Below are positions 1 through 64,000 of a DNA stretch of 64,000 bases, piece by piece (position 1 is the first letter of the stretch; each line of letters opens with the position of its first letter). The DNA comes from Candidatus Enterocloster excrementipullorum (GTDB lineage Bacteria > Bacillota > Clostridia > Lachnospirales > Lachnospiraceae): contig DWWT01000002.1 of assembly GCA_019119575.1 (NCBI GenBank), positions 62,001-126,000 on the forward strand. Reading direction: 5' to 3'. The notes beneath the pieces were generated by a model. That model saw only the letters and a program-made list of their open reading frames with translations. It was not told where the DNA came from and made no database searches. The position numbers were made by a program, and so were the translations under genes.

Positions 1-555
1 CAGTTTCCCCAATCTCAGACAGCTCAGAATCCGGCGCAGCCCGGAGTTTGAATCCGCTATGGCGCGGCACACAGCCGCATCAAAACCGATTCCTGCGCTC
101 ACAAGGAATCTCCTGTGAAATACTTCCTGCGCTCCAAACGACACCACACCGTAATCCAGCATGGTAACGCGGCTGCCCATCTGGGCCTTCAGGCACCGCA
201 CCGCGCCTGCAGGCATGCGCAGGCTTCTTGACAGGTCATTGCCCGTACCTGCGGGAATATAGCCCACGCTTACCGAGCTGTGGAAAGAAATACCATCCAC
301 TGTCTCATTCACTGTCCCGTCACCGCCCACCACAACAATACAGCTCGGCTCCCGCGCGCCCTCCGTCAGTTCCCTGGCCCTTGTCCGCGCATCCCCTGAG
401 CTGCGGGTAAAGAAAACATCATATTCAATATTGTGGCGTTCCAAATAGCGGGCGATGGCTTTCCAGGCTTTCAAACCTCTGCCAGAACCTGCATTGGGAT
501 TTACAATGAAGTTATACATAAGGTTTGCTTTCGGTTCCTTTCCTTGTGTTTCCAT
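1..555 (-). CDS. Diacylglycerol/lipid kinase family protein, partial (3' end beyond left edge)
   Basis: The visible N-terminal 185 residues match the DAGK catalytic domain (YegS/DgkB type), which phosphorylates diacylglycerol or related lipids at the membrane. The N-terminus has NFIVNPNAGSGRG, followed by the nucleotide-binding motif VVVGGDGTVNE near residue 75 and the PAGTGNDLSRSL motif near residue 100. I chose the ATG at 555 because GGAG lies 7 nt upstream; an internal ATG at 519 has no well-placed ribosome binding site. The C-terminal half lies outside the window, so the substrate class cannot be refined. Confident for the family. Confidence 0.88.
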   Translation of the reverse strand, partial: METQGKEPKANLMYNFIVNPNAGSGRGLKAWKAIARYLERHNIEYDVFFTRSSGDARTRARELTEGAREPSCIVVVGGDGTVNETVDGISFHSSVSVGYIPAGTGNDLSRSLRMPAGAVRCLKAQMGSRVTMLDYGVVSFGAQEVFHRRFLVSAGIGFDAAVCRAIADSNSGLRRILSCLRLGKL

Positions 556-634
556 GGCATAGCTCCGCAAAACGGAGCCTATATGGGCATTATACCATAT
601 TCCCAAATAAAACACTAAGAAAATTTCTATTAAC

Positions 635-672
635 AAAAAAGCCGCCCCATCCCATACGGACAGGGCCGCTTT
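635..672 (-). terminator. Intrinsic terminator after the PAP2 gene
   Basis: On the minus strand the arms AAAGC-G-GCCC and GGGC-G-GCTTT form a hairpin with one G-G mismatch. A T-run follows, directly after the PAP2 stop codon. Confidence 0.75.
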
Positions 673-675
673 ATT

Positions 676-1341
676 TTATCCAAGTGCCTTCTGCGTAACT
701 TTCTTGTCCTGGGCGGACCAGCTGTAGCCATAGACAATCCCATAAATCACATAGGCCAGTATCACAGCTCCAATCAAGTCGATAACGGAGTGCTGCTTCA
801 AAAAGACCGTAGCCATGCAGATAGAAATCATCAGCAGGCCGGAACCCAGGCGAATCAGGCGATGGCCGCGCAGGCGCTCACTGCGGGCAACCGCGATGTG
901 GACGCCGATGGAATTATACACGTGAATACTCGGAAATACGTTTGTGCACGTATCCGTCCGGTAAATGTAAGCCACCAGAGCGGTAAAAATATTTTTATCC
1001 GGATCGATCACGGGCCGCAGATCCGTGCCGTTGCGGAAAAAGGTGCAGATAATGAGGCTGATGGTCATCCCGGAAAACAGGAAGATGCACAGCTTGTAGT
1101 AGTCCTCCTTGCTTGTGATAAGGAAATAAAAGATTGCCGCTCCCACATACAAAAACCACAGCAGGTAGGGGACAATAAAATATTCATTAAAGGGTATCAG
1201 GTCATCTAAAGACGCGTGCATCACATGAAAGTTCCTTGTGACCGTCTTTTCCAGGTAGCAAAACCACGGCAGATAAATGAACGCATACAGCAAAAGCCAT
1301 GCATGCTTATATTTGCGGACAAAAGCCAAAATACGTGTCAT
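676..1341 (-). CDS. PAP2-superfamily membrane phosphatase
   Basis: A 221-residue polytopic membrane protein with about five or six hydrophobic segments. It carries PAP2 (type 2 phosphatidic acid phosphatase) signatures: a PSIHV motif near residue 138 in place of the usual PSGH, and LKQHSVIDLIGA near residue 183, holding the catalytic His and the Asp of the third motif. Such enzymes remove phosphate from lipid phosphates or undecaprenyl-pyrophosphate on the outer face of the membrane. The PSIH variant and spacing resemble the inositol-phosphosphingolipid-phosphatase-like branch. Its neighbour is a lipid kinase gene, so a lipid-phosphate role is plausible but inferred. Confidence 0.85.
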   Translation of the reverse strand: MTRILAFVRKYKHAWLLLYAFIYLPWFCYLEKTVTRNFHVMHASLDDLIPFNEYFIVPYLLWFLYVGAAIFYFLITSKEDYYKLCIFLFSGMTISLIICTFFRNGTDLRPVIDPDKNIFTALVAYIYRTDTCTNVFPSIHVYNSIGVHIAVARSERLRGHRLIRLGSGLLMISICMATVFLKQHSVIDLIGAVILAYVIYGIVYGYSWSAQDKKVTQKALG

Positions 1342-1534
1342 AGCGCTGTTTTATTCTCCCTCAATTCTCCCAAAATCAGGGTCTCTTGGATCCCCGGAAA
1401 TGTGAACAAAGTGTTAACATTGTGTTAATTTCTTGAAATTATAGCACACTCCAGGTTCAAAAACAAGAGGCTTCCAAAAAACTTAATAAAGAATTCTCAC
1501 CCGGACATGTAATCCGCATCTCCTGCAAAACAAA

Positions 1535-1566
1535 ACCCCGAAAACCTTTTATAAGGTTTCCAGGGC
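1535..1566 (-). terminator. Terminator of the tRNA-Val/tRNA-Met transcript
   Basis: On the minus strand, just after tRNA-Met, arms around GAAACCTT and AAGGTTTT form a hairpin closed by CCC/GGG. It is followed by TTTTGTTTTG. Confidence 0.75.
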
Positions 1567-1576
1567 TCTTCATCAG

Positions 1577-1650
1577 TAGCGGAAGGGAGATTTGAACTCT
1601 CGACACCACGGGTATGAACCGTGTGCTCTAGCCAACTGAGCTATTCCGCC
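1577..1650 (-). tRNA. tRNA-Met (CAT), elongator type
   Basis: A full cloverleaf can be drawn: acceptor GGCGGAA paired with TTCCGCT (one G-U), D-arm with AGCTCAGTTGGCTAGAGC, anticodon stem ACGGT/ACCGT with loop bases TCATA giving anticodon CAT, and T-arm with GTTCAAATC. The initiator hallmarks (unpaired first base, three G-C pairs in the anticodon stem) are missing, so it should be the elongator Met-tRNA. The 3' CCA is not encoded. Confidence 0.95.
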
Positions 1651-1668
1651 ATATTTAATTAAATTGGA

Positions 1669-1741
1669 TGGGGCCTACAGGGCTCGAACCTGTGACCCTC
1701 TGCTTGTAAGGCAGATGCTCTCCCAGCTGAGCTAAGACCCC
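1669..1741 (-). tRNA. tRNA-Val (TAC)
   Basis: Cloverleaf with acceptor GGGGTCT/AGGCCCC, anticodon stem TCTGC/GCAGA and loop CTTACAA giving anticodon TAC, and T-arm GGTTCGAGCCC. The CCA is not encoded. It is first in the transcript, with tRNA-Met 18 nt downstream. Confidence 0.96.
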
Positions 1742-1780
1742 GTATCCATCTTTATCCAGCCGTTTCGCGACTGCCTGTTT

Positions 1781-1809
1781 AGTATAGGACAAATTGCGTT
1801 AATTGTCAA
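1781..1809 (-). promoter_or_regulatory. Sigma-70-type promoter of the tRNA operon
   Basis: On the minus strand, TTGACA (1804-1809) and TATACT (1781-1786) are separated by exactly 17 bp, upstream of tRNA-Val. It is a near-consensus vegetative promoter. Confidence 0.85.
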
Positions 1810-1910
1810 GACTTTTTCTTCAATTTTTTTAAACAAATTTCGCGACCGTTTTTGGGCGAATGTTCCTCTCGCTCCCCAGGGCACATGCCGCGCGCCCCGG
1901 GGATGACTAT

Positions 1911-2930
1911 TTAATTAAACCCATAAAACTTCTGCGTAATCTTATACCCCAGCACCAGAAGCTCTCTTCCTCCTTTTCCCGGCAGGTTGCATCCCTGGCC
2001 CAGGAACCCGAAGCGCAGCCGCAGGTAGAGCGGCAGATTCTGCTTCTTCAGATGCTGCCACAGCTCCTTCTTTTTCTCCAGGTTTTCCTCTGTACCTGAC
2101 TTGATTGCCAAAACCGAGCAGATCGTCATCATGATCTCCAGGTACTGGATCATATAGTGCCGCAGCTTCCGATTTCCAATTTTCATCACATCATAATACC
2201 CCAGCATCAGCCTGGTAACCCGGAACTGCTGGTCAATCCGCCCAATCATCACGGATTCATTTACCGACTGGTCGGAGCGCCCAATGAAATACCGGTAGAA
2301 ATTCACATCCAGGTAGTAAATCTTCTTTACATGCGGGAGCGGCTGATACACGAAAATATTGTCCACGTAAAATGTATGCTCCGGCAGCTCCAGCCCGCAC
2401 TGACGCAGAAGCTCCGTCCGGTAAATCACAGAATGCATCAGGATATACTGGCCTGTCATGAAAAATTTTACGTCCTTCCAGCCGAAAACCCTGTCCTTGG
2501 GGAATGCGGTGTGATAATTCATCACTTTTTTGCGCCGTGCCCCTTCTTTTTCATAGACAAAATTAGTCACCAGCATATCCAGGGTATCACCTCGGTACAC
2601 AAAGCGGCCCAGCGTCTCCAAAACCTGGCGGTAAGCTTCTTCATTTACCCAGTCATCACTGTCTACCACCTTAAAGAAAATTCCTGTGGCGTTGGCAAGG
2701 CCGGTATTAACCGCTCCGCCATGTCCTTTGTTCTCCTGGTGAATGGCCCGGCAGATACCGGGATACTTTTTCTCATAGGCATCCGCAATCTCCGCTGTCC
2801 TGTCCTTCGTGGAACCATCGTCCACAATCAGAATCTCCACCTCGTCGCCCCCTGCCAAAAGCGTGTGGATGCAGTGCTCCATATACGCCTCTGAATTATA
2901 GCAGGGTATGGCTATTGTCAAAAGCTTCAC
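1911..2930 (-). CDS. Family 2 glycosyltransferase
   Basis: A 339-residue GT-A fold enzyme. The N-terminus has IAIPCYNSEAYMEHC and LIVDDGSTKDRT, with the nucleotide-sugar Asp, and KVVDSDDW near residue 92 provides the metal-binding DxD-type motif. The C-terminal region has an amphipathic stretch but no convincing transmembrane helix, so it probably acts at the inner membrane face on lipid-linked or wall glycans. It sits 12 nt downstream of the CPBP protease gene and is probably co-transcribed with it. The donor sugar cannot be read from sequence. Confidence 0.9.
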   Translation of the reverse strand: MKLLTIAIPCYNSEAYMEHCIHTLLAGGDEVEILIVDDGSTKDRTAEIADAYEKKYPGICRAIHQENKGHGGAVNTGLANATGIFFKVVDSDDWVNEEAYRQVLETLGRFVYRGDTLDMLVTNFVYEKEGARRKKVMNYHTAFPKDRVFGWKDVKFFMTGQYILMHSVIYRTELLRQCGLELPEHTFYVDNIFVYQPLPHVKKIYYLDVNFYRYFIGRSDQSVNESVMIGRIDQQFRVTRLMLGYYDVMKIGNRKLRHYMIQYLEIMMTICSVLAIKSGTEENLEKKKELWQHLKKQNLPLYLRLRFGFLGQGCNLPGKGGRELLVLGYKITQKFYGFN

Positions 2931-2942
2931 GTTTAAGTCCTC

Positions 2943-3392
2943 CTATCCAAATACCGCCAGAGCCGCCAGGTTAGCCGCTCCGTGCATTAAAACAACTACC
3001 GCATATTTTCTGTACCGGCTTCGCTCATATCCCCATGCCAGCAGTATACCCATCATAAACCCGTAAATTCCTTGAATCCAGTTGCCGTGATACAGGCCGA
3101 AAGCCAAGGCAGAGCAGAACGCCGACGCCCGTGTTCCCAGCCTCGGGCGCAGAAAGCCATAGATTCCTGAGCGGAACACTGCTTCCTCCGCCAGGGGCCC
3201 CGCCAAAAGAGCCGCTGCGAGGAAGGCGCTCCCTCCCCGAACCGAGGTCTCCGCAGCCGGCCGGAAGCTCTCCAGCATAAAGGCAGGCCAGGGAAGTATT
3301 CTTATAAGGAAGTTTCCCGCAATCCCTGCGGCTGCGGCACAGATCACACAAAACAGCCATTCGTCGGGGAGAATCCTTTGTCTTTTTTCCAT
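2943..3392 (-). CDS. CPBP-family intramembrane glutamic endopeptidase
   Basis: A short (149-residue) multi-pass membrane protein with the Abi/CAAX-protease signatures: EEAVFRSGIYGFL (EExxxR motif) near residue 68, then GLYHGNWIQGIYGF near residue 98 with the second-motif His. Members cleave prenylated or other membrane proteins, or protect against bacteriocins. The substrate here is unknown. An AGCAG-rich leader with GGGGAG precedes the ATG at 3392. Confidence 0.87.
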   Translation of the reverse strand: MEKRQRILPDEWLFCVICAAAAGIAGNFLIRILPWPAFMLESFRPAAETSVRGGSAFLAAALLAGPLAEEAVFRSGIYGFLRPRLGTRASAFCSALAFGLYHGNWIQGIYGFMMGILLAWGYERSRYRKYAVVVLMHGAANLAALAVFG

Positions 3393-3478
3393 CTGCTCCC
3401 CGCCTTTCTTTTCTGCTCGTTTCGTTGTCAGTATAACATGACTGCTTTTGTTTTGCTACTATCTTTTTTCTCTTTCCG

Positions 3479-3507
3479 TTGCTTTTTTTATCAAGTTACC
3501 CTATAAT
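3479..3507 (+). promoter_or_regulatory. Promoter of the carbamate kinase gene
   Basis: TTGCTT (3479-3484) and TATAAT (3502-3507) are spaced by 17 bp, about 55 nt upstream of the start codon. Confidence 0.65.
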
Positions 3508-3561
3508 TAATGATATCTGTTTTGAACGAGAATATAGCAGAATAAGCGAGGTATAAGGACT

Positions 3562-4491
3562 ATGGCAAAAAAACGCATTGTGGTGGCCATCGGCCATAAA
3601 GATATGGGAACAAATCTTCCGGAGCAGAAGGAAGCGGTGGCACGGACCGCCCAAATCATCAGCGATTTTATCCAGGACGGCTGGCAGGTGGCCATTGTCC
3701 ACAGCAATGCCCCCCAGGTGGGTATGATCCACACGGCTATGAATGAATTTGGCCGCCAGCACGACGGCTACAGCATGGCTCCCATGTCCGTCTGCTCTGC
3801 CATGAGTCAGGGCTATATCGGCTACGACCTTCAGAACGGCATCCGGGCGGAGCTCATCAAGCGGGGCATCTACAAGCCCGTGAGCACGGTTCTCACCCAG
3901 GTGACCGTGGATCCCTACGATGAGGCGTTCTATACCCCGGTGAAGGTCATTGGCCGGGTGATGACCGAGGAGGAGGCTAAGGAGGAGGAATCCAAGGGCA
4001 ACCATGTCACCGCTGTGGATGGCGGATATCGCCGGATTGTAGCGGCTCCCCGCCCTGTAGCTATTGTGGAGATCGACGCCATCAAGGCTCTGATGGACGC
4101 GGATCAGATTGTCATCGCCTGCGGAGGCGGCGGTATCCCGGTGATGGAGCAGGGATACAATCTGCGGGGCGCCAGCGCCATTATTGAAAAGGATCTGGCC
4201 GCCGGCCTTCTCGCCAAGGAGATTGACGCGGATGTGATGATGATTCTTACCAGTGTGGACAATGTAACCTTAAACTACGGCACTCCCGATGAGCAGCCCA
4301 TCCGCCGCATGGACATCGCCCAGGCAAAAGACTATATCGAGCAGGGCCAGTTTGAATTTGCCTCCATGCTGCCCAAGATTTCTGCCTCCATTGATTTCCT
4401 GGAGAAGGGCAAGGGCCGCAAGGCCATCATCACTTCCCTGGACAAAGCAAAGGCCAGTCTGGAGGGGCAGGCGGGAACCACGATTGAATAA
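3562..4491 (+). CDS. arcC: Carbamate kinase
   Basis: A 309-residue amino-acid-kinase-family protein that makes ATP from carbamoyl phosphate and ADP, usually in arginine, citrulline or purine-derived ureide fermentation. Clear family motifs are VHSNAPQVGMIHTAM near residue 48, IACGGGGIPV near residue 192, and TSVDNVTLNYGTP near residue 230. The N-terminal motif, normally GGNAL, reads GHKDMG (residues 11-16). No arcA, arcB or ureide genes adjoin it, although carAB, which makes carbamoyl phosphate, lies 2 kb away on the other strand. AAGGA precedes the ATG. Confidence 0.9.
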   Translation: MAKKRIVVAIGHKDMGTNLPEQKEAVARTAQIISDFIQDGWQVAIVHSNAPQVGMIHTAMNEFGRQHDGYSMAPMSVCSAMSQGYIGYDLQNGIRAELIKRGIYKPVSTVLTQVTVDPYDEAFYTPVKVIGRVMTEEEAKEEESKGNHVTAVDGGYRRIVAAPRPVAIVEIDAIKALMDADQIVIACGGGGIPVMEQGYNLRGASAIIEKDLAAGLLAKEIDADVMMILTSVDNVTLNYGTPDEQPIRRMDIAQAKDYIEQGQFEFASMLPKISASIDFLEKGKGRKAIITSLDKAKASLEGQAGTTIE

Positions 4492-4494
4492 GGT

Positions 4495-4556
4495 ATACCC
4501 TAAAGGACATACCGCAATTCAGGCCCTTCGGGCGGGCGCGCTTTGCGCGATAAGAG
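4495..4556 (+). repeat. Single copy of a 62-bp dispersed repeat
   Basis: This begins 3 nt after the carbamate kinase stop codon and matches, with a handful of changes, the unit tandemly repeated at 53455-53620. Shared blocks are ATACCCTAAAGG, CAGGCCCTTCGGGCGGGCGC and CGATAAG. It contains several small self-complementary pieces such as GCCCTTCGGGC. Confidence 0.85.
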
Positions 4557-4578
4557 GTGCCCGGCGGGCATAAATAAT

Positions 4579-4612
4579 GGGAGATTCATTTCTGCAATCT
4601 CCCGCTTTTCTT
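4579..4612 (+). terminator. Terminator after carbamate kinase
   Basis: GGGAGATT (4579-4586) pairs with AATCTCCC (4596-4603), followed by GCTTTTCTT. Confidence 0.85.
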
Positions 4613-4682
4613 ACTTCTTAATTTGCAGCAGTTCAGGGCGGCATCTTCCTGCCCCGGTTTTCCGCCGTTCCTCCTGCTGTCT

Positions 4683-5186
4683 TTATTTTTTCGAAACCCG
4701 TTCCTTGATATACGCCTCCACATCCTCCCTGGGCATTCCCAAAGATACTGAGAGCTCGGAACACAGGTTATCTTCCGCGGAGCGGAAATACCGCTCGTCC
4801 AAATCCGTCATCTTTTTGCCCTGGGCCATCCGGCTGCGCCGGCGCGTATACAGTGTTTTTATCATCCCCACCCAGGCTCGGCAGTCACAGGTTTTCAGCG
4901 CCTCCTTGTAGCGCTCCTCCCGCTGCTTGTCACTTGGAACCTCTAGTTCCGGCACCTCCTGGATACCGTCGATAAGCTCCAATGCCTCCTCCCTGGAGAG
5001 CAGGGGCCGGGTAACCGTCTTCTCCGAATCCACCGGAGTCACGATTTTGCTGGCTTTCTGGGCATAGGGACGCAGCACATAATACAGCTTTCCCTCCGAT
5101 CCTCCCGGACGATCCAAAGTAGTGATATCCACGACCTCACACACCCCCCGCACACCATAGATGATAAACTGACCTTTTTCGTACAT
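4683..5186 (-). CDS. CarD/CdnL-family RNA polymerase-interacting regulator
   Basis: A 167-residue protein with an N-terminal CarD/TRCF-type Tudor-like domain (FIIYGVRGVCEVVDI and KLYYVLRP in the first 45 residues) and a helical, basic C-terminal half typical of CarD DNA-binding modules. Such proteins bind the beta subunit of RNA polymerase and tune promoter opening. It is monocistronic. No adjacent target gene suggests a specific regulon. Confidence 0.85.
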   Translation of the reverse strand: MYEKGQFIIYGVRGVCEVVDITTLDRPGGSEGKLYYVLRPYAQKASKIVTPVDSEKTVTRPLLSREEALELIDGIQEVPELEVPSDKQREERYKEALKTCDCRAWVGMIKTLYTRRRSRMAQGKKMTDLDERYFRSAEDNLCSELSVSLGMPREDVEAYIKERVSKK

Positions 5187-5474
5187 ATTCTGCCCACTTC
5201 CTTACATAAACAACCAAAACCATTCGCATCCATACATTTCTATTTTATCATTTATTTTGCCCAAATGTCATGAGTTTTTGCAGTCATTTTCCAATTTTGT
5301 TGTTTATTTACGAAAATAAGTCACACATTTTTTGTATAGTTTTTCCAAAAATATCGCCGTCCGTAAAATGCGCGGCGTAAAATGTTGGTTCTGGTTCTAC
5401 AGCGAACTACTTGGACACACCTTATGAGAATATAAGAATACCATACACGAATTTATTGCAGAGAAAGGTGGGAT

Positions 5475-6329
5475 ATGGTGAAAAAGACCGCTCTAATTAC
5501 TGTGCAGAATGTTCCGGTTACCATTATGCATATTGACCAAAACGATTATATCAGTCTGACCGATATGGCAAAAGCGCGTACAGATGCAACGCGGGCTGCC
5601 GATGTGATTAAGAACTGGCTTCGAACACGCTCGACCCTGGAATTTCTGGGAACCTGAGAAATGATGTATAACCCAGATTTTAAAGTGGTCGAATTCGACC
5701 ACTTTAAAAATGAAGCAGGATTACATACCTTTACACTCAGCGCAAAAGAATGGATTGAGCGCACGAATGCAATTGGCATTTACGTTCAATCAGGACGATA
5801 TGGAGGCACCTACGCTCATAAGGATATTGCCTTTGAATTTGGCTCCGCAATCAGCCCAGTATTTAAGCTGTATCTACTAAAAGAATATCAGCGGCTAAAG
5901 GATGAGGAGAATGACCGCTTAAATCTGGAATGGAATGCTAAACGGTTCTTATCGAAAAGCAACTATATCATTCACACCGACGCTGTGAAAAATTATGTGC
6001 TGCCAAAGCGCAATTATAAAAAGGATATGGAATGGCTGGCATATGCAGATGAAGCAGACCTTTTGAATGTAGTTCTTTTTGGCTGTACGGCAAAAGCGTG
6101 GCGTGAAGCAAATCCGGATCTGGCCAAAAGCAGTAATATCCGGGATTATGCGTCTATTCCAGAACTAACAGTCCTCTCCAATTTGGAGACTCACAATGCT
6201 GAACTGATCAAGCAGGGATACAGTAAAGAAGATCGCTTTGAAATTCTCCAACGGATTGCACAATATCAGTTAAGGATACTTGCGGAGGCTGATCAGATTA
6301 AACAGCTTCCGAAACAGACAGCAAATTAA
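5475..6329 (+). pseudogene. KilA-N domain protein interrupted by an in-frame TGA
   Basis: Two in-frame pieces make one protein: residues 1-60 (5475-5654), a TGA at 5655-5657, then 222 residues from 5661. The N-terminal piece contains KilA-N sequence (DYISLTDMAKARTD, VIKNWLRTRSTLEFLGT) and the second continues with the rest (MMYNPDFKVVEFDHFK, YAHKDIAFEFGSAI). In many relatives a Trp follows the GT of the first piece, so one TGG-to-TGA change explains the break. KilA-N proteins are DNA-binding proteins of phages and mobile regions. The gene is visibly richer in A+T than its neighbours, suggesting transfer. The C-terminal half could still be translated alone from 5661. Confidence 0.82.
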
Positions 6330-6380
6330 GCAAAAAATCGGGCATGGTATTTCTTTCACAATGGAAGAATGGCAATTTCC

Positions 6381-6427
6381 AAAAATGCCCGGCCATGCGA
6401 ATAACAACCGCCTGGCCGGGCATTTAC
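6381..6427. terminator. Bidirectional terminator between KilA-N and carB
   Basis: A perfect 11-bp inverted repeat, ATGCCCGGCCA (6385-6395) and TGGCCGGGCAT (6413-6423), sits between convergent genes. An A-run on one side and a T-stretch on the other allow termination in both directions. Confidence 0.8.
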
Positions 6428-6463
6428 GCACGCGAATGCATCCTCCGCATGCTGATTCTATTT

Positions 6464-9400
6464 TTATGCGTTCTTCACCGTAGCGATATCAATGAGCGTC
6501 AGCTCTCTGGCCCTGTTTTCCAAGCTGGTCACAAGAGCCCGCGCCGTATCAAGGGAGGTAAGCACATGAACGCCGGTCTCGATGGCGTTGCGGCGGATGA
6601 TAAATCCGTCGTGGCTGCGCTCTGCGCCCTGAGCCGGGATATCGATGATCAGGTCAATCTGATGGCCCAGCACCAGATCCAGGATGTTGGGGGACTCCTG
6701 CTCGATCTTGCGGATCTCGAAAGCCTTCACCCCGTGGCTGGCAAGCGTCCGGGCCGTTCCCCTGGTGGCGAATATCTTGTAGCCCACAGCGGCAAACCGG
6801 CGGGCGATATCCACCGCCTCCTCCTGGTCGCTGTGGCGCACGGTCATAATCATGTTCTTGTACTTGGGAAGGCGGATTCCCGCGCCCTCAAAGGCCTTGT
6901 ACAGTGCCTCGTTGAATGTCTTTGCGATTCCTAAGCACTCACCGGTGGACTTCATCTCCGGCCCCAGGCTGATATCCGCGCCCCGGATCTTCTCAAAAGA
7001 GAATACCGGCATCTTGATGGCGATATAGTCCGCCTTGGGCTGAAGGCCCGGCGTGTAGCCAAGCTCCCGTATGGTCTTGCCGCAGATAATCTGGGTTGCA
7101 AGCGGCACAATGGGAATGCCCGTCACCTTGCTGATATAGGGCACGGTCCGGGAGGAGCGGGGGTTCACCTCGATGATGTACACGTCATCCCCGTCCACAA
7201 TAAACTGGATGTTGATCATTCCCTTTACGTGCAGGGCCTGGGCCAGCTTCTCCGTATAGTCCACAATGGTCTTTACATTCCCCTCCGTCAGATCCTGGGC
7301 CGGATACACGGAAATGCTGTCGCCGGAATGAATGCCCGTGCGCTCAATGTGCTGCATGATGCCGGGAATCAGGATGTCCTTTCCGTCGCAGATGGCATCC
7401 ACCTCGATCTCCTTGCCCATGATGTACTTATCCACCAAGATGGGGTGCTCCTGGGCAATCTGGTTGATGATGCCGATAAACTCGTCGATGTCCTCATCGT
7501 TGATGGCAATCTGCATGCCCTGGCCGCCCAGCACATAGGAGGGGCGCACCAGCACCGGATAGCCGAGCTGGGCAGCTGCCCTTTTGGCCTCCTCGGCAGT
7601 GAACACGGTATGGCCCGCAGGCCTGGGAATCCCGCACTGCTCCAAAATCGCGTCGAAGCGCTCTCTGTCTTCCGCCGCGTCCACGTCCTCCGCCGCGGTG
7701 CCCAGGATGGGAACGCCCATCTTCATCAGGGCCTCGGTGAGCTTGATGGCGGTCTGGCCGCCGAACTGCACCACCGCGCCGTCGGGCTTCTCCACATCCA
7801 CGATGCTCTCCACATCCTCCGGGGTCAGAGGCTCAAAATACAGCTTGTCCGCGATATCAAAATCCGTACTCACGGTCTCCGGATTATTGTTGATGATGAT
7901 GGTCTCATAGCCCTCTTTGCTGAAAGCCCAGGTGCTGTGCACGGAGCAGAAGTCAAACTCAATTCCCTGACCGATGCGGATGGGGCCGGAGCCGAGAACC
8001 AGGACCTTTTTGCGGCCCTCCGTCTTCTCCGCCTCATTGATGCTGCCGAAGCAGGAGTAGTAATAGGGCGTCTCCGCCTTGAACTCTGCGGCGCAGGTGT
8101 CCACCATCTTGTAGGCGGCCCGGATGTTGTTGTCGTAGCGCTGCTTCTTGATCTCCTCCTGGGAAATACCTGTCAGGCGGGCAATCACATTGTCCGGGAA
8201 CTCGATGCGCTTGGCCTCTGCCAGAAGCTCGGCGGTGAGCTCCTTCTCTCCGGCCTTCACAGCCTTCAGCGAATTCTCCATCTCCACTAAAATCGCCAGC
8301 TTGTCAATAAACCAGAAATCAATCATGGTGGCTGCGTGGATGTCCTCATAGGAAATTCCCCTGCGCAGCGCCTCGGCAATACGCCAGATGCGCATATCGT
8401 CCACCCGGTTTAACTCCTGGCGCAGCTCCTCCTCGGTTAGGCCAGAGAAATCATAGGACAGCAGGCAGTCCACATGCTGCTCCAGGGAACGGATTGCCTT
8501 CATGAGAGCTCCCTCAAAATTGGTGCAGATGCTCATGACCTCGCCGGTGGCCTTCATCTGGGTGCCCAGGGTGCGCTTGGCGCTTATAAACTTGTCAAAG
8601 GGCAGGCGGGGCATCTTCACCACGCAGTAGTCCAGCATGGGCTCAAAGCTGGCATAGGTCTTCTGGGTAACCGCATTTTTAATCTCATCCAGGGTGTAGC
8701 CCAGAGCGATTTTGGCCGCCACCTTGGCGATGGGATAGCCTGTGGCCTTGGAGGCCAGGGCGGAGGAACGGCTCACACGGGGATTTACCTCGATGACGCA
8801 GTATTCAAAGCTGTCCGGGTGCAGGGCGTACTGTACGTTGCAGCCTCCCGTTATGCCCAGCTCACTGATAATATTGAGAGCGGAGGTACGCAGCATCTGG
8901 TATTCCTTGTCCCCCAGGGTCTGGGAGGGGGCCACCACGATGCTGTCGCCGGTGTGCACGCCCACCGGGTCGATATTCTCCATATTGCAGACGGTAATCA
9001 CATTGCCTGCCCCGTCCCGCATTACCTCATACTCGATTTCCTTCCAGCCGGCAATGCAGCGCTCCACCAGCACCTGTCCCACACGGGAGAGACGCAGGCC
9101 ATTTTCCAGAATCAGGGCGCACTCCTCTGGGTTATGGGCGATGCCGCCGCCGGAGCCGCCCAGAGTGTAGGCCGGGCGAAGCACCACGGGATATCCGATT
9201 TTGGCGGCGATTTCCAAGCCCTGCTCCACATTCTCCACAATGTCCGAGGGAGCGACAGGCTCGCCGATTTTCTCCATGGTCTCCTTGAACATCTCCCGGT
9301 CCTCGGCCTTCTTGATGGTCAGGGCCGTGGTGCCGATGAGGCGCACGTTGTGCTCCTTTAAGAAACCTGCGTCCTCCAGCTCCATGGCAAGGTTGAGCCC

Positions 9401-9682
9401 TGCCTGGCCGCCCAGGGTGGGCAGAATGCTGTCCGGCTTCTCCTTTAAAATGAGCTGCTCCACCACCTCTACGGTGAGGGGTTCGATGTACACCCGGTCC
9501 GCAATGTCCTTGTCGGTCATGATGGTGGCGGGATTGGAGTTTAAGAGCACCACCTCGATGCCCTCCTCCTTCAAGGAGCGGCAGGCCTGGGTGCCCGCAT
9601 AGTCAAATTCCGCTGCCTGGCCGATTACGATGGGGCCGGAGCCCAGGACCAGGACTTTCTTGATATCAGGATTCTTGGGCAT
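6464..9682 (-). CDS. carB: Carbamoyl-phosphate synthase large subunit
   Basis: A 1072-residue protein of standard length. It forms carbamoyl phosphate from bicarbonate, glutamine-derived ammonia and two ATP for pyrimidine and arginine synthesis. The duplicated ATP-grasp halves each begin with [14 protein letters not shown] (near residues 9 and 555), and the C-terminal methylglyoxal-synthase-like allosteric domain begins near residue 935 ([16 protein letters not shown]). The start codon overlaps the carA stop by one base (TGATG), so the two are translationally coupled. Confidence 0.97.
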
Positions 9683-10755
9683 CAGTCATTCACCTCCATC
9701 ATCTTAAGGAAACGGTCAAACAGGTACGCGGAATCTTTGGGCCCCGGGCTTGCCTCGGGATGATACTGTACGGTGAAAATATTTTTCCCCACATACCGCA
9801 GACCCTCGTTGGTGCCGTCATTTACATTGACAAACGCGGGAACCGCCACCTCCGGCTTCACGGTGTCCATGTCCACCACGTAGCCGTGGTTCTGAGAGGA
9901 GATGTACACCCGCCCTGTCTCCAGGTCCTTCACCGGGTGGTTGCCGCCCCGGTGGCCGTATTTCAGCTTATAAGTGTCCATGCCGTTGGCAAGGGCCATG
10001 AGCTGATGGCCCAGGCAGATGGCAAAAATCGGCACATCTGAAGCGTAGAGCTTTTTGATCTCCTCAATAATCGCCGTGTTCTCCTTGGGGTCCCCCGGGC
10101 CGTTGGAGAGCATGATGCCGTCCGGCCGGTCGGCCAGCACGGTCTCGGCCGGGGTATCCGCCGGGTACACGGTCACCTGGCATCCTCTGGCATTTAAGGA
10201 GCGGGCGATATTTTTCTTGGCGCCGTAATCCATCAGCGCCACCCGCTTCCCCTCCCCGGGCAGAACATATTTTTCTTTGGTCGTGGTCTTTAACACCACG
10301 CCTTTCACCTGGTACTCCTTCATCCGGCGTATGGGCTCCGAAAGATCGGCATACTCCTTTGTGGTTATCATGCCGTTCATGGTGCCTTTTTCTCTTAAAA
10401 TTTTTGTCAGGGCTCTTGTATCGATACCGCTGATACCGGGAATATCATATTCTTTTAAGAAATGCTGGATGGTGTCCTCGCTGCGGAAGTTGCTGGGGAT
10501 TCTTGACAATTCTCTGACTATATATCCATCCGGCCATGGCCGTCCGGATTCCATATCCTCCCGGCAGATGCCGTAATTGCCGATGAGGGGATATGTCATC
10601 ACCACGGCCTGTCCTGCGTAGGAGGGGTCTGTCAGCACTTCCAGATAACCGGTCATAGAGGTATTGAAGACGATCTCGCTGATTACTTCCCGTTCCGAGC
10701 CGATGCTTGTCCCGGAAAATACCGTTCCGTCTTCCAGTATGAGGTATGCTTTCAT
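9682..10755 (-). CDS. carA: Carbamoyl-phosphate synthase small subunit (glutaminase)
   Basis: A 357-residue protein with the N-terminal CarA domain ([32 protein letters not shown]) and a C-terminal class I glutamine amidotransferase domain. The nucleophile Cys lies in FAICLGHQL near residue 245, and the catalytic His and Glu in [10 protein letters not shown] near residue 331. It supplies ammonia to CarB. The gene has its own near-consensus promoter and a leader of about 120 nt. Confidence 0.97.
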
Positions 10756-10885
10756 ATGGGGAGTACCTGTCCTTTCTTATTGTGATGTGCAATTCTGTGA
10801 TATGTCAAGGGCCCTTGCAGGCGCGGCCGTTCTGCCGGAAAATACCGGCTCTCTGCCGCACCTGACCTCAGCCCAAATTGTAAAG

Positions 10886-10914
10886 ATTATACTGTATTTC
10901 GGATCATTATTCAA
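10886..10914 (-). promoter_or_regulatory. carAB promoter
   Basis: On the minus strand, TTGAAT (10909-10914) and TATAAT (10886-10891) are separated by 17 bp. The leader from there to the carA ATG is GC-rich and can form a GCCGG/CCGGC hairpin. I see no PyrR-binding consensus and no U-tailed terminator in it. Confidence 0.8.
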
Positions 10915-10982
10915 TAGCTTGAATGGCTAAATTTTTTTTAGACTCCATTATTTTTTTTATATAACTGTTCCGTCCATTCTTC

Positions 10983-12233
10983 CTACACTAACTCCGCTAT
11001 CCGTGTAACTCCAACATAAATATGGGAAATCTTATACCAGGTGGCAAAGTCCACAGCACCCGTTTGCGGCAAGCCAAAAATATTCTGAAATGCCCGGACA
11101 GCCTCCTCCGTTCCCGGCCCATAGATGCCGTCCGGCGTAACACGCGGAATGGCGGAGTACACAGCGGCGATGGCGTCCAGCTGCTCCTGGAGCTGGCGCA
11201 CCTTATCCCCCCGGCTTCCTACAGTCAGCTCATAGCCGGGCCAGGAGGCCGGGATCCCGGAAATTTGTTCCGCCGTATTTACATACATATTGTCCCCATA
11301 AAAATAGCGGAGAATCTCAATCGGGCTGTATCCCTGCTCCCCCAGGGAGCAGGACCCCCATTGTGTCATCCAGCCCGGGCAGCTTACCTGCCGCCCATCA
11401 CAATATTGGGTTAGAATAGGCTGACGAACCCCCGGCCGCGACAGATAATTGTCAAAGATTTCATCCACCACCAGGGCGATGCTCTGAAACAGGTTTCTTC
11501 CGTAAATCCACTTGTGGTCAAAAGCCGTGGAGGAAGTGATGGTAAAATCATATCCCTGGTTTCTGTACCATTCCGTGTACACCCGGTTTAGCGTAAATGA
11601 CATGATGGCCAGCACATTGGCTGTGATGGATGCCTCCGGCCAAGTGGAATAAATCTCGCTGCAGGCTACGTTTTTGATGTAATCCCGGTAGGGGACGTAA
11701 TAGTTGGGCGCGCTGCTGTCCGTAGGTACCCCGTCATGCACCACAATGGTCTGAGGCACCACGATCCGGCTCAAAACAATCTCCCCGCTCTCATTCACCG
11801 GCTTGATCTCCGGTTCAGCAATCTTGGGCGGATAACTGCCATAGAGCGTATGGTCAGGAATCACCACCGGATCCTCCGCAGGCGTACCATCCCCAAGAGG
11901 CGTCATAGCCGCGGGCTGGATGGCCGTGGAATCCGCCAGAATCTCCGTACCGTCAATGGTCAGAGGCACAAAGCCCTGTGCCTCCACGACCACATCATAC
12001 TCCGCGTACGGCCGGATCGTCTGGGGCTCCAAACTGTACTCTACCGGCGGAGCCGGAAGGGAAACCTGCACTGTCTGGCCGGAGGAATTTGTCTCTACCT
12101 GCTCGATTACCCGATCCGGCTCACCCCGATATCGGATCGTCACCCGAGCGTTAGAAATCGGAAAATTGTTCTGTATATTTACTGCATTGACCTGAAGCAG
12201 TCCTCGGGATGTATTTTCTGGATTAGTGGCCAT
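10983..12233 (-). CDS. SpoIID-like protein with C-terminal peptidoglycan-binding domain
   Basis: A 416-residue protein of three parts. Residues about 10-90 look like a beta-sandwich regulatory or carboxypeptidase-like repeat (VNAVNIQNNFPISNARVTIRY). Residues about 185-310 resemble SpoIID/LytB-type proteins (VACSEIYSTWPEASITANVLAIMSFTLNR, TQYCDGRQVSCPGWMTQWG). Residues about 335-405 form a PG_binding_1 domain (SRGDKVRQLQEQLDAI, DGIYGPGTEEAVRAFQ). No signal peptide is visible. It probably acts on peptidoglycan during sporulation or wall remodelling, which is inferred. It ends the leftward wall/lysine gene run. Confidence 0.82.
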   Translation of the reverse strand: MATNPENTSRGLLQVNAVNIQNNFPISNARVTIRYRGEPDRVIEQVETNSSGQTVQVSLPAPPVEYSLEPQTIRPYAEYDVVVEAQGFVPLTIDGTEILADSTAIQPAAMTPLGDGTPAEDPVVIPDHTLYGSYPPKIAEPEIKPVNESGEIVLSRIVVPQTIVVHDGVPTDSSAPNYYVPYRDYIKNVACSEIYSTWPEASITANVLAIMSFTLNRVYTEWYRNQGYDFTITSSTAFDHKWIYGRNLFQSIALVVDEIFDNYLSRPGVRQPILTQYCDGRQVSCPGWMTQWGSCSLGEQGYSPIEILRYFYGDNMYVNTAEQISGIPASWPGYELTVGSRGDKVRQLQEQLDAIAAVYSAIPRVTPDGIYGPGTEEAVRAFQNIFGLPQTGAVDFATWYKISHIYVGVTRIAELV

Positions 12234-12286
12234 AAAAACCTCGCAGATTGCTTATTCTTTCTATGTATAATCCCGAGTCTTCCTCC

Positions 12287-12943
12287 CTATGCCTGTTTTT
12301 CATCAACCCGCAGTTCATACCCGCGCAGCGCAAGATAGTTCTTCACAGCCTCCACAGCGCCGTCTGTACCGAGACGTGCGGTATTGAGCATCAGATCATA
12401 ATTTTCCACATTTTCCCAGTCTTTTCCGGTGTAATATCTGTGATAATCCCTCCGCTCCCGATCCATGCGCTTGATATTTTTCTTCACATCCTTTGGATCA
12501 TAATATCCCAGCCGGGTAATCCGCTCCACCCGGTAATCCATATCCGCATAAAGAAAAATCCTTACCAGTCCGTCCATGCCATCCAGCACATAGTCCGCAC
12601 AGCGGCCTATAATCACACAATCCTTTGCGGCAGCCAGTTTGCGGATCACCTCCGACTGGAACCGGAAGAGATTGTCCGCCGCCACCAGATCCGGTCCCAG
12701 AGAGGGCTTCCCAAGTTCCGGCGTCAGGCTCTTTACAATCTTGTAGAGAAGCTTGTCCCCCGCTTTCTCATCCGCCATGTGGTAGAAGCTCTCCTTTATC
12801 CCGCTCTCGTCTGAGTCCATACGCAGAATATTCTTGTCATAAAATCCAACTCCAAGCTCTTCGGACAGCCGCGCTCCGATCTCCCGGCCTCCGCTGCCGT
12901 ACTGTCTGCCGATGGTTATAACCAGCCTCTTTCCATTCTTCAT
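12287..12943 (-). CDS. Cytidylate-kinase-like P-loop family protein
   Basis: A 218-residue protein. The upstream ATG at 13036 would overlap the preceding gene and has no ribosome binding site, whereas 12943 has GGAGG 8 nt upstream. It has the cytidylate kinase-like pattern ITIGRQYGSGGREIGARLSEELG near the N-terminus (P-loop variant GRQYGSGG), DCVIIGRCADYVL near residue 110, and an Arg-rich lid MDRERRDYHRYYTG. This cytidylate_kin2 family is widespread in Clostridia and is not the essential Cmk; its substrate is unproven. Confidence 0.83.
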   Translation of the reverse strand: MKNGKRLVITIGRQYGSGGREIGARLSEELGVGFYDKNILRMDSDESGIKESFYHMADEKAGDKLLYKIVKSLTPELGKPSLGPDLVAADNLFRFQSEVIRKLAAAKDCVIIGRCADYVLDGMDGLVRIFLYADMDYRVERITRLGYYDPKDVKKNIKRMDRERRDYHRYYTGKDWENVENYDLMLNTARLGTDGAVEAVKNYLALRGYELRVDEKQA

Positions 12944-13001
12944 CTCCGTACCTCCTCTCAAACTGTGCTGTTTTTTGATACACCTATAGTATACCACGCT
13001 T

Positions 13002-13577
13002 TCAGAGCCCGTGCACCCGATATATTCCCTCTTCACAGATCACCACATCCATCCGCGCATCATGAGATTCCTCCGGGAGTTCCCGCTCCATCATCCTCTT
13101 TCTGCACAGCACAGCTCTGCAGCCTGCCATCCGCCGAAGATATCGGTCATAATATCCCCCTCCATATCCCAGCCTTCTCCCATCCTCCGTACAGGAGAGA
13201 CAGGGAATGAGGGCCAGGCCCACCTGCTCCGGCTCTATGCGCGGCGCTTCTGCTTCCGGCTCCGGGATCCCAAAGCTTCCCGGCCGCAGGCTTTCCAAGC
13301 TCCAAACCCTGCGAACCTCCATCCTTCCTTTTCCCGTACACAGGGGCACTCCCACCTGCTTTCCCCGCCTTAAGGCATCCAAAATAAGAGGGCGGGTATC
13401 AATCTCCCCCTCGGTGTTCACATAGCAGAATATAACCGGACTCTCTATGTACTCCGGCAGGGCTGTCACCTGCCGGAAAATGGACTGATCCGCCATGCGG
13501 CAGTATTCCCTGTCCAGCCGGATTCTCCTTTTCCTCAGCTCACTCCGCAGAAGCCGCTTTTCTTCCTTTGCATCCAT
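13002..13577 (-). CDS. 5-formyltetrahydrofolate cyclo-ligase
   Basis: A 191-residue protein that converts 5-formyl-THF to 5,10-methenyl-THF using ATP. Family features are KRLLRSELRKRR at the N-terminus, the folate-binding YVNTEGEIDTRPLI near residue 51, and the nucleotide/Mg motif LGYGGGYYDRYL near residue 138. It lies 14 nt downstream of the amidase gene, so the two are probably co-transcribed. Confidence 0.93.
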   Translation of the reverse strand: MDAKEEKRLLRSELRKRRIRLDREYCRMADQSIFRQVTALPEYIESPVIFCYVNTEGEIDTRPLILDALRRGKQVGVPLCTGKGRMEVRRVWSLESLRPGSFGIPEPEAEAPRIEPEQVGLALIPCLSCTEDGRRLGYGGGYYDRYLRRMAGCRAVLCRKRMMERELPEESHDARMDVVICEEGIYRVHGL

Positions 13578-13591
13578 ACATCTTTTCTCCT

Positions 13592-14374
13592 CTAATATAC
13601 TGCGGGTTCTCTCACCAGCACCGTGGGATACCCCTGGCTGCGGAGCTGCTGCTCCATCCGGATTCCATTTTCCATATCCAAAAATGCGCCCACCCGCACC
13701 TTATAGAGGCTGCCGTCATACACCAGAAAAGCGGGGAAGCCCTGATTCTGAAGTTCTTCCGCCAGACGGTCTGCGGGCATCCGGGTGCGGTATGCGCCTA
13801 CCTGAACCTGATAATATTCCGGAACCCCCGCTGCAAGCTGCCGGATAGTGGCCATAATCCCATCTGCCACATCGCCCGCAATAGCCTGGAAATTCTGGTC
13901 GAAAAACCGGTTGTCCTGGGGATTATCAATAAATCCGGCCTCCACCAGCACTGCCGGCATCTGCGTCCTGCGCAGGACAATGAGCCCCGGCCGTTCCTGT
14001 ATCCCCAGATCAGCGAACCCCGCCTCCACCAAATTTTTCTGTATATTTTCAGCCAGCAGGGCCGGAACTCCTTCATCCTCATATACCAGCGTCATCGCTC
14101 CGGAAGCCGTCCCCGGCACCGGCATGGCATTGCGGTGAATGGACACAAACAAATCCCCGTCAGCCCGGTTTGCGATGACCGACTTCTCCAGAGGCGTATC
14201 ATACACATCCGTAGTCCTGGTATAAACCACATCCACCCCTTGACTTTCCAATATACTTCCTATCGCAAGAGCCAGCCGCAGAGCGTCATCCTTTTCCCGG
14301 CGTCCATCATACATTGCTCCCGGATCGGAGCCTCCATGGCCGGGGTCGATGATCACGCGTTTCACGTCCGCCAT
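13592..14374 (-). CDS. N-acetylmuramoyl-L-alanine amidase with SPOR domain
   Basis: A 260-residue protein with an Amidase_3 catalytic domain (residues 1-180). Zinc ligands are in VIIDPGHGGSDPGA (His and the following Glu region), SIHRNAM and the catalytic Glu in VLVEAGFIDNP. A C-terminal SPOR domain (residues about 187-258, YYQVQVGAYRTRMPADRLAEELQ) binds denuded glycan strands. No signal peptide is visible, as in several clostridial spore-associated amidases, so export may depend on cell lysis or engulfment. A TATACT element at 14414-14419 may be its promoter -10. Confidence 0.93.
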   Translation of the reverse strand: MADVKRVIIDPGHGGSDPGAMYDGRREKDDALRLALAIGSILESQGVDVVYTRTTDVYDTPLEKSVIANRADGDLFVSIHRNAMPVPGTASGAMTLVYEDEGVPALLAENIQKNLVEAGFADLGIQERPGLIVLRRTQMPAVLVEAGFIDNPQDNRFFDQNFQAIAGDVADGIMATIRQLAAGVPEYYQVQVGAYRTRMPADRLAEELQNQGFPAFLVYDGSLYKVRVGAFLDMENGIRMEQQLRSQGYPTVLVREPAVY

Positions 14375-14472
14375 ATATGTCTCTCCTTCTCACATTATTT
14401 CAGCTATTGCTATAGTATACCATATGTGCGGGTGAGACAAAAGTTTCATAAATGCCGTTTCAAACAGCGCCC

Positions 14473-14913
14473 TTACTCCCCCTGTACGCTTACCCCCCGC
14501 GGGCCCACATGAGTAGAGAACACAATACGCGTGCTTGTTCTGCCGAATCTCTGCAGTTCCCCGATAAAAACATCCAGATCCATCGTGCTCTCGAAAGCCG
14601 TCTTGAGTATCATGGAATATTCCCCGGTTACACAGCAGCATTCCAGAACGTTGGGAATCTGATCCACATAAGCGTAAAAGTCCGGCTTTTCTTCCGCAGT
14701 CACCTCCAGGCCGATAAAGGCCAATATATGGTATCCCACCTTCAGCGGGTCAACCTGGGCATGATAGCCTGTAATCACCCCATCCCGCTCCAGTTTTTCT
14801 ATTCTTGCGGAGACAGCCGGGGAAGATAAAAATGTCTTCTCTGCTATGGTTTTCAAAGAAATTCTGGCATTCTCCTGCAGAAGCTGCAGTATTTTTTTGT
14901 CCGTATCGTCCAT
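14473..14913 (-). CDS. Lrp/AsnC-family transcriptional regulator
   Basis: A 146-residue protein with an N-terminal winged HTH (MDDTDKKILQLLQENARISLKTIAEKTFLSSPAVSARIEKLE) and a C-terminal RAM/ligand-binding domain. The start at 14913 has AGGAGGAG just upstream; the longer reading from 14994 runs into the dapL terminator. It lies downstream of dapL and may sense an amino acid such as lysine, alanine or leucine, though the ligand is unknown. Confidence 0.92.
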   Translation of the reverse strand: MDDTDKKILQLLQENARISLKTIAEKTFLSSPAVSARIEKLERDGVITGYHAQVDPLKVGYHILAFIGLEVTAEEKPDFYAYVDQIPNVLECCCVTGEYSMILKTAFESTMDLDVFIGELQRFGRTSTRIVFSTHVGPRGVSVQGE

Positions 14914-14956
14914 CTTCTCTCCTCCTCTTTTCCAAACCGCCAGGTGCAAACGAAAA

Positions 14957-14982
14957 AGCGCCCGGACCACAGGTCCGAACGC
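14957..14982 (-). terminator. Terminator after dapL
   Basis: AGCG-CCCGGAC and GTCCGAACGCT arms with A-run and T-run on the two sides form a strong hairpin between dapL and the Lrp gene. It may be leaky or separate the two transcripts. Confidence 0.75.
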
Positions 14983-15026
14983 TTTTGTCCGCAAACTGCT
15001 TTCCCGCTGTACGTGACAGCGTCCAT

Positions 15027-16241
15027 TTATTTCAGAGCCTTGATCCGCTCCACAGCTTCTGCCGTATTCTCGTAGGTTCCAAAGCCGGTCAGCCGGAAAT
15101 ACCCTTCTCCGCTGGGGCCGAAACCGCTGCCCGGCGTGCCGACCACATTTGCTTTCTCCAGCAGATAATCAAAAAACTCCCAGCTTGTCATTCCCTGGGT
15201 CTTCAGCCAGATATAGGGGGAATTGATGCCGCCGAATACAGTGTATCCCGCATCCTTAAGCCCATCATAGATGGTCCGGGCATTTCTCTTATAATAGGCC
15301 ACCTGCTCCATAACCTGCCGGTTCCCCTCTTCCGAGTACACCGCTTCACCGGCCCTCTGCTCGATATAGGGCGCGCCGTTGAACTTGGTGCCATGGCGCC
15401 GTGCCCAGAGAGAGTGCAGCAGCACATCCCCGCACTTCAGATCCTTGGGGATTACGGTAAAGCCCAAACGCACGCCGGTAAAGCCCGCCTTCTTTGAGAA
15501 GGAACGAAATTCAATGGCACAGGTTCTTGCCCCCGGAATCTCAAAAATGCTGTGGGGCACATCTTCCTCAGAAATATACGCCTCATAGGCCGCATCATAG
15601 AGGATCACGCTTCCCTCCCGGTTGGCGTAGTCCACCCACACCTTGAGCTGATCGCGGGTCAATGTCGTTCCGGTGGGATTGTTGGGCACGCACAGATAAA
15701 TCAGATCCGGCCGCTCCTTCGGAAGCTCCGGCACAAAATCATTCTCCGCTGTGCAGGGCATGTAAATCACATTGCTCCACCGCCCCGTGGCCGCGTCATA
15801 CGTTCCCGTGCGTCCGGCCATCACATTGGAATCCAGATATACGGGATATACCGGGTCGCAGAGGGCAATGCGGCTGTCCTCGCTGAATATCTCCTGGATA
15901 TTGCCGCTGTCGCTCTTGGCCCCATCAGAGATAAATATCTCATCCGCATAGATGGGGCAGCCCCAGGCTTTGTAATCCTTCTCCGCAATGGTCTCGCGCA
16001 GGAATGCATACCCAAGATCCGGCGCATATCCGTGGAAGGTCTCCGCATGGCCCATCTCATCCGCCGCCCTGTGGATCGCCTCCACAATAGCCGGAGCAAT
16101 GGGAAGGGTCACATCCCCGATTCCCAGGCGGATGATCTTCTTGTCCGGGTTTGCCTCCTGATATGCCGCCACCTTCTTTGCAATGGTGGAAAACAGATAA
16201 CTGCCCGGCAGTTTCAGATAGTTCTCATTAATTTTAAACAT
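15027..16241 (-). CDS. dapL: LL-diaminopimelate aminotransferase
   Basis: A 404-residue PLP enzyme of the DapL class, converting tetrahydrodipicolinate directly to LL-diaminopimelate with glutamate as donor. Diagnostic parts are [23 protein letters not shown] at the N-terminus, [11 protein letters not shown], the [14 protein letters not shown] loop and the PLP-lysine region [20 protein letters not shown] near residue 248. It acts with the adjacent dapF to make meso-DAP for peptidoglycan and lysine. A MITE-like insert separates it from dapF. Confidence 0.96.
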
Positions 16242-16271
16242 AGTATTTTCTCCTTTTTATAAAAATGCCGG

Positions 16272-16353
16272 AGCGTATTCGAAAATTGCTGTCTGTCCCG
16301 AACTCCTGCAAAGCGGGATGTACAGACAGCGGGAATGCATGTTCAGACACGCT
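16272..16353. mobile_element. MITE-like inverted-repeat element, short copy
   Basis: An 82-bp insert begins AGCGTATTCGAAAATTG and ends with the inverted counterpart TTCAGACACGCT. It matches both ends of the 187-bp element at 46792-46978, but the core is shorter and contains its own CTGTCTGT/ACAGACAG arms. The flanks CCGG and ACGG are compatible with a decayed 4-bp target duplication. Its edge supplies the last two bases of the dapF stop codon. Confidence 0.75.
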
Positions 16354-17197
16354 ACGGTAACTGTCCCTCTGCGCACGCAGGTTCCGGCGGAATCTCCACC
16401 GTCCCGTGAAAAACTTCTACCGCCGGCCCGGTCATGAAAAGATGTCCTGTCTCCCGGTCCAAACGGATAGTCAGGCTTCCTCCTCTGAGAAAAACACGCA
16501 CACAGTCCTCCGTATATCCGGAAAGGACGGAGGCGAGAACGCTGGCGGACGCGCCTGTGCCGCAGGCCCAGGTCTCCCCGCTTCCCCTCTCCCATACCCG
16601 CATCCGGATATTCTTTCTGTCCAGGATCTGGATAAACTCAGTATTTACCCGGTGGGGCATAAACCGCGGATGGAATTCAAATTCCGGGCCAATAGCAGCC
16701 AGATCCAGACATTCCACATTCTCCACCCAGCATACCGCATGGGGATTTCCCACGTCAATCCCCACAAAGCTCCATTCCCGTCCTGCTGCATGGATGGTCT
16801 CGGGAAGATCGGATGTCAGTTTCCCCTCTCCCATATCCACGGTGACCTGCCGGACCTTCCCCTCTTCCACCTGAAGCGCCAGCGTCTTGATTCCCGCCGC
16901 GGTTTCCACCGTGATCTCCCTGCGCTCCGGAGATACCAGGCCGTGGTCGTAGGCGTATTTTCCTACGCAGCGGATGCCGTTGCCGCACATAAGTCCCAGG
17001 GAACCATCCGCGTTGTACATCTCCATCCGGCAGTCCGCATGGTCCGAGGGGCAGATGAGGATCAGGCCGTCAGAGCCCACGCCAAAATGCCGGTCGCTTA
17101 AAAACCGTGCCGCTCTCTCCGGTTCTCTCACCGGCTCTTTAAAACAGTCTACATAGATATAATCATTGCCGATTCCCTGCATTTTTGTAAATTCCAT
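16352..17197 (-). CDS. dapF: Diaminopimelate epimerase
   Basis: A 281-residue enzyme that converts LL-DAP to meso-DAP. Both catalytic cysteines are present: Cys71 in DGSLGLMCGNGIR and Cys212 in ERGSGETWACGTG. The GNPHAV substrate loop is near residue 150. I chose the ATG at 17197, which has GAGGTGG upstream; the longer reading overlaps the ANTAR gene. The stop TAG is formed by one host base plus AG of the MITE end, so the native C-terminus was probably slightly different. Confidence 0.95.
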   Translation of the reverse strand: MEFTKMQGIGNDYIYVDCFKEPVREPERAARFLSDRHFGVGSDGLILICPSDHADCRMEMYNADGSLGLMCGNGIRCVGKYAYDHGLVSPERREITVETAAGIKTLALQVEEGKVRQVTVDMGEGKLTSDLPETIHAAGREWSFVGIDVGNPHAVCWVENVECLDLAAIGPEFEFHPRFMPHRVNTEFIQILDRKNIRMRVWERGSGETWACGTGASASVLASVLSGYTEDCVRVFLRGGSLTIRLDRETGHLFMTGPAVEVFHGTVEIPPEPACAEGQLP

Positions 17198-17205
17198 ATA
17201 CCACC

Positions 17206-17763
17206 TCACACGTGAATCAGGCTGATCACCATCTGGGCTGTCTCCACCAGATTTGTCCCGCTGTCCATGCTGCACTTTTGGATGTAGCGGTGCGCCTCCG
17301 CCTCTGTCATATTGTTGCGCTCCATCAGAAGGGCCTTGGCCTTGGCGATCAGCTCCTGCTCCTCTTTGCTTCTCTCCTTCGGCCGGCTCCTCTGCTTTCT
17401 CCGAAGCCGCGTCTGGGCCTGAACCATCATCTCCACAGTCCCCAAAAGGTCACATACCTTTAACGGCATGGGAAGATAGATCACTCCCTCCTGGGGCGTA
17501 TCTCCCATCCGGCTGGGGGAGGCGATGAGAAGCAAAGAAAATTCCTGGGGCAGACAGTTTTTCAGTTCCTGATAAATCATATCCTCAAAGCGGTATCCGC
17601 TGACCACCAGTCCCCCGTTCAGTCCGTCCGCCGCAGCGATCGCCTGGGCTCCGGAGGTGCAGACAGCGACTACCTGGTAACCGTTGCGCACCAGGATATT
17701 TTTTATATTACGGCCATCCTCCAGCTTGGAAAAAGCCACAATAATATTCGTCACATGTCTCAC
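17206..17763 (-). CDS. ANTAR-domain response regulator (RNA-binding antiterminator)
   Basis: A 185-residue protein with a receiver-like N-terminal domain (residues about 5-110; the phospho-acceptor Asp region is degenerate) and a C-terminal ANTAR domain (residues about 130-182: QELIAKAKALLMERNNMTEAEAHRYIQKCSMDSG). ANTAR proteins bind paired hexaloop RNA hairpins and prevent terminator formation. It lies 21 nt downstream of glnA, whose leader holds a hexaloop hairpin and a terminator, so glnA is the likely target. The start ATG at 17763 overlaps no upstream gene. Confidence 0.92.
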   Translation of the reverse strand: MRHVTNIIVAFSKLEDGRNIKNILVRNGYQVVAVCTSGAQAIAAADGLNGGLVVSGYRFEDMIYQELKNCLPQEFSLLLIASPSRMGDTPQEGVIYLPMPLKVCDLLGTVEMMVQAQTRLRRKQRSRPKERSKEEQELIAKAKALLMERNNMTEAEAHRYIQKCSMDSGTNLVETAQMVISLIHV

Positions 17764-17784
17764 CTCCCGGCTGTCTACGAGTCA

Positions 17785-19122
17785 TCAGTATTTATACAGG
17801 TACTGTTTTACCTCCCAATCTGTCACCTGGGCTCTGAAAGCCCTCCATTCCTTTTCCTTGGCTTCCAGATACTTGGTATAAATATGCTCTCCCAGTACAT
17901 GTTTGATAAACGCATTTCCCTCATATGCCTCGATGGCGTCTCCCAGCGTCTCCGGGATCCGCTCCACGCTCCGTTTTTTCAGCTCTTCCGGTTCCATCTC
18001 AAACATATTTCCCTCCACGCAGGGCGGAAGCGGAATATTCTTCTCGATACCGTCCAGTCCCGCCTGCAGGCAGGCCGCCAGGGCCAGGTAAGGATTCATG
18101 GCGGAATCCGGGCACCGCAGCTCGATGCGCGTGCTCTCCCCTCTGGGAGACGGAATCCGGATCAGGGAGCTTCGGTTGGATGTGGAAGACCAGGCAATAT
18201 AGATGGGCGCATCATACCCCGGTATCAGCCGCTTGTAGGAGTTGACCAGCGGATTCGTCAGTATGGTCATCGCCTTCATGTGATGAAGGATACCCGCCAT
18301 GAAAGAATACGCCAGAGGGCTCAGCTTCAGGGGATCCGTCCCGTCGGCAAACACATTTTTTCCCTCGCGGTCAGACAGGGACATATTGATGTGCATGCCG
18401 GAGCCGTTGACCCCCTCCTTGGGCTTCGGCATAAAGGTGGCGTGGAGGCCATGGCGCTTTGCAATGGTCTTGGCCGCCATTTTGAAGGTCATGATATTGT
18501 CTGCCGCCCGGAGCGCCTCGGTGTACTGGAAATCAATCTCGTGCTGGGCCGGCGCGATCTCGTGGTGGCTGGCCTCCACCTGAAAGCCCATATCCTCCAG
18601 ATTCAGCACAATATCCCGGCGCACATTTTCCGCCAGGTCAATAGGAGAAACATCAAAATACCCTGCCATCTCGTGGGTCTGGGTGGTGGGCCTCCCCTCC
18701 TCGTCGGTGTGGAACAGGAAGAATTCACACTCCGGCCCCACCTGGAAAGTATATCCCATGGCCTCTGCCCGGGCCACGGCCTGCCTCAGCACATAACGGG
18801 GATCACCCGCAAAGGGCGTGCCGTCAGGATTGTGCACGTCGCAGATCAGGCGGGCCACCTTTCCCTGCTGGGGACGCCAGGGAAATATCTCAAAGGTATC
18901 AAGATCCGGATAGAGGTACATATCGGACTCATCAATCCTCACAAAGCCCTCGATGGCGGAGCCGTCAAACATACACTGGTTATCCAGGGCCTTCTCCAGC
19001 TGGCTGGACGTAATTGCCACATTTTTCAGCTGTCCAAATATATCCGTAAACTGAAGGCGGATGAACTCCACATCCTCCTCCCTGGCCATACGGATAATAT
19101 CATCCTTGTTGTATCTGCTCAT
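17785..19122 (-). CDS. glnA: Glutamine synthetase type I
   Basis: A 445-residue protein that makes glutamine from glutamate and ammonia. Typical motifs are VEFIRLQFTDIFGQLKN at the N-terminus, DPDGTPF-type sequence near residue 105, the VGPECEFFLF metal site, HHEIAPAQHEIDF, NGSGMHINMSLS, and the ATP-site KRLIPGYDAPIYIAWS. Length and motifs fit the GlnA-alpha clade of Firmicutes. The start at 19122 has AAGGAGAG upstream. It is preceded by a regulated leader and followed by the ANTAR gene. Confidence 0.96.
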   Translation of the reverse strand: MSRYNKDDIIRMAREEDVEFIRLQFTDIFGQLKNVAITSSQLEKALDNQCMFDGSAIEGFVRIDESDMYLYPDLDTFEIFPWRPQQGKVARLICDVHNPDGTPFAGDPRYVLRQAVARAEAMGYTFQVGPECEFFLFHTDEEGRPTTQTHEMAGYFDVSPIDLAENVRRDIVLNLEDMGFQVEASHHEIAPAQHEIDFQYTEALRAADNIMTFKMAAKTIAKRHGLHATFMPKPKEGVNGSGMHINMSLSDREGKNVFADGTDPLKLSPLAYSFMAGILHHMKAMTILTNPLVNSYKRLIPGYDAPIYIAWSSTSNRSSLIRIPSPRGESTRIELRCPDSAMNPYLALAACLQAGLDGIEKNIPLPPCVEGNMFEMEPEELKKRSVERIPETLGDAIEAYEGNAFIKHVLGEHIYTKYLEAKEKEWRAFRAQVTDWEVKQYLYKY

Positions 19123-19192
19123 CTCTTCTCTCCTTTCCCGCCGGATCCGGCCGCAGCAATCCTGCGGATCGGCCCGGCAGGCCAAACAAACA

Positions 19193-19280
19193 GAGGCAGG
19201 ACTCCCTGCAAAGCCCTGCCTCCCATTCCCTCGCATAACCGGCAATAGCCGTCCGAGTACAGTCCCTCTTCTTTGAGGGA
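19193..19280 (-). promoter_or_regulatory. glnA leader: hexaloop hairpin plus intrinsic terminator
   Basis: On the minus strand TCCCTC-AAAGAA-GAGGGA (19263-19280) forms a 6-bp stem with a six-base loop having A at position 1 and G at position 4, as in ANTAR target hairpins. About 40 nt further on, GAGGCAGG (19215-19222) pairs with CCTGCCTC (19193-19200) and is followed by TGTTTGTTT, an intrinsic terminator before the glnA ATG. A second A1/G4 hexaloop is not obvious. Confidence 0.68.
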
Positions 19281-19313
19281 ACGCTCACAGGACGGCGCGG
19301 CCATTACTAGAAA

Positions 19314-19342
19314 AATATAACAGTTAGGTGGACATTTGTCAA
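19314..19342 (-). promoter_or_regulatory. glnA promoter
   Basis: On the minus strand TTGACA (19337-19342) and TATATT (19314-19319) are separated by 17 bp, upstream of the attenuator-like leader. It is a strong vegetative promoter. Confidence 0.85.
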
Positions 19343-19397
19343 CATAAAAGTTGCCCTCTGACACACGGCACGTGAAAGATATCTGCGGCCGCGCAGC

Positions 19398-20258
19398 CTA
19401 CTCCAGAGCCCGAAGCTGTTCGGAAAAGCTGCTCCCCAAGTGAACGCTTCCCACATATCCCACATCTCCCGTCATGCGGAGGACTCCGTCTTCTCCGATT
19501 TCCACCTCCAGGGTTCCTCCAGGCATCTGCACAATCACCTTGGGATCCGTAAGGCCCAGCCGGAAAGCCGCGGCGGCTGCCGCACAGCAGCCGCTCCCCG
19601 AGGCCAGGGTATACCCCGCGCCCCGCTCATAAACCTCTGTCTGGATATGGGTACGGTCCAGCACCTTGATGATCTGGGTATTGATCTTCTCGGGAAACTG
19701 CCTGGCGCATTCGGAATATTTTCCAATGCGGCAGACCAGATCCTTTGATATCTCATCCAGCAGGATGACGCAGTGGGGATTGCCCACGGTCACACAGGTC
19801 ACCGGATAGGGAATGCGCCCGAAAACCATTGTCTCATTGATAATCTCCCGCCTCGGGCCTGTCACAGGGACTTCGTCGCTCCAGAAGGACGCTTTTCCCA
19901 TGGATGCCTTCAGCCTGGTTCCCTCCTCGTTCAGATAGTGGACGGATACCTGCTCCCCCTGGCAGTCAATGACAAAATCTTTTTTCTGCACATATCCCGC
20001 ATCCTTCAGATACTTGGCGAAAATCCGCACCCCATTTCCGCTGCGCTCCGTCCGGCTTCCGTCCGGATTCCACACAGTCATGGATATCCCTTCCCCTGAG
20101 AGCAGAGGGCCTTCCAGAATCCCATCAGCCCCTACTCCGAAATTGCGGTTGCACAAAAGCTGCACCCTCCTGGGATTCAGCTCTAATTTATTCTTATTCG
20201 GGTCATAGACCAGATAGTCATTTCCAAGGCCATGATATTTTTCCGCCGTAAGCTTCAT
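19398..20258 (-). CDS. DapF-like protein with both catalytic cysteines replaced by serine
   Basis: A 286-residue protein with the full diaminopimelate-epimerase fold: KYHGLGNDYLVYDP at the start, NPDGS near 64-68, GNPHCV near 160 and ERGAGYTLASGSG near 211-223. The two acid/base cysteines are Ser73 (TERSGNGVR, codon AGC) and Ser220 (LASGSG, codon TCG). Two cysteines follow at 224-225. Substrate-shape residues are kept, so it may bind DAP or a relative but use different chemistry. AGGAGG precedes the ATG at 20258. It lies upstream of glnA and is a paralogue, not a copy, of the DapF at 16352. Confidence 0.88.
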   Translation of the reverse strand: MKLTAEKYHGLGNDYLVYDPNKNKLELNPRRVQLLCNRNFGVGADGILEGPLLSGEGISMTVWNPDGSRTERSGNGVRIFAKYLKDAGYVQKKDFVIDCQGEQVSVHYLNEEGTRLKASMGKASFWSDEVPVTGPRREIINETMVFGRIPYPVTCVTVGNPHCVILLDEISKDLVCRIGKYSECARQFPEKINTQIIKVLDRTHIQTEVYERGAGYTLASGSGCCAAAAAAFRLGLTDPKVIVQMPGGTLEVEIGEDGVLRMTGDVGYVGSVHLGSSFSEQLRALE

Positions 20259-20432
20259 ATGAGAAATCCTCCTCTCCTGCCAAATTATTGTTTTTATCAT
20301 TTTACCAGTCATTTTATGATAAAAATATACGTATTCTGCTGTTTTATATAGCATTTTATGCTATTATATCATTAAATGCACCCATCACTGCCCCACACAT
20401 GCGCATTTGCCGCAAAGAAAGGATGACAAGGT

Positions 20433-21266
20433 ATGCCGCTATACGGAAACGGCCCGCAGGATTTTCAAAAAAGGGGATTTCTCGATGAAGAATTCCGCCT
20501 GTTCCACGTGAGGGATCAGGCGGAGAAAATGTACGACTTTCATTACCACGACTTCCTGAAGATCATGGTTCTGCTGGAAGGAAATGTAAACTATGTGATT
20601 GAGGGACGTTCTTACCGCCTGGCTCCCTTTGACATTGTTCTGGTGGATCGGGGCGCCATCCATCGCCCGGAGGTAGACCCCTCCCTCCCCTATGACCGGC
20701 TGATCCTCTATCTCTCACCCGGTTTTCTGGGGGAACTGTCTTCCTGCTTTGAGCAGGCCGCCTACCGCCATTCAAATGTCCTGCGCCTTACCCGTCAGGA
20801 ACGCCAGCCCCTCTTGGATCTCCTCATGCGCCTGGAAAAATCTCTTGCGCATACGGAAGACTTTGCGGCCCCCCTTTACTGCCGGCTCCTGTGCCTGGAA
20901 TTTATGATTCTGCTGAACCGGATATGCCTAAAGTCCGCCTCCCAGTATCTGACAGAGAGCACGATGGACTTCCGGGTGGCCGGGCTGATCTCCCATATCA
21001 ACGGGCATCTGGCCGATGACCTCTCCATTCCCTCCCTGGCCGCATGCTGCTGTATGAGCCCTTATCACATGATGCGCCTGTTTAAGAAGGAGACGGGCTA
21101 CACCATCGGAAATTATATCTGCGAAAAGCGGCTCCTAAAAGCAAGGGAGCTTTTGGAGGCCGGGGCCTCCGCCACGCAGGCCTGCTTTCAGAGTGGCTTT
21201 AACAGCTACTCCTCTTTCCTGCGCGCGTACAAAAAACAATTCCGCGGCCTGCCCCGGAGGGGATGA
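20433..21266 (+). CDS. AraC-family transcriptional regulator with cupin sensor
   Basis: A 277-residue protein with an N-terminal cupin-like effector domain (FHYHDFLKIMVLLEGNVNYVIEGRSYRLAPFDIVLVDRGAIHRPEV) and a C-terminal pair of HTH motifs (SIPSLAACCCMSPYHMMRLFKKETGYTIGNYI; ASATQACFQSGFNSYSSFLRAYKKQF). It is a single gene ending at a strong terminator, so its target operon and sugar or metabolite ligand cannot be inferred from context. AAAGGATG precedes the ATG. Confidence 0.92.
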   Translation: MPLYGNGPQDFQKRGFLDEEFRLFHVRDQAEKMYDFHYHDFLKIMVLLEGNVNYVIEGRSYRLAPFDIVLVDRGAIHRPEVDPSLPYDRLILYLSPGFLGELSSCFEQAAYRHSNVLRLTRQERQPLLDLLMRLEKSLAHTEDFAAPLYCRLLCLEFMILLNRICLKSASQYLTESTMDFRVAGLISHINGHLADDLSIPSLAACCCMSPYHMMRLFKKETGYTIGNYICEKRLLKARELLEAGASATQACFQSGFNSYSSFLRAYKKQFRGLPRRG

Positions 21267-21287
21267 ATTTTCGGACATGCCTTGACG

Positions 21288-21326
21288 CAGACAGCAGGGA
21301 GGAATCTCCTTCCTCCCTGCTGTCTG
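21288..21326. terminator. Terminator between AraC gene and ftsH
   Basis: A perfect 16-bp inverted repeat, CAGACAGCAGGGAGGA (21288-21303) with TCCTCCCTGCTGTCTG (21311-21326), lies between convergent genes. Its outer arm continues as CTGAACTGC, part of the dispersed CAGTTCAGACGGCGGG family. Confidence 0.8.
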
Positions 21327-21342
21327 AACTGCTTCCGTTATT

Positions 21343-23397
21343 CTACTGCGGATCCCGGCCATCCTCTCCGGCCTGAATCCATCCGCCTTCTTCATCCGTA
21401 ACACTGCCGCTCTGCGGAAGGCTCTTCTCTTCCGTCTCAATTCCATGCGCCGGAGCGCTCTGCTCTTTGGCCCCGTCCCCGGAAGGCGTCTCGTCCTTCT
21501 TAAAATGCTCCGTATCCGGGATTCCCGCCGGCTCCTCTTTCTTTGGCTCCGGCTCCGGAAGTCCCTTCACCCGGCGGAAGATCTCCATGAACTCCTTGCC
21601 GGTGATGGTCTCCTTCTCAATCAGGAAGGCCGCGATCTGATCCATGGCATCCCGGTTCTCGCGAAGAAGGTTCTTCGCTTCCTCATACGCCTCCTTGAGA
21701 ATCCGCATAACCTCCTGGTCAATCTCCGCCGCCGTGGCATCCCCGCAGTTGAGCACGGTCCGCCCGGTCAGATACTGATTTTCCTGGGAAGCCAGCCCCA
21801 TAAGGCCGAACTTCTCTGACATGCCGTACTGGGTCACCATAGCTCTGGCAAGGTTGGTCGCCTGCTGGATATCATTGGCCGCTCCGGTGGTCACGTTACC
21901 GAACACGATCTCCTCAGCTGCCCGGCCGCCCATGAGCTCCACCAGCCTGGCCTCCAGTTCCTTCTGGGTATTTAAGTATTTCTCTTCCTCGGGCACATTC
22001 ATCACATAGCCGAGGGCGCCCATGGTTCTGGGCACAATGGTGATCTTCTGCACCGGCTCGGAGTGCTTCTGGAGAGCGCTGACCAGAGCATGTCCCACCT
22101 CATGGTAGGATACGATCCGCCGCTCTTCCTTACTCATAATCCGGTCCTTCTTCTCCTTACCTACAAGAACCACCTCAACAGCCTCAAACAGATCCTTCTG
22201 GGACACGGCGCTGCGGCCGTGCTTCACCGCGTTGATGGCGGCCTCGTTCATCATATTGGCCAGATCCGCGCCCACAGCGCCGGAAGTAGCCAGGGCAATC
22301 TCCTTAAAGTCCACGGTCTCGTCCAGGAGCACATCCTTGGAGTGTACCTTCAGAATATTAATCCGGCCGTTGAGATCCGGCTTATCCACAATCACCCGAC
22401 GGTCAAACCGTCCCGGACGCAGAAGGGCCGGGTCCAGGATCTCCGGCCGGTTGGTGGCTCCCAGCACCAGAAGCCCTTTGGTGGAATCAAATCCGTCCAT
22501 CTCGCTGAGGAGCTGATTGAGCGTCTGCTCCCGCTCATCGTTTCCGCCCAGGCGGCTGTCACGGCTGCGGCCGATGGCATCGATCTCATCGATGAAGATA
22601 ATGCAGGGGGCATTCTCCGTTGCATTCTTAAACAGGTCGCGGACGCGGGATGCGCCCACACCCACGAACATCTCCACAAAATCCGAACCTGACAGGGAAT
22701 AGAACGGCACATGGGCCTCCCCCGCCACAGCCTTGGCCAGAAGCGTCTTTCCCGTTCCGGGAGGGCCCACCAGAAGGGCGCCCTTGGGAAGTTTTGCGCC
22801 GATCTTTGTATATTTCCCCGGATTGTGGAGGAAATCCACAATCTCCGTCAAAGACTCCTTGGCTTCGTCCTCACCGGCCACATCCTTAAAGGTCACGCCG
22901 GTCTCCTTCTGAACGTACATCTTGGCATTGCTCTTTCCCACGCCCATGATGCCGCCTCCGCCCATGCGCTTCATGGTGAAATTCATCAGGAAAATGAGGA
23001 ACAGGAAGGGAAGCGCGTAATTGAGCACCGCCAGCAGAACAGCGTTGGGATTGCTCATCTCCCGGACTGTAACCACATCATTTTCCAAAATGCGGTCCAC
23101 AAACTGATAGTCCCCCTCCAGACGCACCACATAATACTCAATCTGCTGGGAATAGTTGGGGTCTCCTTCCTTGGGCTGTACGGAAATCTCGGAATTTCCC
23201 ACGCTGATGGATTCCACCTTCCCGTCATCAATCATCTTCACAAATTCATTATACGATAATTCCTGACGCCGCCTGGCATTCACTGTGGAATTCATCCATC
23301 CCACCACGAGGAATGTCAGGATCGCCGCTACAATCAGCATCCCTATGGTCTGCCAATTGCCTTTCATGCCTGGATCTTGTCTGTTTTTGTTGTCCAT
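21343..23397 (-). CDS. ftsH: ATP-dependent zinc metalloprotease FtsH
   Basis: A 684-residue membrane AAA+ protease that degrades membrane and regulatory proteins. It has a transmembrane helix near residues 17-35, a short extracytoplasmic domain, a second helix near 121-140, Walker A GPPGTGKT at 211-218, Walker [13 protein letters not shown], the SRH region [21 protein letters not shown], and the zinc site HEVGH. The C-terminal 70 residues are Glu/Ser-rich and poorly conserved. The start at 23397 has GGGAGA upstream; the longer reading from 23493 lies within the promoter. Confidence 0.96.
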
Positions 23398-23464
23398 ATT
23401 GTGCAAATTCTCCCTCTGTGCAGGCCCTGTGGCGCCTGTTTGGCGTCTAATCCCGCACGCTACC

Positions 23465-23493
23465 ATTATAGAGTCAGTCTTCCCATAAATCAA
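23465..23493 (-). promoter_or_regulatory. ftsH promoter
   Basis: On the minus strand TTGATT (23488-23493) and TATAAT (23465-23470) have a 17-bp spacer, 68 nt upstream of the chosen ftsH ATG. Confidence 0.82.
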
Positions 23494-23558
23494 GAAAAAG
23501 AGTTGTTATTTTTCTAAAAACTTTCGAAAAATCCCTAGATTTATTTGGGCAGCAGATG

Positions 23559-23643
23559 TATAATGTATCAGTTATTTTGTGGCAGTTCAGACGGCGGGCA
23601 GCTTCTTGCCCCTGTTTCCCCGCCGTCCGAACTGTTACGTTAT
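23559..23643 (+). promoter_or_regulatory. pyrG promoter -10 and leader hairpin (possible attenuator)
   Basis: TATAAT (23559-23564) is followed by a 16-bp inverted repeat with one mismatch (23583-23598 and 23619-23634) and then TTACGTTATTTTT, ahead of the pyrG ribosome binding site AAAGGAGG. This looks like a terminator in the leader. The arm is also a copy of the dispersed CAGTTCAGACGGCGGG motif, so it may be a repeat rather than a sensor. The -35 (TAGATT) is weak. Confidence 0.55.
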
Positions 23644-23676
23644 TTTTCGTCACACAACTGAAAGGAGGTTCCCATT

Positions 23677-25284
23677 ATGCCAGTCAAATACGTATTCGTT
23701 ACCGGCGGCGTTGTCTCCGGCCTTGGAAAAGGCATCACAGCCGCATCCCTGGGCCGCCTGCTGAAGGCGAGAGGCTACAAGGTAACCATGCAGAAATTTG
23801 ACCCCTACATCAACATTGACCCCGGCACCATGAATCCTGTCCAGCACGGAGAGGTATTCGTCACCGACGACGGCGCTGAGACGGACCTGGATCTGGGCCA
23901 CTATGAGCGCTTCATTGATGAAAGCTTGACGAAGAACTCCAATGTGACCACGGGAAAAGTCTACTGGAGCGTTCTCCAGAAGGAGCGCCGGGGCGACTTC
24001 GGCGGCGGCACGGTCCAGGTGATCCCCCACATCACCAACGAGATCAAGAGCCGCTTTCACCGCAATTATAATGAGGAAGAGACGGAGATCGCCATCATCG
24101 AGGTCGGCGGCACGGTAGGCGACATCGAAAGCCAGCCCTTCCTGGAGGCCATCCGTCAATTTCAGCACGATGTAGGCCCGGGAAATACCTGCATTATCCA
24201 TGTAACCCTCATTCCCTATCTGAAAGCTTCCGGTGAACTCAAGACCAAGCCCACCCAGGCCAGTGTAAAGGATCTGCAGGGCATGGGAATCCAGCCGGAC
24301 ATCCTGGTCTGCCGCTCCGAGCAGCCCCTCAATAAGGCAATCAAGGACAAAATCGCCCTTTTCTGCAACGTTCCCCCCAATCATGTACTGCAGAACCTGG
24401 ACGTGGAGGTGCTCTATGAGGTTCCCCTGGTGATGGAGGAGGAGCAGCTGGCCCAGGTGGCCTGCGAATGCCTGCGCCTTCCCTGCCCCGAGCCGGATCT
24501 CGCGGACTGGCAGGCCATGATCGACGCCTGGAAGCATCCCCGGACAGAAGTCACCGTTGCCCTTGTGGGCAAATATATCCAGCTCCATGACGCTTACATT
24601 TCCGTGGTGGAGGCGCTGAAGCATGCCGGAGTGGCCCATCGCGCCCGGGTTCACATCAAATGGGTGGATTCCGAGACAGTGACCCGGGAAAACGCACCTG
24701 AAATTCTCTCCGGCGTATCCGGCATCCTGGTGCCCGGCGGCTTCGGAGACAGGGGCATCGACGGAAAGATTTACGCCATTCAGTATGCGCGTGAAAATGG
24801 CATCCCATTCCTTGGCCTGTGCCTTGGCATGCAGCTTGCCATCGTGGAATTTGCCCGGGATGTAATCGGCTGGGAGGACGCCCACAGCGTGGAGCTGAAT
24901 CCCGCCACCACCCATCCGGTGATCCACCTGATGCCGGAGCAGGACGGGATCGAGGACATCGGCGGCACCCTGCGCCTGGGTTCTTATCCCTGTGTCCTGG
25001 ACAAGTCCTCCAAGGCTTTTGCCCTCTACGGGGAAGAGACGATCCACGAGCGGCACAGGCACCGCTACGAGGTGAACAACGACTATCGGAAAGCACTGAC
25101 AGACCACGGCATGCTGCTGGCCGGTCTCTCCCCGGACAACCGGATTGTGGAGATGATCGAGCTGCCAGAGCATCCCTGGTTTGTGGCCACCCAGGCCCAC
25201 CCGGAGTTAAAATCCCGGCCTAACCGGCCGCACCCGCTGTTTAGAGGATTTGTGGAGGCTGCGTTGAACATGCGGAACCGATGA
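23677..25284 (+). CDS. pyrG: CTP synthase
   Basis: A 535-residue enzyme that aminates UTP to CTP. The N-terminal synthetase domain begins [26 protein letters not shown], with the [13 protein letters not shown] and [15 protein letters not shown] motifs. The C-terminal glutaminase has the oxyanion loop GGFGDRG, nucleophile Cys in [11 protein letters not shown] near residue 383, and the catalytic HPE in [10 protein letters not shown] near residue 508. AAAGGAGG precedes the ATG. Confidence 0.97.
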
Positions 25285-25379
25285 TATTTTCCAGTATGGC
25301 TGGCTGCGCGCTGCGGATACTATCCATGTAAAGCCCCGTCCATCCGACGGGAATACAGGTTCATGGAATGGAGGTTTAT

Positions 25380-25610
25380 ATGGAAGAATCCGCAGATGCC
25401 CGCAGAAACAAGAAAATATCCGCCGGCCAGCAGGGAGCGGGCCCTGACAGCGGCAACGAGAAGGATCCCTGGGACATTGACATCCAGGCCTGCTCGGCCA
25501 CGGACTGTACCGGCCTGATCCCCTCCCTGCCCCAGTCGGAGGCAGAGCTCCACCACTATGAGGATCTCTACCGTTTTACAGCCAGGGCTGCGGCGGAAAA
25601 GAAACGCTGA
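25380..25610 (+). CDS. Small hypothetical protein (76 aa)
   Basis: I do not recognise a named family. The first 30 residues are polar and variable-looking. The C-terminal half, DIQACSATDCTGLIPSLPQSEAELHHYEDLYRF, looks constrained: a CxxxDC pair, then a proline-rich turn and an aromatic helix. The start at 25380 is chosen because the ATG at 25368 is itself part of the ATGGAGG ribosome binding site. It follows pyrG by about 95 nt and ends at a strong terminator, so it may be co-transcribed with pyrG. Confidence 0.62.
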   Translation: MEESADARRNKKISAGQQGAGPDSGNEKDPWDIDIQACSATDCTGLIPSLPQSEAELHHYEDLYRFTARAAAEKKR

Positions 25611-25620
25611 CAGACATGCA

Positions 25621-25673
25621 AAAAACAGACCCGGATCCGGAAGGTTTCCCCTCCGTCCGGGTCTGTTTCTGTC
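25621..25673. terminator. Terminator between small ORF and amino-acid ABC genes
   Basis: ACAGACCCGGA (25625-25635) pairs with TCCGGGTCTGT (25656-25666) and is followed by TTCTGTC; an A-run lies on the other side. It is shared by convergent genes. Confidence 0.82.
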
Positions 25674-25688
25674 TGGCCGGTTCCCGCA

Positions 25689-26435
25689 TTATCCATGCAT
25701 AAACCGGCTGAGAAATTCCTTTGTCTGGCTCTTCTGCGGGTTTCCAAAGATCTGCGAGGGTTCCCCCTCCTCCACGATCACGCCGCCCGCCATAAATGCC
25801 ACGTGGCTGGACACATCCCTGGCAAACGCCATCTCATGGGTCACAATAATCATTGTAAGCCCCTCTCCTGCCAGCTTGCGCATAACCTCCAGCACCTCCC
25901 CCACCATCTGGGGATCCAGGGCTGAGGTGGGCTCGTCAAAGAGAAGAACCTCCGGCTCCATAGCCAGGGCCCGGGCAATGGCCACGCGCTGCTTCTGGCC
26001 GCCGGAGAGCTGCCGGGGCTTGGCGTTGATGTAGGGAGCCATGCCCACCTTTTCCAGGTAGTACATGGCATTCTTCTTGGCTTCCTCCTTGTCCTTTTTA
26101 AGAACCTTGGTCTGGCCGATGATGCAGTTTTCCAGCACCGTCATATTATTAAACAGGTTGAAGCTCTGAAACACCATGCCCACCTTGGAGCGGTACTGGG
26201 GAGCATTTACCTTTCTCCCCGCGATATTCTCCCCGTGGTACAGAATCTCTCCGGTGGTGGGCGTCTCCAGAAGATTCAGGCACCGCAGAAGAGTGGACTT
26301 TCCGGATCCGGATGCCCCGATGATGCAGGTCACGTCCCCGCTGTCCACCTGGAAATCAATATCCTTTAACACCGGATTGGTGCCGAAGGTCTTGCTCAAA
26401 TGGCGGATCTGTAAAATAGTCTCTCCCTTCATCAT
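25689..26435 (-). CDS. Polar amino-acid ABC transporter, ATP-binding protein
   Basis: A 248-residue ATPase of the GlnQ/HisP type. It has Walker [16 protein letters not shown] near residue 36, signature [15 protein letters not shown] near 143, Walker [14 protein letters not shown] near 165, and the H-loop THEMAFA. Its ATG overlaps the permease stop by 4 bp (ATGA), indicating coupled translation. It powers uptake through the adjacent permease and lipoprotein. Confidence 0.95.
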   Translation of the reverse strand: MMKGETILQIRHLSKTFGTNPVLKDIDFQVDSGDVTCIIGASGSGKSTLLRCLNLLETPTTGEILYHGENIAGRKVNAPQYRSKVGMVFQSFNLFNNMTVLENCIIGQTKVLKKDKEEAKKNAMYYLEKVGMAPYINAKPRQLSGGQKQRVAIARALAMEPEVLLFDEPTSALDPQMVGEVLEVMRKLAGEGLTMIIVTHEMAFARDVSSHVAFMAGGVIVEEGEPSQIFGNPQKSQTKEFLSRFMHG

Positions 26436-27229
26436 GCATCCTCCTTCTTTCCCTTGGGATCCGGATAGCGGGTCATGCCGCTGGTATGAGCCAGGGTATC
26501 CGTGGTGGCCAGGTCAAAGTTCTCCTCCCCGTCCATGCGCTTTTCCCACCAGCGCAGGATCCGGGAGCAGGTAAATGTCATGATAAAATACATGATCATG
26601 GTGATTGTATAGGTTTCAAAGTTCATATACAGAGCCCCGGCTGCCGCCTTGGTCTTGTAGAGCAGCTCCGCCACGCCGATCACGGAGAGAACGCAGCTGT
26701 CTTTGATATTGATAATCAGATTGTTGCCGATCTGAGGCATGATATTGCGCAGGGCCTGCGGCAGAATTACATAGAGCATGGTCTGCACATGGGTCATGCC
26801 GATGGCCTTGGCGCCCTCGGTCTGGCCCGGATCAATGGACAGAATACCGCCCCTGACGGTCTCCGCCATATAGGCTCCTGTATTGATTGAAAGAATAAAA
26901 TATGCCGCCTGCTGGATGGTCGCATTGATTCCCAGAAGAGGCATAAGCCCGTACCAGATAAACATGGCCTGGGCCATCATGGGGGTTCCCCGGAAAAATT
27001 CCACATATGCGTTCAAAACCAGTTTGATTACCCAGAGAATCCCCCTCTTCACCGGATTGTCCCCCTTCTCAGAGGGAATCGTCTGGATAACGCCCACGGC
27101 AAAGCCGATGATGCATCCGGCCAAGGTTCCCACCAGGGCAATCTGCAGGCTGGTGCCCGCTCCCTGGAGCATGGACATTCCATACCGCTGAAAAACCATC
27201 ATCACGCGGCCGTAAAAATCTGTTGGCAT
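26432..27229 (-). CDS. Polar amino-acid ABC transporter, permease
   Basis: A 265-residue integral membrane protein of the HisM/GlnP family with about five helices. The EAA loop reads GQTEGAKAIGMTHVQTMLYVILPQALRNIMPQIGN. The N-terminal stretch MLQGAGTSLQIALVGTLAGCIIGF is typical. It forms the translocation path with the ATPase at 25689. The C-terminal 30 residues are an extra cytoplasmic tail. Confidence 0.94.
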   Translation of the reverse strand: MPTDFYGRVMMVFQRYGMSMLQGAGTSLQIALVGTLAGCIIGFAVGVIQTIPSEKGDNPVKRGILWVIKLVLNAYVEFFRGTPMMAQAMFIWYGLMPLLGINATIQQAAYFILSINTGAYMAETVRGGILSIDPGQTEGAKAIGMTHVQTMLYVILPQALRNIMPQIGNNLIINIKDSCVLSVIGVAELLYKTKAAAGALYMNFETYTITMIMYFIMTFTCSRILRWWEKRMDGEENFDLATTDTLAHTSGMTRYPDPKGKKEDA

Positions 27230-27305
27230 AGCTGCTGTGCCTCCTTTGTATTAACAGGCCCTCCCGCCTCTAGAGCCGGAGAGCCGCCGCATTTCGCTGT
27301 AAAAA

Positions 27306-28241
27306 TTAGTTTGCAAGAGGCTGTACGGAAATCGCCTCGTCCATCATCGCGGAGAAGTCCTCGGCCGTCATCTTGCTGAGCACGCTGTCGATGGCTTCCT
27401 TCAGCTCGGTGTTGCCCTTCTTCATGGCAATGCCGATGTTGATGTCCTCATCCGTCACCTGGAAGTCGTTCTCCCCGCCGCCGAACTCAAGCATCTTGAA
27501 GTTGGGATACGCCACCAGGGCGCCCTTTCCTGTCGGCTGGTCGGTAACAACCAGATCGCATTTGTCCGCGTTTAAAGACATGAGCATATCCGGAGCGCTG
27601 GCCGTAGCCGCAAGAATATTCGCATCCGGGATCTGGGGAAGGCAGGTGTCATACCAGATCGTGCTCTGCTGAGAGGTGCAGGTAGCGCCTGCCAGATCGG
27701 CCACGCTCGCGGCATTCTCATACTTGCTTCCCTCCTTCACCAGGGTAACAATGGTCGCGTAATAATAAGGCTCGGAGAAGTCCACTGCCTGAAGGCGTTC
27801 TGCGGTGATGGACTGTCCGGCAATGGAGCAGTCCGCCTGTCCCGTGGTAACCGCAGGGATCAGGGAATCCCAATCCAGGCGTACGATCTCAAGATCCCAT
27901 CCCAGTTCCTCGCAGATCTTCTTTGCCATCATCACATCGTATCCATAGGCGAACTCATTGCTGTCCGCAATGGGAACCGCCCCGTTGGAATCATCCGGCT
28001 GAGTCCAGTTGTAGGGGGCGTAGGCGCACTCCATAGCCACCCGCAGCGTTCTCTTCTCCCCTGCGGAGGCCGCTTCCTGTCCGTCTGCCTCCTGGGCCGC
28101 CTCCGTCTGCCCTTCCGCTCCGGCCGCTGCGGTCTGGGCCTGCGTCTCTGTGTCTGCGCTGCCCCCGCATCCGGATAAAAGCCCGGCGGCAAGAACGCCG
28201 GCCGCCACAAAGCCAGTCAGTTTTTTCATGCTCTTTTTCAT
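27306..28241 (-). CDS. Amino-acid-binding lipoprotein of ABC transporter
   Basis: A 311-residue class 3 solute-binding protein. The lipobox is LLSGC (Cys near residue 24), followed by an Ala/Glu/Gln-rich linker and then the binding fold (LRVAMECAYAPYNWTQ, EIVRLDWDSLIPAVTTGQADCSIAG, FSEPYYYATIVTLVK). Arg and Asp positions typical of alpha-amino-acid binding are present. ATG at 28241 has AGGAG 9 nt upstream. A gap of about 75 bp separates it from the permease, consistent with one operon. Confidence 0.93.
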   Translation of the reverse strand: MKKSMKKLTGFVAAGVLAAGLLSGCGGSADTETQAQTAAAGAEGQTEAAQEADGQEAASAGEKRTLRVAMECAYAPYNWTQPDDSNGAVPIADSNEFAYGYDVMMAKKICEELGWDLEIVRLDWDSLIPAVTTGQADCSIAGQSITAERLQAVDFSEPYYYATIVTLVKEGSKYENAASVADLAGATCTSQQSTIWYDTCLPQIPDANILAATASAPDMLMSLNADKCDLVVTDQPTGKGALVAYPNFKMLEFGGGENDFQVTDEDINIGIAMKKGNTELKEAIDSVLSKMTAEDFSAMMDEAISVQPLAN

Positions 28242-28450
28242 AATCATTCTCTCCTCTTCTTAACTGTAAATAGCTGTCAAGACCCTTATCCCCTCTGTCC
28301 GTCCAAAGATGTCCGCCGTCCGGAGATTCCGCCAAAACGCTTTAAAAAAAGCCACACCCATCCATACAGGTATACCGTCCGCACAAAGCGCGCCTGCCGC
28401 AAAGGGGCATGCGTTACGGTCACCCGGAGGGTATGACTTTCTCGTCATAT

Positions 28451-28503
28451 GGGGCAAGACGCCTTAATGTGCTTAGTATAGCATACCTTGCCCCGTTTTC
28501 CAA
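28451..28503 (-). promoter_or_regulatory. Promoter of the first ABC importer, flanked by GGGGCAAG arms
   Basis: On the minus strand TTGGAA (28498-28503), a 17-bp spacer and TATACT (28475-28480) with an upstream TG (extended -10) form a good promoter. Inverted arms GGGGCAAG (28451-28458) and CTTGCCCC (28487-28494) bracket the -10, so they may be an operator or a hairpin. The leader to the ATG is about 230 nt; I see no recognised riboswitch in it. Confidence 0.65.
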
Positions 28504-28512
28504 TACCTAATT

Positions 28513-29871
28513 TCAGCGGTCTCCCGCAAACAGCCGCCGCAAATCTTTCATCACATGGCGGTAGGCCGGGATCAGAAACAAATCCGCGCAGATCCATGCA
28601 GCCGGATTGGCGATGCACACCGCCGCATACCCAAATACGGGCACCAGGCAGAACCCCACAAAGGAGCGGGCCGCCATCTCGCACACGCCCGCGACAACAG
28701 CCAGCCGGGAATATCCCAGCCCCTGGATCATAAACCGCACCGCGTTTACAAATACCAGAGGAATATAAAAAGCGGAATTTCCCACCAGGAACAGCCGCGC
28801 GTTGTCCAAAATCTCCGTCTCTCCCCGGTCGACAAACAGAAGGGCAATCCACCGGCCGAAAAACCAGAGAACCGCCAGCGCGGCCAATGCATAGACACAG
28901 CCGATCACGCAGCCGGTCCGCAGGCCTGCGTCCACCCGGTCAAGCTTTTTCGCCCCCACATTCTGTCCGCCAAAGGTGGCCATGGTAGACCCCAAAGCGT
29001 CAAAGGGGCAGCAGAAAAATGCGGATATCTTCGTCCCCGCGGTCACAGAGGCCACTGCCAGGGATCCCAGAGCGTTGACCGAGGCCTGTACAATGATACT
29101 GCCGATGGCCGTGATGGAATACTGGAGCCCCATCGGAATCCCCATGCCGCAGAGCGTCCGCATATACGTACGGTTCGGTTTCCATTCATCCCCCTTCATT
29201 TTCAAAATGGCAAACTTCCGCTTCATATAAAGAAGGCAGAGGAGGCCCGACACGGCCTGGGAGATCACTGTAGCCCAGGCCGCTCCCTCCACTCCCATCC
29301 CGAGAACAAGGATGGAAAAGAAATCCAGTCCCACGTTGAGCACGGAGGAAAAAAACAGAAACACAAGCGGCGTGGTGCTGTCCCCCAGGGAGCGCATGGT
29401 GCAGGAGAGCATATTGTAGAGGTAGGTGGCCGGTATACCCATAAAAATCACAAAAATATAGGCATAGGCTCCTTCCAGAATGTCCGCCGGCGTCCGCATC
29501 CACAGAAGAATCTGCCGGCAGAGAAGGCAGACCGCCGCCGTCATGACCACAGAAAAAATAGCCGCCAGCCAGCCGCTGTTGGCTACAAATCCCCGGAGAG
29601 CCTTTTCATTTTTCTCCCCGAACTTCTGGGCCACCGGGATGGAAAACCCGCTGCACACTCCGGTGCAGAACCCGATGATCATAAAATTGATGGAGCTGGT
29701 GGCCCCCACGGAGGCCAGGGCCGACACCCCCAGGCATTTGCCCACAATGATGGTGTCGGCCATATTGTAAAGCTGCTGGAACAAAAGCCCAAACAGCATA
29801 GGGATAAAAAATCCCAAAATCAGCTTAAGCGGAGATCCCTCCGTCATATCTTTTGTCACAGAACGCGCCAT
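28513..29871 (-). CDS. MATE-family multidrug/Na+ antiporter
   Basis: A 452-residue protein with twelve predicted membrane spans and MATE hallmarks: the N-terminal PMLFGLLFQQLYNMADTIIVGK, ALASVGATSSINFMI, and the mirrored second half starting GMGIPMGLQYSITAIGSIIVQASVN. It exports cationic compounds in exchange for Na+ or H+. ATG at 29871 has a G-rich ribosome binding site 9 nt upstream. No local regulator is evident. Confidence 0.93.
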   Translation of the reverse strand: MARSVTKDMTEGSPLKLILGFFIPMLFGLLFQQLYNMADTIIVGKCLGVSALASVGATSSINFMIIGFCTGVCSGFSIPVAQKFGEKNEKALRGFVANSGWLAAIFSVVMTAAVCLLCRQILLWMRTPADILEGAYAYIFVIFMGIPATYLYNMLSCTMRSLGDSTTPLVFLFFSSVLNVGLDFFSILVLGMGVEGAAWATVISQAVSGLLCLLYMKRKFAILKMKGDEWKPNRTYMRTLCGMGIPMGLQYSITAIGSIIVQASVNALGSLAVASVTAGTKISAFFCCPFDALGSTMATFGGQNVGAKKLDRVDAGLRTGCVIGCVYALAALAVLWFFGRWIALLFVDRGETEILDNARLFLVGNSAFYIPLVFVNAVRFMIQGLGYSRLAVVAGVCEMAARSFVGFCLVPVFGYAAVCIANPAAWICADLFLIPAYRHVMKDLRRLFAGDR

Positions 29872-29892
29872 TCTTCTCATTCCCCCCTGGCC

Positions 29893-31353
29893 TTACTCGT
29901 AGCAGATGACCGGCATTCCCTTATAGACCAGTTCATACAGGGCAGCGGCCTTGGACGGCGGAAGATTCACACAGCCGTGGCTTCCGTTTGTCTTGTAGAT
30001 AGCCCCGCCAAACTCACCGCGCCAGTTTGCGTCGTGAAATCCGATCCCCCCGTTAAAAGGCATCCAATAATCCACAGGTGTCTCGTACTCATAGCTTCCA
30101 TCCGCCTGCTTGGCTCCCCGGAGCACCCTGTCTTTCTGCTTGTAGGTCAAGCTGTAAATGCCCGCCGGCGTATCATAGTTCTTCGCCAGATTTCCTGTAA
30201 CGCAGGGCGCATCCCACACCACTGCCCCGTCCTTGATCATATACACGTGCTGGCCCGTCAGATCCACCTCCGCATAGGTGGTTCCCCAGTCCGTCCCGCG
30301 CGCTGCGGCCGCGGAGGAATAGACCGGTTCCCGCTCCAGCGTATTTCCATTCCACGCAGCAGCCGTCTCCGCCTGAGCTGCATCTCCCGCAGCGGACTGG
30401 ATGAGCTGCGTCAGGGCCGCCATCTCGCCGGCCACATCAATTTTCCAGCCGTAAGGGCCTGTCAGCTGCTTCTGGGCCCCGGAAACGGTGGTAAATGTCC
30501 GAGCCGTCCCCGCCGTATCGTATCTGGCCGCAAGATCCGTCACATATGCCGTCAGCTTTGTCTGATCCAGGGAAACCACGCCCCCCTGGGAACCGGTAAT
30601 CCAGGAGGCCATCGTTTCGCCGGACAGGCTCTCCCGGTTCTCGCCGAACACATACTGAATCTCCCGCTCCCTGAGCTGATTCATCGCATCGCAGAGGGCC
30701 GTCAGCTCCGGGCTCGTCTCCCACACGCTCACCGTATAGTAGCAGCCGGCTGCTTCCAGGTCTACGGAAGTCTCCCCGTTCTGCACTGCCTGCGTGATGA
30801 GCGCCGCAGTCTTTTCCACATCCACATTGTTTCCCTGAACGGCCGGTATGACTGTAAATGGCTCACCCGCAGCGTAAGCCGAGATGCGGGCATCTGATGT
30901 CACGATAATGTCCTCCCCGCTGATACTGGGAAGCGCCTGAATAGCTGCCGTAAGCTTTTCCTGACTGAAGGTTCCCGTCATGGCCAGCGTATGGGTGTTG
31001 TCCACCGAGGGGCCGGAATTCCGTCCGGAAGCATTCTGCGCGTCCAAAATTGCGGAAAGCTCTTCGGGCACCGTCACCTTATAGTCGATATCCGTCCCTT
31101 TGATCTGATCCTGTCCCCCTCCTCTTTTTTTGATGGAGAGCGTGTATTCTCCGGCGTAAAAACCCTCGATCCGCTCCTTTGCCGCATCCACATCAAGGCC
31201 TCCGATGCCGATGCCGTTTACGCGGGTTCCGGTGACAAACGTATCCGTCCCTTCCTCGGCAAAGGAAACCATTCCCATGGCAAGGACAAAAAACACAGCC
31301 GTCCCAAGAGCTGCCGCCGCCTTCCTTCCTGCATTTCTTCTATAAAATCCCAT
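29893..31353 (-). CDS. L,D-transpeptidase with N-terminal PG-binding-like domains
   Basis: A 486-residue secreted or membrane-anchored wall enzyme. An N-terminal signal or anchor (AAAALGTAVFFVLAMGMVSFA) is followed by a VanW/PG-binding-4-like repeat region (residues about 50-330: RVNGIGIGGLDVDAAKERIEG and related repeats), and then a YkuD domain with nucleophile Cys in HGCVNLPPSKAAALYEL near residue 465. It makes 3-3 crosslinks in peptidoglycan. ATG at 31353 has AAAGGAA about 10 nt upstream. It has its own consensus promoter. Confidence 0.94.
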   Translation of the reverse strand: MGFYRRNAGRKAAAALGTAVFFVLAMGMVSFAEEGTDTFVTGTRVNGIGIGGLDVDAAKERIEGFYAGEYTLSIKKRGGGQDQIKGTDIDYKVTVPEELSAILDAQNASGRNSGPSVDNTHTLAMTGTFSQEKLTAAIQALPSISGEDIIVTSDARISAYAAGEPFTVIPAVQGNNVDVEKTAALITQAVQNGETSVDLEAAGCYYTVSVWETSPELTALCDAMNQLREREIQYVFGENRESLSGETMASWITGSQGGVVSLDQTKLTAYVTDLAARYDTAGTARTFTTVSGAQKQLTGPYGWKIDVAGEMAALTQLIQSAAGDAAQAETAAAWNGNTLEREPVYSSAAAARGTDWGTTYAEVDLTGQHVYMIKDGAVVWDAPCVTGNLAKNYDTPAGIYSLTYKQKDRVLRGAKQADGSYEYETPVDYWMPFNGGIGFHDANWRGEFGGAIYKTNGSHGCVNLPPSKAAALYELVYKGMPVICYE

Positions 31354-31399
31354 AGGTTGCAATTCCTTTCTTTCTTAGAAATGTTTTCAGTATTTACCA

Positions 31400-31428
31400 A
31401 GAATACCAGTTCAGCCCTTGTTTTTCAA
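31400..31428 (-). promoter_or_regulatory. L,D-transpeptidase promoter
   Basis: On the minus strand TTGAAA (31423-31428) and TATTCT (31400-31405) are separated by 17 bp, 46 nt upstream of the start codon. Confidence 0.72.
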
Positions 31429-31534
31429 TACCCCTCATAAAAATGTAAGATTTATTTTCCGCGGACACTTTTCCGGACGGACGCGCCCGGGTATCCTTTC
31501 GGCATGCGCCTCCCGGAGGGGGCTATCTCTCGCA

Positions 31535-31600
31535 TAAAAAAGGAACCGGATCCTTTGGCGGGCGTATGCTGCCATATCCCCAAAGATCCGATTCCTTTGT
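31535..31600 (-). terminator. Terminator after the cyclophilin/thiD/sirtuin operon
   Basis: AAAGGAACCGGATC-CTTTGG and CCAAAG-ATCCGATTCCTTT arms form a long hairpin with an A/T-run on both sides, between the cyclophilin stop and the L,D-transpeptidase promoter. Confidence 0.8.
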
Positions 31601-31633
31601 GCCTGAAGCGGTTGCGAAATCGCTTTCTATAAT

Positions 31634-32344
31634 CTAATCCACTACCGCAATGCTCTCGATCACCGGCTGATTCTCAGCCGCCACCGTACCGTTGTTGTCT
31701 TCCACCGGGGTAGCCTCGCAGATGGCGTCCACCACCTCCATGCCCTCGGTCACATATCCAAAACAGGCATACTGCCCGTCCAGGTACTGACTGTCCTCAT
31801 GGACAATGAAAAACTGGGAGCTTGCGCTGTCCGGCCTCTGGGAACGCGCCATGGAGATCGCTCCCCTGGTGTGGGACAAGTTGTTTTCCACACCGTTTCC
31901 GGAAAATTCTCCCTTTATCTCCCGGTCTGATCCGCCCATCCCCGTGCCCAGGGGATCGCCGCCCTGGATCATAAATCCGCTGATAATCCTGTGAAAGGTC
32001 AGGCCGTCATAAAATCCGCTCCCAGCCAGATCAAGGAAGTTTGCCACTGTGATGGGCGCCGCGTCCCCGTCGAGCTCCACCGATATGGTGCCGTAGTCCT
32101 TTACCGTGATCACCACATGATGCTTTCCCGCTGCAGCCGCCAGATCAAGCTCTGAGGCGGCTCCATCCGACGTCTCTGCGCTTCCCTTTGCCTGACTGCC
32201 TTCCGGCGCCTCTGCGCTGCTCTCTGTCTCCCGGACCGTCTCTGTCGCTGCCTGTGTACTGCTCTCTCCCGCGCTCTGCTGGCAGCCGGCCAGCACAGAT
32301 ACTGCAAGAACTGCCGCTGCAACTAGTTTCATATACCGTCTCAT
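31634..32344 (-). CDS. Peptidyl-prolyl cis-trans isomerase (cyclophilin) lipoprotein
   Basis: A 236-residue protein with an N-terminal lipobox (SVLAGC, Cys near 20), a Ser/Glu-rich linker to about residue 75, and a cyclophilin domain (FHRIISGFMIQGGDPLGTGMGG, ISMARSQRPDSASSQFFI, ACFGYVTEGMEVVDAI). The catalytic Arg and Phe residues of FHRIISGFMIQGGD are present. It probably helps fold exported proteins at the outer face. The start overlaps the thiD stop by 4 bp, so it is in the thiD operon. Confidence 0.93.
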   Translation of the reverse strand: MRRYMKLVAAAVLAVSVLAGCQQSAGESSTQAATETVRETESSAEAPEGSQAKGSAETSDGAASELDLAAAAGKHHVVITVKDYGTISVELDGDAAPITVANFLDLAGSGFYDGLTFHRIISGFMIQGGDPLGTGMGGSDREIKGEFSGNGVENNLSHTRGAISMARSQRPDSASSQFFIVHEDSQYLDGQYACFGYVTEGMEVVDAICEATPVEDNNGTVAAENQPVIESIAVVD

Positions 32345-33138
32345 TCTTTGTACTCTCCTTTTACCGCAAATGCATGATTCATAGGCCCGCTTCCCTTCCC
32401 CAGATCAAGCATGGCCTCCAGGGCTCCCGACAGGTAGGCCTTCGCCTGCCGGACCGCCTCCTCCAGCGCAAGTCCCTTGGCCAGATTGGAGGCAATGGCG
32501 CTGGAAAGGGTACAGCCTGTCCCATGGGTGTTGGGATTGGCAATCCGCTTTCCGTAAAACCACTGGCATTTCCCCTCCCTGTAGAGAAGGTCGTTTGCAT
32601 CATTGAGCTGATGTCCGCCCTTGCAGAGAACCGCGCAGCCGTATGTGTCCCCGATGTATCTGGCAGCCCGCTCCATATCCTCCGGAGTGGAGATGTCCAT
32701 CCCGGAGAGTATCTGGGCCTCGGGTATGTTGGGCGTGAGCACCGAAGCCATGGGCAGAAGCCGCTCCTTCAGCACACCGACGGCCTCCTCATCAATCAGC
32801 TGCGCCCCGCTGGTAGCCGCCATAACCGGATCAACCACAATATTTCCCGCATGGTAAAAGGAAAGCTTGTCCGCAATCACTCGGATCAATTTCCCGGAGG
32901 AGACCATGCCGATCTTCACCGCATCGGGAAAAATATCCGTAAAAATGTCGTCCAGCTGTTCCCCCAAAAATTCCGGGGTTACCTCCATAATCCCCGTGAC
33001 CCCCGTGGTATTCTGGGCCGTCAGGGCCGTGATGGCGCTCATGGCGTACACGCCGTGCACCGTCATTGTCTTTATGTCCGCCTGGATTCCGGCGCCTCCG
33101 CTGGAATCACTGCCGGCGATCGTCAACGCTGTCTTCAT
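32341..33138 (-). CDS. thiD: Hydroxymethylpyrimidine/phosphomethylpyrimidine kinase
   Basis: A 265-residue ribokinase-fold enzyme that phosphorylates HMP and HMP-P in thiamine synthesis, or pyridoxal-type substrates in some relatives. Motifs are LTIAGSDSSGGAGIQADIKT at the N-terminus, VVDPVMAATSG near residue 100, and the anion hole HGTGCTLSSAIASNLAKG near residue 205. It sits between the sirtuin and the cyclophilin with 4-bp overlaps on both sides. No other thi genes are nearby, so a salvage or pyridoxal role is possible. Confidence 0.93.
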   Translation of the reverse strand: MKTALTIAGSDSSGGAGIQADIKTMTVHGVYAMSAITALTAQNTTGVTGIMEVTPEFLGEQLDDIFTDIFPDAVKIGMVSSGKLIRVIADKLSFYHAGNIVVDPVMAATSGAQLIDEEAVGVLKERLLPMASVLTPNIPEAQILSGMDISTPEDMERAARYIGDTYGCAVLCKGGHQLNDANDLLYREGKCQWFYGKRIANPNTHGTGCTLSSAIASNLAKGLALEEAVRQAKAYLSGALEAMLDLGKGSGPMNHAFAVKGEYKE

Positions 33139-33893
33139 TGTCCGTCCTCTCCTGTCTCTTTCTCATAGTGCAGCAGGGGAAGTACATTCATGGGATAGTC
33201 CATGATGAGCAGATCCGCTCCCCTGTCTGTGTAGTGCTCTTTCTTATGGATCACCACCAGATATCTCCCGGAAAAATACTTCACATACTGTTCAAATACC
33301 TCTGAGGCCAGAGTGGTCCCCAAAAGCAGAAGCACGTCCGCACGGCCGATTTCCTGGGTAGTGCGGGTCATGTTCTGGCTGTCCACCATCTCACCGGTCA
33401 GCGATACCTGGGGACGAACCGGCACATTGCAGGTCTCACAGAGCGGAACCCGTTTTGCGTCCAGAATATAGGATATCGGATACATCCTTCCGCACCGCGG
33501 ACACTGGTTCCTGTAAATACTCCCGTGCAGATTAATCACGTTCCTGCAGCCGCCCCGTTCCATCTGCTCGTACACATTGGTGTCAATAATGCACTGAAGC
33601 CGCCCGGCCCGCTCCATATCCGCCAAGGCCCCCGCAGTGGCTGTCTCCCTGGGAATATTGCGCAGTATTTCATTTTTGTAAAAGTCAAAAAACTTTTCCG
33701 GGCGGGTGTTGTAGAACACGCTGGTGTACATCTCCTCCACACCCCATCCGTATTTCTCCTCGATGCTGTATGCACGCTCCTGCTTCTTGAGGCCCTCTAA
33801 TCCTCCTTCCTCCAGCATGCCGGAACCGCATAGGGCTACCGTGTACCTGCTCTCATCCAGCATCTGCCGCAGCTGGGCGATCTTATCCAACAT
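33135..33893 (-). CDS. Divergent SIR2 (sirtuin) family protein
   Basis: A 252-residue protein. Two CxxC pairs (CPRCGRMY near 132 and CETCNVP near 151) form the sirtuin zinc site, and NLHGSIY holds the catalytic-position His. LLLLGTTLASEVFEQ resembles the GTSL motif. The N-terminal NAD loop reads CGSGMLEEGG instead of GAGISxxSG, and the TQN motif reads DTN. It may act as a deacylase, ADP-ribosyltransferase or NAD sensor; the altered NAD loop makes plain deacetylase activity uncertain. ATG at 33893 has AGGAGG upstream and its stop overlaps thiD. Confidence 0.82.
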   Translation of the reverse strand: MLDKIAQLRQMLDESRYTVALCGSGMLEEGGLEGLKKQERAYSIEEKYGWGVEEMYTSVFYNTRPEKFFDFYKNEILRNIPRETATAGALADMERAGRLQCIIDTNVYEQMERGGCRNVINLHGSIYRNQCPRCGRMYPISYILDAKRVPLCETCNVPVRPQVSLTGEMVDSQNMTRTTQEIGRADVLLLLGTTLASEVFEQYVKYFSGRYLVVIHKKEHYTDRGADLLIMDYPMNVLPLLHYEKETGEDGQ

Positions 33894-33974
33894 GGTGCAT
33901 GCCTCCTCTCGCACTTTTCTTTATTATACAATTTTATGAGGAGAAACTCCACCTAATTCTCAATTTTTTCCATA

Positions 33975-34018
33975 TCTTCCATATACAAAGGGGCATAGGA
34001 TTCTCTTGTGCGCGGAGA
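33975..34018 (+). repeat. Upstream imperfect copy of a 43-nt hairpin element
   Basis: This shares ATACAAAGGGGCA and TGTGCGCGGAG blocks with the element at 34102-34144, in the same order and spacing, but with a weaker stem. A T-rich stretch follows it. It lies between the divergent sirtuin and BMP genes. Confidence 0.6.
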
Positions 34019-34062
34019 ATTTCTATAATTTTTATATTTTTTGGCTTATCTGCAAAAAACTA

Positions 34063-34144
34063 TGCTATAATGAAATACAATCTGATTTTAAACACACTCT
34101 GCCCTCCGTGTACAAAGGGGCACACGCCTCCTGTACGCGGAGGG
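34063..34144 (+). promoter_or_regulatory. Extended -10 promoter and leader hairpin of the ParB/BMP gene
   Basis: TGCTATAAT (34063-34071) is an extended -10; the -35 is weak. About 30 nt downstream, a 13-bp stem with one G-U pair, CCCTCCGTGTACA (34102-34114) and TGTACGCGGAGGG (34132-34144), encloses a 17-nt loop beginning AAGGGGCA. It is followed by AAAAGGAGG of the next gene. There is no U-run, so it is not a plain terminator. I do not recognise it as a known riboswitch class. Confidence 0.62.
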
Positions 34145-34174
34145 TAGCATCAGAAATAAAAGGAGGTTTTACAC

Positions 34175-36124
34175 GTGGCACTTATTGATTACGCAGCGGC
34201 GCAGAAACTGGGACGGAGGCGGTATCAGGATGCCCTTGTGCGCGGAAAATATCCCTATCTTCCTGTTCTGGACAATATCTTATCCTACACAGAGATCGCC
34301 TCTACTGTCAGCCTGGGAACCATGGACATTCCGCTGTCCCGGCTGGTAGGCACAAAGGCGGAAGATCGGACCAATGCCTTTGCCAACAACTTTATGCCTC
34401 TTCTCCCTGAGAAATCCGAGTTCGCCGCAAAGTGGTCCATGCTCTACGACTACCAGGTGGACGAGGGCATACGTGATCCGATTGTGGCCTTTGAATACAT
34501 GAACCAGTTCTATGTTCAGGAGGGCAACAAGCGGGTAAGCGTCATGAAATACCTGGGGGCTTACAGCATCCCGGGTACCGTCACCCGCCTGATCCCCAAG
34601 CGCACGGAAGAAAAGGAAAATAAAATCTATTTTGAATTTCTGGACTTTTACCAGGTATCCGGCAACTGCGAGGTATGGTTCAGCCGGGAAGGAAGCTACC
34701 GCCGTCTTTTAAAGCTTATGGGGAAAGCGCCGGGAGATGTTTGGGATGAGGAGGAACGCCTCTTCTTCAAATCCGCTTTTGGCCGGTTTTCCAAGGCCTT
34801 CCAGATGGCCCACGGCGAAAAGCTGGAGATGACGGTCTCCGATGCATTTCTGGTGTATGTGGAAATATATGGGTATGACCAGGCCCGGGGACAGACCGAG
34901 CGTGAGATGTACGCGGCTCTCCAGAAAATGTGGGCGGAAATCCGGCTTGCGGAGCGGGGGCGGCAGGTGGAGCTGGTTCAGGATCCGGAAAAGGCAAAAG
35001 AGCTTCTGCGTCCCTCCATTCTCAACTGGTTTATTCCTGCGGGAATGCTGGAGCCCGATACCTTAAAAGCCGCATTCATCTATACCAAGACCGCAGAGAC
35101 ATCCAGCTGGACCTACGCCCACGAGCTGGGCCGGATGCACATCGAACAGATCCTGGGTGAAAAGGTGAAGACCATGGCCTTTGACCATGCCGACACAGAG
35201 GAACAGACAGCCCAGGCCATTGAAAGCGCCATCAAAGAAGGGTGCGGCGTTATCTTTACCACGGCCCGGCAGATGGTGAATCAGAGCGTACGCTCCGCTA
35301 TTCTGCATCCGGATGTAAAAATTTATAACTGCTCCATCAAAATGTCCTATTCCTCCATCTGTACCTATTACGCGCGCATGTTCGAGTCCAAATTTCTCAT
35401 GGGAGCAATTGCGGCCGCCATGTCCAGGGCAGATCGCCTGGGATATATTGCGGATTATCCCATCTATGGGACCATGGCCAACATCAACGCCTTCGCCATG
35501 GGCGCCAGGATGATAAACCCCTATGTGAAGGTTCACCTGGAATGGTCCCGCACAAAGGAAGACCATGCGGCCGAACGCCTTGAGCAGCAGGGAATCCGCT
35601 ATATTTCCGGAGATGACATGATCACGCCGGAACGCGCGTCCCGCCGCTATGGCCTCTACACGGTCAGGCCGGACGGATCCGTAGAAAACCTGGCCACTCC
35701 TATCTGGCACTGGGGAAAATTCTATGAACAGATTCTGCGCATTCTCCTGGGCGCGGCCGGAGATACCAATTCCGCCAAGGGCAAGAAGGCCGTCAATTAC
35801 TGGTGGGGCATGTCCTCCGACGTGATCGACGTGATCTGCTCGGAAAACATGCCCCATGGAATCCACCGGCTTGTGGATCTTTTGAAGAATTCCATCCGCA
35901 GCGGAAGCTTCCGTCCATTTGACGGTTTGATCTATTCCCAGAGCCGGAAAATTCAGTGCCGGGAAGGAGAGAGCCTGAAGCCCGATGCCATCATTACCAT
36001 GGACTGGCTCGCGGAAAACATTGTGGGAAGCGTGCCGGAATTCGGGGAATTGACAGAAGAGGCCCAGAAGCTGGTTCAGCTCCAGGACATTGACATTGAT
36101 GAGACTACAGCAACGGAGAATTAA
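34175..36124 (+). CDS. Cytoplasmic ParB-like/BMP fusion protein
   Basis: A 649-residue protein with no signal peptide or lipobox. Residues about 50-141 resemble a ParB/Srx-like domain: MDIPLSRLVGTKAEDR, then DPIVAFEYMNQFYVQEGNKRVSV, with the GNKR position matching the ParB GxRR loop, then LGAYSIPGTVTRL. Residues about 145-285 are helical and unassigned. From about 297 to 625 it reads as a BMP-type periplasmic-binding fold (KAAFIYTKTAETSSWTYAHELGR, GVIFTTARQMVNQSV, MGAIAAAMSRADRLGYIADYP), related to nucleoside-binding PnrA/Med proteins. It may sense a nucleoside in the cytoplasm. The stop is followed 3 nt later by a phosphoesterase gene. Function unknown. Confidence 0.8.
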   Translation: MALIDYAAAQKLGRRRYQDALVRGKYPYLPVLDNILSYTEIASTVSLGTMDIPLSRLVGTKAEDRTNAFANNFMPLLPEKSEFAAKWSMLYDYQVDEGIRDPIVAFEYMNQFYVQEGNKRVSVMKYLGAYSIPGTVTRLIPKRTEEKENKIYFEFLDFYQVSGNCEVWFSREGSYRRLLKLMGKAPGDVWDEEERLFFKSAFGRFSKAFQMAHGEKLEMTVSDAFLVYVEIYGYDQARGQTEREMYAALQKMWAEIRLAERGRQVELVQDPEKAKELLRPSILNWFIPAGMLEPDTLKAAFIYTKTAETSSWTYAHELGRMHIEQILGEKVKTMAFDHADTEEQTAQAIESAIKEGCGVIFTTARQMVNQSVRSAILHPDVKIYNCSIKMSYSSICTYYARMFESKFLMGAIAAAMSRADRLGYIADYPIYGTMANINAFAMGARMINPYVKVHLEWSRTKEDHAAERLEQQGIRYISGDDMITPERASRRYGLYTVRPDGSVENLATPIWHWGKFYEQILRILLGAAGDTNSAKGKKAVNYWWGMSSDVIDVICSENMPHGIHRLVDLLKNSIRSGSFRPFDGLIYSQSRKIQCREGESLKPDAIITMDWLAENIVGSVPEFGELTEEAQKLVQLQDIDIDETTATEN

Positions 36125-36127
36125 CAG

Positions 36128-36730
36128 ATGAATATAATGGTATTGGCCGACCACGAATCAAAAATACTTTATGATTATTACGATCCCCAGAGAATGAAGG
36201 ATATCGATCTGATTATCTCCTGCGGCGATCTGGAACCGGAATATTTGAGCTTTTTCGCCACCCTCTGCCCGGTGCCGGTGCTCTACGTCCGCGGCAACCA
36301 CGACAGCAAATACCGGCACCGTCCTCCCGAGGGCTGCATCTGCATTGAGGACAATATTTTTGTCTATAAGGGGATCCGCATCATGGGGCTGGGCGGATCC
36401 ATGCAGTACATACCGGATGCGGAAAATCAGTACACAGAGCGTCAGATGCGGGGCCGGATTCGGAAAATGTTCTGGAAAATATGGAAAAACAAAGGGTTTG
36501 ACATCCTGGTAGCCCACGCCCCGGCCTATCACGTGAACGATATGGAGGACCTGCCCCATCAGGGTTTTAAAGCTTTCCGGGATCTTATGGACAAATACAG
36601 CCCCAAGTATTTCCTTCACGGCCACGTTCACGCCAATTACGGCGGGAATTTTAAGCGCAGGGACACCTACGGAAATACAACCGTTATCAATGCCTATGAT
36701 TTTTATGTAATCGAATACCCTGAAAGCTGA
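36128..36730 (+). CDS. Metallophosphoesterase (calcineurin-like)
   Basis: A 200-residue single-domain phosphoesterase with ISCGDLEPEYL near residue 31, the VRGNHDSKYRH metal motif near 55, ILVAHAPAYHVND near 128 and HGHVHANYG near 161. The first metal motif, normally DxH, reads ADHESK at residues 7-12, so a Glu replaces the His. It starts 3 nt after the ParB/BMP gene stop, so the pair is one transcription unit. The substrate, perhaps a cyclic nucleotide or phosphorylated nucleoside, is unknown. Confidence 0.87.
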   Translation: MNIMVLADHESKILYDYYDPQRMKDIDLIISCGDLEPEYLSFFATLCPVPVLYVRGNHDSKYRHRPPEGCICIEDNIFVYKGIRIMGLGGSMQYIPDAENQYTERQMRGRIRKMFWKIWKNKGFDILVAHAPAYHVNDMEDLPHQGFKAFRDLMDKYSPKYFLHGHVHANYGGNFKRRDTYGNTTVINAYDFYVIEYPES

Positions 36731-36756
36731 CCGGCTGATCCGCCGGTCAGACGCAG

Positions 36757-36794
36757 ACGGGGCGCCGCAGCCGCGATCCGGCTGGGCGCCCCGT
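36757..36794 (+). terminator. Terminator-like hairpin after the phosphoesterase gene
   Basis: A perfect 10-bp inverted repeat, ACGGGGCGCC (36757-36766) and GGCGCCCCGT (36785-36794), is followed by CACTTTGCC. A weaker GACCGGC/CGCCGGTC hairpin precedes it. It lacks a long T-run. Confidence 0.65.
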
Positions 36795-36834
36795 CACTTT
36801 GCCCTCCCATCCACAGGGCGGACATTTAGGACTG

Positions 36835-37374
36835 CTATTCATGAAATTCCGTGATTCCTACATTCTCATATTCATCCATCTCCAGAACCACATAGTGCGT
36901 ATCATCTCCCATAACAGCTCTTCCGTCTGTCACTTCTATGGAGTCCGTATCAAAATCCTTTACCGCATTTATAAGCGCATCGGAGTAAAGCGCATCCAGT
37001 CCGATCTCCTTTAACCCTTCCTCATCTTCAACTGTCTTTTCCTCCCCGCCCAGATATACTTTCACCGGATAATTGCACAGCGGATCCAGGTACTCGGTGG
37101 TAAGCCCCGTCGTAATCTCCATCTGAACCACAGAGGCTCCGGAACGGAACAAATCCATATACAGATCCTCATCTTCCTCCTCCTCGGAGAAAACGGCATC
37201 CTCCACTGACTCTTCCATGCGCGGGGCAGCCTCTGTCTCCTCCGCGCTCTGAGAAGTTTCCGCTTCTGTCGTATTTTTGGGGGCCGTCTTTCCGGTATCG
37301 CCCGTCACATATGCACAGCCTGTGAGATAGAGAACTGCTGCAAGCGCTGCCGCCATTGCTCGTTTGTTTTTCAT
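36835..37374 (-). CDS. Hypothetical lipoprotein
   Basis: A 179-residue protein with a lipobox (VLYLTGC, Cys near 20) and a Thr/Glu-rich acidic linker to about residue 70. The compact C-terminal domain (MEITTGLTTEYLDPLCNYPVKVYLGGEEKTVEDEEGLKEIG) has no name that I recognise. It is attached to the outer face of the membrane. It is monocistronic, between a terminator and the sensor kinase operon; AGGAG precedes the ATG. Confidence 0.75.
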   Translation of the reverse strand: MKNKRAMAAALAAVLYLTGCAYVTGDTGKTAPKNTTEAETSQSAEETEAAPRMEESVEDAVFSEEEEDEDLYMDLFRSGASVVQMEITTGLTTEYLDPLCNYPVKVYLGGEEKTVEDEEGLKEIGLDALYSDALINAVKDFDTDSIEVTDGRAVMGDDTHYVVLEMDEYENVGITEFHE

Positions 37375-37497
37375 AATTTTTTCTCCTGTCCTGCTACTAT
37401 ATTTTCCAGCGTTCCCGCCGGTATTCTCACTATAGCAGATCCAGGTAAATTTCCCATTTACGCTTCCTAAAGATTTGTAAAGATTTCCATTGCCCCG

Positions 37498-39123
37498 TCA
37501 TTCCTCGCTCTGTCCAAGAGGAAAATCAAAAACAAATTCCGCTGACAGCCCCGGTGAAGGAGGATCCGCAAGCCTTATGCTTCCTCCGTGAAGCTCGGCA
37601 ATCCTCCGGCTGATCGCAAGCCCCAGGCCGGAGCCATGTCCGCCGCCCCGCGCGGAGTCGCCTGTGGCAAAAGGAAGGAACAGCCTGTCCTTCAAATCAT
37701 CGGGAATTCCCATTCCGTTGTCCCCGACGCGCACCCGAACGCGCAGCTCTGCCTTCTCCACCCGGATCAAGATCCGGGTTCCCGGCGGATTGTACTTCAT
37801 GGCATTATTGATTATATTTTCCAAAGCCCGGCAAAACAAGGCTCCGTCCAGATCACAGAAAATCGGCTCATCCGGAATATCTGCCTCCGCCTCAAATCCC
37901 GCGAGCTCAATCTCTCCCCACCGGCCGGCAATGTACTCCCTCACGGCCTGGCATATATCCTCCCGGCGCAGGCGCACCGGCACCTGAGGATGATCCAGCT
38001 TGCTGTACTCATGAAAGGATAAAAGAAGCTCATTTACCCGCCGGGTTCTCTGAGAAATAACTTTCAAATACATTTCCCGGTCTTTCTCGGGCACCATTCC
38101 CTCCCGCAGGGCATCCGCATAGCCCTGGATTACGGTGAGCGGCGTCTTCAAATCGTGAGAGACATCGGCCAGAAGCCTTCGCTTCTCCTCATCCAGACGT
38201 CTCCTCTCCTCCTCGCTCTCTTGCAGCCGCTTCTCCATCTGAACAAAATTGTCCGCCAGCTCCTCAAACTCCCTTGGGCCCTCATATGCCTCCAGACCGC
38301 TGGGAAGGCCGCTGGAGTAATTCCGGATAGCTGTATTTAAAGGAGTCAGAAGCTTTCCCGTCTTCTTTCCAAACTGCCGGATGCAGAAAAATGCGGCTGC
38401 GGCATAAGCCGGAAGAAAAAGCCACCTCGCCTGATCCAAAACCTCATAAGCCTGTACATATGCCTCAAAACGCCACTGCGGCATAAAAAATACCAGCTGT
38501 CTCTCCCGTCCCTGCCTGTCTGTGTACGTACGGCGGTATATATCGCGTCCCTGGGAATCCTTCCCCTGAAGATACCGCAGCTCTGCTTCCGTAAGCTTTT
38601 CCCGATCCTCCAGAAGGCTTCCTTCTGTCCGGCGCAGATTTCTGTCAAAAAGGGCATAGCCGCTGACAAATGGCTCCCCGGCCTCCCCATATGCAACACG
38701 GGTCACCAGCCATCCCCCTTTGCCTTCCTCCTCCGTCAGTCCTTCCCCCGGAAGTTCCGCCGCCAGTATACGGGTGTTGGAATCGTAATCCGGAATACAG
38801 TCCAGCGCCTCATTTTCCGGCAGCTCTCCCTCCGCTCCGGCTTGAGCCGCCAGCCTCCCATCCGGATCAAACAGAAACGCCCCGGCCCCGCTTCCCAAAT
38901 ATTTTTCGACATCCAGACTTTCAAAGCCTTCATCCCCCTTCCGGGCCGCTTCCTCAAAAAAGGCTTCCGCATCCGGAACAGGAGCCTTCTTGTTCAGATA
39001 GAGGGACGCGCCCAGAGATCCTGCCGCTGCTATCGCCAGAATCAACAGGGTAAATTCCGCGTAATTGACAGCCAGAAAGCCCCGGAGGCTTCCCGGCCTG
39101 CTTTTAAAATTTTTTATCTTCAA
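37498..39123 (-). CDS. Sensor histidine kinase
   Basis: A 541-residue kinase with two transmembrane helices (near residues 19-43 and about 232-255) enclosing a 190-residue extracytoplasmic sensor rich in acidic residues. A HAMP-like linker is followed by the H-box DVSHDLKTPLTVIQGYADAL near 325 and an HATPase with N-box (IINNAMKYNP), G1 (DNGMGIPDDL) and G2 (GHGSGLGLAI) motifs. The start overlaps the response regulator gene by 20 bp, so the pair is coupled. The signal is unknown. Confidence 0.94.
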   Translation of the reverse strand: MKIKNFKSRPGSLRGFLAVNYAEFTLLILAIAAAGSLGASLYLNKKAPVPDAEAFFEEAARKGDEGFESLDVEKYLGSGAGAFLFDPDGRLAAQAGAEGELPENEALDCIPDYDSNTRILAAELPGEGLTEEEGKGGWLVTRVAYGEAGEPFVSGYALFDRNLRRTEGSLLEDREKLTEAELRYLQGKDSQGRDIYRRTYTDRQGRERQLVFFMPQWRFEAYVQAYEVLDQARWLFLPAYAAAAFFCIRQFGKKTGKLLTPLNTAIRNYSSGLPSGLEAYEGPREFEELADNFVQMEKRLQESEEERRRLDEEKRRLLADVSHDLKTPLTVIQGYADALREGMVPEKDREMYLKVISQRTRRVNELLLSFHEYSKLDHPQVPVRLRREDICQAVREYIAGRWGEIELAGFEAEADIPDEPIFCDLDGALFCRALENIINNAMKYNPPGTRILIRVEKAELRVRVRVGDNGMGIPDDLKDRLFLPFATGDSARGGGHGSGLGLAISRRIAELHGGSIRLADPPSPGLSAEFVFDFPLGQSEE

Positions 39124-39817
39124 TTTTGTACCCGATTCCTCTTATCGTTTTTATATAGCGGGGATGCTTAGGGTCATCCTCTATCTTTTCCCGCAGCTTG
39201 GAAATATGCACCATCATGGTCTTTTCATCGCTTTCCATGAATTCTCCATTCCCGTTCTCATAGAGCTGCGCCTTGGTATAGACCCGCCCGGGCGTCCGCA
39301 TAAGCTTATTCAGAATCCGGTATTCCGTGGGAGTCAGGCTGATGGGCCGGCCATTTTTTGTTACAGTCATCCCCTCTGCATCCAGGCACAGCTCTCCCAG
39401 CTGCAAAAGCTTCTGCTCTTTCCTGGTATCCGCGGCTCCCAGCTCGTAAAACCGCCGCAGATTGGACTGCACCCGCGCCACCGCCTCCATGGGATTAAAA
39501 GGCTTTGTCAGATAGTCATCCGCCCCGAGCTGCAGTCCCAGAATCCGGTCATAATCCTGATCCCTGGCAGACAGAAAGAGAATCGGGATATTGCTTACCT
39601 CCCGAATCTTCCTGGCCAGCTCCCAGCCGTCCATCCGGGGCATCATCACATCCAGAAGGGCCAGGTCCACGTGCTCCTGGCCGAACAGCCGCCAGGCCTC
39701 CAGCCCGTCCGGGGCCGTGAGTACCTGGTAGCCGCTGTTTTTCAGATACAAACATAAGAGATTGACAATATCCGGATCATCCTCCGCAATCAAAATTGTG
39801 CGCTGCACGCTGTTCAC
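39104..39817 (-). CDS. OmpR/PhoB-family response regulator
   Basis: A 237-residue regulator with a receiver domain (acidic pair EDDPD near residue 12, phospho-acceptor Asp in ALLDVMMPRMDG, Lys in YLTKPFNP) and a C-terminal winged helix (ISLTPTEYRILNKLMRTPGRVYTKAQL, VHISKLREKIED, IRGIGYKIE). It partners the kinase at 37498. No target operon is obvious nearby. Confidence 0.95.
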   Translation of the reverse strand: MNSVQRTILIAEDDPDIVNLLCLYLKNSGYQVLTAPDGLEAWRLFGQEHVDLALLDVMMPRMDGWELARKIREVSNIPILFLSARDQDYDRILGLQLGADDYLTKPFNPMEAVARVQSNLRRFYELGAADTRKEQKLLQLGELCLDAEGMTVTKNGRPISLTPTEYRILNKLMRTPGRVYTKAQLYENGNGEFMESDEKTMMVHISKLREKIEDDPKHPRYIKTIRGIGYKIEDKKF

Positions 39818-39832
39818 CTCCCGTATTTTTCT

Positions 39833-39856
39833 CTAGAGCATGTAAACATGCTTTAG
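39833..39856. repeat. Short palindrome resembling MITE ends
   Basis: AGCATGTAAACATGCT (39837-39852) is a palindrome flanked by CTAG and TTAG. Its ends resemble the AGCGTGT/ACACGCT ends of the element at 46792-46978, and the flanks match a YTAR-type target. TTAG contributes the M20 stop codon. It could be a solo footprint or chance. Confidence 0.4.
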
Positions 39857-41295
39857 TCCGGCACCACCGGCACCGCATCCGCCGGTATGGGGCACACATA
39901 GCCTGCCGCCGTCCTCTTTTCAAATTCCTCCCGCGCCGCCGCGAGAAGCTCCGGCTTCTCAAAGAGCTCCACCGCAGCCGCAGCCAGCACCTTCCCCGCA
40001 TGGACCGCCGCCTTATGGCCGATGGATGTGCCGCCGCTGGAGACATTCTGCCAGCTGTGTCCCGGGCAGCCGTTGGGCCAAGCCGCCACATGGATCTGGG
40101 CCGTGGGTGTCAGCCAGCTCACATCCCCTACATCCGTGGAGCCTGGGGTGAAGGCCTCCCCCTTATACAGAGGCGCCAAAAAGGCATTCATGGCATGCCC
40201 CGCCTTCTTCTGCATGGCCTGCACTTCCTCCTTGGCCGCCGCGTCATATTCCGCCGCTACGCCGGGGACTCCATCGCTCCCCGCATACGTCCCGGCCAGG
40301 GCGTCCGCGAACTCCAGTTCCTCCTGCGTGTAGGAGGGCACGCCCAGCTCCTTAAAATTATCGTACAGAACCTGCTCCAGGACAGAATTCGGCACTGTGT
40401 CCGCCAGCCCGTCAATAAACTTCTTCTCCACCTTGGTGTCCGTCATCAGGGCAGCCCCCTGAGCAATCCGATCCACCCGCTCCTGGAGCTCCACTGCCTC
40501 CGCCACATGGTTGGAGCGCACCATATAGAGCACGCTGGCCTTCGGCTGCACCACATTGGGGCTCACGCCGCCGGTGTCTGTGATAGCATAATGGATTCTG
40601 GCCTTATCGCTGGTGTGCTCCCGCAGGAACTGGACGCCAATGTTCATCAGCTCCACCGCATCCAGGGCGCTGCGCCCCTTCTCCGGCGCTCCCGCCGCGT
40701 GGGAGGCCACGCCGGAAAACTTGTACTGTGTCTGGATGCAGGAGTTGGAAGAGCCGGTATTCACCTCATTTACATCCTCCGGATGCCAGGTGAGAGCCGC
40801 GTCCAGGGATTTCCACAGGCCGTCCCTGGCCATAAACGCCTTGGCCGCTCCCCCCTCCTCACCGGGACAGCCGTACAAAATCACGGTTCCCGGCTTTTTG
40901 CTCTTCTCCAGATATGCCTTTATCCCTATGGCCGCGGCCATAGCTCCCGCTCCCAGAAGGTTGTGTCCGCAGCCATGGCCGCAGCCGCCCGGGATATGCT
41001 CTCTCGGCTCTGTGCACCCCGCCTTCTGGGACAGGCCGGACAGAGCGTCATATTCCGCCAGGATTCCGATCCGGGGGCTCCCCGTTCCAAAGCTCGCGGC
41101 AAACGCAGTGGGGATATTGCAGATCCCCTCCTCCACCAAGAAGCCTTCCTCCCGCAGCACGCGGCAGTAGTAGGCGGCGGATTTTTCCTCCTGCAGGGAC
41201 AGCTCCGCATACTCCCATATCTGGTCCGCCGCCCGGCAGATCACCTCTTTCTTCTCCTCAACGGCATTGACCGCCGTCTGCTTTTCCTGATTCAT
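39853..41295 (-). CDS. M20-family amidohydrolase (AbgB-like)
   Basis: A 480-residue zinc hydrolase of the p-aminobenzoyl-glutamate hydrolase/aminoacylase type. It has ILAEYDALSG near residue 77, the metal site CGHGCGHNLLGAG near 107, catalytic GCPGEEGGAAK near 140, and the late motif SDVGDVSWLTP-like TDVGDVSWLTPTAQIH. It probably cleaves an N-acyl or peptide-linked amino acid imported by the ABC system just upstream. The start at 41295 has AGGAGG 8 nt upstream; two earlier ATGs are poorly spaced. Confidence 0.92.
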   Translation of the reverse strand: MNQEKQTAVNAVEEKKEVICRAADQIWEYAELSLQEEKSAAYYCRVLREEGFLVEEGICNIPTAFAASFGTGSPRIGILAEYDALSGLSQKAGCTEPREHIPGGCGHGCGHNLLGAGAMAAAIGIKAYLEKSKKPGTVILYGCPGEEGGAAKAFMARDGLWKSLDAALTWHPEDVNEVNTGSSNSCIQTQYKFSGVASHAAGAPEKGRSALDAVELMNIGVQFLREHTSDKARIHYAITDTGGVSPNVVQPKASVLYMVRSNHVAEAVELQERVDRIAQGAALMTDTKVEKKFIDGLADTVPNSVLEQVLYDNFKELGVPSYTQEELEFADALAGTYAGSDGVPGVAAEYDAAAKEEVQAMQKKAGHAMNAFLAPLYKGEAFTPGSTDVGDVSWLTPTAQIHVAAWPNGCPGHSWQNVSSGGTSIGHKAAVHAGKVLAAAAVELFEKPELLAAAREEFEKRTAAGYVCPIPADAVPVVPD

Positions 41296-41451
41296 GTCCA
41301 TATCCTCCTGATTTTCAAAAATCCCGAAAAGCCGCAAGCCTCCGGGATCACTGCCGGCCTTCCCGGCTGTCTGTATTTCGTCTAATCACTTGTCTGAATC
41401 TCCGCCTGCCGCGCTGCCGTCAGGACGTATCCGCACATGCACTCCCGCCGC

Positions 41452-42228
41452 TTACAGCACCTTGGCCAAAAAGTCCTTCAAACGGGGGTTCTGCGGGTTT
41501 CCGAAAATGTCTTCCGGGCTGCCCTGCTCCAAGAGCTTGCCGTCCGCCATAAACAGCACCCGGTTTCCCACCTCTCGGGCAAATCCCATCTCGTGGGTCA
41601 CAACCACCATGGTCATCCCCTCGTGGGCCAGCTCCTTCATAACATCCAGCACCTCGCCCACCATCTCCGGGTCAAGCGCGGATGTAGGCTCGTCAAAGAG
41701 CATTACCTCCGGCTCCATAGCCAGGGCCCGCACAATGGCCACGCGCTGTTTCTGGCCGCCGGAAAGCTGTATGGGATAAGCGGAAGCCCGATCCTTCAGT
41801 CCCACCCGGTCGAGAAGCTCCAGGGCTTTTTTCTCCGCCTCCGCCCGGGACATCCCCTTGACCTTCATGGGAGCGAGCACCATATTGTCCAGAATCGTCA
41901 TATGGGGGAACAGGTTAAAATGCTGAAACACCATTCCCATCTTCTGGCGGAGCCCGTCAATATCCAGCTTCACCATTTTCCCCTGTTCGTTTTTATACTT
42001 TTTCTTGGTGATATCCACGCCGTTAAACACAATGGATCCGCCCGTAGGCTCCTCCAGGAGGTTCAGACTCCGCAGAAGCGTGGACTTGCCGGAGCCGGAT
42101 GGGCCGATCACGGCCATCACATCGCCCCTGCAGATATCCACCGTCACTCCGTCCAGTGCCTTGATGGCACCCATATTGTAATATTTCTTTAAATCCGTCA
42201 CCTGGATCAAACTATCTCTTGTCGCCAC
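41452..42228 (-). CDS. Amino-acid ABC transporter, ATP-binding protein
   Basis: A 258-residue ATPase of the polar-amino-acid type. It has Walker [16 protein letters not shown] near residue 41, the Q-loop, signature [15 protein letters not shown] near 155, Walker [14 protein letters not shown], and VTHEMGFA. A short insertion around residues 75-90 ([18 protein letters not shown]) is longer than in the paralogue at 25689. Its start overlaps the permease by 17 bp. Confidence 0.95.
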
Positions 42229-42997
42229 GGCTCATCCTCCTCTCGAAATGGGCAATCACCTTGGATGTGGGGAAGCACAGGCAGAAATAAATCGCCGTAG
42301 CCACCAGCAGAGGCTCTACCATGATAAAGGTTGCGCCCCGAACCGCATTCACCGCTGACATGATATCCTGCACGCCGATGGTGTAGGTGATAGCCGACTC
42401 CTTGATAATTACTACGAATTCATTGGCAATGGCCGGGAGAATATTTTTAAGCGCCTGCGGGAAAATGATATAGCGCAGGTTCTGCTTCTGGGACAGGCCC
42501 AGAGAACGCGCCGCTTCGGTCTGGCCGGAATCAATGGACTGAATGCCCGCCCGGATGATCTCGCACAGATAGGCCCCGGAGTTCATTCCCAATGCGACCA
42601 CGCCGGGAAGGAAGCGGTTAAACCGCAGAAAACCAAAGAGCTGGAATCCCGGCAGCTCGATGATGCTGAATATACCGTAGTAGATAACCCAAACCTGCAC
42701 GATTACGGGAGTAGAACGCAATATCTCCACATACGCCGTAGCGATAAACGACAGGGGGTTAAACCGGCTGACAGCGGCCAGAAACCCCTGCTCCCGCAGA
42801 TGGCCGTCCGCATTCAGTCCCAGAGAGCGGAAGGGCCGCACATTTGACATGCGCATGAGGGCCAGCAGCAGGGCCAGGCAGAATCCGATCACCACGGTAA
42901 ACAGGGCCAGAAGAATGGTCACCAGCATTCCCTGCCAGAAAAGCTCGGCATAGGGGACGATCAGTTGAAAATTTTCCCATCTTACAAATTGATCCAT
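42212..42997 (-). CDS. Amino-acid ABC transporter, permease
   Basis: A 261-residue HisM-type permease with about five helices. The EAA loop reads [35 protein letters not shown] near residues 155-190. A hydrophilic insert near residues 48-72 follows helix 1. It forms the channel of the second importer. Confidence 0.94.
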
Positions 42998-43120
42998 TGG
43001 GGCGCTCCTTTCCTTTTAAGAAACAGCTGCGGCGGTTCTGCCGCGGACAGCCGAAAGCGGCGGGAAGCCCATTGGCAAAACAGATGTCAAACTCCCGCCG
43101 CTTCTATCATTTCCGAACGC

Positions 43121-44086
43121 TTATTCCTGTGTCTGTACGTTTCCTTCCGCATCCAGCAGACCTTCATATGTCTGACCGGAAGCCAGCTCATTTGCCTCGG
43201 CCACAAAAGCATCCATGCTTCCATCCTCAATCGCCGCGGCAATTGCCTCGTTCACCGCCGCAAGCAGCGCATCGTTGTCCTTGCTCACGCCGATGGCGGA
43301 ACCGGCCACATCATAGGGAACATCCATCACAATTTCCAGATCCGGATAATTCTTCTGATAGCTCTCCGCCACTACGGTCTCAATATATGCTGCGTCCAGC
43401 TTGCCCGCCAGAAGCTCCGCGATGATATCCGTCACCTTGGGCAGGGAGATAATATCCGCATCCGGGCTGTTGGTGTTTGCCAGATCCAGCTGAATGGAGC
43501 CTGTCTGCGCGCCTACGGACACATCCGGCTTGTTGATCGCCTCAAAGGAATTGTAGGTCTCAGCGTTGGCCTTCACCGTCACCAGGGACTGGCCGCCGGT
43601 GTAATAAATGTCAGAGAAATTCATAATGTTTTCCCGCTTGGGATCCGGGGAAAGTCCTGCCATCCCTAAGTCAACGGACTTTGTCTGAAGCTCGCTCAGC
43701 ACGCCGTCAAAGTCTACGGTGATCACTTCCAGCTCCAGGCCCATATAATCTGCTATGTACTGTGCCAGCGCCATATCAAAGCCGGCCAGGGTGGGAGTTC
43801 CGTCCTCGCCGATGGCGTAGAACTCATAGGGCGCGAAGTCCGGGCTGGTGGCAACCGTCAGCTTGCCCTCCGTAACGGTCTCTACCGCTGCGGCCGCGCT
43901 CTCGGCCTCGGCGCTCTCCGCTCCGGCTTCCGTCTCTGCCGCCTCGCTGCTCTCTGCACTCTCAGCGGTCTCGGCCGCGGCCGCCGTCGTCTCGGCTGCC
44001 GTGGTTTCTGCCTGGCCTCCGGAGCAGGCCGCAAGGGACGCTGCCATCAGAGCTGACAGAGTAACTGCCAAAAACTTCTTTTTCAT
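43121..44086 (-). CDS. Amino-acid-binding lipoprotein of ABC transporter
   Basis: A 321-residue class 3 binding protein with a lipobox (SLAAC, Cys near 21), an Ala/Glu/Thr-rich linker to about 72, and then the binding fold (KLTVATSPDFAPYEFYAI, GFDMALAQYIADYMG, LGMAGLSPDPKRENIMNFSD). The fold resembles cationic or broad amino-acid binders. An ArgR-like operator overlaps the promoter, hinting at arginine or ornithine control. Confidence 0.93.
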   Translation of the reverse strand: MKKKFLAVTLSALMAASLAACSGGQAETTAAETTAAAAETAESAESSEAAETEAGAESAEAESAAAAVETVTEGKLTVATSPDFAPYEFYAIGEDGTPTLAGFDMALAQYIADYMGLELEVITVDFDGVLSELQTKSVDLGMAGLSPDPKRENIMNFSDIYYTGGQSLVTVKANAETYNSFEAINKPDVSVGAQTGSIQLDLANTNSPDADIISLPKVTDIIAELLAGKLDAAYIETVVAESYQKNYPDLEIVMDVPYDVAGSAIGVSKDNDALLAAVNEAIAAAIEDGSMDAFVAEANELASGQTYEGLLDAEGNVQTQE

Positions 44087-44103
44087 AATTTCTCCTCCTG
44101 TTT

Positions 44104-44140
44104 ATGAATAAATATTAAAGATATCTAAATGTTTATTCAT
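44104..44140 (-). promoter_or_regulatory. ArgR-like operator pair
   Basis: On the minus strand TGAATAAACATTTA and TTAATATTTATTCA each differ by one or two bases from the ARG-box core TGAATWWWWATTCA. Their centres are 21 bp apart, the usual spacing of paired ARG boxes. The whole 37-bp block is an inverted repeat at the probable transcription start. Confidence 0.6.
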
Positions 44141-44166
44141 TATAACAGATTTTAAAAATTAATCAA
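44139..44166 (-). promoter_or_regulatory. Promoter of the second ABC importer/M20 operon
   Basis: On the minus strand TTGATT (44161-44166) and TATAAT (44139-44144) are separated by 16 bp. The -10 touches the ArgR-like operator. Confidence 0.75.
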
Positions 44167-44169
44167 GCG

Positions 44170-45222
44170 CTATTTGCAAATTCCTGACTGTTCCCTGTAA
44201 TCCGCCAGCAGCTTTTCAATCTGCAGGTTCAAATTCTCCGGCATGCCGCCGTTTTGTTTTCCGGCCAGCCTAAGCCATAGCTCCAGGTTCTGGTATCTCT
44301 TTCCCTCCGGTTTTTCCGCGGCCCGTATCTTCACCTGGGCGCTCCGCTGTTCAAGCATGGGAATTACCACATAATACAGGCGGTCATCCGCAAAGGAGAG
44401 GTATCCCAGCTCCCGGCCCTCCCGGTTTTTCAGGTACAGCCTGTGCTTCTGAATACGGGATGGATACAGAACCTCCCCGCTTTTTGCAGCCGTTCGGCCG
44501 CTTCGCTCCAGCATGGCGGGCATAAAATAAATTTCCCTGCCCGCCGCATCCTCCGTCCGCTCCTTTGCCAGCTCTCCCAAAAGAGCTGTGCCGTCGATGA
44601 ACTGCTGGGCCAGAAGGTAGGCGAGCTCCGCCTGTACCCGGCTGCGCAGGCCCGCAGACAGTCCCGGGCGGGACGGGGACGGATCCCGGGCAGAATCTGT
44701 CTCCCAACCGCCGAAGACCGCCCGGGCCGCATGCTGCGGCCGGACGGCATCCTCTTCCTCCAATATCTGTTTGCTGCAGCGGTACATGCTCAAAAGGAAC
44801 AGCGGGAAATCCTCTTCCACCGTCCAGAGATACCTGCCCCTGGAAATACAGAAGCTCCCCAAAACCTCTCCGCCATGCCCCTCCGCGTACTGGAGCACCT
44901 CCCGCTCCCTGTACGCATGGATATTGACGGGGGCATCCCAGGCAGGGCTTTCGTTTCTTTCCGCAGGTTTTCCCTGCCCTCTGCCATCTCCCTGCCTTCC
45001 GGCTGTGCCGTCCGCCTGCGGCGCTCTCCCCTTCAAAAGGGAATACGCCCGGTTAATCTCCTGGGCCCGCAGGTGGCGGCGTCCCTGGCGCTCCTCTTCC
45101 TCCTGCCGGCCGCCCGCATCGGGGTGTACCCTGCGCATCAGCTCCCGATATCTCTTTTTTATGGCTTCCTGTCCCGCTTCCGGAGAAACTCCCAGGATTT
45201 TACAGGCCTCGTGTTCCGTCAT
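44170..45222 (-). CDS. DnaJ-domain protein
   Basis: A 350-residue protein with an N-terminal J domain (EACKILGVSPEAGQEAIKKRYRELMRRVHPDAG, HPD intact). No Gly/Phe region or zinc centre follows, so it is not a canonical DnaJ. The remaining 270 residues have no named family that I recognise; they contain a Gly/Arg/Gln-rich linker near residue 75 and a region with RYLWTVEEDFPLFLLSMYRCSKQILEE. It may recruit DnaK to a specific client. ATG at 45222 is chosen for its GAGAG upstream. Confidence 0.82.
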   Translation of the reverse strand: MTEHEACKILGVSPEAGQEAIKKRYRELMRRVHPDAGGRQEEEERQGRRHLRAQEINRAYSLLKGRAPQADGTAGRQGDGRGQGKPAERNESPAWDAPVNIHAYREREVLQYAEGHGGEVLGSFCISRGRYLWTVEEDFPLFLLSMYRCSKQILEEEDAVRPQHAARAVFGGWETDSARDPSPSRPGLSAGLRSRVQAELAYLLAQQFIDGTALLGELAKERTEDAAGREIYFMPAMLERSGRTAAKSGEVLYPSRIQKHRLYLKNREGRELGYLSFADDRLYYVVIPMLEQRSAQVKIRAAEKPEGKRYQNLELWLRLAGKQNGGMPENLNLQIEKLLADYREQSGICK

Positions 45223-45267
45223 ACCGCTCTCTCTGTATCCTTTCGCCCGCATTTGCGGGCCGATATT

Positions 45268-45783
45268 TTATTGTTCCAATTCTACAAGCTGGTAGGCCCG
45301 GCTTCCCAGGCCGATCGCCTCCGCATTTTCCAGGGTATGGATCCCGTTCCGGTCCGCGATTCGTGCCATCAGGCTTTCATTTCCCTCCGCCTGGGATACC
45401 AGATCAATGCAGGCCTGGTCCAGGGCCACCGGGTCATTGGACGCCAGAATGCCTATGTCGTGGATGTCCGGCTCCGCCGGATTTCCGTCGCAGTCGCAGT
45501 CAATGGAAATGCGGTTCATCACATTAATATACGTAATCCGTTCCCCATTGTCAAGGTAATCCGAAACTGCCTTTCCCGCATCCCCCATGGCTTCCAGGAA
45601 CGCATCCTGTTCCCCGGCAAGCCCGGTCTTGCTGGTTCCCCCGGAATGAATCCAGCTCTTTCCCTCGCTGGAGCCCAGTCCGATGGAAATGTTTTTGATC
45701 GCCCCGCCAAAGCCCGCCATGGCATGGCCCTTAAAATGTGAGAGCACCAGGTAGGAGTCATAGTCCCCAAAGGCTGCTCCCAC
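45268..45783 (-). pseudogene. DUF362-family protein, N-terminally truncated
   Basis: These 171 residues match the C-terminal part of DUF362 proteins (YLVLSHFKGHAMAGFGGAIKNISIGLGSSEGK, CDCDGNPAEPDIHDIGILASNDPVALDQACIDLV). The usual N-terminal portion, more than 100 residues, is missing: an in-frame TAA lies about 40 nt upstream of the first possible start. A ribosome binding site AGGAGG sits 7 nt before an in-frame CTG (45798) and about 20 nt before the GTG at 45783. It is probably a remnant, though a short expressed form is possible. Confidence 0.72.
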
Positions 45784-45884
45784 AAAATTTTCTGTCAGCC
45801 TTTTTCCTCCTTGTATAAGCTGATTTTATCTTACTTTAAAGACCTAACAAGGAGATAACAAAACAAGAAAATTTTTATAAACAA

Positions 45885-46526
45885 CTAATAGTTGATCCCC
45901 ACAATCGTCAGTTCTCCCTCATTTACAGCAAAAATAATATTTGCTTTGCTCCCGTCAGACAGAACAAAGCCTGCCATGCTGGGAGAAAGGGCATTCTCAT
46001 CTGCAGCGGCAACCGAATCCACCAGTTCCTGGGTAAAAATCTTGTCCGCTCCCAGGGCAAGGAACTCATCTCTGCTCTCCACCGGCGTTCCTCCGTCCTT
46101 GAAGCCCACATATACAGGGAATGCGGTCAGATCCGCCAGCTTCTCCAGGTTTTTCTCCGCTACCGCTGTTTTTATCTTTCCGGCAAATTCTGCCGCAGCA
46201 GCGCTGTCCACTGCAAAATTGTCCTCGTATCCTCCGGCTGCCGCCTCATTTTCTGCAGACTGCGCTTCTGTCTGTGCCCCGGTCTCCTGCTGGGTTTGGG
46301 CCGGCTGGGTTTCCTTTGCTTCTGATGCTTCTTCCGTTTCTTCCGGCAGGTTCTCCTCCTGGGCGGTGGTCTCTTCTGTCTCCTCCGTCTCTATCTCAAT
46401 TGTCTCCTGCTCTGCTGTCTCCTCAATGGATTCCATGGGTGCGGTCTCCTGCTCTGCGCTCTGTCCGCATCCGGCTGCCAGAAGTCCCATCGCTATCACC
46501 GCTGCCAATACTTTCATTTTTTTCAT
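45885..46526 (-). CDS. Hypothetical lipoprotein
   Basis: A 213-residue protein with a lipobox (GLLAAGC, Cys near 20), a very Glu/Thr-rich linker (residues 25-95), and a small C-terminal domain (FAGKIKTAVAEKNLEKLADLTAFPVYVGFKDGG, EGELTIVGINY) of the fold often seen in short secreted clostridial proteins. No enzymatic motif is evident. It is one of three adjacent exported-protein genes. Confidence 0.75.
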   Translation of the reverse strand: MKKMKVLAAVIAMGLLAAGCGQSAEQETAPMESIEETAEQETIEIETEETEETTAQEENLPEETEEASEAKETQPAQTQQETGAQTEAQSAENEAAAGGYEDNFAVDSAAAAEFAGKIKTAVAEKNLEKLADLTAFPVYVGFKDGGTPVESRDEFLALGADKIFTQELVDSVAAADENALSPSMAGFVLSDGSKANIIFAVNEGELTIVGINY

Positions 46527-46555
46527 AATGTTTTACCTCTCTTTGCTTTTCATTT

Positions 46556-47481
46556 TTATGTTAATGCGCCGTCTGTTCCCGGCGTAAACATCTTAGGTTC
46601 TGTCAGCATACTGCCATCCTGCTGAAGATAATACGTTTTTCCATCAATCTGAATGAAGCCCCGTTCCATGATTCCGGTCTCAGGGTTTAGATAATACCAT
46701 TTTCCCTGATCCAGAAGCCAGCCGGTTGCCTTTGTTCCGTCTGCATGATAATACACCCACACGGCATCCGCGGTTTGTTCCTCCCCGCCTTCTAGAGCGT
46801 GTTTGAAAATTGCTTTCTGCCAGATGTGCGTTCCACTTTGTGGGACACCGAAGGCGCCCTTTAGGAGTTTGGGGCCGAATAAAGGAGGCGCAGTGGGCTG
46901 CGCTGACTGAATTCGGCCCCAAGATACCGCAAAGTGGGGCGTGCAGATGGCGGGAATGAATTTTCAAACACGCTCTAGCTTCCATCCGCCCTGGCTCTGC
47001 ACAGTTTCGTCCTGCTCCGGGCCATACGGCGGGAACATCATGATTTTCTGCGCATTTCCCTGTGCATCCGGCCAGACCAGGCACCAAGCGCCCTCAAAAA
47101 TTGACTGGGGATACAGCATATTTCTCGTCAGATACGGGAATACCGTGCACGTATCGGAAACCCAATAGCTGCTCCCGTCGCTGGCGTTTATCTGACGCCC
47201 GCCGCTCCGCTGCGCCATGGAGGCAACCTGAATATAATGAGGCGCCGTCCCGTCTTCCGGGATATTCGTCAAAATCACGGATGCTGCCGCCTGAGGCGGA
47301 ATGCTTGCCATCACAGCTGGCCCCGCGTATGCATATACCGCGTCTCTGTTTTTTCCGATACGGTTCCCTGAACCATAACCGGCGGCAGGTACGTTTCCTG
47401 GGCCCCGGCGGATGTCATGGCCGCCCCTGCGGCCATGGCAAAGATACTCACTGCTAACACTGCCTTCTTGTAAATCTTCAT
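46556..47481 (-). pseudogene. Exported cell-wall-binding protein, broken by a frameshift and a MITE
   Basis: The gene starts at 47481 (GGAGGAAAAGGG ahead of ATG) with a signal peptide (KKAVLAVSIFAMAAGAAMTSAGA). At a run of six A on the minus strand (47349-47354) the frame shifts by one; adding one A restores the frame into AVYAYAGPAVMASIPPQ. The protein then runs to GGWK, where a 187-bp inverted-repeat element interrupts it. The C-terminal cell-wall-binding repeat resumes beyond (WLLDQGKWYYLNPETG, GFIQIDGKTYYLQQDGS). The intact protein probably bound choline or glucan in the wall. Confidence 0.8.
46792..46978. mobile_element. MITE-like inverted-repeat element, 187 bp
   Basis: A perfect 20-bp inverted repeat (46792-46811 and 46959-46978) bounds the element. 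Removing one CTAG flank and the core restores the host reading frame (K-L-E-G), so CTAG is probably the target duplication and AGCGTGTTTGAAAATT the true end. Internal inverted arms (CCACTTTG/CAAAGTGG; TTGGGGCCGAAT with its complement) make the whole element foldable into one long hairpin. It has no ORF. Confidence 0.85.
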
Positions 47482-47505
47482 CCCTTTTCCTCCAAATAAT
47501 CCTTA

Positions 47506-48177
47506 TTACTTCAGCTCTCCCACAGCAGGCTGAAAGCTGATTGTCAAAATATCCGCCATCTGGTTCATACCGGCGGCCATTCCGTCCGCTGTCCATCTGG
47601 TATTTTTGCTTCCGCCCTCTGAGACGCCTGCATCCTTCGTGGGCTCAGCGCCCATCATATCCGTAACCCGGTTTTCCCACTCTTTTGCTTCCTCGTCCGT
47701 GACCTGGCGTTCTCCGCCCACAATCCAGATGGAAACGGACTCTACCGTTTTGTCCTCCCCGCAGGTGGTAAATACCTTATACGTATCCCCATATAAATCA
47801 ACCTGGTAATTTCTTCCAATATAGAAGGATTTATCCGCTGTCCAGTTTTCCTCTCCTCCGCCGAACAAATCCGCGGTTTCCTCATCCTTCATGCCCACCA
47901 TAGCTGCCACATCTTTCAGCTGGGCGGACTGGCTTTCTTCCGCCTGTTCCTGGGGTTCTGCTTGCACATTTTCCTGGGACTCCGCCGCAGTTTCCCCCTG
48001 GGTTTCCGCCGGTGTCTGCTCCGTGGTCTCTGCCGCGGTCTGCTCTTTAGTCTCTTCCCGGCTCTCCGCCCGGACAGCCGCCGGCTGTGAAGCCGCTGCT
48101 TCTGCCTGACCGCCGCAGCCCGCCATAAGGCACACGGCACATCCTGTTAAGAGTAAATGCTTCCACTTCCTTTTCAT
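47506..48177 (-). CDS. Hypothetical lipoprotein
   Basis: A 223-residue protein with a lipobox (CLMAGC, Cys near 21), an extended Glu/Gln/Thr/Ala-rich linker to about residue 85, and a C-terminal domain (VAAMVGMKDEETADLFGGGEENWTADKSFYIGRNYQVDLYGD). The domain has no name that I recognise. It lies immediately downstream of the anti-sigma gene, so it may be part of the sigma factor's own operon. Confidence 0.75.
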   Translation of the reverse strand: MKRKWKHLLLTGCAVCLMAGCGGQAEAAASQPAAVRAESREETKEQTAAETTEQTPAETQGETAAESQENVQAEPQEQAEESQSAQLKDVAAMVGMKDEETADLFGGGEENWTADKSFYIGRNYQVDLYGDTYKVFTTCGEDKTVESVSIWIVGGERQVTDEEAKEWENRVTDMMGAEPTKDAGVSEGGSKNTRWTADGMAAGMNQMADILTISFQPAVGELK

Positions 48178-48194
48178 AATTCTGTCCTCCGCTT

Positions 48195-49049
48195 TTATCC
48201 TCTTTTAACTTCAAATTCCTGCTGCCCTTCACTTCCGGGCGCAATCTCATATTTTTCAAATACAATCACCGGATTGCCCGCTTCGTTCATATAAAATGCG
48301 GTGTCTGCATCAATTCCCTCAAAGGAATCGAAGTATACGGCGCCGTCCGCGGTTCTCTCTTCCATCTGCCTGCGGATTTCCGCATCCGCAATCTCCTTGT
48401 AATTCGCTCCCAGAATGTCCTCCAGGGTCACCAGCGTTCCCTTTTCCAGATCGAAATTATAATACTTTGTCTGGTTGTAGGCGCTGCTCCAATTCTGCGT
48501 CCCTATAATGGCGAGAGACAGGTATTGATCTGTCTGGGACTTAACCTCGTACCAGACCCGAATTTCGATATTGTGAGCCGCCCACTCTTCCTCGGTTCCC
48601 CCGGTCTCCAGAAATGCCTTCCTGTATTCTGCGACTGTTGTTTTCGCCTCCTCGGCATACTGCTCGCACAGGCGAAGAATTTCCTCATTAACAGACTGTT
48701 CCAGACCCTTAAAATCTTCCGAAATCATTTCCACACTGGGAATTTCCACAGATATCTTTAAGGCATCCTCTTCCGTCTGATAGGAGCGGAAGGTCAAAAC
48801 CCGTGCCACCGCCCCGATGACCGGAAGGTTTCCCGCGGTCTCCGCGAATGATGTGCTGGTATTTAACGCTGTGGTAAACAAAACCACAGCTGCGGCCGCG
48901 GCCGCTGTCCCTCCGCGAACCCTGCGGAAGAACAAAATCTTTTTTCTCTTTCGATCCGCTTTTTTTATCTCCATCTGAATCCGCTCGGACAATTCGCTCG
49001 GAATCGCCGTCTCATCATATGTCTTCTTCGCGTCCTGCAATGTCCTCAT
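48195..49049 (-). CDS. RsiV-like anti-sigma factor (DUF3298-type)
   Basis: A 284-residue single-pass membrane protein. A short cytoplasmic N-terminal region (RTLQDAKKTYDETAIPSELSERIQMEIKKADRKRK) is followed by one helix near 46-66, and the extracytoplasmic domain reads as DUF4163/DUF3298 (VEIPSVEMISEDFKGLEQSVNEEIL, YYNFDLEKGTLVTLEDIL, AFYMNEAGNPVIVFEKYEIAPGSEG). In RsiV of other Firmicutes this domain binds lysozyme, and cleavage then frees SigV. The start overlaps the sigma gene stop by 4 bp. Confidence 0.85.
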   Translation of the reverse strand: MRTLQDAKKTYDETAIPSELSERIQMEIKKADRKRKKILFFRRVRGGTAAAAAAVVLFTTALNTSTSFAETAGNLPVIGAVARVLTFRSYQTEEDALKISVEIPSVEMISEDFKGLEQSVNEEILRLCEQYAEEAKTTVAEYRKAFLETGGTEEEWAAHNIEIRVWYEVKSQTDQYLSLAIIGTQNWSSAYNQTKYYNFDLEKGTLVTLEDILGANYKEIADAEIRRQMEERTADGAVYFDSFEGIDADTAFYMNEAGNPVIVFEKYEIAPGSEGQQEFEVKRG

Positions 49050-49534
49050 ACATCTACCTCCTGAATATTCACCTTCAGCTGACGCAGACCGCGGTAGAGC
49101 CGTGCCTTTACTGTATTTAGGTTCATCTCCATGATCTGCGCAATTTCCTTTAATGACAGTTCCTCAAAAAACCGCAGCTTAATGATTGTCTGCGTATCGC
49201 CGTCCAGGCGATTTATCGAATCATACAAGTCATCCTGAATCTCAAACCCTTTTTCCTCATAGTGGGCTTCCTCCTGATCCGTTTCCCCCAGGGTCATCCG
49301 TTTCCTTTCCTTTATAAATAACAGGCTCTCATTCACCAGTATCCGGTAAAACCAGGTGCTTATCGCCCCTTCATTCCGTATTCCTCCGTAATTCTCCAGG
49401 GCCTTGCACACTGCGTTCTGCACCACATCCAGTGCATCCTCCCGGTTCCGGACATAGCTGTAAGCCAGACGGTAAAATTTATTCTGATTTTCCACAATGT
49501 AAGCTACTATATAATCATACAGGTCCTGCTTCAT
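49046..49534 (-). CDS. ECF-type RNA polymerase sigma factor (SigV-like)
   Basis: A 162-residue sigma-70-like ECF factor with region 2 (FYRLAYSYVRNREDALDVVQNAVCKALENY) and region 4 (DTQTIIKLRFFEELSLKEIAQIMEMNLNTVKARLYRGLRQLK). The start at 49534 has GAGAGG 8 nt upstream. It is coupled to the RsiV-like gene, suggesting a cell-envelope or lysozyme response. A TGCAAC element upstream could be an ECF -35, but I cannot place a convincing -10. Confidence 0.9.
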   Translation of the reverse strand: MKQDLYDYIVAYIVENQNKFYRLAYSYVRNREDALDVVQNAVCKALENYGGIRNEGAISTWFYRILVNESLLFIKERKRMTLGETDQEEAHYEEKGFEIQDDLYDSINRLDGDTQTIIKLRFFEELSLKEIAQIMEMNLNTVKARLYRGLRQLKVNIQEVDV

Positions 49535-49609
49535 TTCCATTTCCTCTCAGCGCTGTTTGTTCTTTCTGTCTTATAGATTATTTTAGACAGAAAAAAGTTG
49601 CATGAAAAT

Positions 49610-49629
49610 AGGGACTTAAAAAAGTCCCT
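49610..49629 (-). terminator. Terminator after the CydC-like gene
   Basis: A perfect 8-bp inverted repeat, AGGGACTT (49610-49617) and AAGTCCCT (49622-49629), lies downstream of the exporter genes and just before the SigV-like transcript. On the minus strand it is followed by ATTTTC. Confidence 0.7.
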
Positions 49630-49662
49630 GAAAAATCCCGTATTTCCGACAGTTTCGCCTTC

Positions 49663-51318
49663 TCACAGCTCCACAATCCGATCGCACCCGGTCAGGGTGG
49701 ACGGCCGGTGGGAAACAATCAAAAGCATCTTGTCCGCACATTCTTCACGGAGCGTCCGGAGGAGCTCCTTCTCATGCAGCACATCCAGGCTGCTGGTGGG
49801 CTCGTCCATGACAATCACATCCGGCTCCGTCAGCATGACCCGCGCAATGCCCACCCGCTGGCGTTCCCCTCCGGAGAGCCGGGCCCCCATCTGGCCCATC
49901 TGGGTATCATAGCCATCGGGCAGGGTGATGATAAAGTCATGGATTCCCGCCCGCCGGGCCGCCCTCTCAATTTCCTCCCGGGAGGCGTCCGGCTTTCCGA
50001 TGGCAATATTCTCCGCAATGCTCCCGTCAAACAAAAAGGTGTCCTGCTCCAGCACGGCAATTCTTTGGCGCAGTTCCTTTAAAGAAATCTCTTCAATGGG
50101 AATATCGTTCACCCGGATCTGCCCGCTCCGGCAGTTCCAGAAGCGCAAGAGCAGCCGCAGAACCGTGGATTTTCCGATGCCGCTCTCCCCCACAATGCCC
50201 AGCTTCTCATTTCCGGAGACAATCAGGTTAAAATCCTTGAGAATGGGCCGCCCCGAATCCGGATAAGAAAATCCCACGTGATCAAATTCCAGCTTCCGGA
50301 TGGGCCCGCAGGTTCTGGGGTTCTTCGGTTCCACAACCTCGGGCTGCGTATCCTCGATGAGAAACAGCCGCTCCGCCGCGGCGTAGGCCTCCAGCAGGCT
50401 GGATACCACCATGGTCAGAGACTGGGTGGAGGAAAAGGAAGCCGCCGCCACAAAAGAGAGGATGACCGTTCCCACCGGATGGGACGTGCCCCTGGCCGCA
50501 AGGAAGGAGGCTGCCCCTATGATCAGAATCCGGGCCAGATACACGAAGAACGTGGGAGCCGAAGAGACGGTCTGCTGGTGGATCGTCAGGGCATGGGCCT
50601 GCCGGTTGATCTCCCGGTTTTTCTCCCGAACCATCTGAAGCCGCCGGTGGCCATACCCGAATATCTGGATGTCCTTCAGACCGTATACGCTCTCCAGCAC
50701 CAGAGATTTCATTTCTCCCAGCCGGGTGCGGTAGCGCATTCCCACGCCCCGTCCGGCCCTTATGGCGATGAGGGGAAAGACCACGCTGACGATGAGATAC
50801 ACCGGAAGAAGCACCGCCGCAAACAGGGGATTAAACGAGACCGCCAGTCCCAGGGTAACGCAGGGCAGGATAATCACCGTGAACATTGGCCCAATGGTGT
50901 GGGCAAAAAAGTATTCGATGGTTTCAATATCCGACACCGCGATATTTAAAATGTCTCCCTTCTCCCGGTCCATCAGGCAGGCGGGAGCCAGGCTGCGGAT
51001 GGTCTCATACAGGTGCACCCGCATGCTGGCCAAAAGCCCATAGGCCCCGGCGTGAGAGACCACGCCCTCCACATAGCGGCAGGCCACAATCAGGGCCGCC
51101 GACAGGACCATCAGGCCGCCGTACAGAAGGGGACTTCCCCCCGCCATCCCTGCGCAGGAGAGAAGAAGCAGGGCCCCGAAGCCCATGAGCCCCATCTGGG
51201 ACAGATTTCCCACAATGCTGGCCAGTGTGGAGAGAGCCAGCGTTCCCTTCACCGGCGCCGCAATTTTCAGAAGGCGCCCGGTCATCTCCCAAATGGAATA
51301 TTGAAAACGCTTACGCAT
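49663..51318 (-). CDS. ABC exporter half-transporter, CydC-like
   Basis: A 551-residue protein with six membrane helices (residues about 15-300) fused to an ATPase. It has Walker A GESGIGKSTVLRLLLRFW, signature LSGGERQRVGIARVML, Walker B VIVMDEPTSSLD and H-loop VSHRPSTL. It pairs with the half-transporter at 51311, as in CydDC exporters of thiols or in peptide and antibiotic exporters. The start at 51318 has AAGGAGGG upstream and overlaps the partner's stop by 8 bp. No cydAB oxidase genes are in the window, so the substrate is open. Confidence 0.9.
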   Translation of the reverse strand: MRKRFQYSIWEMTGRLLKIAAPVKGTLALSTLASIVGNLSQMGLMGFGALLLLSCAGMAGGSPLLYGGLMVLSAALIVACRYVEGVVSHAGAYGLLASMRVHLYETIRSLAPACLMDREKGDILNIAVSDIETIEYFFAHTIGPMFTVIILPCVTLGLAVSFNPLFAAVLLPVYLIVSVVFPLIAIRAGRGVGMRYRTRLGEMKSLVLESVYGLKDIQIFGYGHRRLQMVREKNREINRQAHALTIHQQTVSSAPTFFVYLARILIIGAASFLAARGTSHPVGTVILSFVAAASFSSTQSLTMVVSSLLEAYAAAERLFLIEDTQPEVVEPKNPRTCGPIRKLEFDHVGFSYPDSGRPILKDFNLIVSGNEKLGIVGESGIGKSTVLRLLLRFWNCRSGQIRVNDIPIEEISLKELRQRIAVLEQDTFLFDGSIAENIAIGKPDASREEIERAARRAGIHDFIITLPDGYDTQMGQMGARLSGGERQRVGIARVMLTEPDVIVMDEPTSSLDVLHEKELLRTLREECADKMLLIVSHRPSTLTGCDRIVEL

Positions 51319-53131
51319 GAACGGCTCCCTCCTTTCCCGCACGCCCCGGACCGCCGCAGCCGTTTCCTTGTTTTTCCGGCACGGCGTGCTCTTCTCCCTG
51401 TCTCTCCAGCTCGGCCTGCTCTTCCACCAGCCGCCGGTACAGGCCGTGATGCTTCATCAGCTCCCCATGGCCGCCCTCCTCGGCAATCCGCCCGTTCTCC
51501 AGGACGTAAATCCGCCCCGCGTTCTGAATCGTGGAGAGGCGGTGGGAGATAATAATGAGCGTCCGGGTCTGGGCCAGCTCGTCGATGCAGTTCCAGATTT
51601 CCCGCTCGCTCTCCAAATCCACGCTGGACGTGGACTCGTCAAATATAATGTATTCCGCCCGGCACAGAAGCGCCCTGGCGATTCCCATCTTCTGCCGCTG
51701 TCCGCCCGACAGCTTGCTTCCCCCATCCCCGATAGCCGTGTCCAGGCCCTGGGGCTGGGCGAGCACCCAATCTTTCAGCCGCACATCCTCCAGCGCCGCA
51801 AGAAGCTCTTCGTCGGAAGCTTCCGGGGCGGCAATCCGCAGATTCTCCCCGATGGTTCCGGAAAAAAGGCTCACAGTCTGGGGAACCATGATGACCCGCT
51901 TTCTGAGTTCCTCCGGGGTATAGCTGGTATAATCCCGGCCCTCCAAAAGAATCCGGCCCTTCTCCACATCATAAAAGCGCATCAGAAGGCCGGCAATGGT
52001 GGATTTCCCGCTCCCGGAAAGCCCCACCAGGGCAGTCGTCTGTCCCCTGGGAATATCCAGAGACACATCCCGCAGCGCAGCCTTCCGGCCCTGGTACGCA
52101 TAGGACACATGCTCTAAGCGGATGCCGTCATACGCATCCGGCTCTGTCCCAAGCTCCGGATGATAGGGACGGCTTGTGTCAATCGCCAGAAGCTTCTCCA
52201 CCTTATCCGCAGCGGAAACGCCTGCCAGGGCGGAGTGGGTTGCGTTCATAAGCTGACGCACAGCCCCGAAAAATCCATAGGCGAGCAGAAGCACCATAAG
52301 CGCATCGGAAAATGCTATCTTTCCCGCAGCCAGTTCCCACGCCGCAATTGCCCCGGCGGCGGCCACGGCCCCGTAGATCAGCCCGTCTGTCAGAAGAAAG
52401 GACGAGAAATTCACCTTCATCACGTCCATGATTTTGTTGTTGAAATTTGTGGATTTCTCTTCCAGAACCCGGGTGCGGTCCTCGTCCCTGTCAAAGAGCT
52501 TCAGCGTGGTGAGCCCCCGCACGCTCTCCAGGTAATATCCGGTCAGATCCTCCAAGCTGTTCCAGTATTCCGTCTTCAGCTTTTCAATGTGCCCCCGGAA
52601 CACATTGTTTACCGGGAGAAGGATAAAGGACACGGCAAAGAGCAGCAGCGCCGGAACGAGCGCGATGTCCCTCAGCTGAAAAAACAGGTAAATCGGAGCC
52701 AGCAGAGAATAGATAAGGCCCGGCAGATATTTGCTGTAGTAGACCTGCATGGATTCCACCCCATCCACGGAAGATGTGATGGCGGACACCGGCCCCATCT
52801 TCTCAATATTTCCCACATCCAGCGTCAGCACCTTGGAAAAAATACCGGTGCGCAGGGACTGCCGGGCCTTCGCCGTGCAGCGGTACTCCGCCTCCCCGGT
52901 GAGAAGCTCCGCAGCCAGAACAAATACCGCGGTGACAAGGGCCGCGCGCACCGCCTGCCAGGCCCCCGCCGCGGTGAGCTCCGGCGAAGCGATATTACCC
53001 AAAAAACCGGAGATAATCCGCGCAAAGGCCGCTGTCCCCGCCAGCACCGCCAGCTTGAGCCCCGCAATGACAAAAATCCATCCCCACAGCCCTTTGGCCA
53101 TGCGGATGAGCGTTCGATTCAGTAAAAGCAT
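51311..53131 (-). CDS. ABC exporter half-transporter, CydD-like
   Basis: A 606-residue six-helix transmembrane domain fused to an ATPase. It has Walker A GLSGSGKSTIAGLLMRFYD near 375, signature LSGGQRQKMGIARALL, Walker B YIIFDESTSSVD, in which a Ser replaces the usual Pro/Ala, and ISHRLSTIQ. The last 30 residues are Gly/Glu-rich and variable. It forms a heterodimer with the product of 49663 and is transcribed from the promoter at 53253. Confidence 0.9.
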   Translation of the reverse strand: MLLLNRTLIRMAKGLWGWIFVIAGLKLAVLAGTAAFARIISGFLGNIASPELTAAGAWQAVRAALVTAVFVLAAELLTGEAEYRCTAKARQSLRTGIFSKVLTLDVGNIEKMGPVSAITSSVDGVESMQVYYSKYLPGLIYSLLAPIYLFFQLRDIALVPALLLFAVSFILLPVNNVFRGHIEKLKTEYWNSLEDLTGYYLESVRGLTTLKLFDRDEDRTRVLEEKSTNFNNKIMDVMKVNFSSFLLTDGLIYGAVAAAGAIAAWELAAGKIAFSDALMVLLLAYGFFGAVRQLMNATHSALAGVSAADKVEKLLAIDTSRPYHPELGTEPDAYDGIRLEHVSYAYQGRKAALRDVSLDIPRGQTTALVGLSGSGKSTIAGLLMRFYDVEKGRILLEGRDYTSYTPEELRKRVIMVPQTVSLFSGTIGENLRIAAPEASDEELLAALEDVRLKDWVLAQPQGLDTAIGDGGSKLSGGQRQKMGIARALLCRAEYIIFDESTSSVDLESEREIWNCIDELAQTRTLIIISHRLSTIQNAGRIYVLENGRIAEEGGHGELMKHHGLYRRLVEEQAELERQGEEHAVPEKQGNGCGGPGRAGKEGAVHA

Positions 53132-53252
53132 TCTGGGTTTCCTCTTTCCGTATTTCCTCCCCCTTCCCCTGTGGAGAAGGGATTGTATACTGTATATTTA
53201 TCCTGAAAGTCCCGCCGCCCACAGGCGGCATGCAGGTTTACTCTAAAGCCTA

Positions 53253-53281
53253 AGTATAGTTAGTTTTTTCTGACTCGTCAA
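53253..53281 (-). promoter_or_regulatory. Promoter of the CydDC-like exporter genes
   Basis: On the minus strand TTGACG (53276-53281) and TATACT (53253-53258) have a 17-bp spacer, about 120 nt before the ATG. Confidence 0.82.
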
Positions 53282-53454
53282 GAGAGGAAACGTGAAACCC
53301 GCAGGCGTAACCCCCGCGGGCAGTACACGGCCTGCGGCAGCAGTTCCAAGCGGCGCATTCCCCAAGGCTCGGAGCACAGCACAGATCTTCCTTCCTGCGC
53401 CAAATCTTAGAGCTTCCTCCCTGCGCCTTGTTTTTTTCATTCTCCCGAAATATA
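53282..53454. other. Intergenic region between the exporter and two-component operons
   Basis: This stretch holds no convincing ORF. It contains small GC-rich palindromes around 53290-53345 and, at its right end, the promoter of the response regulator. Together with flanking promoters and repeats the gene-free span is about 500 bp (53132-53630). Confidence 0.7.
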
Positions 53455-53456
53455 AT
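53428..53456 (+). promoter_or_regulatory. Promoter of the two-component/ABC operon
   Basis: TTGTTT (53428-53433) and TATAAT (53451-53456) are spaced by 17 bp. The -10 directly abuts the first tandem repeat, so the repeats lie in the 5' leader. Confidence 0.75.
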
Positions 53457-53620
53457 ACCCTAAAGGGCATACCGTAACTTAGGCCCTTCGGGCAGGCGCG
53501 CTTCGCACGATAAGGTATACCCTAAAGGGCACACCGTAACTTAGGCCCTTCGGGCGGGCGCGCTTCGCACGATAAGGTATACCCTAAAGGGCACACCGCA
53601 ATTCAGGCCCTTCGGGCAGG
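53455..53620 (+). repeat. 62-bp tandem repeat, 2.7 copies, in the 5' leader
   Basis: Copies begin at 53455, 53517 and 53579, an exact 62-bp period. Copies 1 and 2 differ at only a few positions; copy 3 stops after CTTCGGGCAGG, which runs straight into the ribosome binding site AGGAGG of the response regulator. Each unit has foldable pieces: CCCTAAAGGG, GCCCTTCGGGC and GCGCGCTTCGCACG. A single related copy is at 4495-4556. Confidence 0.92.
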
Positions 53621-53630
53621 AGGAACACAT

Positions 53631-54302
53631 ATGATCGAGGTATATTACGCGGAAGACGATGAAATCATCGCGCAATCTGTCAAAGAATATCTGGAAGAGA
53701 AAAACTGCCGGGTGACCACATTCGGAACCCTCGCTGCGCTCCGAAGCGCGCTGAAAAGCCGCATCCCCACAATTCTTTTGCTGGACTGGAATATGCCGGA
53801 CGGGCAGGGAAGCGAATTGTGCCGCTGGATACGAGAACGCCGGGCGGATCTTCCGATTATCTTCCTGACGGTCCGCGGCGATTCCCACGATATTGTCTCC
53901 GGCTTTCAATACGGCGCGGACGATTACGTTGTGAAGCCCTTTGCCCTCGCTGTCCTCCATTCCCGCATGCTGGCCCTGCTCCGCCGGGCCGGGAATACCG
54001 GCGAATCAAAACTGTTCTGCGACGACCTTGTTCTGGACAAAGAAAAAATGGCAGTCTACCACGGGCAGAAGGAGATACCGGTAAGCCAGCCGGAATATCG
54101 TCTGCTCCTGCTATTGCTGGAGAATAAGGGAAAGACGATTACCAGAAATCAGCTTTTGGAGGAGGTCTGGGACAGCGGCGGAAATTATGTAAATGACAAC
54201 ACATTAACCGTCACAATGAAACGGCTGCGGGAAAAACTTCACAATCCGCCCTGTCTGAAAACAATCCGCAGCTTTGGCTACCGCATGGAGGATACACTAT
54301 GA
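53631..54302 (+). CDS. OmpR-family response regulator
   Basis: A 223-residue regulator: receiver with EDD at residues 8-10, phospho-acceptor Asp near 52 in LLLDWNMPDG, and Lys in YVVKPFALAV; winged helix with ITRNQLLEEVWDSGGNYVNDNTLTVTMKRLREKL and IRSFGYRME. This type commonly controls a neighbouring ABC transporter for antimicrobial peptides. Its stop overlaps the kinase start by 4 bp. The leader is made of the tandem repeats. Confidence 0.95.
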   Translation: MIEVYYAEDDEIIAQSVKEYLEEKNCRVTTFGTLAALRSALKSRIPTILLLDWNMPDGQGSELCRWIRERRADLPIIFLTVRGDSHDIVSGFQYGADDYVVKPFALAVLHSRMLALLRRAGNTGESKLFCDDLVLDKEKMAVYHGQKEIPVSQPEYRLLLLLLENKGKTITRNQLLEEVWDSGGNYVNDNTLTVTMKRLREKLHNPPCLKTIRSFGYRMEDTL

Positions 54303-55480
54303 ACGGGAGGGAGAAAAAAACCGGTCTTCTGTTTTCCATATGCATTTCTTTCTTTTTCATGGCCTGCCTGTCATGGCTATGGCTTTATACCTGCCGGCAG
54401 GCCGCCTATGAACCCATTTCCGCGTTCTGCCGGATTATGGTGGAAGCCAACCCGGAAACCGAGCAGCAGGTATTTTCCGCGCTCAAAGAATTTCACGCCC
54501 TCACCGGGCCGGAAATAGCCGGAGACCGTTTTCTGGCATCGTACGGGTACACCGTCCGCGAATTCTGCAAGGGCTATCCGCTCCCAGCTCTCGCCCTCTC
54601 CTTTGCCCTGCTCCTGGCCATTCTCTGCGTATTTCTCATAATAATCCTGCGCACAGACAAAAAGAACCGCAGGCGGATTGACGGGCTGACGGATTATCTG
54701 GAGCAGGTCAATGCGGACGCAGGCGGGACAGTCCTGCAGATGCGGGAGGACGACTTCTCCCGCCTTCAGGACGAGCTGTATAAGACGGTCACAGCGCTCC
54801 GCCAGACGCGGGAAGACGCGGTGGCTGCCAAAAAGCGCTTCGCGGAAAATCTGGAGAATATTGCCCACCAGTTAAAGACCCCCATTACAGCGGCCTGCCT
54901 CTCCCTGGAGCTCATGAAAAGAACATACCCCGATGCCCATGCAGAGCAGATTGAAAAGCAGCTGGGACGGCTGAACCGTCTGGAAGAATCTCTTCTCACG
55001 CTCTCTAAGATTGATGCGGGCACGCTGCCATTTTGCCGGACAACCGTTGACATTTATACGGCGCTCACTCTGGCGGCGGAACATTTGAGCGGCCTGCTGC
55101 AGAAAGAAAATGTCTCCGTTTCGATTCTGGATAACGGCTGCGTGGAATTTTCCGGTGATTTGGAATGGACCATGGAGGCTCTTATCAATCTCCTGAAAAA
55201 CTGCATGGAACACTCGCAGCCTGGCGGGACTGTCCACTGCGATTACTCCGAAAATCCTCTGTATGCCCGGATCCGGATTTGGGATGAGGGCTCAGGATTT
55301 GATCCTGCGGACATCCCGCACCTGTTTGAACGGTTTTACCGGGGCAGGCGCGCTGCGGGAAATGGCATCGGAATCGGTCTGGCCCTCTCCCGCTCCATCT
55401 TTGCACTGCAGAATGGGACGATTGCCGCCTATAATCGTGAGGAAGGCGGCGCCTGTTTCGAAATACGGGTGTATTGGTAA
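54299..55480 (+). CDS. Sensor histidine kinase
   Basis: A 393-residue kinase with helices near residues 9-30 and 100-120 and a short extracytoplasmic loop of about 70 residues. The H-box is ENIAHQLKTPITAACLSLELM near 195. The N-box is LLKNCMEHSQP, G1 is DEGSGFDPADIP and G2 is GNGIGIGLALSR. It pairs with the response regulator at 53631 and, by position, with the ABC transporter that follows. The small sensor suggests the transporter or a membrane-bound ligand may supply the signal. Confidence 0.94.
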   Translation: MNGREKKTGLLFSICISFFFMACLSWLWLYTCRQAAYEPISAFCRIMVEANPETEQQVFSALKEFHALTGPEIAGDRFLASYGYTVREFCKGYPLPALALSFALLLAILCVFLIIILRTDKKNRRRIDGLTDYLEQVNADAGGTVLQMREDDFSRLQDELYKTVTALRQTREDAVAAKKRFAENLENIAHQLKTPITAACLSLELMKRTYPDAHAEQIEKQLGRLNRLEESLLTLSKIDAGTLPFCRTTVDIYTALTLAAEHLSGLLQKENVSVSILDNGCVEFSGDLEWTMEALINLLKNCMEHSQPGGTVHCDYSENPLYARIRIWDEGSGFDPADIPHLFERFYRGRRAAGNGIGIGLALSRSIFALQNGTIAAYNREEGGACFEIRVYW

Positions 55481-55589
55481 CTGTTCAGACGGCAGATACA
55501 TGTACTGTCACTGGGATGTCACTTTTCTCTGCTATATTAAATTTAGAGCGTGATTGAATAATCCTGCAACAAAGAAAGGGGCGAGCGGC

Positions 55590-56297
55590 ATGGAAATACT
55601 GCGGTGTGAGGGCGTCAGAAAAGTATACGGCCCCAGGGAGAATCCGGTGGTGGCTTTAGACCGCATTGATTTATCCGTAGAAAAAGGAGAATTTGTGGCG
55701 ATCACGGGTGCTTCCGGTTCGGGAAAATCCACGCTTCTGCACATCCTGGGCGGCGTGGACAAACCCACCGGGGGACGCGTTGTCATCGAGGGAATCGATA
55801 TCTCCGCAATGAACCGGACGCAGGCTGCCATTTTCCGGCGCAGGAAGGTGGGGCTGGTCTATCAATTTTATAATCTCATCCCTACCCTTACTGTGCGAAA
55901 AAATATTCTAATGCCGCTCTTGCTTGACAAAAGAAAACCGAATCCGGCTTATTTTGACCAGATTGTGGAGGCGCTGGGCATTGCCGATAAGCTGGATTTT
56001 CTCCCCCATCAGCTGTCCGGCGGGCAGCAGCAGCGGGCAGCCATCGCCCGCTCCCTCATTTATCGTCCGGCCCTCCTGCTCGCCGATGAGCCCACAGGAA
56101 ATCTTGACCGAAAAAACAGCAGAGAGATTGTAGACCTGCTGAAATTGTCAAACCGGAACTTCCATCAGACGATTCTCTTGATTACCCATGATGAAACAAT
56201 CGCTTTGGAAGCGGACCGCATTGTGACAATAGAGGACGGACGCATTATCAGCGATCTTTCCCGCAATCCGGCCGGACAGCGTGACAACATCCTTTAG
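55590..56297 (+). CDS. ABC transporter ATP-binding protein (MacB/BceA type)
   Basis: A 235-residue ATPase of the LolD/MacB/BceA class. It has Walker [17 protein letters not shown] near 42, signature LSGGQQQRAAIARSL near 143, Walker B LLLADEPTGNLD near 167, and the H-loop LITHDETIA. ATG at 55590 is the true start; the earlier ATG at 55554 lies in the leader. It works with the FtsX-type permease downstream, most likely against an antimicrobial peptide or in lipid-linked cargo removal. Confidence 0.94.
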   Translation: MEILRCEGVRKVYGPRENPVVALDRIDLSVEKGEFVAITGASGSGKSTLLHILGGVDKPTGGRVVIEGIDISAMNRTQAAIFRRRKVGLVYQFYNLIPTLTVRKNILMPLLLDKRKPNPAYFDQIVEALGIADKLDFLPHQLSGGQQQRAAIARSLIYRPALLLADEPTGNLDRKNSREIVDLLKLSNRNFHQTILLITHDETIALEADRIVTIEDGRIISDLSRNPAGQRDNIL

Positions 56298-56364
56298 CAG
56301 CGAGGCCTCTTGGCAGAGGCATTCTTTAACAGGAACGCCCTTTAAGGGAAACGGAGGTACCCCC

Positions 56365-58566
56365 ATGCGCAACGACGATTCTCTCGGATTTATCAGAAAG
56401 AACCCTTCTTTCAGCCTGTCCGCCGTGGCAGCGGCTTTTATATCCGCGCTGTTTCTGTCCCTGCTGTCCGGCCTCTTTTTTAATTTCTGGAATTATGAAA
56501 TAGAGCGCATTGTCTTAGCGGAAGGCGATTGGCAGGGACGCATCACGGGAACCTTTGACGAACCCCCAATACCTGTCATTGAAAATTTCGCCAATGTGGA
56601 GCAGGCGCGAATCAACGCGGACATATCCAAAGGCCGGGAGCTCGTCATCGATATTTATTTCCATAATATGCGGACAATCTATCGGGATATGCCCCTCATT
56701 ACCCAAAAGTTGGGCATTCCGGACAGCGCAGCCTCCTTTCACGAGCTGCTCCTGTCCCGCTATTTGATCCACGACCCCCAGGATCCGGAGCCTCCCCTGC
56801 TGATGGCATTCTTCCTGGCGGTCTTCCTCTTCGTTTCCATTTCCTTGATTTTGATTATCCACAATTCCTTTGCGCTCTCCATGAATACCCGCGTGCACCA
56901 GTTCGGCATTCTTTCCAGCATAGGCGCAACGCCGGACCAGATCCGTACCTGCCTGCTGCGGGAGGCAATGGCTCTCTGCATCGTGCCGATTCTCGCGGGA
57001 AATCTGGCGGGAACCGCGCTCAGTTTTGGAGTGGTGCAGATAACAAATGCGCTTGCCGCTGAAATTCCCGGGCGGCATGAAGCCTCTTTCGCCTATCATC
57101 CGCTCCTGTTTGCAGCCGCCCTTATCGCCTCCCTCCTGACGGTCTGTATTTCCGCATGGCTTCCGGCGAGAAAGCTTGGCAGGCTGACACCTCTGGCAGC
57201 CATACGGGACGCCGGAGAACTGCAGCTCAATACGCGAAAAAAATCTCCTATTTTATCCGCTTTGTTCGGAATCGAGGGCGAGCTGGCCGGAAACGCCCTG
57301 AAAGCACAGAAAAAAGCCCTGCGGACCTCCGCGCTGTCCTTAACGCTCTCCTTTCTGGGCTTTACTCTGATGCTCTGTTTTTTCACCCTTTCCGGCATCA
57401 GCACAAATCACACATATTTTGAGCGATACCAGGACGCGTGGGACATCTTGGTGACGGCACACAATACCGATATAGCGTCCTTTCCGCTGGAGGAAAAAAT
57501 CTCCAAGCTGAGCGGCGCGGCAGACATCGCCGTCTACCAGAAGGCGGATGCGGTGAGCAGGATCCCGCAGGCAGCCATCAGTGACGCGGTAAATAAATTG
57601 GGCGGATTGGAGGCCGTGGCGGGCGATTCTGTCCGTCCGGCACAGAGCTTCTATTCCATCCCCACTTCCCTCGTCATTATGAACGACCGCAGCTTTCAGG
57701 CATACTGTGAACAGACCGGCACTGCGCCGTCCATAACAGGGTGCATTGTGTTAAACCGCATTTGGGACAGCGTACACAGCAATTTCCGGTACAAAGATTT
57801 TATCCCCTACTTGTCGGAAAAGCAGAACACCATCACCCTGCAGAATCCGCAGCAGGCGGAGAGCAGCGCCGTCCTCCCCATACGCGGTTTCGCGCAGGAG
57901 CCGCCGCTTTTAAGGGAGGAATATGATAATTACGCCCTGGCGGTATTTCTCCCCCTCTCCCTGTGGAGCCAGATAGGAAACAGCATAGGGAATGCGCAGC
58001 CGGACACTTATGTCCGCGTACTGGCCAAAGACCGAACTTCCCTCTCCAGCCTTCAGGCACTGGAGGAAGAATTGTCGGAAATACTGGAAGGAACCTGTTC
58101 GTTTGAGACAGAAAACCGCATCCAGGAAAAAGCGGACAATGACCGCATGCTGCGCGGCTACATGCTGTTCACCGGCGCGCTGTGCGCCCTCTTGGCCGTC
58201 ATCGGGCTTGCAAATGTATTTTCCAACACCCTGGGATTTGTGCAGCAGAGAAAACGGGAATTTGCCCGATACATGTCCGTGGGAATGACACCGGAAGGCA
58301 TGCGGAAAATGTTCTGCATCGAGGCGCTGGTGATTGCGGGCCGCCCTCTCTTCATCACGCTGCCCCTCACCCTGATGGCCGTGGGATTTATGATAAAAGC
58401 AAGCTACCTGAATCCCATGGAATTTCTGAAAGAAGCCCCCATTCTTCCAATCACAGCCTTTATCCTGGCGGTCTTTGGATTCGTGGCCCTTGCGTACTGG
58501 CTGGGGGGCAGGAAAATCCTGCGGTGTGATCTGACGGAAGCGCTCCGAAACGACAGTATGGGATGA
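56365..58566 (+). CDS. FtsX-type ABC transporter permease
   Basis: A 733-residue permease with two FtsX core domains. The N-terminal helix (LSAVAAAFISALFLSLLSGLF) leads to an extracytoplasmic region and the first helix triplet near 150-300 (RVHQFGILSSIGATPDQIRTCLLREAM). A large extracytoplasmic domain spans about 340-600, and a second triplet near 610-730 includes KREFARYMSVGMTPEGMRKMFCIEALVIAG. Architecture matches permeases adjoining two-component systems in Firmicutes. The start at 56365 has GGAGGT upstream. Confidence 0.92.
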   Translation: MRNDDSLGFIRKNPSFSLSAVAAAFISALFLSLLSGLFFNFWNYEIERIVLAEGDWQGRITGTFDEPPIPVIENFANVEQARINADISKGRELVIDIYFHNMRTIYRDMPLITQKLGIPDSAASFHELLLSRYLIHDPQDPEPPLLMAFFLAVFLFVSISLILIIHNSFALSMNTRVHQFGILSSIGATPDQIRTCLLREAMALCIVPILAGNLAGTALSFGVVQITNALAAEIPGRHEASFAYHPLLFAAALIASLLTVCISAWLPARKLGRLTPLAAIRDAGELQLNTRKKSPILSALFGIEGELAGNALKAQKKALRTSALSLTLSFLGFTLMLCFFTLSGISTNHTYFERYQDAWDILVTAHNTDIASFPLEEKISKLSGAADIAVYQKADAVSRIPQAAISDAVNKLGGLEAVAGDSVRPAQSFYSIPTSLVIMNDRSFQAYCEQTGTAPSITGCIVLNRIWDSVHSNFRYKDFIPYLSEKQNTITLQNPQQAESSAVLPIRGFAQEPPLLREEYDNYALAVFLPLSLWSQIGNSIGNAQPDTYVRVLAKDRTSLSSLQALEEELSEILEGTCSFETENRIQEKADNDRMLRGYMLFTGALCALLAVIGLANVFSNTLGFVQQRKREFARYMSVGMTPEGMRKMFCIEALVIAGRPLFITLPLTLMAVGFMIKASYLNPMEFLKEAPILPITAFILAVFGFVALAYWLGGRKILRCDLTEALRNDSMG

Positions 58567-58650
58567 ATGGATGCTGTAAAGATTCGCCGGCAGCAGTCTA
58601 AACGTTTGCATTCGCCGCTGTTAATGTACCGTCAATGCTTGTGGATTTGC

Positions 58651-58715
58651 TTGCGCGGCACATGGACCGGCGGTATAATAAAGGCAGGCAAAACTCTCCC
58701 TATGGCTGAGAGTTT
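58651..58715 (+). promoter_or_regulatory. merR promoter and operator O1
   Basis: TTGCGC (58651-58656), a 17-bp spacer and TATAAT (58674-58679) form the promoter. AAACTCTC (58691-58698) and GAGAGTTT (58708-58715) are a perfect inverted repeat with a 9-nt centre, placed just after the predicted start of transcription. This suits autorepression. Confidence 0.72.
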
Positions 58716-58761
58716 GAGATGCCCGCCGTCTGAACGGCTGTGATTTTAGGAGATGATATCC

Positions 58762-59607
58762 ATGCGTGACGCCCTGCTTTCCATTGGCAAAATGGCCGCC
58801 CTGAACCAAATTTCTGTTTCCACCTTAAGGCTGTATGATGAAAAGGGACTGCTTACGCCCTGCTATATTGACCCGAAAACCGGATATCGCTATTACAACA
58901 TCAATCAAAATGCGCGCCTGGACATGATTGTCTACATGAAGGAGCTGGGCATGAGCCTGGCGGAAATCGCCCAGGTGCTGCAAAAAGAAGATATTTCCCT
59001 GATCGAGGAGATTCTCTCCAAAAAGAATGAGCAGCTCCACCAGCAGATGCGGCAGCTGAAGGCCCGGCACGATGCCGTGGAGCGGGCGATTCTGTCCATT
59101 GAGCGATACCGGAAATCGCCGGATACCGGCACTTTTTCCCTGGAATACATTGACCGCCGGTATACATGGGGCATGCCCTGCTCCTATAACTTTTATGACG
59201 ATGACGTCCACAGCTATGAGCGCCTGCTGCGCAAGCTGCGAAAGAATCTGGAGGAGGAGGGATTTTCCCAGATTCACTCCTACAACATCGGCACCTCCAT
59301 CGCCCAGAAGGATTTCGAGGAGGAACGCTTTAAAGCGGCCCATATTTTTATCTTTACCGGCCGCCGGGATCCGATTGGGCAAAAAACCGCGGGGACTGTG
59401 GACAGCGGCATGTACGCCTGCGTTTATCTGGACAATTACGATGACGAGATTGCCTATGCCCGGCGGCTTCTGGCCTACTGCCGGGAAAAGGGCTATCTCA
59501 TCGCCGGAGACTATATCTGCGAGGTGATGACCGGCTTTCAGGTTTTTGACAGCGATCCCCGCAGCATGTTTTTGCGGCTTCAGGTTCCGGTGCGGTTTCA
59601 GAAGTAG
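58762..59607 (+). CDS. MerR-family regulator with GyrI-like effector domain
   Basis: A 281-residue regulator with an N-terminal winged HTH (LSIGKMAALNQISVSTLRLYDEKGLLTPCYIDPKTGYRYYN) and a coiled coil near residues 75-115. The C-terminal GyrI/SRPBCC-like effector domain (MPCSYNFYDDDVHSYERLLRKLRKNLEEEGF, YACVYLDNYDDEIAYARRLLAYC) resembles BmrR/BltR-type drug sensors. The ATG at 58762 has AGGAG 9 nt upstream. Operators at its own promoter and at the next gene suggest that it controls both. Confidence 0.92.
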   Translation: MRDALLSIGKMAALNQISVSTLRLYDEKGLLTPCYIDPKTGYRYYNINQNARLDMIVYMKELGMSLAEIAQVLQKEDISLIEEILSKKNEQLHQQMRQLKARHDAVERAILSIERYRKSPDTGTFSLEYIDRRYTWGMPCSYNFYDDDVHSYERLLRKLRKNLEEEGFSQIHSYNIGTSIAQKDFEEERFKAAHIFIFTGRRDPIGQKTAGTVDSGMYACVYLDNYDDEIAYARRLLAYCREKGYLIAGDYICEVMTGFQVFDSDPRSMFLRLQVPVRFQK

Positions 59608-59680
59608 GCGGCCGGACAGGACTGAGCGCAGCAGTTCAGATGACGGGCAGAAAAAATAGATAAAAATTTCACAAAACCTC

Positions 59681-59711
59681 TTGACTCTCCTGCGGCATGA
59701 GGGTTTAAGCT
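59681..59711 (+). promoter_or_regulatory. MerR-type 19-bp-spacer promoter with operator O2
   Basis: TTGACT (59681-59686) and TAAGCT (59706-59711) are separated by 19 bp, the long spacer typical of MerR-activated promoters. ACTCTC (59684-59689) and GAGGGT (59699-59704) form the dyad with a 9-nt centre, the same spacing as O1 in front of merR. Confidence 0.8.
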
Positions 59712-59754
59712 AAAATCAGCAGATAAAACAAATAAAAAAGCAGGAGGTTTTGTA

Positions 59755-60780
59755 ATGGAGAAGATTAAAGTTGTTCAGTATGGATGCGGCAAAATGGCAA
59801 AGTACACGCTACGCTACCTCTATGAGCACGGCGCTCAGATCGTAGGAGCCATCGATGTTAATCCTGCGGTGGTGGGGATGGATGTAGGAGATTTCGCCGG
59901 TCTGGGGGTTAAAACCGGCATACTCATTTCCGACGACGCCGACAAAGTTCTGGATTCCTGCGATGCCGATGTGGCGGTTGTCACCCTCTTTAGTTTTATC
60001 GGGGATATTTATGAGCATGTGGAAAAATGCGTTACCCGCGGAATCAACGTGATTACCACCTGCGAGGAGGCCATCTACCCCTGGACCACCGCCGCCGCCC
60101 AGATCAACCGGCTGGACGCCCTGGCAAAAGAGCACGGCTGCACCGTGACCGGCTCCGGTATGCAGGACATTTTCTGGATCAATATGGTGGCCATGGTAGC
60201 CAGCGGATGCAACCAGATCAAGAAGATTAAAGGCGCCTACAGCTACAATGTGGAGGACTACGGCCTGGCTCTGGCCAAAGCCCACGGCTGCGATCTGACC
60301 CCTGAAGAATTTGAGGCCCAGATTGCCCATCCGGTTGACTTTGAGCCCTCCTACGCGTGGAATGCCAGCGAGGCCATCTGCAGCAAGCTGGGCCTGACCA
60401 TCAAGTCCATTTCCCAGAAGCATGTGCCCTACATTGTGGACCATGATGTTTACAGCTCCACCCTTGGAAAGACCATTGAGGCCGGCAGATGCATCGGCAT
60501 GTCAGCGGTGGTGACCATTGAGACCTTACAGGGCATCACGATTGAGGAGGAGACCATCGGAAAGGTTTATGGGCCGGAGGACGGGGATCAGTGCGACTGG
60601 CAGATCACCGGCGAGCCCGACACCGAATTCCATGTGGTGAAGCCCGCCACCGTGGAGCACACCTGCGCCACCATCGTCAACCGGATTCCTTCCCTTTTAA
60701 ACGCGCCCGCCGGTTATGTGACCTGCGACCAGCTGGAGCCCCACTGCTATCTCACCTATCCCATGGAGTACTACGGATAA
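59755..60780 (+). CDS. 2,4-diaminopentanoate-dehydrogenase-like NAD(P) enzyme
   Basis: A 341-residue protein with an N-terminal Rossmann fold of the dihydrodipicolinate-reductase type ([24 protein letters not shown]) and a C-terminal domain like that of Ord. [16 protein letters not shown] and [18 protein letters not shown] are shared with the family. The characterised member oxidises 2,4-diaminopentanoate in ornithine fermentation; no other ornithine-degradation genes are in the window, so the true substrate is uncertain. It is probably activated by the adjacent MerR protein. Confidence 0.85.
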
Positions 60781-60821
60781 AGGCCAGCACCGGCATGAGA
60801 CATTCTGTCCGCAAAAAATGC

Positions 60822-60849
60822 GCCCCTCCCTGCAGCCGCGTGGAGGGGC
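60822..60849. terminator. Terminator between dehydrogenase and ROK genes
   Basis: GCCCCTCC (60822-60829) pairs with GGAGGGGC (60842-60849). On the minus strand GCATTTTTTGC follows, so it is strongest for the ROK gene. Confidence 0.75.
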
Positions 60850-60876
60850 AAATGGTATTCTTAAACCCTATTCCGG

Positions 60877-62037
60877 TCATCCGCTCGCAGCGCTTCCCAC
60901 GGAAAAGGTTTCTATCTTTTCAATGTAATAATTCTGCATCAGCTTTGCGGCTCCGATAGCCGAACATTCTCGTTTGTATCGGCCCAGACGTATATAGGAA
61001 ATGTCGTTGTCAAAATTATTGTATTTCCGCAGCTTCTCCTCAAAGATATGAATGTATCTGCCGATGTATTCGCCGATGTTTCCGCTCAGGATAATATCGC
61101 AGTCATAGGCCATGCGCAGGTTTGACACCGCAAGCGCCAAATGATCCAAATAGCTCTCCCAAATCTGTCGGTTTTCCAAAACGCCTTGATCCAGGTCTTC
61201 AAAAAACTGTTCCAGATTGCATTCCCCGTTCCGCTTTAGCACCTTTGAAGAACAGTATGCGTCGACACAGCCCCTTTTCCCGCAGTAGCACTGCTTCCCG
61301 TTGGGGACAATAACCATGTGGCCGAACTCGCCGCTCTTATAGTGATCCCCCCGGTAAATATGCCCGTCAATGTAGATGGCTCCTCCCACCGTATCATTCA
61401 GAGAGAGATAAATCGTATTCCGCCCTTTGTCCGTTATCTCCGCATAGGCAGCGTTGTTCGCATCATTGTCAAAGCATGTGTCGTAAGGGATATTATAAGA
61501 AAACTGCCCTAAGCTCATGTTAAATACACCCAACGCATGGGACTGCAGCAAAATCCCCTGGTTCTGGTCTAAAATACCGGGGATTGAAAAGCCGACTCCA
61601 ATCAGCGTATAGCTGTTTCCCGTTCCAAGCTGATTCTTCTTCACAAACTCTTGGACCAAGTCCCCCAACTTCCTATAATATTCCTGTGTATTCTGATAGG
61701 GCAGCCGGCAGGACATGCGATCCAACAGCGTCTGGTTTAAATCCAGCAGAACCATATGTACATGGCGGGCCGTAATTTCCACCCCTATCGTACAGCGCAG
61801 CCCTCCGCATATCGAAAGCGCCTTTGCCTTTCTTCCTCCGGTGGAAGCATATTCCCCGGACTCAAATACCAGCCCGCACTCCATCAGATCCGCAACATTC
61901 TGCAGAACGGTCGGCATGCTGAAGCCCAGGGCCGAGGCGATTTCCTGCCGTGATGTGGTTTTGGCATTCAGGATATACTGCATTGTCCGAATCCGGTTGA
62001 GCCTTTTTATTTCCATGCTTTCACTCGTTGTTTTCAT
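60877..62037 (-). CDS. ROK-family transcriptional repressor
   Basis: A 386-residue protein with an N-terminal winged HTH (RTMQYILNAKTTSRQEIASALGFSMPTVLQNVADLME) and a sugar-kinase-like ROK domain. It includes the zinc-binding GKQCYCGKRGCVDAYCS stretch near residue 246 and SGEFGHMVIVPNG. Such repressors respond to a sugar or sugar phosphate. It faces away from the dehydrogenase and reads in the same direction as the alcohol dehydrogenase and sulfatase upstream, which may be its targets. ATG at 62037 has GGAG 6 nt upstream. Confidence 0.92.
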   Translation of the reverse strand: MKTTSESMEIKRLNRIRTMQYILNAKTTSRQEIASALGFSMPTVLQNVADLMECGLVFESGEYASTGGRKAKALSICGGLRCTIGVEITARHVHMVLLDLNQTLLDRMSCRLPYQNTQEYYRKLGDLVQEFVKKNQLGTGNSYTLIGVGFSIPGILDQNQGILLQSHALGVFNMSLGQFSYNIPYDTCFDNDANNAAYAEITDKGRNTIYLSLNDTVGGAIYIDGHIYRGDHYKSGEFGHMVIVPNGKQCYCGKRGCVDAYCSSKVLKRNGECNLEQFFEDLDQGVLENRQIWESYLDHLALAVSNLRMAYDCDIILSGNIGEYIGRYIHIFEEKLRKYNNFDNDISYIRLGRYKRECSAIGAAKLMQNYYIEKIETFSVGSAASG

Positions 62038-62209
62038 ACACATCTCCTAACCGCAGCAAACCGCCCGGCACTTCTTTCGAACCAGTTTTCTCCATTTCCA
62101 TTCTACTGCCGCTTATATATAAAGGCATTTATCAAAGTAATCTTAACATACATTCTATAGTTGTCAAGAAGCAATCCTAATTTTCCCGCTTCCATACGGT
62201 CCCGGTGTC

Positions 62210-63247
62210 CTACCTCTGCACGTCAATCAAAATTTTCATGGAGGTCTCCCGGTTATTGTCGATATATTCATATGCCTGCTTATACTGGGCAAAAGGAAAT
62301 ACCTTGCTCATCAGCGGCTTCAGCGCGACTTTCCCCGCATTTACCAGCTCAATTGCCTTGACATAATCCTCATGCCGGTACATCATGGTGGTATTCAAAT
62401 CCAGCTCGTGGTCATTCAGCACCGCCAAATCCGCATTTGCCATTCCCGCAAACACGGCAACCAAGATAATCATGCTTCCCTTCCGCGCACTGCGGATTGC
62501 CTGGTTGATCGTGGTATTATTTCCTGCGCAGTCATAAATCACATCCGCTTTGTCCGGTCCGAAATTCTCTGTTATGGCGTCATTGAATTCCTTTTTCGCT
62601 GTATTGACGGTAAAATCCGCGCCGCATTCTTCTGCCAGCCGCAGCCGGTAATCCGAGATATCGGACACCATAACCTGTGCGGCGCCCATTCCCTTTGCCG
62701 CCTGCGCTACCAGGTTTCCAATCGGGCCTGCGCCTATCACCGCAATCTTCTGACCAGATACATCCCCTGCGCGGCGAACCGCATGGACGGCCACGGCCAG
62801 CGGCTCAATCATAGCCCCCTCCTCATAGCTCATTGCGTCCGGAAGGGGGGTAACCTTTGATGCGTCCACCGCAAAATACTGGGACGCCGTGCCGGTGGTC
62901 TGGAATCCCATCACTTTCAATTCCTCGCAGAGATTGTACTTGCCATGCGTGCAGGGATGGCAGTGCCCGCAGAACACCTGGGGTTCGATGGTAACTTTCT
63001 GACCGACTGCGAATGTTTCCACGCCTTCCCCCAAAGCTGCCACTTCGCCGGAAACCTCATGGCCCTGCGTCACGGGATAGGAGGTAAATGGGTGTTTCCC
63101 ATGATAGACATGGATATCGCTGCCGCAGATACCGATCCGCTGTATCTTGATAAGTACTTGGCCCGCTTCCGGTTTCGGAATCGGAACCTCCCGGAAGATA
63201 ATCTCTCCCGGCGCAGTCATGACTTGCTGTATCATATTTTTTTCCAT
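62210..63247 (-). CDS. Zinc-containing alcohol/polyol dehydrogenase (MDR family)
   Basis: A 345-residue medium-chain dehydrogenase. It has the catalytic zinc site CGSDIHVYHG near residue 39 and GHEVSGEV near 62, the structural zinc cluster CGHCHPCTHGKYNLCEE near 94, and the NAD-binding GAGPIGNLVAQAAKGMGA near 171. Closest in style to sorbitol or threonine dehydrogenases. With the ROK regulator and the sulfatase it suggests use of a sugar or sulfated sugar. Substrate not determinable. Confidence 0.93.
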   Translation of the reverse strand: MEKNMIQQVMTAPGEIIFREVPIPKPEAGQVLIKIQRIGICGSDIHVYHGKHPFTSYPVTQGHEVSGEVAALGEGVETFAVGQKVTIEPQVFCGHCHPCTHGKYNLCEELKVMGFQTTGTASQYFAVDASKVTPLPDAMSYEEGAMIEPLAVAVHAVRRAGDVSGQKIAVIGAGPIGNLVAQAAKGMGAAQVMVSDISDYRLRLAEECGADFTVNTAKKEFNDAITENFGPDKADVIYDCAGNNTTINQAIRSARKGSMIILVAVFAGMANADLAVLNDHELDLNTTMMYRHEDYVKAIELVNAGKVALKPLMSKVFPFAQYKQAYEYIDNNRETSMKILIDVQR

Positions 63248-63347
63248 ATGGATGCCCTCGTTTCTTGTGGTGATTGTTTTAGTATTTTCCTATTTGTAAC
63301 GTTTATTTTAGAACTTTCCTGTCCTCGCGTTGTCCACAAAAGTTCCA

Positions 63348-64000
63348 TCAGAAGATCGCCTTTTCGCCCAAAACCGTATCTTCATTTCCCATAATTGCAT
63401 GGTTAAAGCATTTTTGATAATATTCAAAAATCAATGGCTGATATTCTTCCTTCCCCCACAGATTATCGTATTCGCAGGGGTCTTCCCGCAAATCATAAAA
63501 CTCACTGATCGGATCATCGTGGTGTACAATCATTTTATAGCGTCCATCAAAGTACATGGTGGCGTAAACTTTGTTGGACAGCAGAGCAGAATAATAGTAC
63601 TCTGCATATACGCAGTCTTTGTGGTGGGAAGGATCGCTCTCCCCTTTCAGAATGCTGGCAAGGCTTTTGGCCTGCATGTACTGCGGCACCGGGATTCCGG
63701 TCAGCTCCAATACGGTGGGGGCAACATCCATCAGCTCCACCAGTGCATTTGACCGAAGTCCCTCCTTGATCAAACCGGGACAGGAAAAAATTAAAGGTAC
63801 ATGGACATTGCACTCATAGAAAAATCCACCCTTCCAGTATAGCCCATGATCTCCCAGACACTCGCCGTGGTCGCTCATAAACATAATAATCGTGCGTTCC
63901 TCTGTCCTGTTTCCTCCAAATAATCAATCAGACGGCCAAGCTGGTAATCCAGATGTTCTACAAGTGCATAATACTCTAATGTATTTTCCTGTTTTTCCTC
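63348..64000 (-). pseudogene. Sulfatase, frameshifted and cut by the right edge
   Basis: The C-terminal part (63348-63884 and upstream) has the sulfatase sequence MFMSDHGECLGDHGLYWKG, VHVPLIFSCPGL and MDVAPTVLELTGIPVP. Reading in from the edge, the frame ENTLEYYALVEHLDYQLGRLIDYLEETGQ is intact to about 63908, then needs one extra base (AGG GAA instead of AGGAA) to reach ERTIIMFMSDHG. A one-base loss explains this. The active-site Cys/Ser motif lies outside the window. It acts on sulfate esters of glycans in relatives. Confidence 0.78.

Follow-up and report, generated by a model that had tools for sequence, protein, structure and literature searches.

A ParB-like/BMP fusion protein and a partner metallophosphoesterase in Lachnospiraceae point to an undescribed sensing system

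A gene for a ParB-like/BMP fusion protein and a gene for a metallophosphoesterase (MPE) form a strict partnership across genomes, in an arrangement of known folds that seems to be undescribed and that points to an undescribed sensing system. We analysed the pair in a 64,000-nucleotide stretch of DNA (hereafter, the window) from Candidatus Enterocloster excrementipullorum, the source assembly of which comprises 3.18 Mb in 81 contigs. The fusion gene (34175..36124, + strand) is a GTG-start open reading frame (ORF) of 649 aa with a likely ribosome-binding site, GGAGG, ahead of it (34162..34166, +), and its best-matching named relatives come from uncultured Hungatella sp. and Lachnospiraceae genomes. 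The MPE gene (36128..36730, +; ATG start, 200 aa) begins 3 nt after the fusion stop on the same strand, the coordinates agreeing with the spacing in a first-pass annotation of this DNA. Domain matches alone would label one product a transport lipoprotein and the other a generic phosphoesterase, and would do so in 113 of 299 genomes of the family.

To assess how closely the two genes are associated, we compared 81 loci (80 fetched loci and the window), in 76 of which the MPE gene adjoins the fusion gene. In 73 of those 76 it lies at −100 to 300 nt downstream, in two (L049 and L059) it overlaps more deeply as a result of a long start choice, and in one (L102) it is directly upstream. The other five loci comprise two with the MPE on another contig of the genome (L065 and L105), one with the MPE 3.4 kb away on the opposite strand (L118) and two extra fusion copies, each in a genome where the MPE accompanies the first copy (L119 and L120). 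A second locus set, overlapping the first in species, gave adjacency in 78 of 80 loci, with one of the two misses ending 32 nt past the gene. The two genes also occurred together in a survey of the family: among the 299 genomes, 113 carry the fusion, 114 the MPE, 113 both and 185 neither (the fusion was counted at E ≤ 1e-30, which gave 117 genomes, minus G017, G074, G110 and G268, which have the BMP half only; the MPE was counted with profile A4 at E ≤ 1e-25). In the one genome with an MPE and no fusion (G065), the MPE is a fragment located at the end of a contig, and co-occurrence is kept where the two genes lie apart (G013 and G238); the Fisher value for co-occurrence (2e-83) overstates independence, as the species are related. 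No other neighbour family exceeded 8 of 80 loci (this clustering recovered the MPE itself in 70 of 80, the ORF picker dropping overlapping frames), and no transporter genes were widely conserved near the fusion in these loci. The family found in 8 of 80 resembles a sugar permease by eye, lies about 5.7 kb off and is on the same strand in two of the eight, and isolated transporter genes thus occur.

Within the genus, the fusion is not a core gene, as it was found in 7 of 17 genomes (the source genome included). Flanking genes vary, with one relative (L297) resembling the window and two others (L298 and L299) resembling each other, and the MPE stays with the fusion in all five other genus loci reaching far enough (L297, L298, L299, L301 and L003). 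The module is under purifying selection: against three congeners (84–90% identity), dN/dS was 0.02–0.13 in 11 of 12 domain comparisons (ParB-like, 0.021–0.073; BMP, 0.039–0.082; helical, 0.056–0.130), the twelfth having a saturated dS and all ratios being rough with dS at least 0.86 throughout. Separately, two contigs titled Bacillus and Paenibacillaceae (L125 and L131) carry fusion genes that share 67% and 61% identity with that of Lachnospiraceae, and their titles may therefore be wrongly assigned.

The first-pass annotation had proposed a cytoplasmic nucleoside sensor, describing the product as a 649-residue protein without an export signal. Using as a proxy for such a signal either a 12-residue hydropathy mean of 2.0 or more within residues 1–45 or a lipobox-like motif, we found none in 161 fusion proteins (two sets overlapping in species, and so not all distinct): the best such mean was at most 1.78, and no lipobox-like motif was present. 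By eye, the genome's ordinary Bmp lipoprotein (L002) has both a leader and a lipobox. We therefore read the fusion protein, which lacks an export signal by this proxy, as cytoplasmic. Its second half was recognized correctly as BMP-type: residues 294–621 (beginning at about 290; 35054..36037, +) are assigned to a BMP/AtzT-type substrate-binding domain, with a Pfam Bmp match (PF02608) at residues 298–468 (52.6 bits against a cut-off of 24.1), AtzT (6pi5; 1.8e-35) and then 3s99 (5.3e-34) as the closest solved relatives by sequence, and a Foldseek match of the predicted structure to 6pi5 (E = 2.5e-24; TM 0.77 on the target).

According to the available part of the AtzT paper (PMC6834077), guanine was bound to AtzT on purification, with binding at 0.11 μM for guanine and 2.5 μM for adenine, and 3s99 was modelled with adenine. 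Nine AtzT residues named in that part map to our alignment with a single offset. Among these, the stacking Tyr45 corresponds to Trp312, which is invariant in both 15- and 76-sequence alignments of the fusion, and the second-shell Asn169 is kept as Asn436. Ser97, Glu165 and Thr139 are replaced by Ala364, Gly432 and Lys406, Phe98 also differs, Trp194 falls in an alignment gap where its loop is missing, and Asn218 and Asn220 are not kept (218 differs and 220 is in a gap) in an uncertain stretch of the alignment. The Ser-Phe and Glu positions are retained, by eye, in the genome's ordinary Bmp lipoprotein. On these residue comparisons, a heterocyclic ligand is plausible for the fusion; guanine or nucleoside specificity is not supported, because most AtzT base contacts are lost. 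Of the proposed cytoplasmic nucleoside sensor, the location is supported by the proxy and the nucleoside is not supported.

For the first quarter of the protein, a ParB/Srx-like pattern had been noted, and all four of its segments (IPLSRL, DPIVAF, VQEGNKRVSV and IPGTVTRL) are present, with a ParB/sulfiredoxin fold predicted for residues 44–141 (34304..34597, +). Within this domain, EGNKRVSV (residues 116–123; 34520..34543, +) matches the GxxR P motif of ParB-fold proteins; E116–V123 is unchanged in 15 of 15 aligned sequences, and E116–R120 together with S122 (G117 and R120 of GxxR included) in 79 of 79. Foldseek with the predicted structure placed Noc, KorB and ParB at the top, with alignments of 216–252 columns in the best nine rows; these long alignments superpose poorly (rmsd 14–20), and the rigid structural match of the N-terminal domain stops near residue 141. 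A bridged profile (A5) reached sulfiredoxin at 7e-5 and ParB, Noc and SbnI more weakly (0.007 to 0.043), such rows occupying the top 10 of 14, and aligned with a ParB profile in hhalign at E = 6e-5 and 65% probability, a match that a fusion-only profile did not find (probability 0.3%). PF02195 and TIGR00180 (ParB partition) gave no match to the window protein at E ≤ 1, PF02195 matched 5 of 79 N-terminal relatives at that threshold (best 0.0035), and the fusion-only N-terminal profile, searched against PDB sequences, returned two chance rows at E of about 1, both toxin chains. The only widely conserved neighbour across 80 loci was the MPE rather than parA, and the genome's own ParB is on a separate contig (C72). 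A helical region follows at residues 142–285 (34598..35029, +; from the model's secondary structure), in which E154 is invariant in the 79-sequence alignment and may correspond in position to the ENLQR helix of ParB, the reach of the A5–ParB profile alignment giving this weak backing.

The MPE matches Pfam Metallophos (PF00149) at 46.3 bits against a cut-off of 21.5. The Glu noted earlier in its first metal motif is present (D8-H9-E10, that is, D-x-E), and position 10 is Glu in 36 and His in none of 49 MPEs, making Glu typical, not universal, among the aligned sequences. Motifs II to V are intact, with G33, D34, N57, H58, D59, H130 and H166 present in 49 of 49 and H164 in 48 of 49. The nearest solved MPEs by sequence, MPPED2 (4e-5) and lariat debranching enzymes (about 1e-3), were all weak matches. 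The family stands apart, in that the A4 search of the family genomes gave matches of 2e-63 or better, except for one fragment (3e-40), despite a limit of 1e-25. In a midpoint-rooted FastTree phylogeny of the 49 MPEs, the BMP-linked members formed one group separate from all others, as a single origin of the fusion would predict.

The region upstream of the pair offered other candidates, which we set aside. A TACAAAGGGGCAYA...CGCGGAG element occurs twice ahead of the fusion gene, once at 33978–34017 and once within a hairpin at 34099–34147 (16-nt arms). The leader folds better than 200 of 200 shuffles (z = −5.5); no Rfam family reached threshold there, and one further search gave only chance-level rows. 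The TACAAAGGGGCAYA element has exactly two mismatch-free occurrences in the genome and was found in 4 of 276 fetched loci, all four from this genome. We rejected a conserved riboswitch or leader because the element is confined to this genome, is absent from the 90%-identical relative with the same flank (L297) and has no Rfam match; it looks like a recent small local insertion. Promoter and terminator scans yielded no more than in shuffles. A divergent SIR2-family gene (33135–33914, −; 3e-20) reads CGSGMLEEGG at the site of the usual SIR2 motif, GAGxS. It adjoins the fusion in L297 too and otherwise in 1 of 160 related loci, and a conserved link was rejected on that count. In all five genomes examined from one other family (L223, L259, L262, L263 and L264), a SIR2-like gene follows a gene for a ParB-like protein with a 4Fe-4S domain, on the same strand, a pattern that we retain as a lead. 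Five phage records match, one of them, an unannotated fecal contig, spanning most of the query at 37.5% identity; a phage origin was rejected, a scan of the viral contig set having given no relative.

To place the pair beyond the BMP fusion, we searched 398 genomes of the phylum with both profiles. The N-terminal profile (A2) found 16 genomes: five with BMP fusions, eight with a ParB-like protein of 308–361 aa and its own MPE alongside (the six of these MPEs that were aligned are 39–45% identical to the window MPE), two with a 125-aa ParB-like protein and one with a 40-residue match in a 279-aa protein. The MPE profile found 25 genomes, in 20 of which a ParB-like gene is adjacent (for G180 and G257, from the coordinates of the family searches). 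These 20 partners comprise five BMP fusions, five proteins with Cys-rich tails, eight with ferredoxin-like tails and two short proteins. Pfam recognized 4Fe-4S domains in all four ferredoxin-like proteins scanned (L222, L224, L259 and L261); the remaining four, and the Cys-rich tails, were assigned by eye from Cys motifs, and Fer4 models gave no match to the Cys-rich L217 and L218. As for the other five MPE genomes, one (G314) encodes its ParB-like protein and the MPE on different contigs, and in four (G299, G597, G619 and G687) neither the fetched stretch nor the N-terminal profile search contained a ParB-like gene; that profile overlooked seven genomes with such a gene (G305, G338, G391, G425, G454, G570 and G637), and in one locus (L258), where the ORF picker dropped even the MPE, a missing ParB-like gene is weak evidence. 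Conversely, two genomes (G583 and G638) have a ParB-like match and lack this MPE.

Stand-alone ParB-like proteins that end in a Cys-rich or 4Fe-4S tail were observed beside the same MPE family in L217–L221, L222–L224 and L259–L264, with none seen in L260. The free-standing 125-aa ParB/Srx-like proteins (L225, 4351–4728; L226, 5941–6318) are encoded upstream of a gene that looks, by eye, glycerol kinase-like, and one of the two genomes concerned is G314. Five stand-alone proteins (L217, L222, L224, L259 and L261) match the C-terminal half of the DUF4032 model, three of them below its cut-off; the fusion has no DUF4032 match, and a DUF4032 link was rejected for it. The conserved core is thus a ParB-like protein with an MPE. 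Because in other classes of the phylum the same MPE lies beside ParB-like proteins ending in a 4Fe-4S domain, a Cys-rich tail or nothing, the sensor domain looks exchangeable, and the constancy of the core next to variable C-terminal ends suggests that these ends are inputs.

ParB-fold proteins are widespread NTP-binding modules with mostly unknown jobs, according to the part of a 2025 survey available to us (PMC12704722); there, replacing the Arg of the GxxR motif with Ala eliminated NTP binding in those binders that were tested, and 17 of 28 purified ParB-fold proteins bound no NTP. We favour, at about an even chance, a two-protein cytoplasmic module in which a ligand-gated nucleotide-binding ParB-fold protein works with a dedicated MPE. 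The ParB/sulfiredoxin-fold domain would bind a nucleotide via GxxR (Arg120); the AtzT-type domain would close on a small heterocyclic ligand and so decide between binding and turnover of the nucleotide; and the MPE, which may be in physical contact with the fusion, would execute or reset the output, its most likely reaction being hydrolysis of a phosphate ester that the ParB-like protein makes or presents. More tentatively, the pair may belong to a new class of sensing systems, in which a constant ParB/Srx-fold switch and a dedicated D-x-E MPE are combined with lineage-specific sensors (an intracellular purine-type domain in Lachnospiraceae and near relatives, and a 4Fe-4S or Cys-rich one in other classes); a nucleotide or phosphometabolite signal would then be turned over under the control of a ligand or of redox state.

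The strongest rival, which we consider unlikely, is a small-molecule kinase/phosphatase pair, with a SerK/SbnI-like kinase acting on a free metabolite that the BMP domain supplies or senses and the MPE stripping the phosphate. It ranks first because, of the two stand-alone members scanned (L217 and L268), one matches SerK better than ParB and the other SerK only; these matches are weak (18.9 and 18.5 bits against the NF053625 cut-off of 380), and the window fusion gave none at E ≤ 1. Nor was Glu30, which we take to be the catalytic residue of SerK and which is also named in PDB titles, located in these proteins. An improbable second rival is a DNA-binding transcription regulator with ParB-type DNA binding set by a BMP ligand, as in LacI/PurR, and the MPE adjusting the ligand pool. 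The Noc, KorB and ParB alignments that lead the Foldseek results do run past the nucleotide domain, and PurR (2pua) shares the substrate-binding fold; the poor superposition of those alignments and the end of the rigid match near residue 141 count against it, and no helix-turn-helix family matched the fusion, with 2 of 79 relatives having a single weak Myb-like match (best 0.04).

Still less probable is an anti-phage defence or nucleic-acid processing pair, in which a ParB-like nuclease would act with an MPE cutting a nucleic-acid or signal phosphodiester. All 27 MPEs in alignment A4 match the PADLOC candidate PDC-S10 at E ≤ 1e-5 (best 1.6e-19; 61 bits for the window MPE, against a model that has no curated cut-off), and the solved MPPED2 and lariat debranching relatives and the patchy distribution in the genus would also fit. 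Against this, the fusion and two scanned stand-alone ParB-like proteins have no PADLOC match at E ≤ 0.1, neighbours are not widely conserved, a purine-type binding domain or 4Fe-4S tail would be unexpected in a nuclease, and PDC-S10 is a candidate model that no paper in the literature searched names. Finally, the view that the protein is simply a transporter lipoprotein, misannotated and carrying an N-terminal extension of no importance, is hardly credible and already contradicted, as PF02608 scores above its cut-off but the leader is missing in 161 of 161 proteins, transporter genes are not widely conserved nearby, and the N-terminal domain is as constrained as the BMP domain and occurs elsewhere without it.

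Among the literature matches listed (titles and abstract beginnings, with the available main text of the 2025 survey), there was no report of a ParB–BMP fusion or a ParB-like/MPE pair, in keeping with the earlier impression that no described system has this layout. Several known systems share parts of it. SerK and SbnI, ParB/Srx-fold serine kinases, have the same fold, and the two stand-alone members match them far below cut-off. AtzT and the Brucella lipoprotein 3s99, purine-base-binding BMP proteins, are the closest solved relatives of the C-terminal half; they are periplasmic, whereas the fusion lacks an export signal. Calcineurin-like MPEs (PF00149, and weakly the YfcE subfamily) share the GD, GNHD, H and GHxH motifs, intact here, but have D-x-H in motif I, where His is replaced, mostly by Glu, in this family. 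The Bacillus activator of comK (Med; 2hqb) contains a Bmp-type domain (7.9e-8); to our knowledge, it has no ParB-like domain and no MPE partner. By comparison, the ParB-CTPase-fold fusions of the 2025 survey share the fold and the GxxR motif and occur outside partition operons joined to other domains, and its archaeal ParB–CBS proteins are sensor fusions too; in the main text available to us, PnrA, BMP, substrate-binding, phosphoesterase, metallophos and DUF4032 do not appear, and the domain search relied on PF02195, a model that does not detect the window protein (PMC12704722). Set beside these systems, the favoured module would supply one branch of ParB-fold proteins with a natural input domain and a constant partner enzyme, and the target of an orphan ParB-fold switch would become directly testable with two small soluble proteins.
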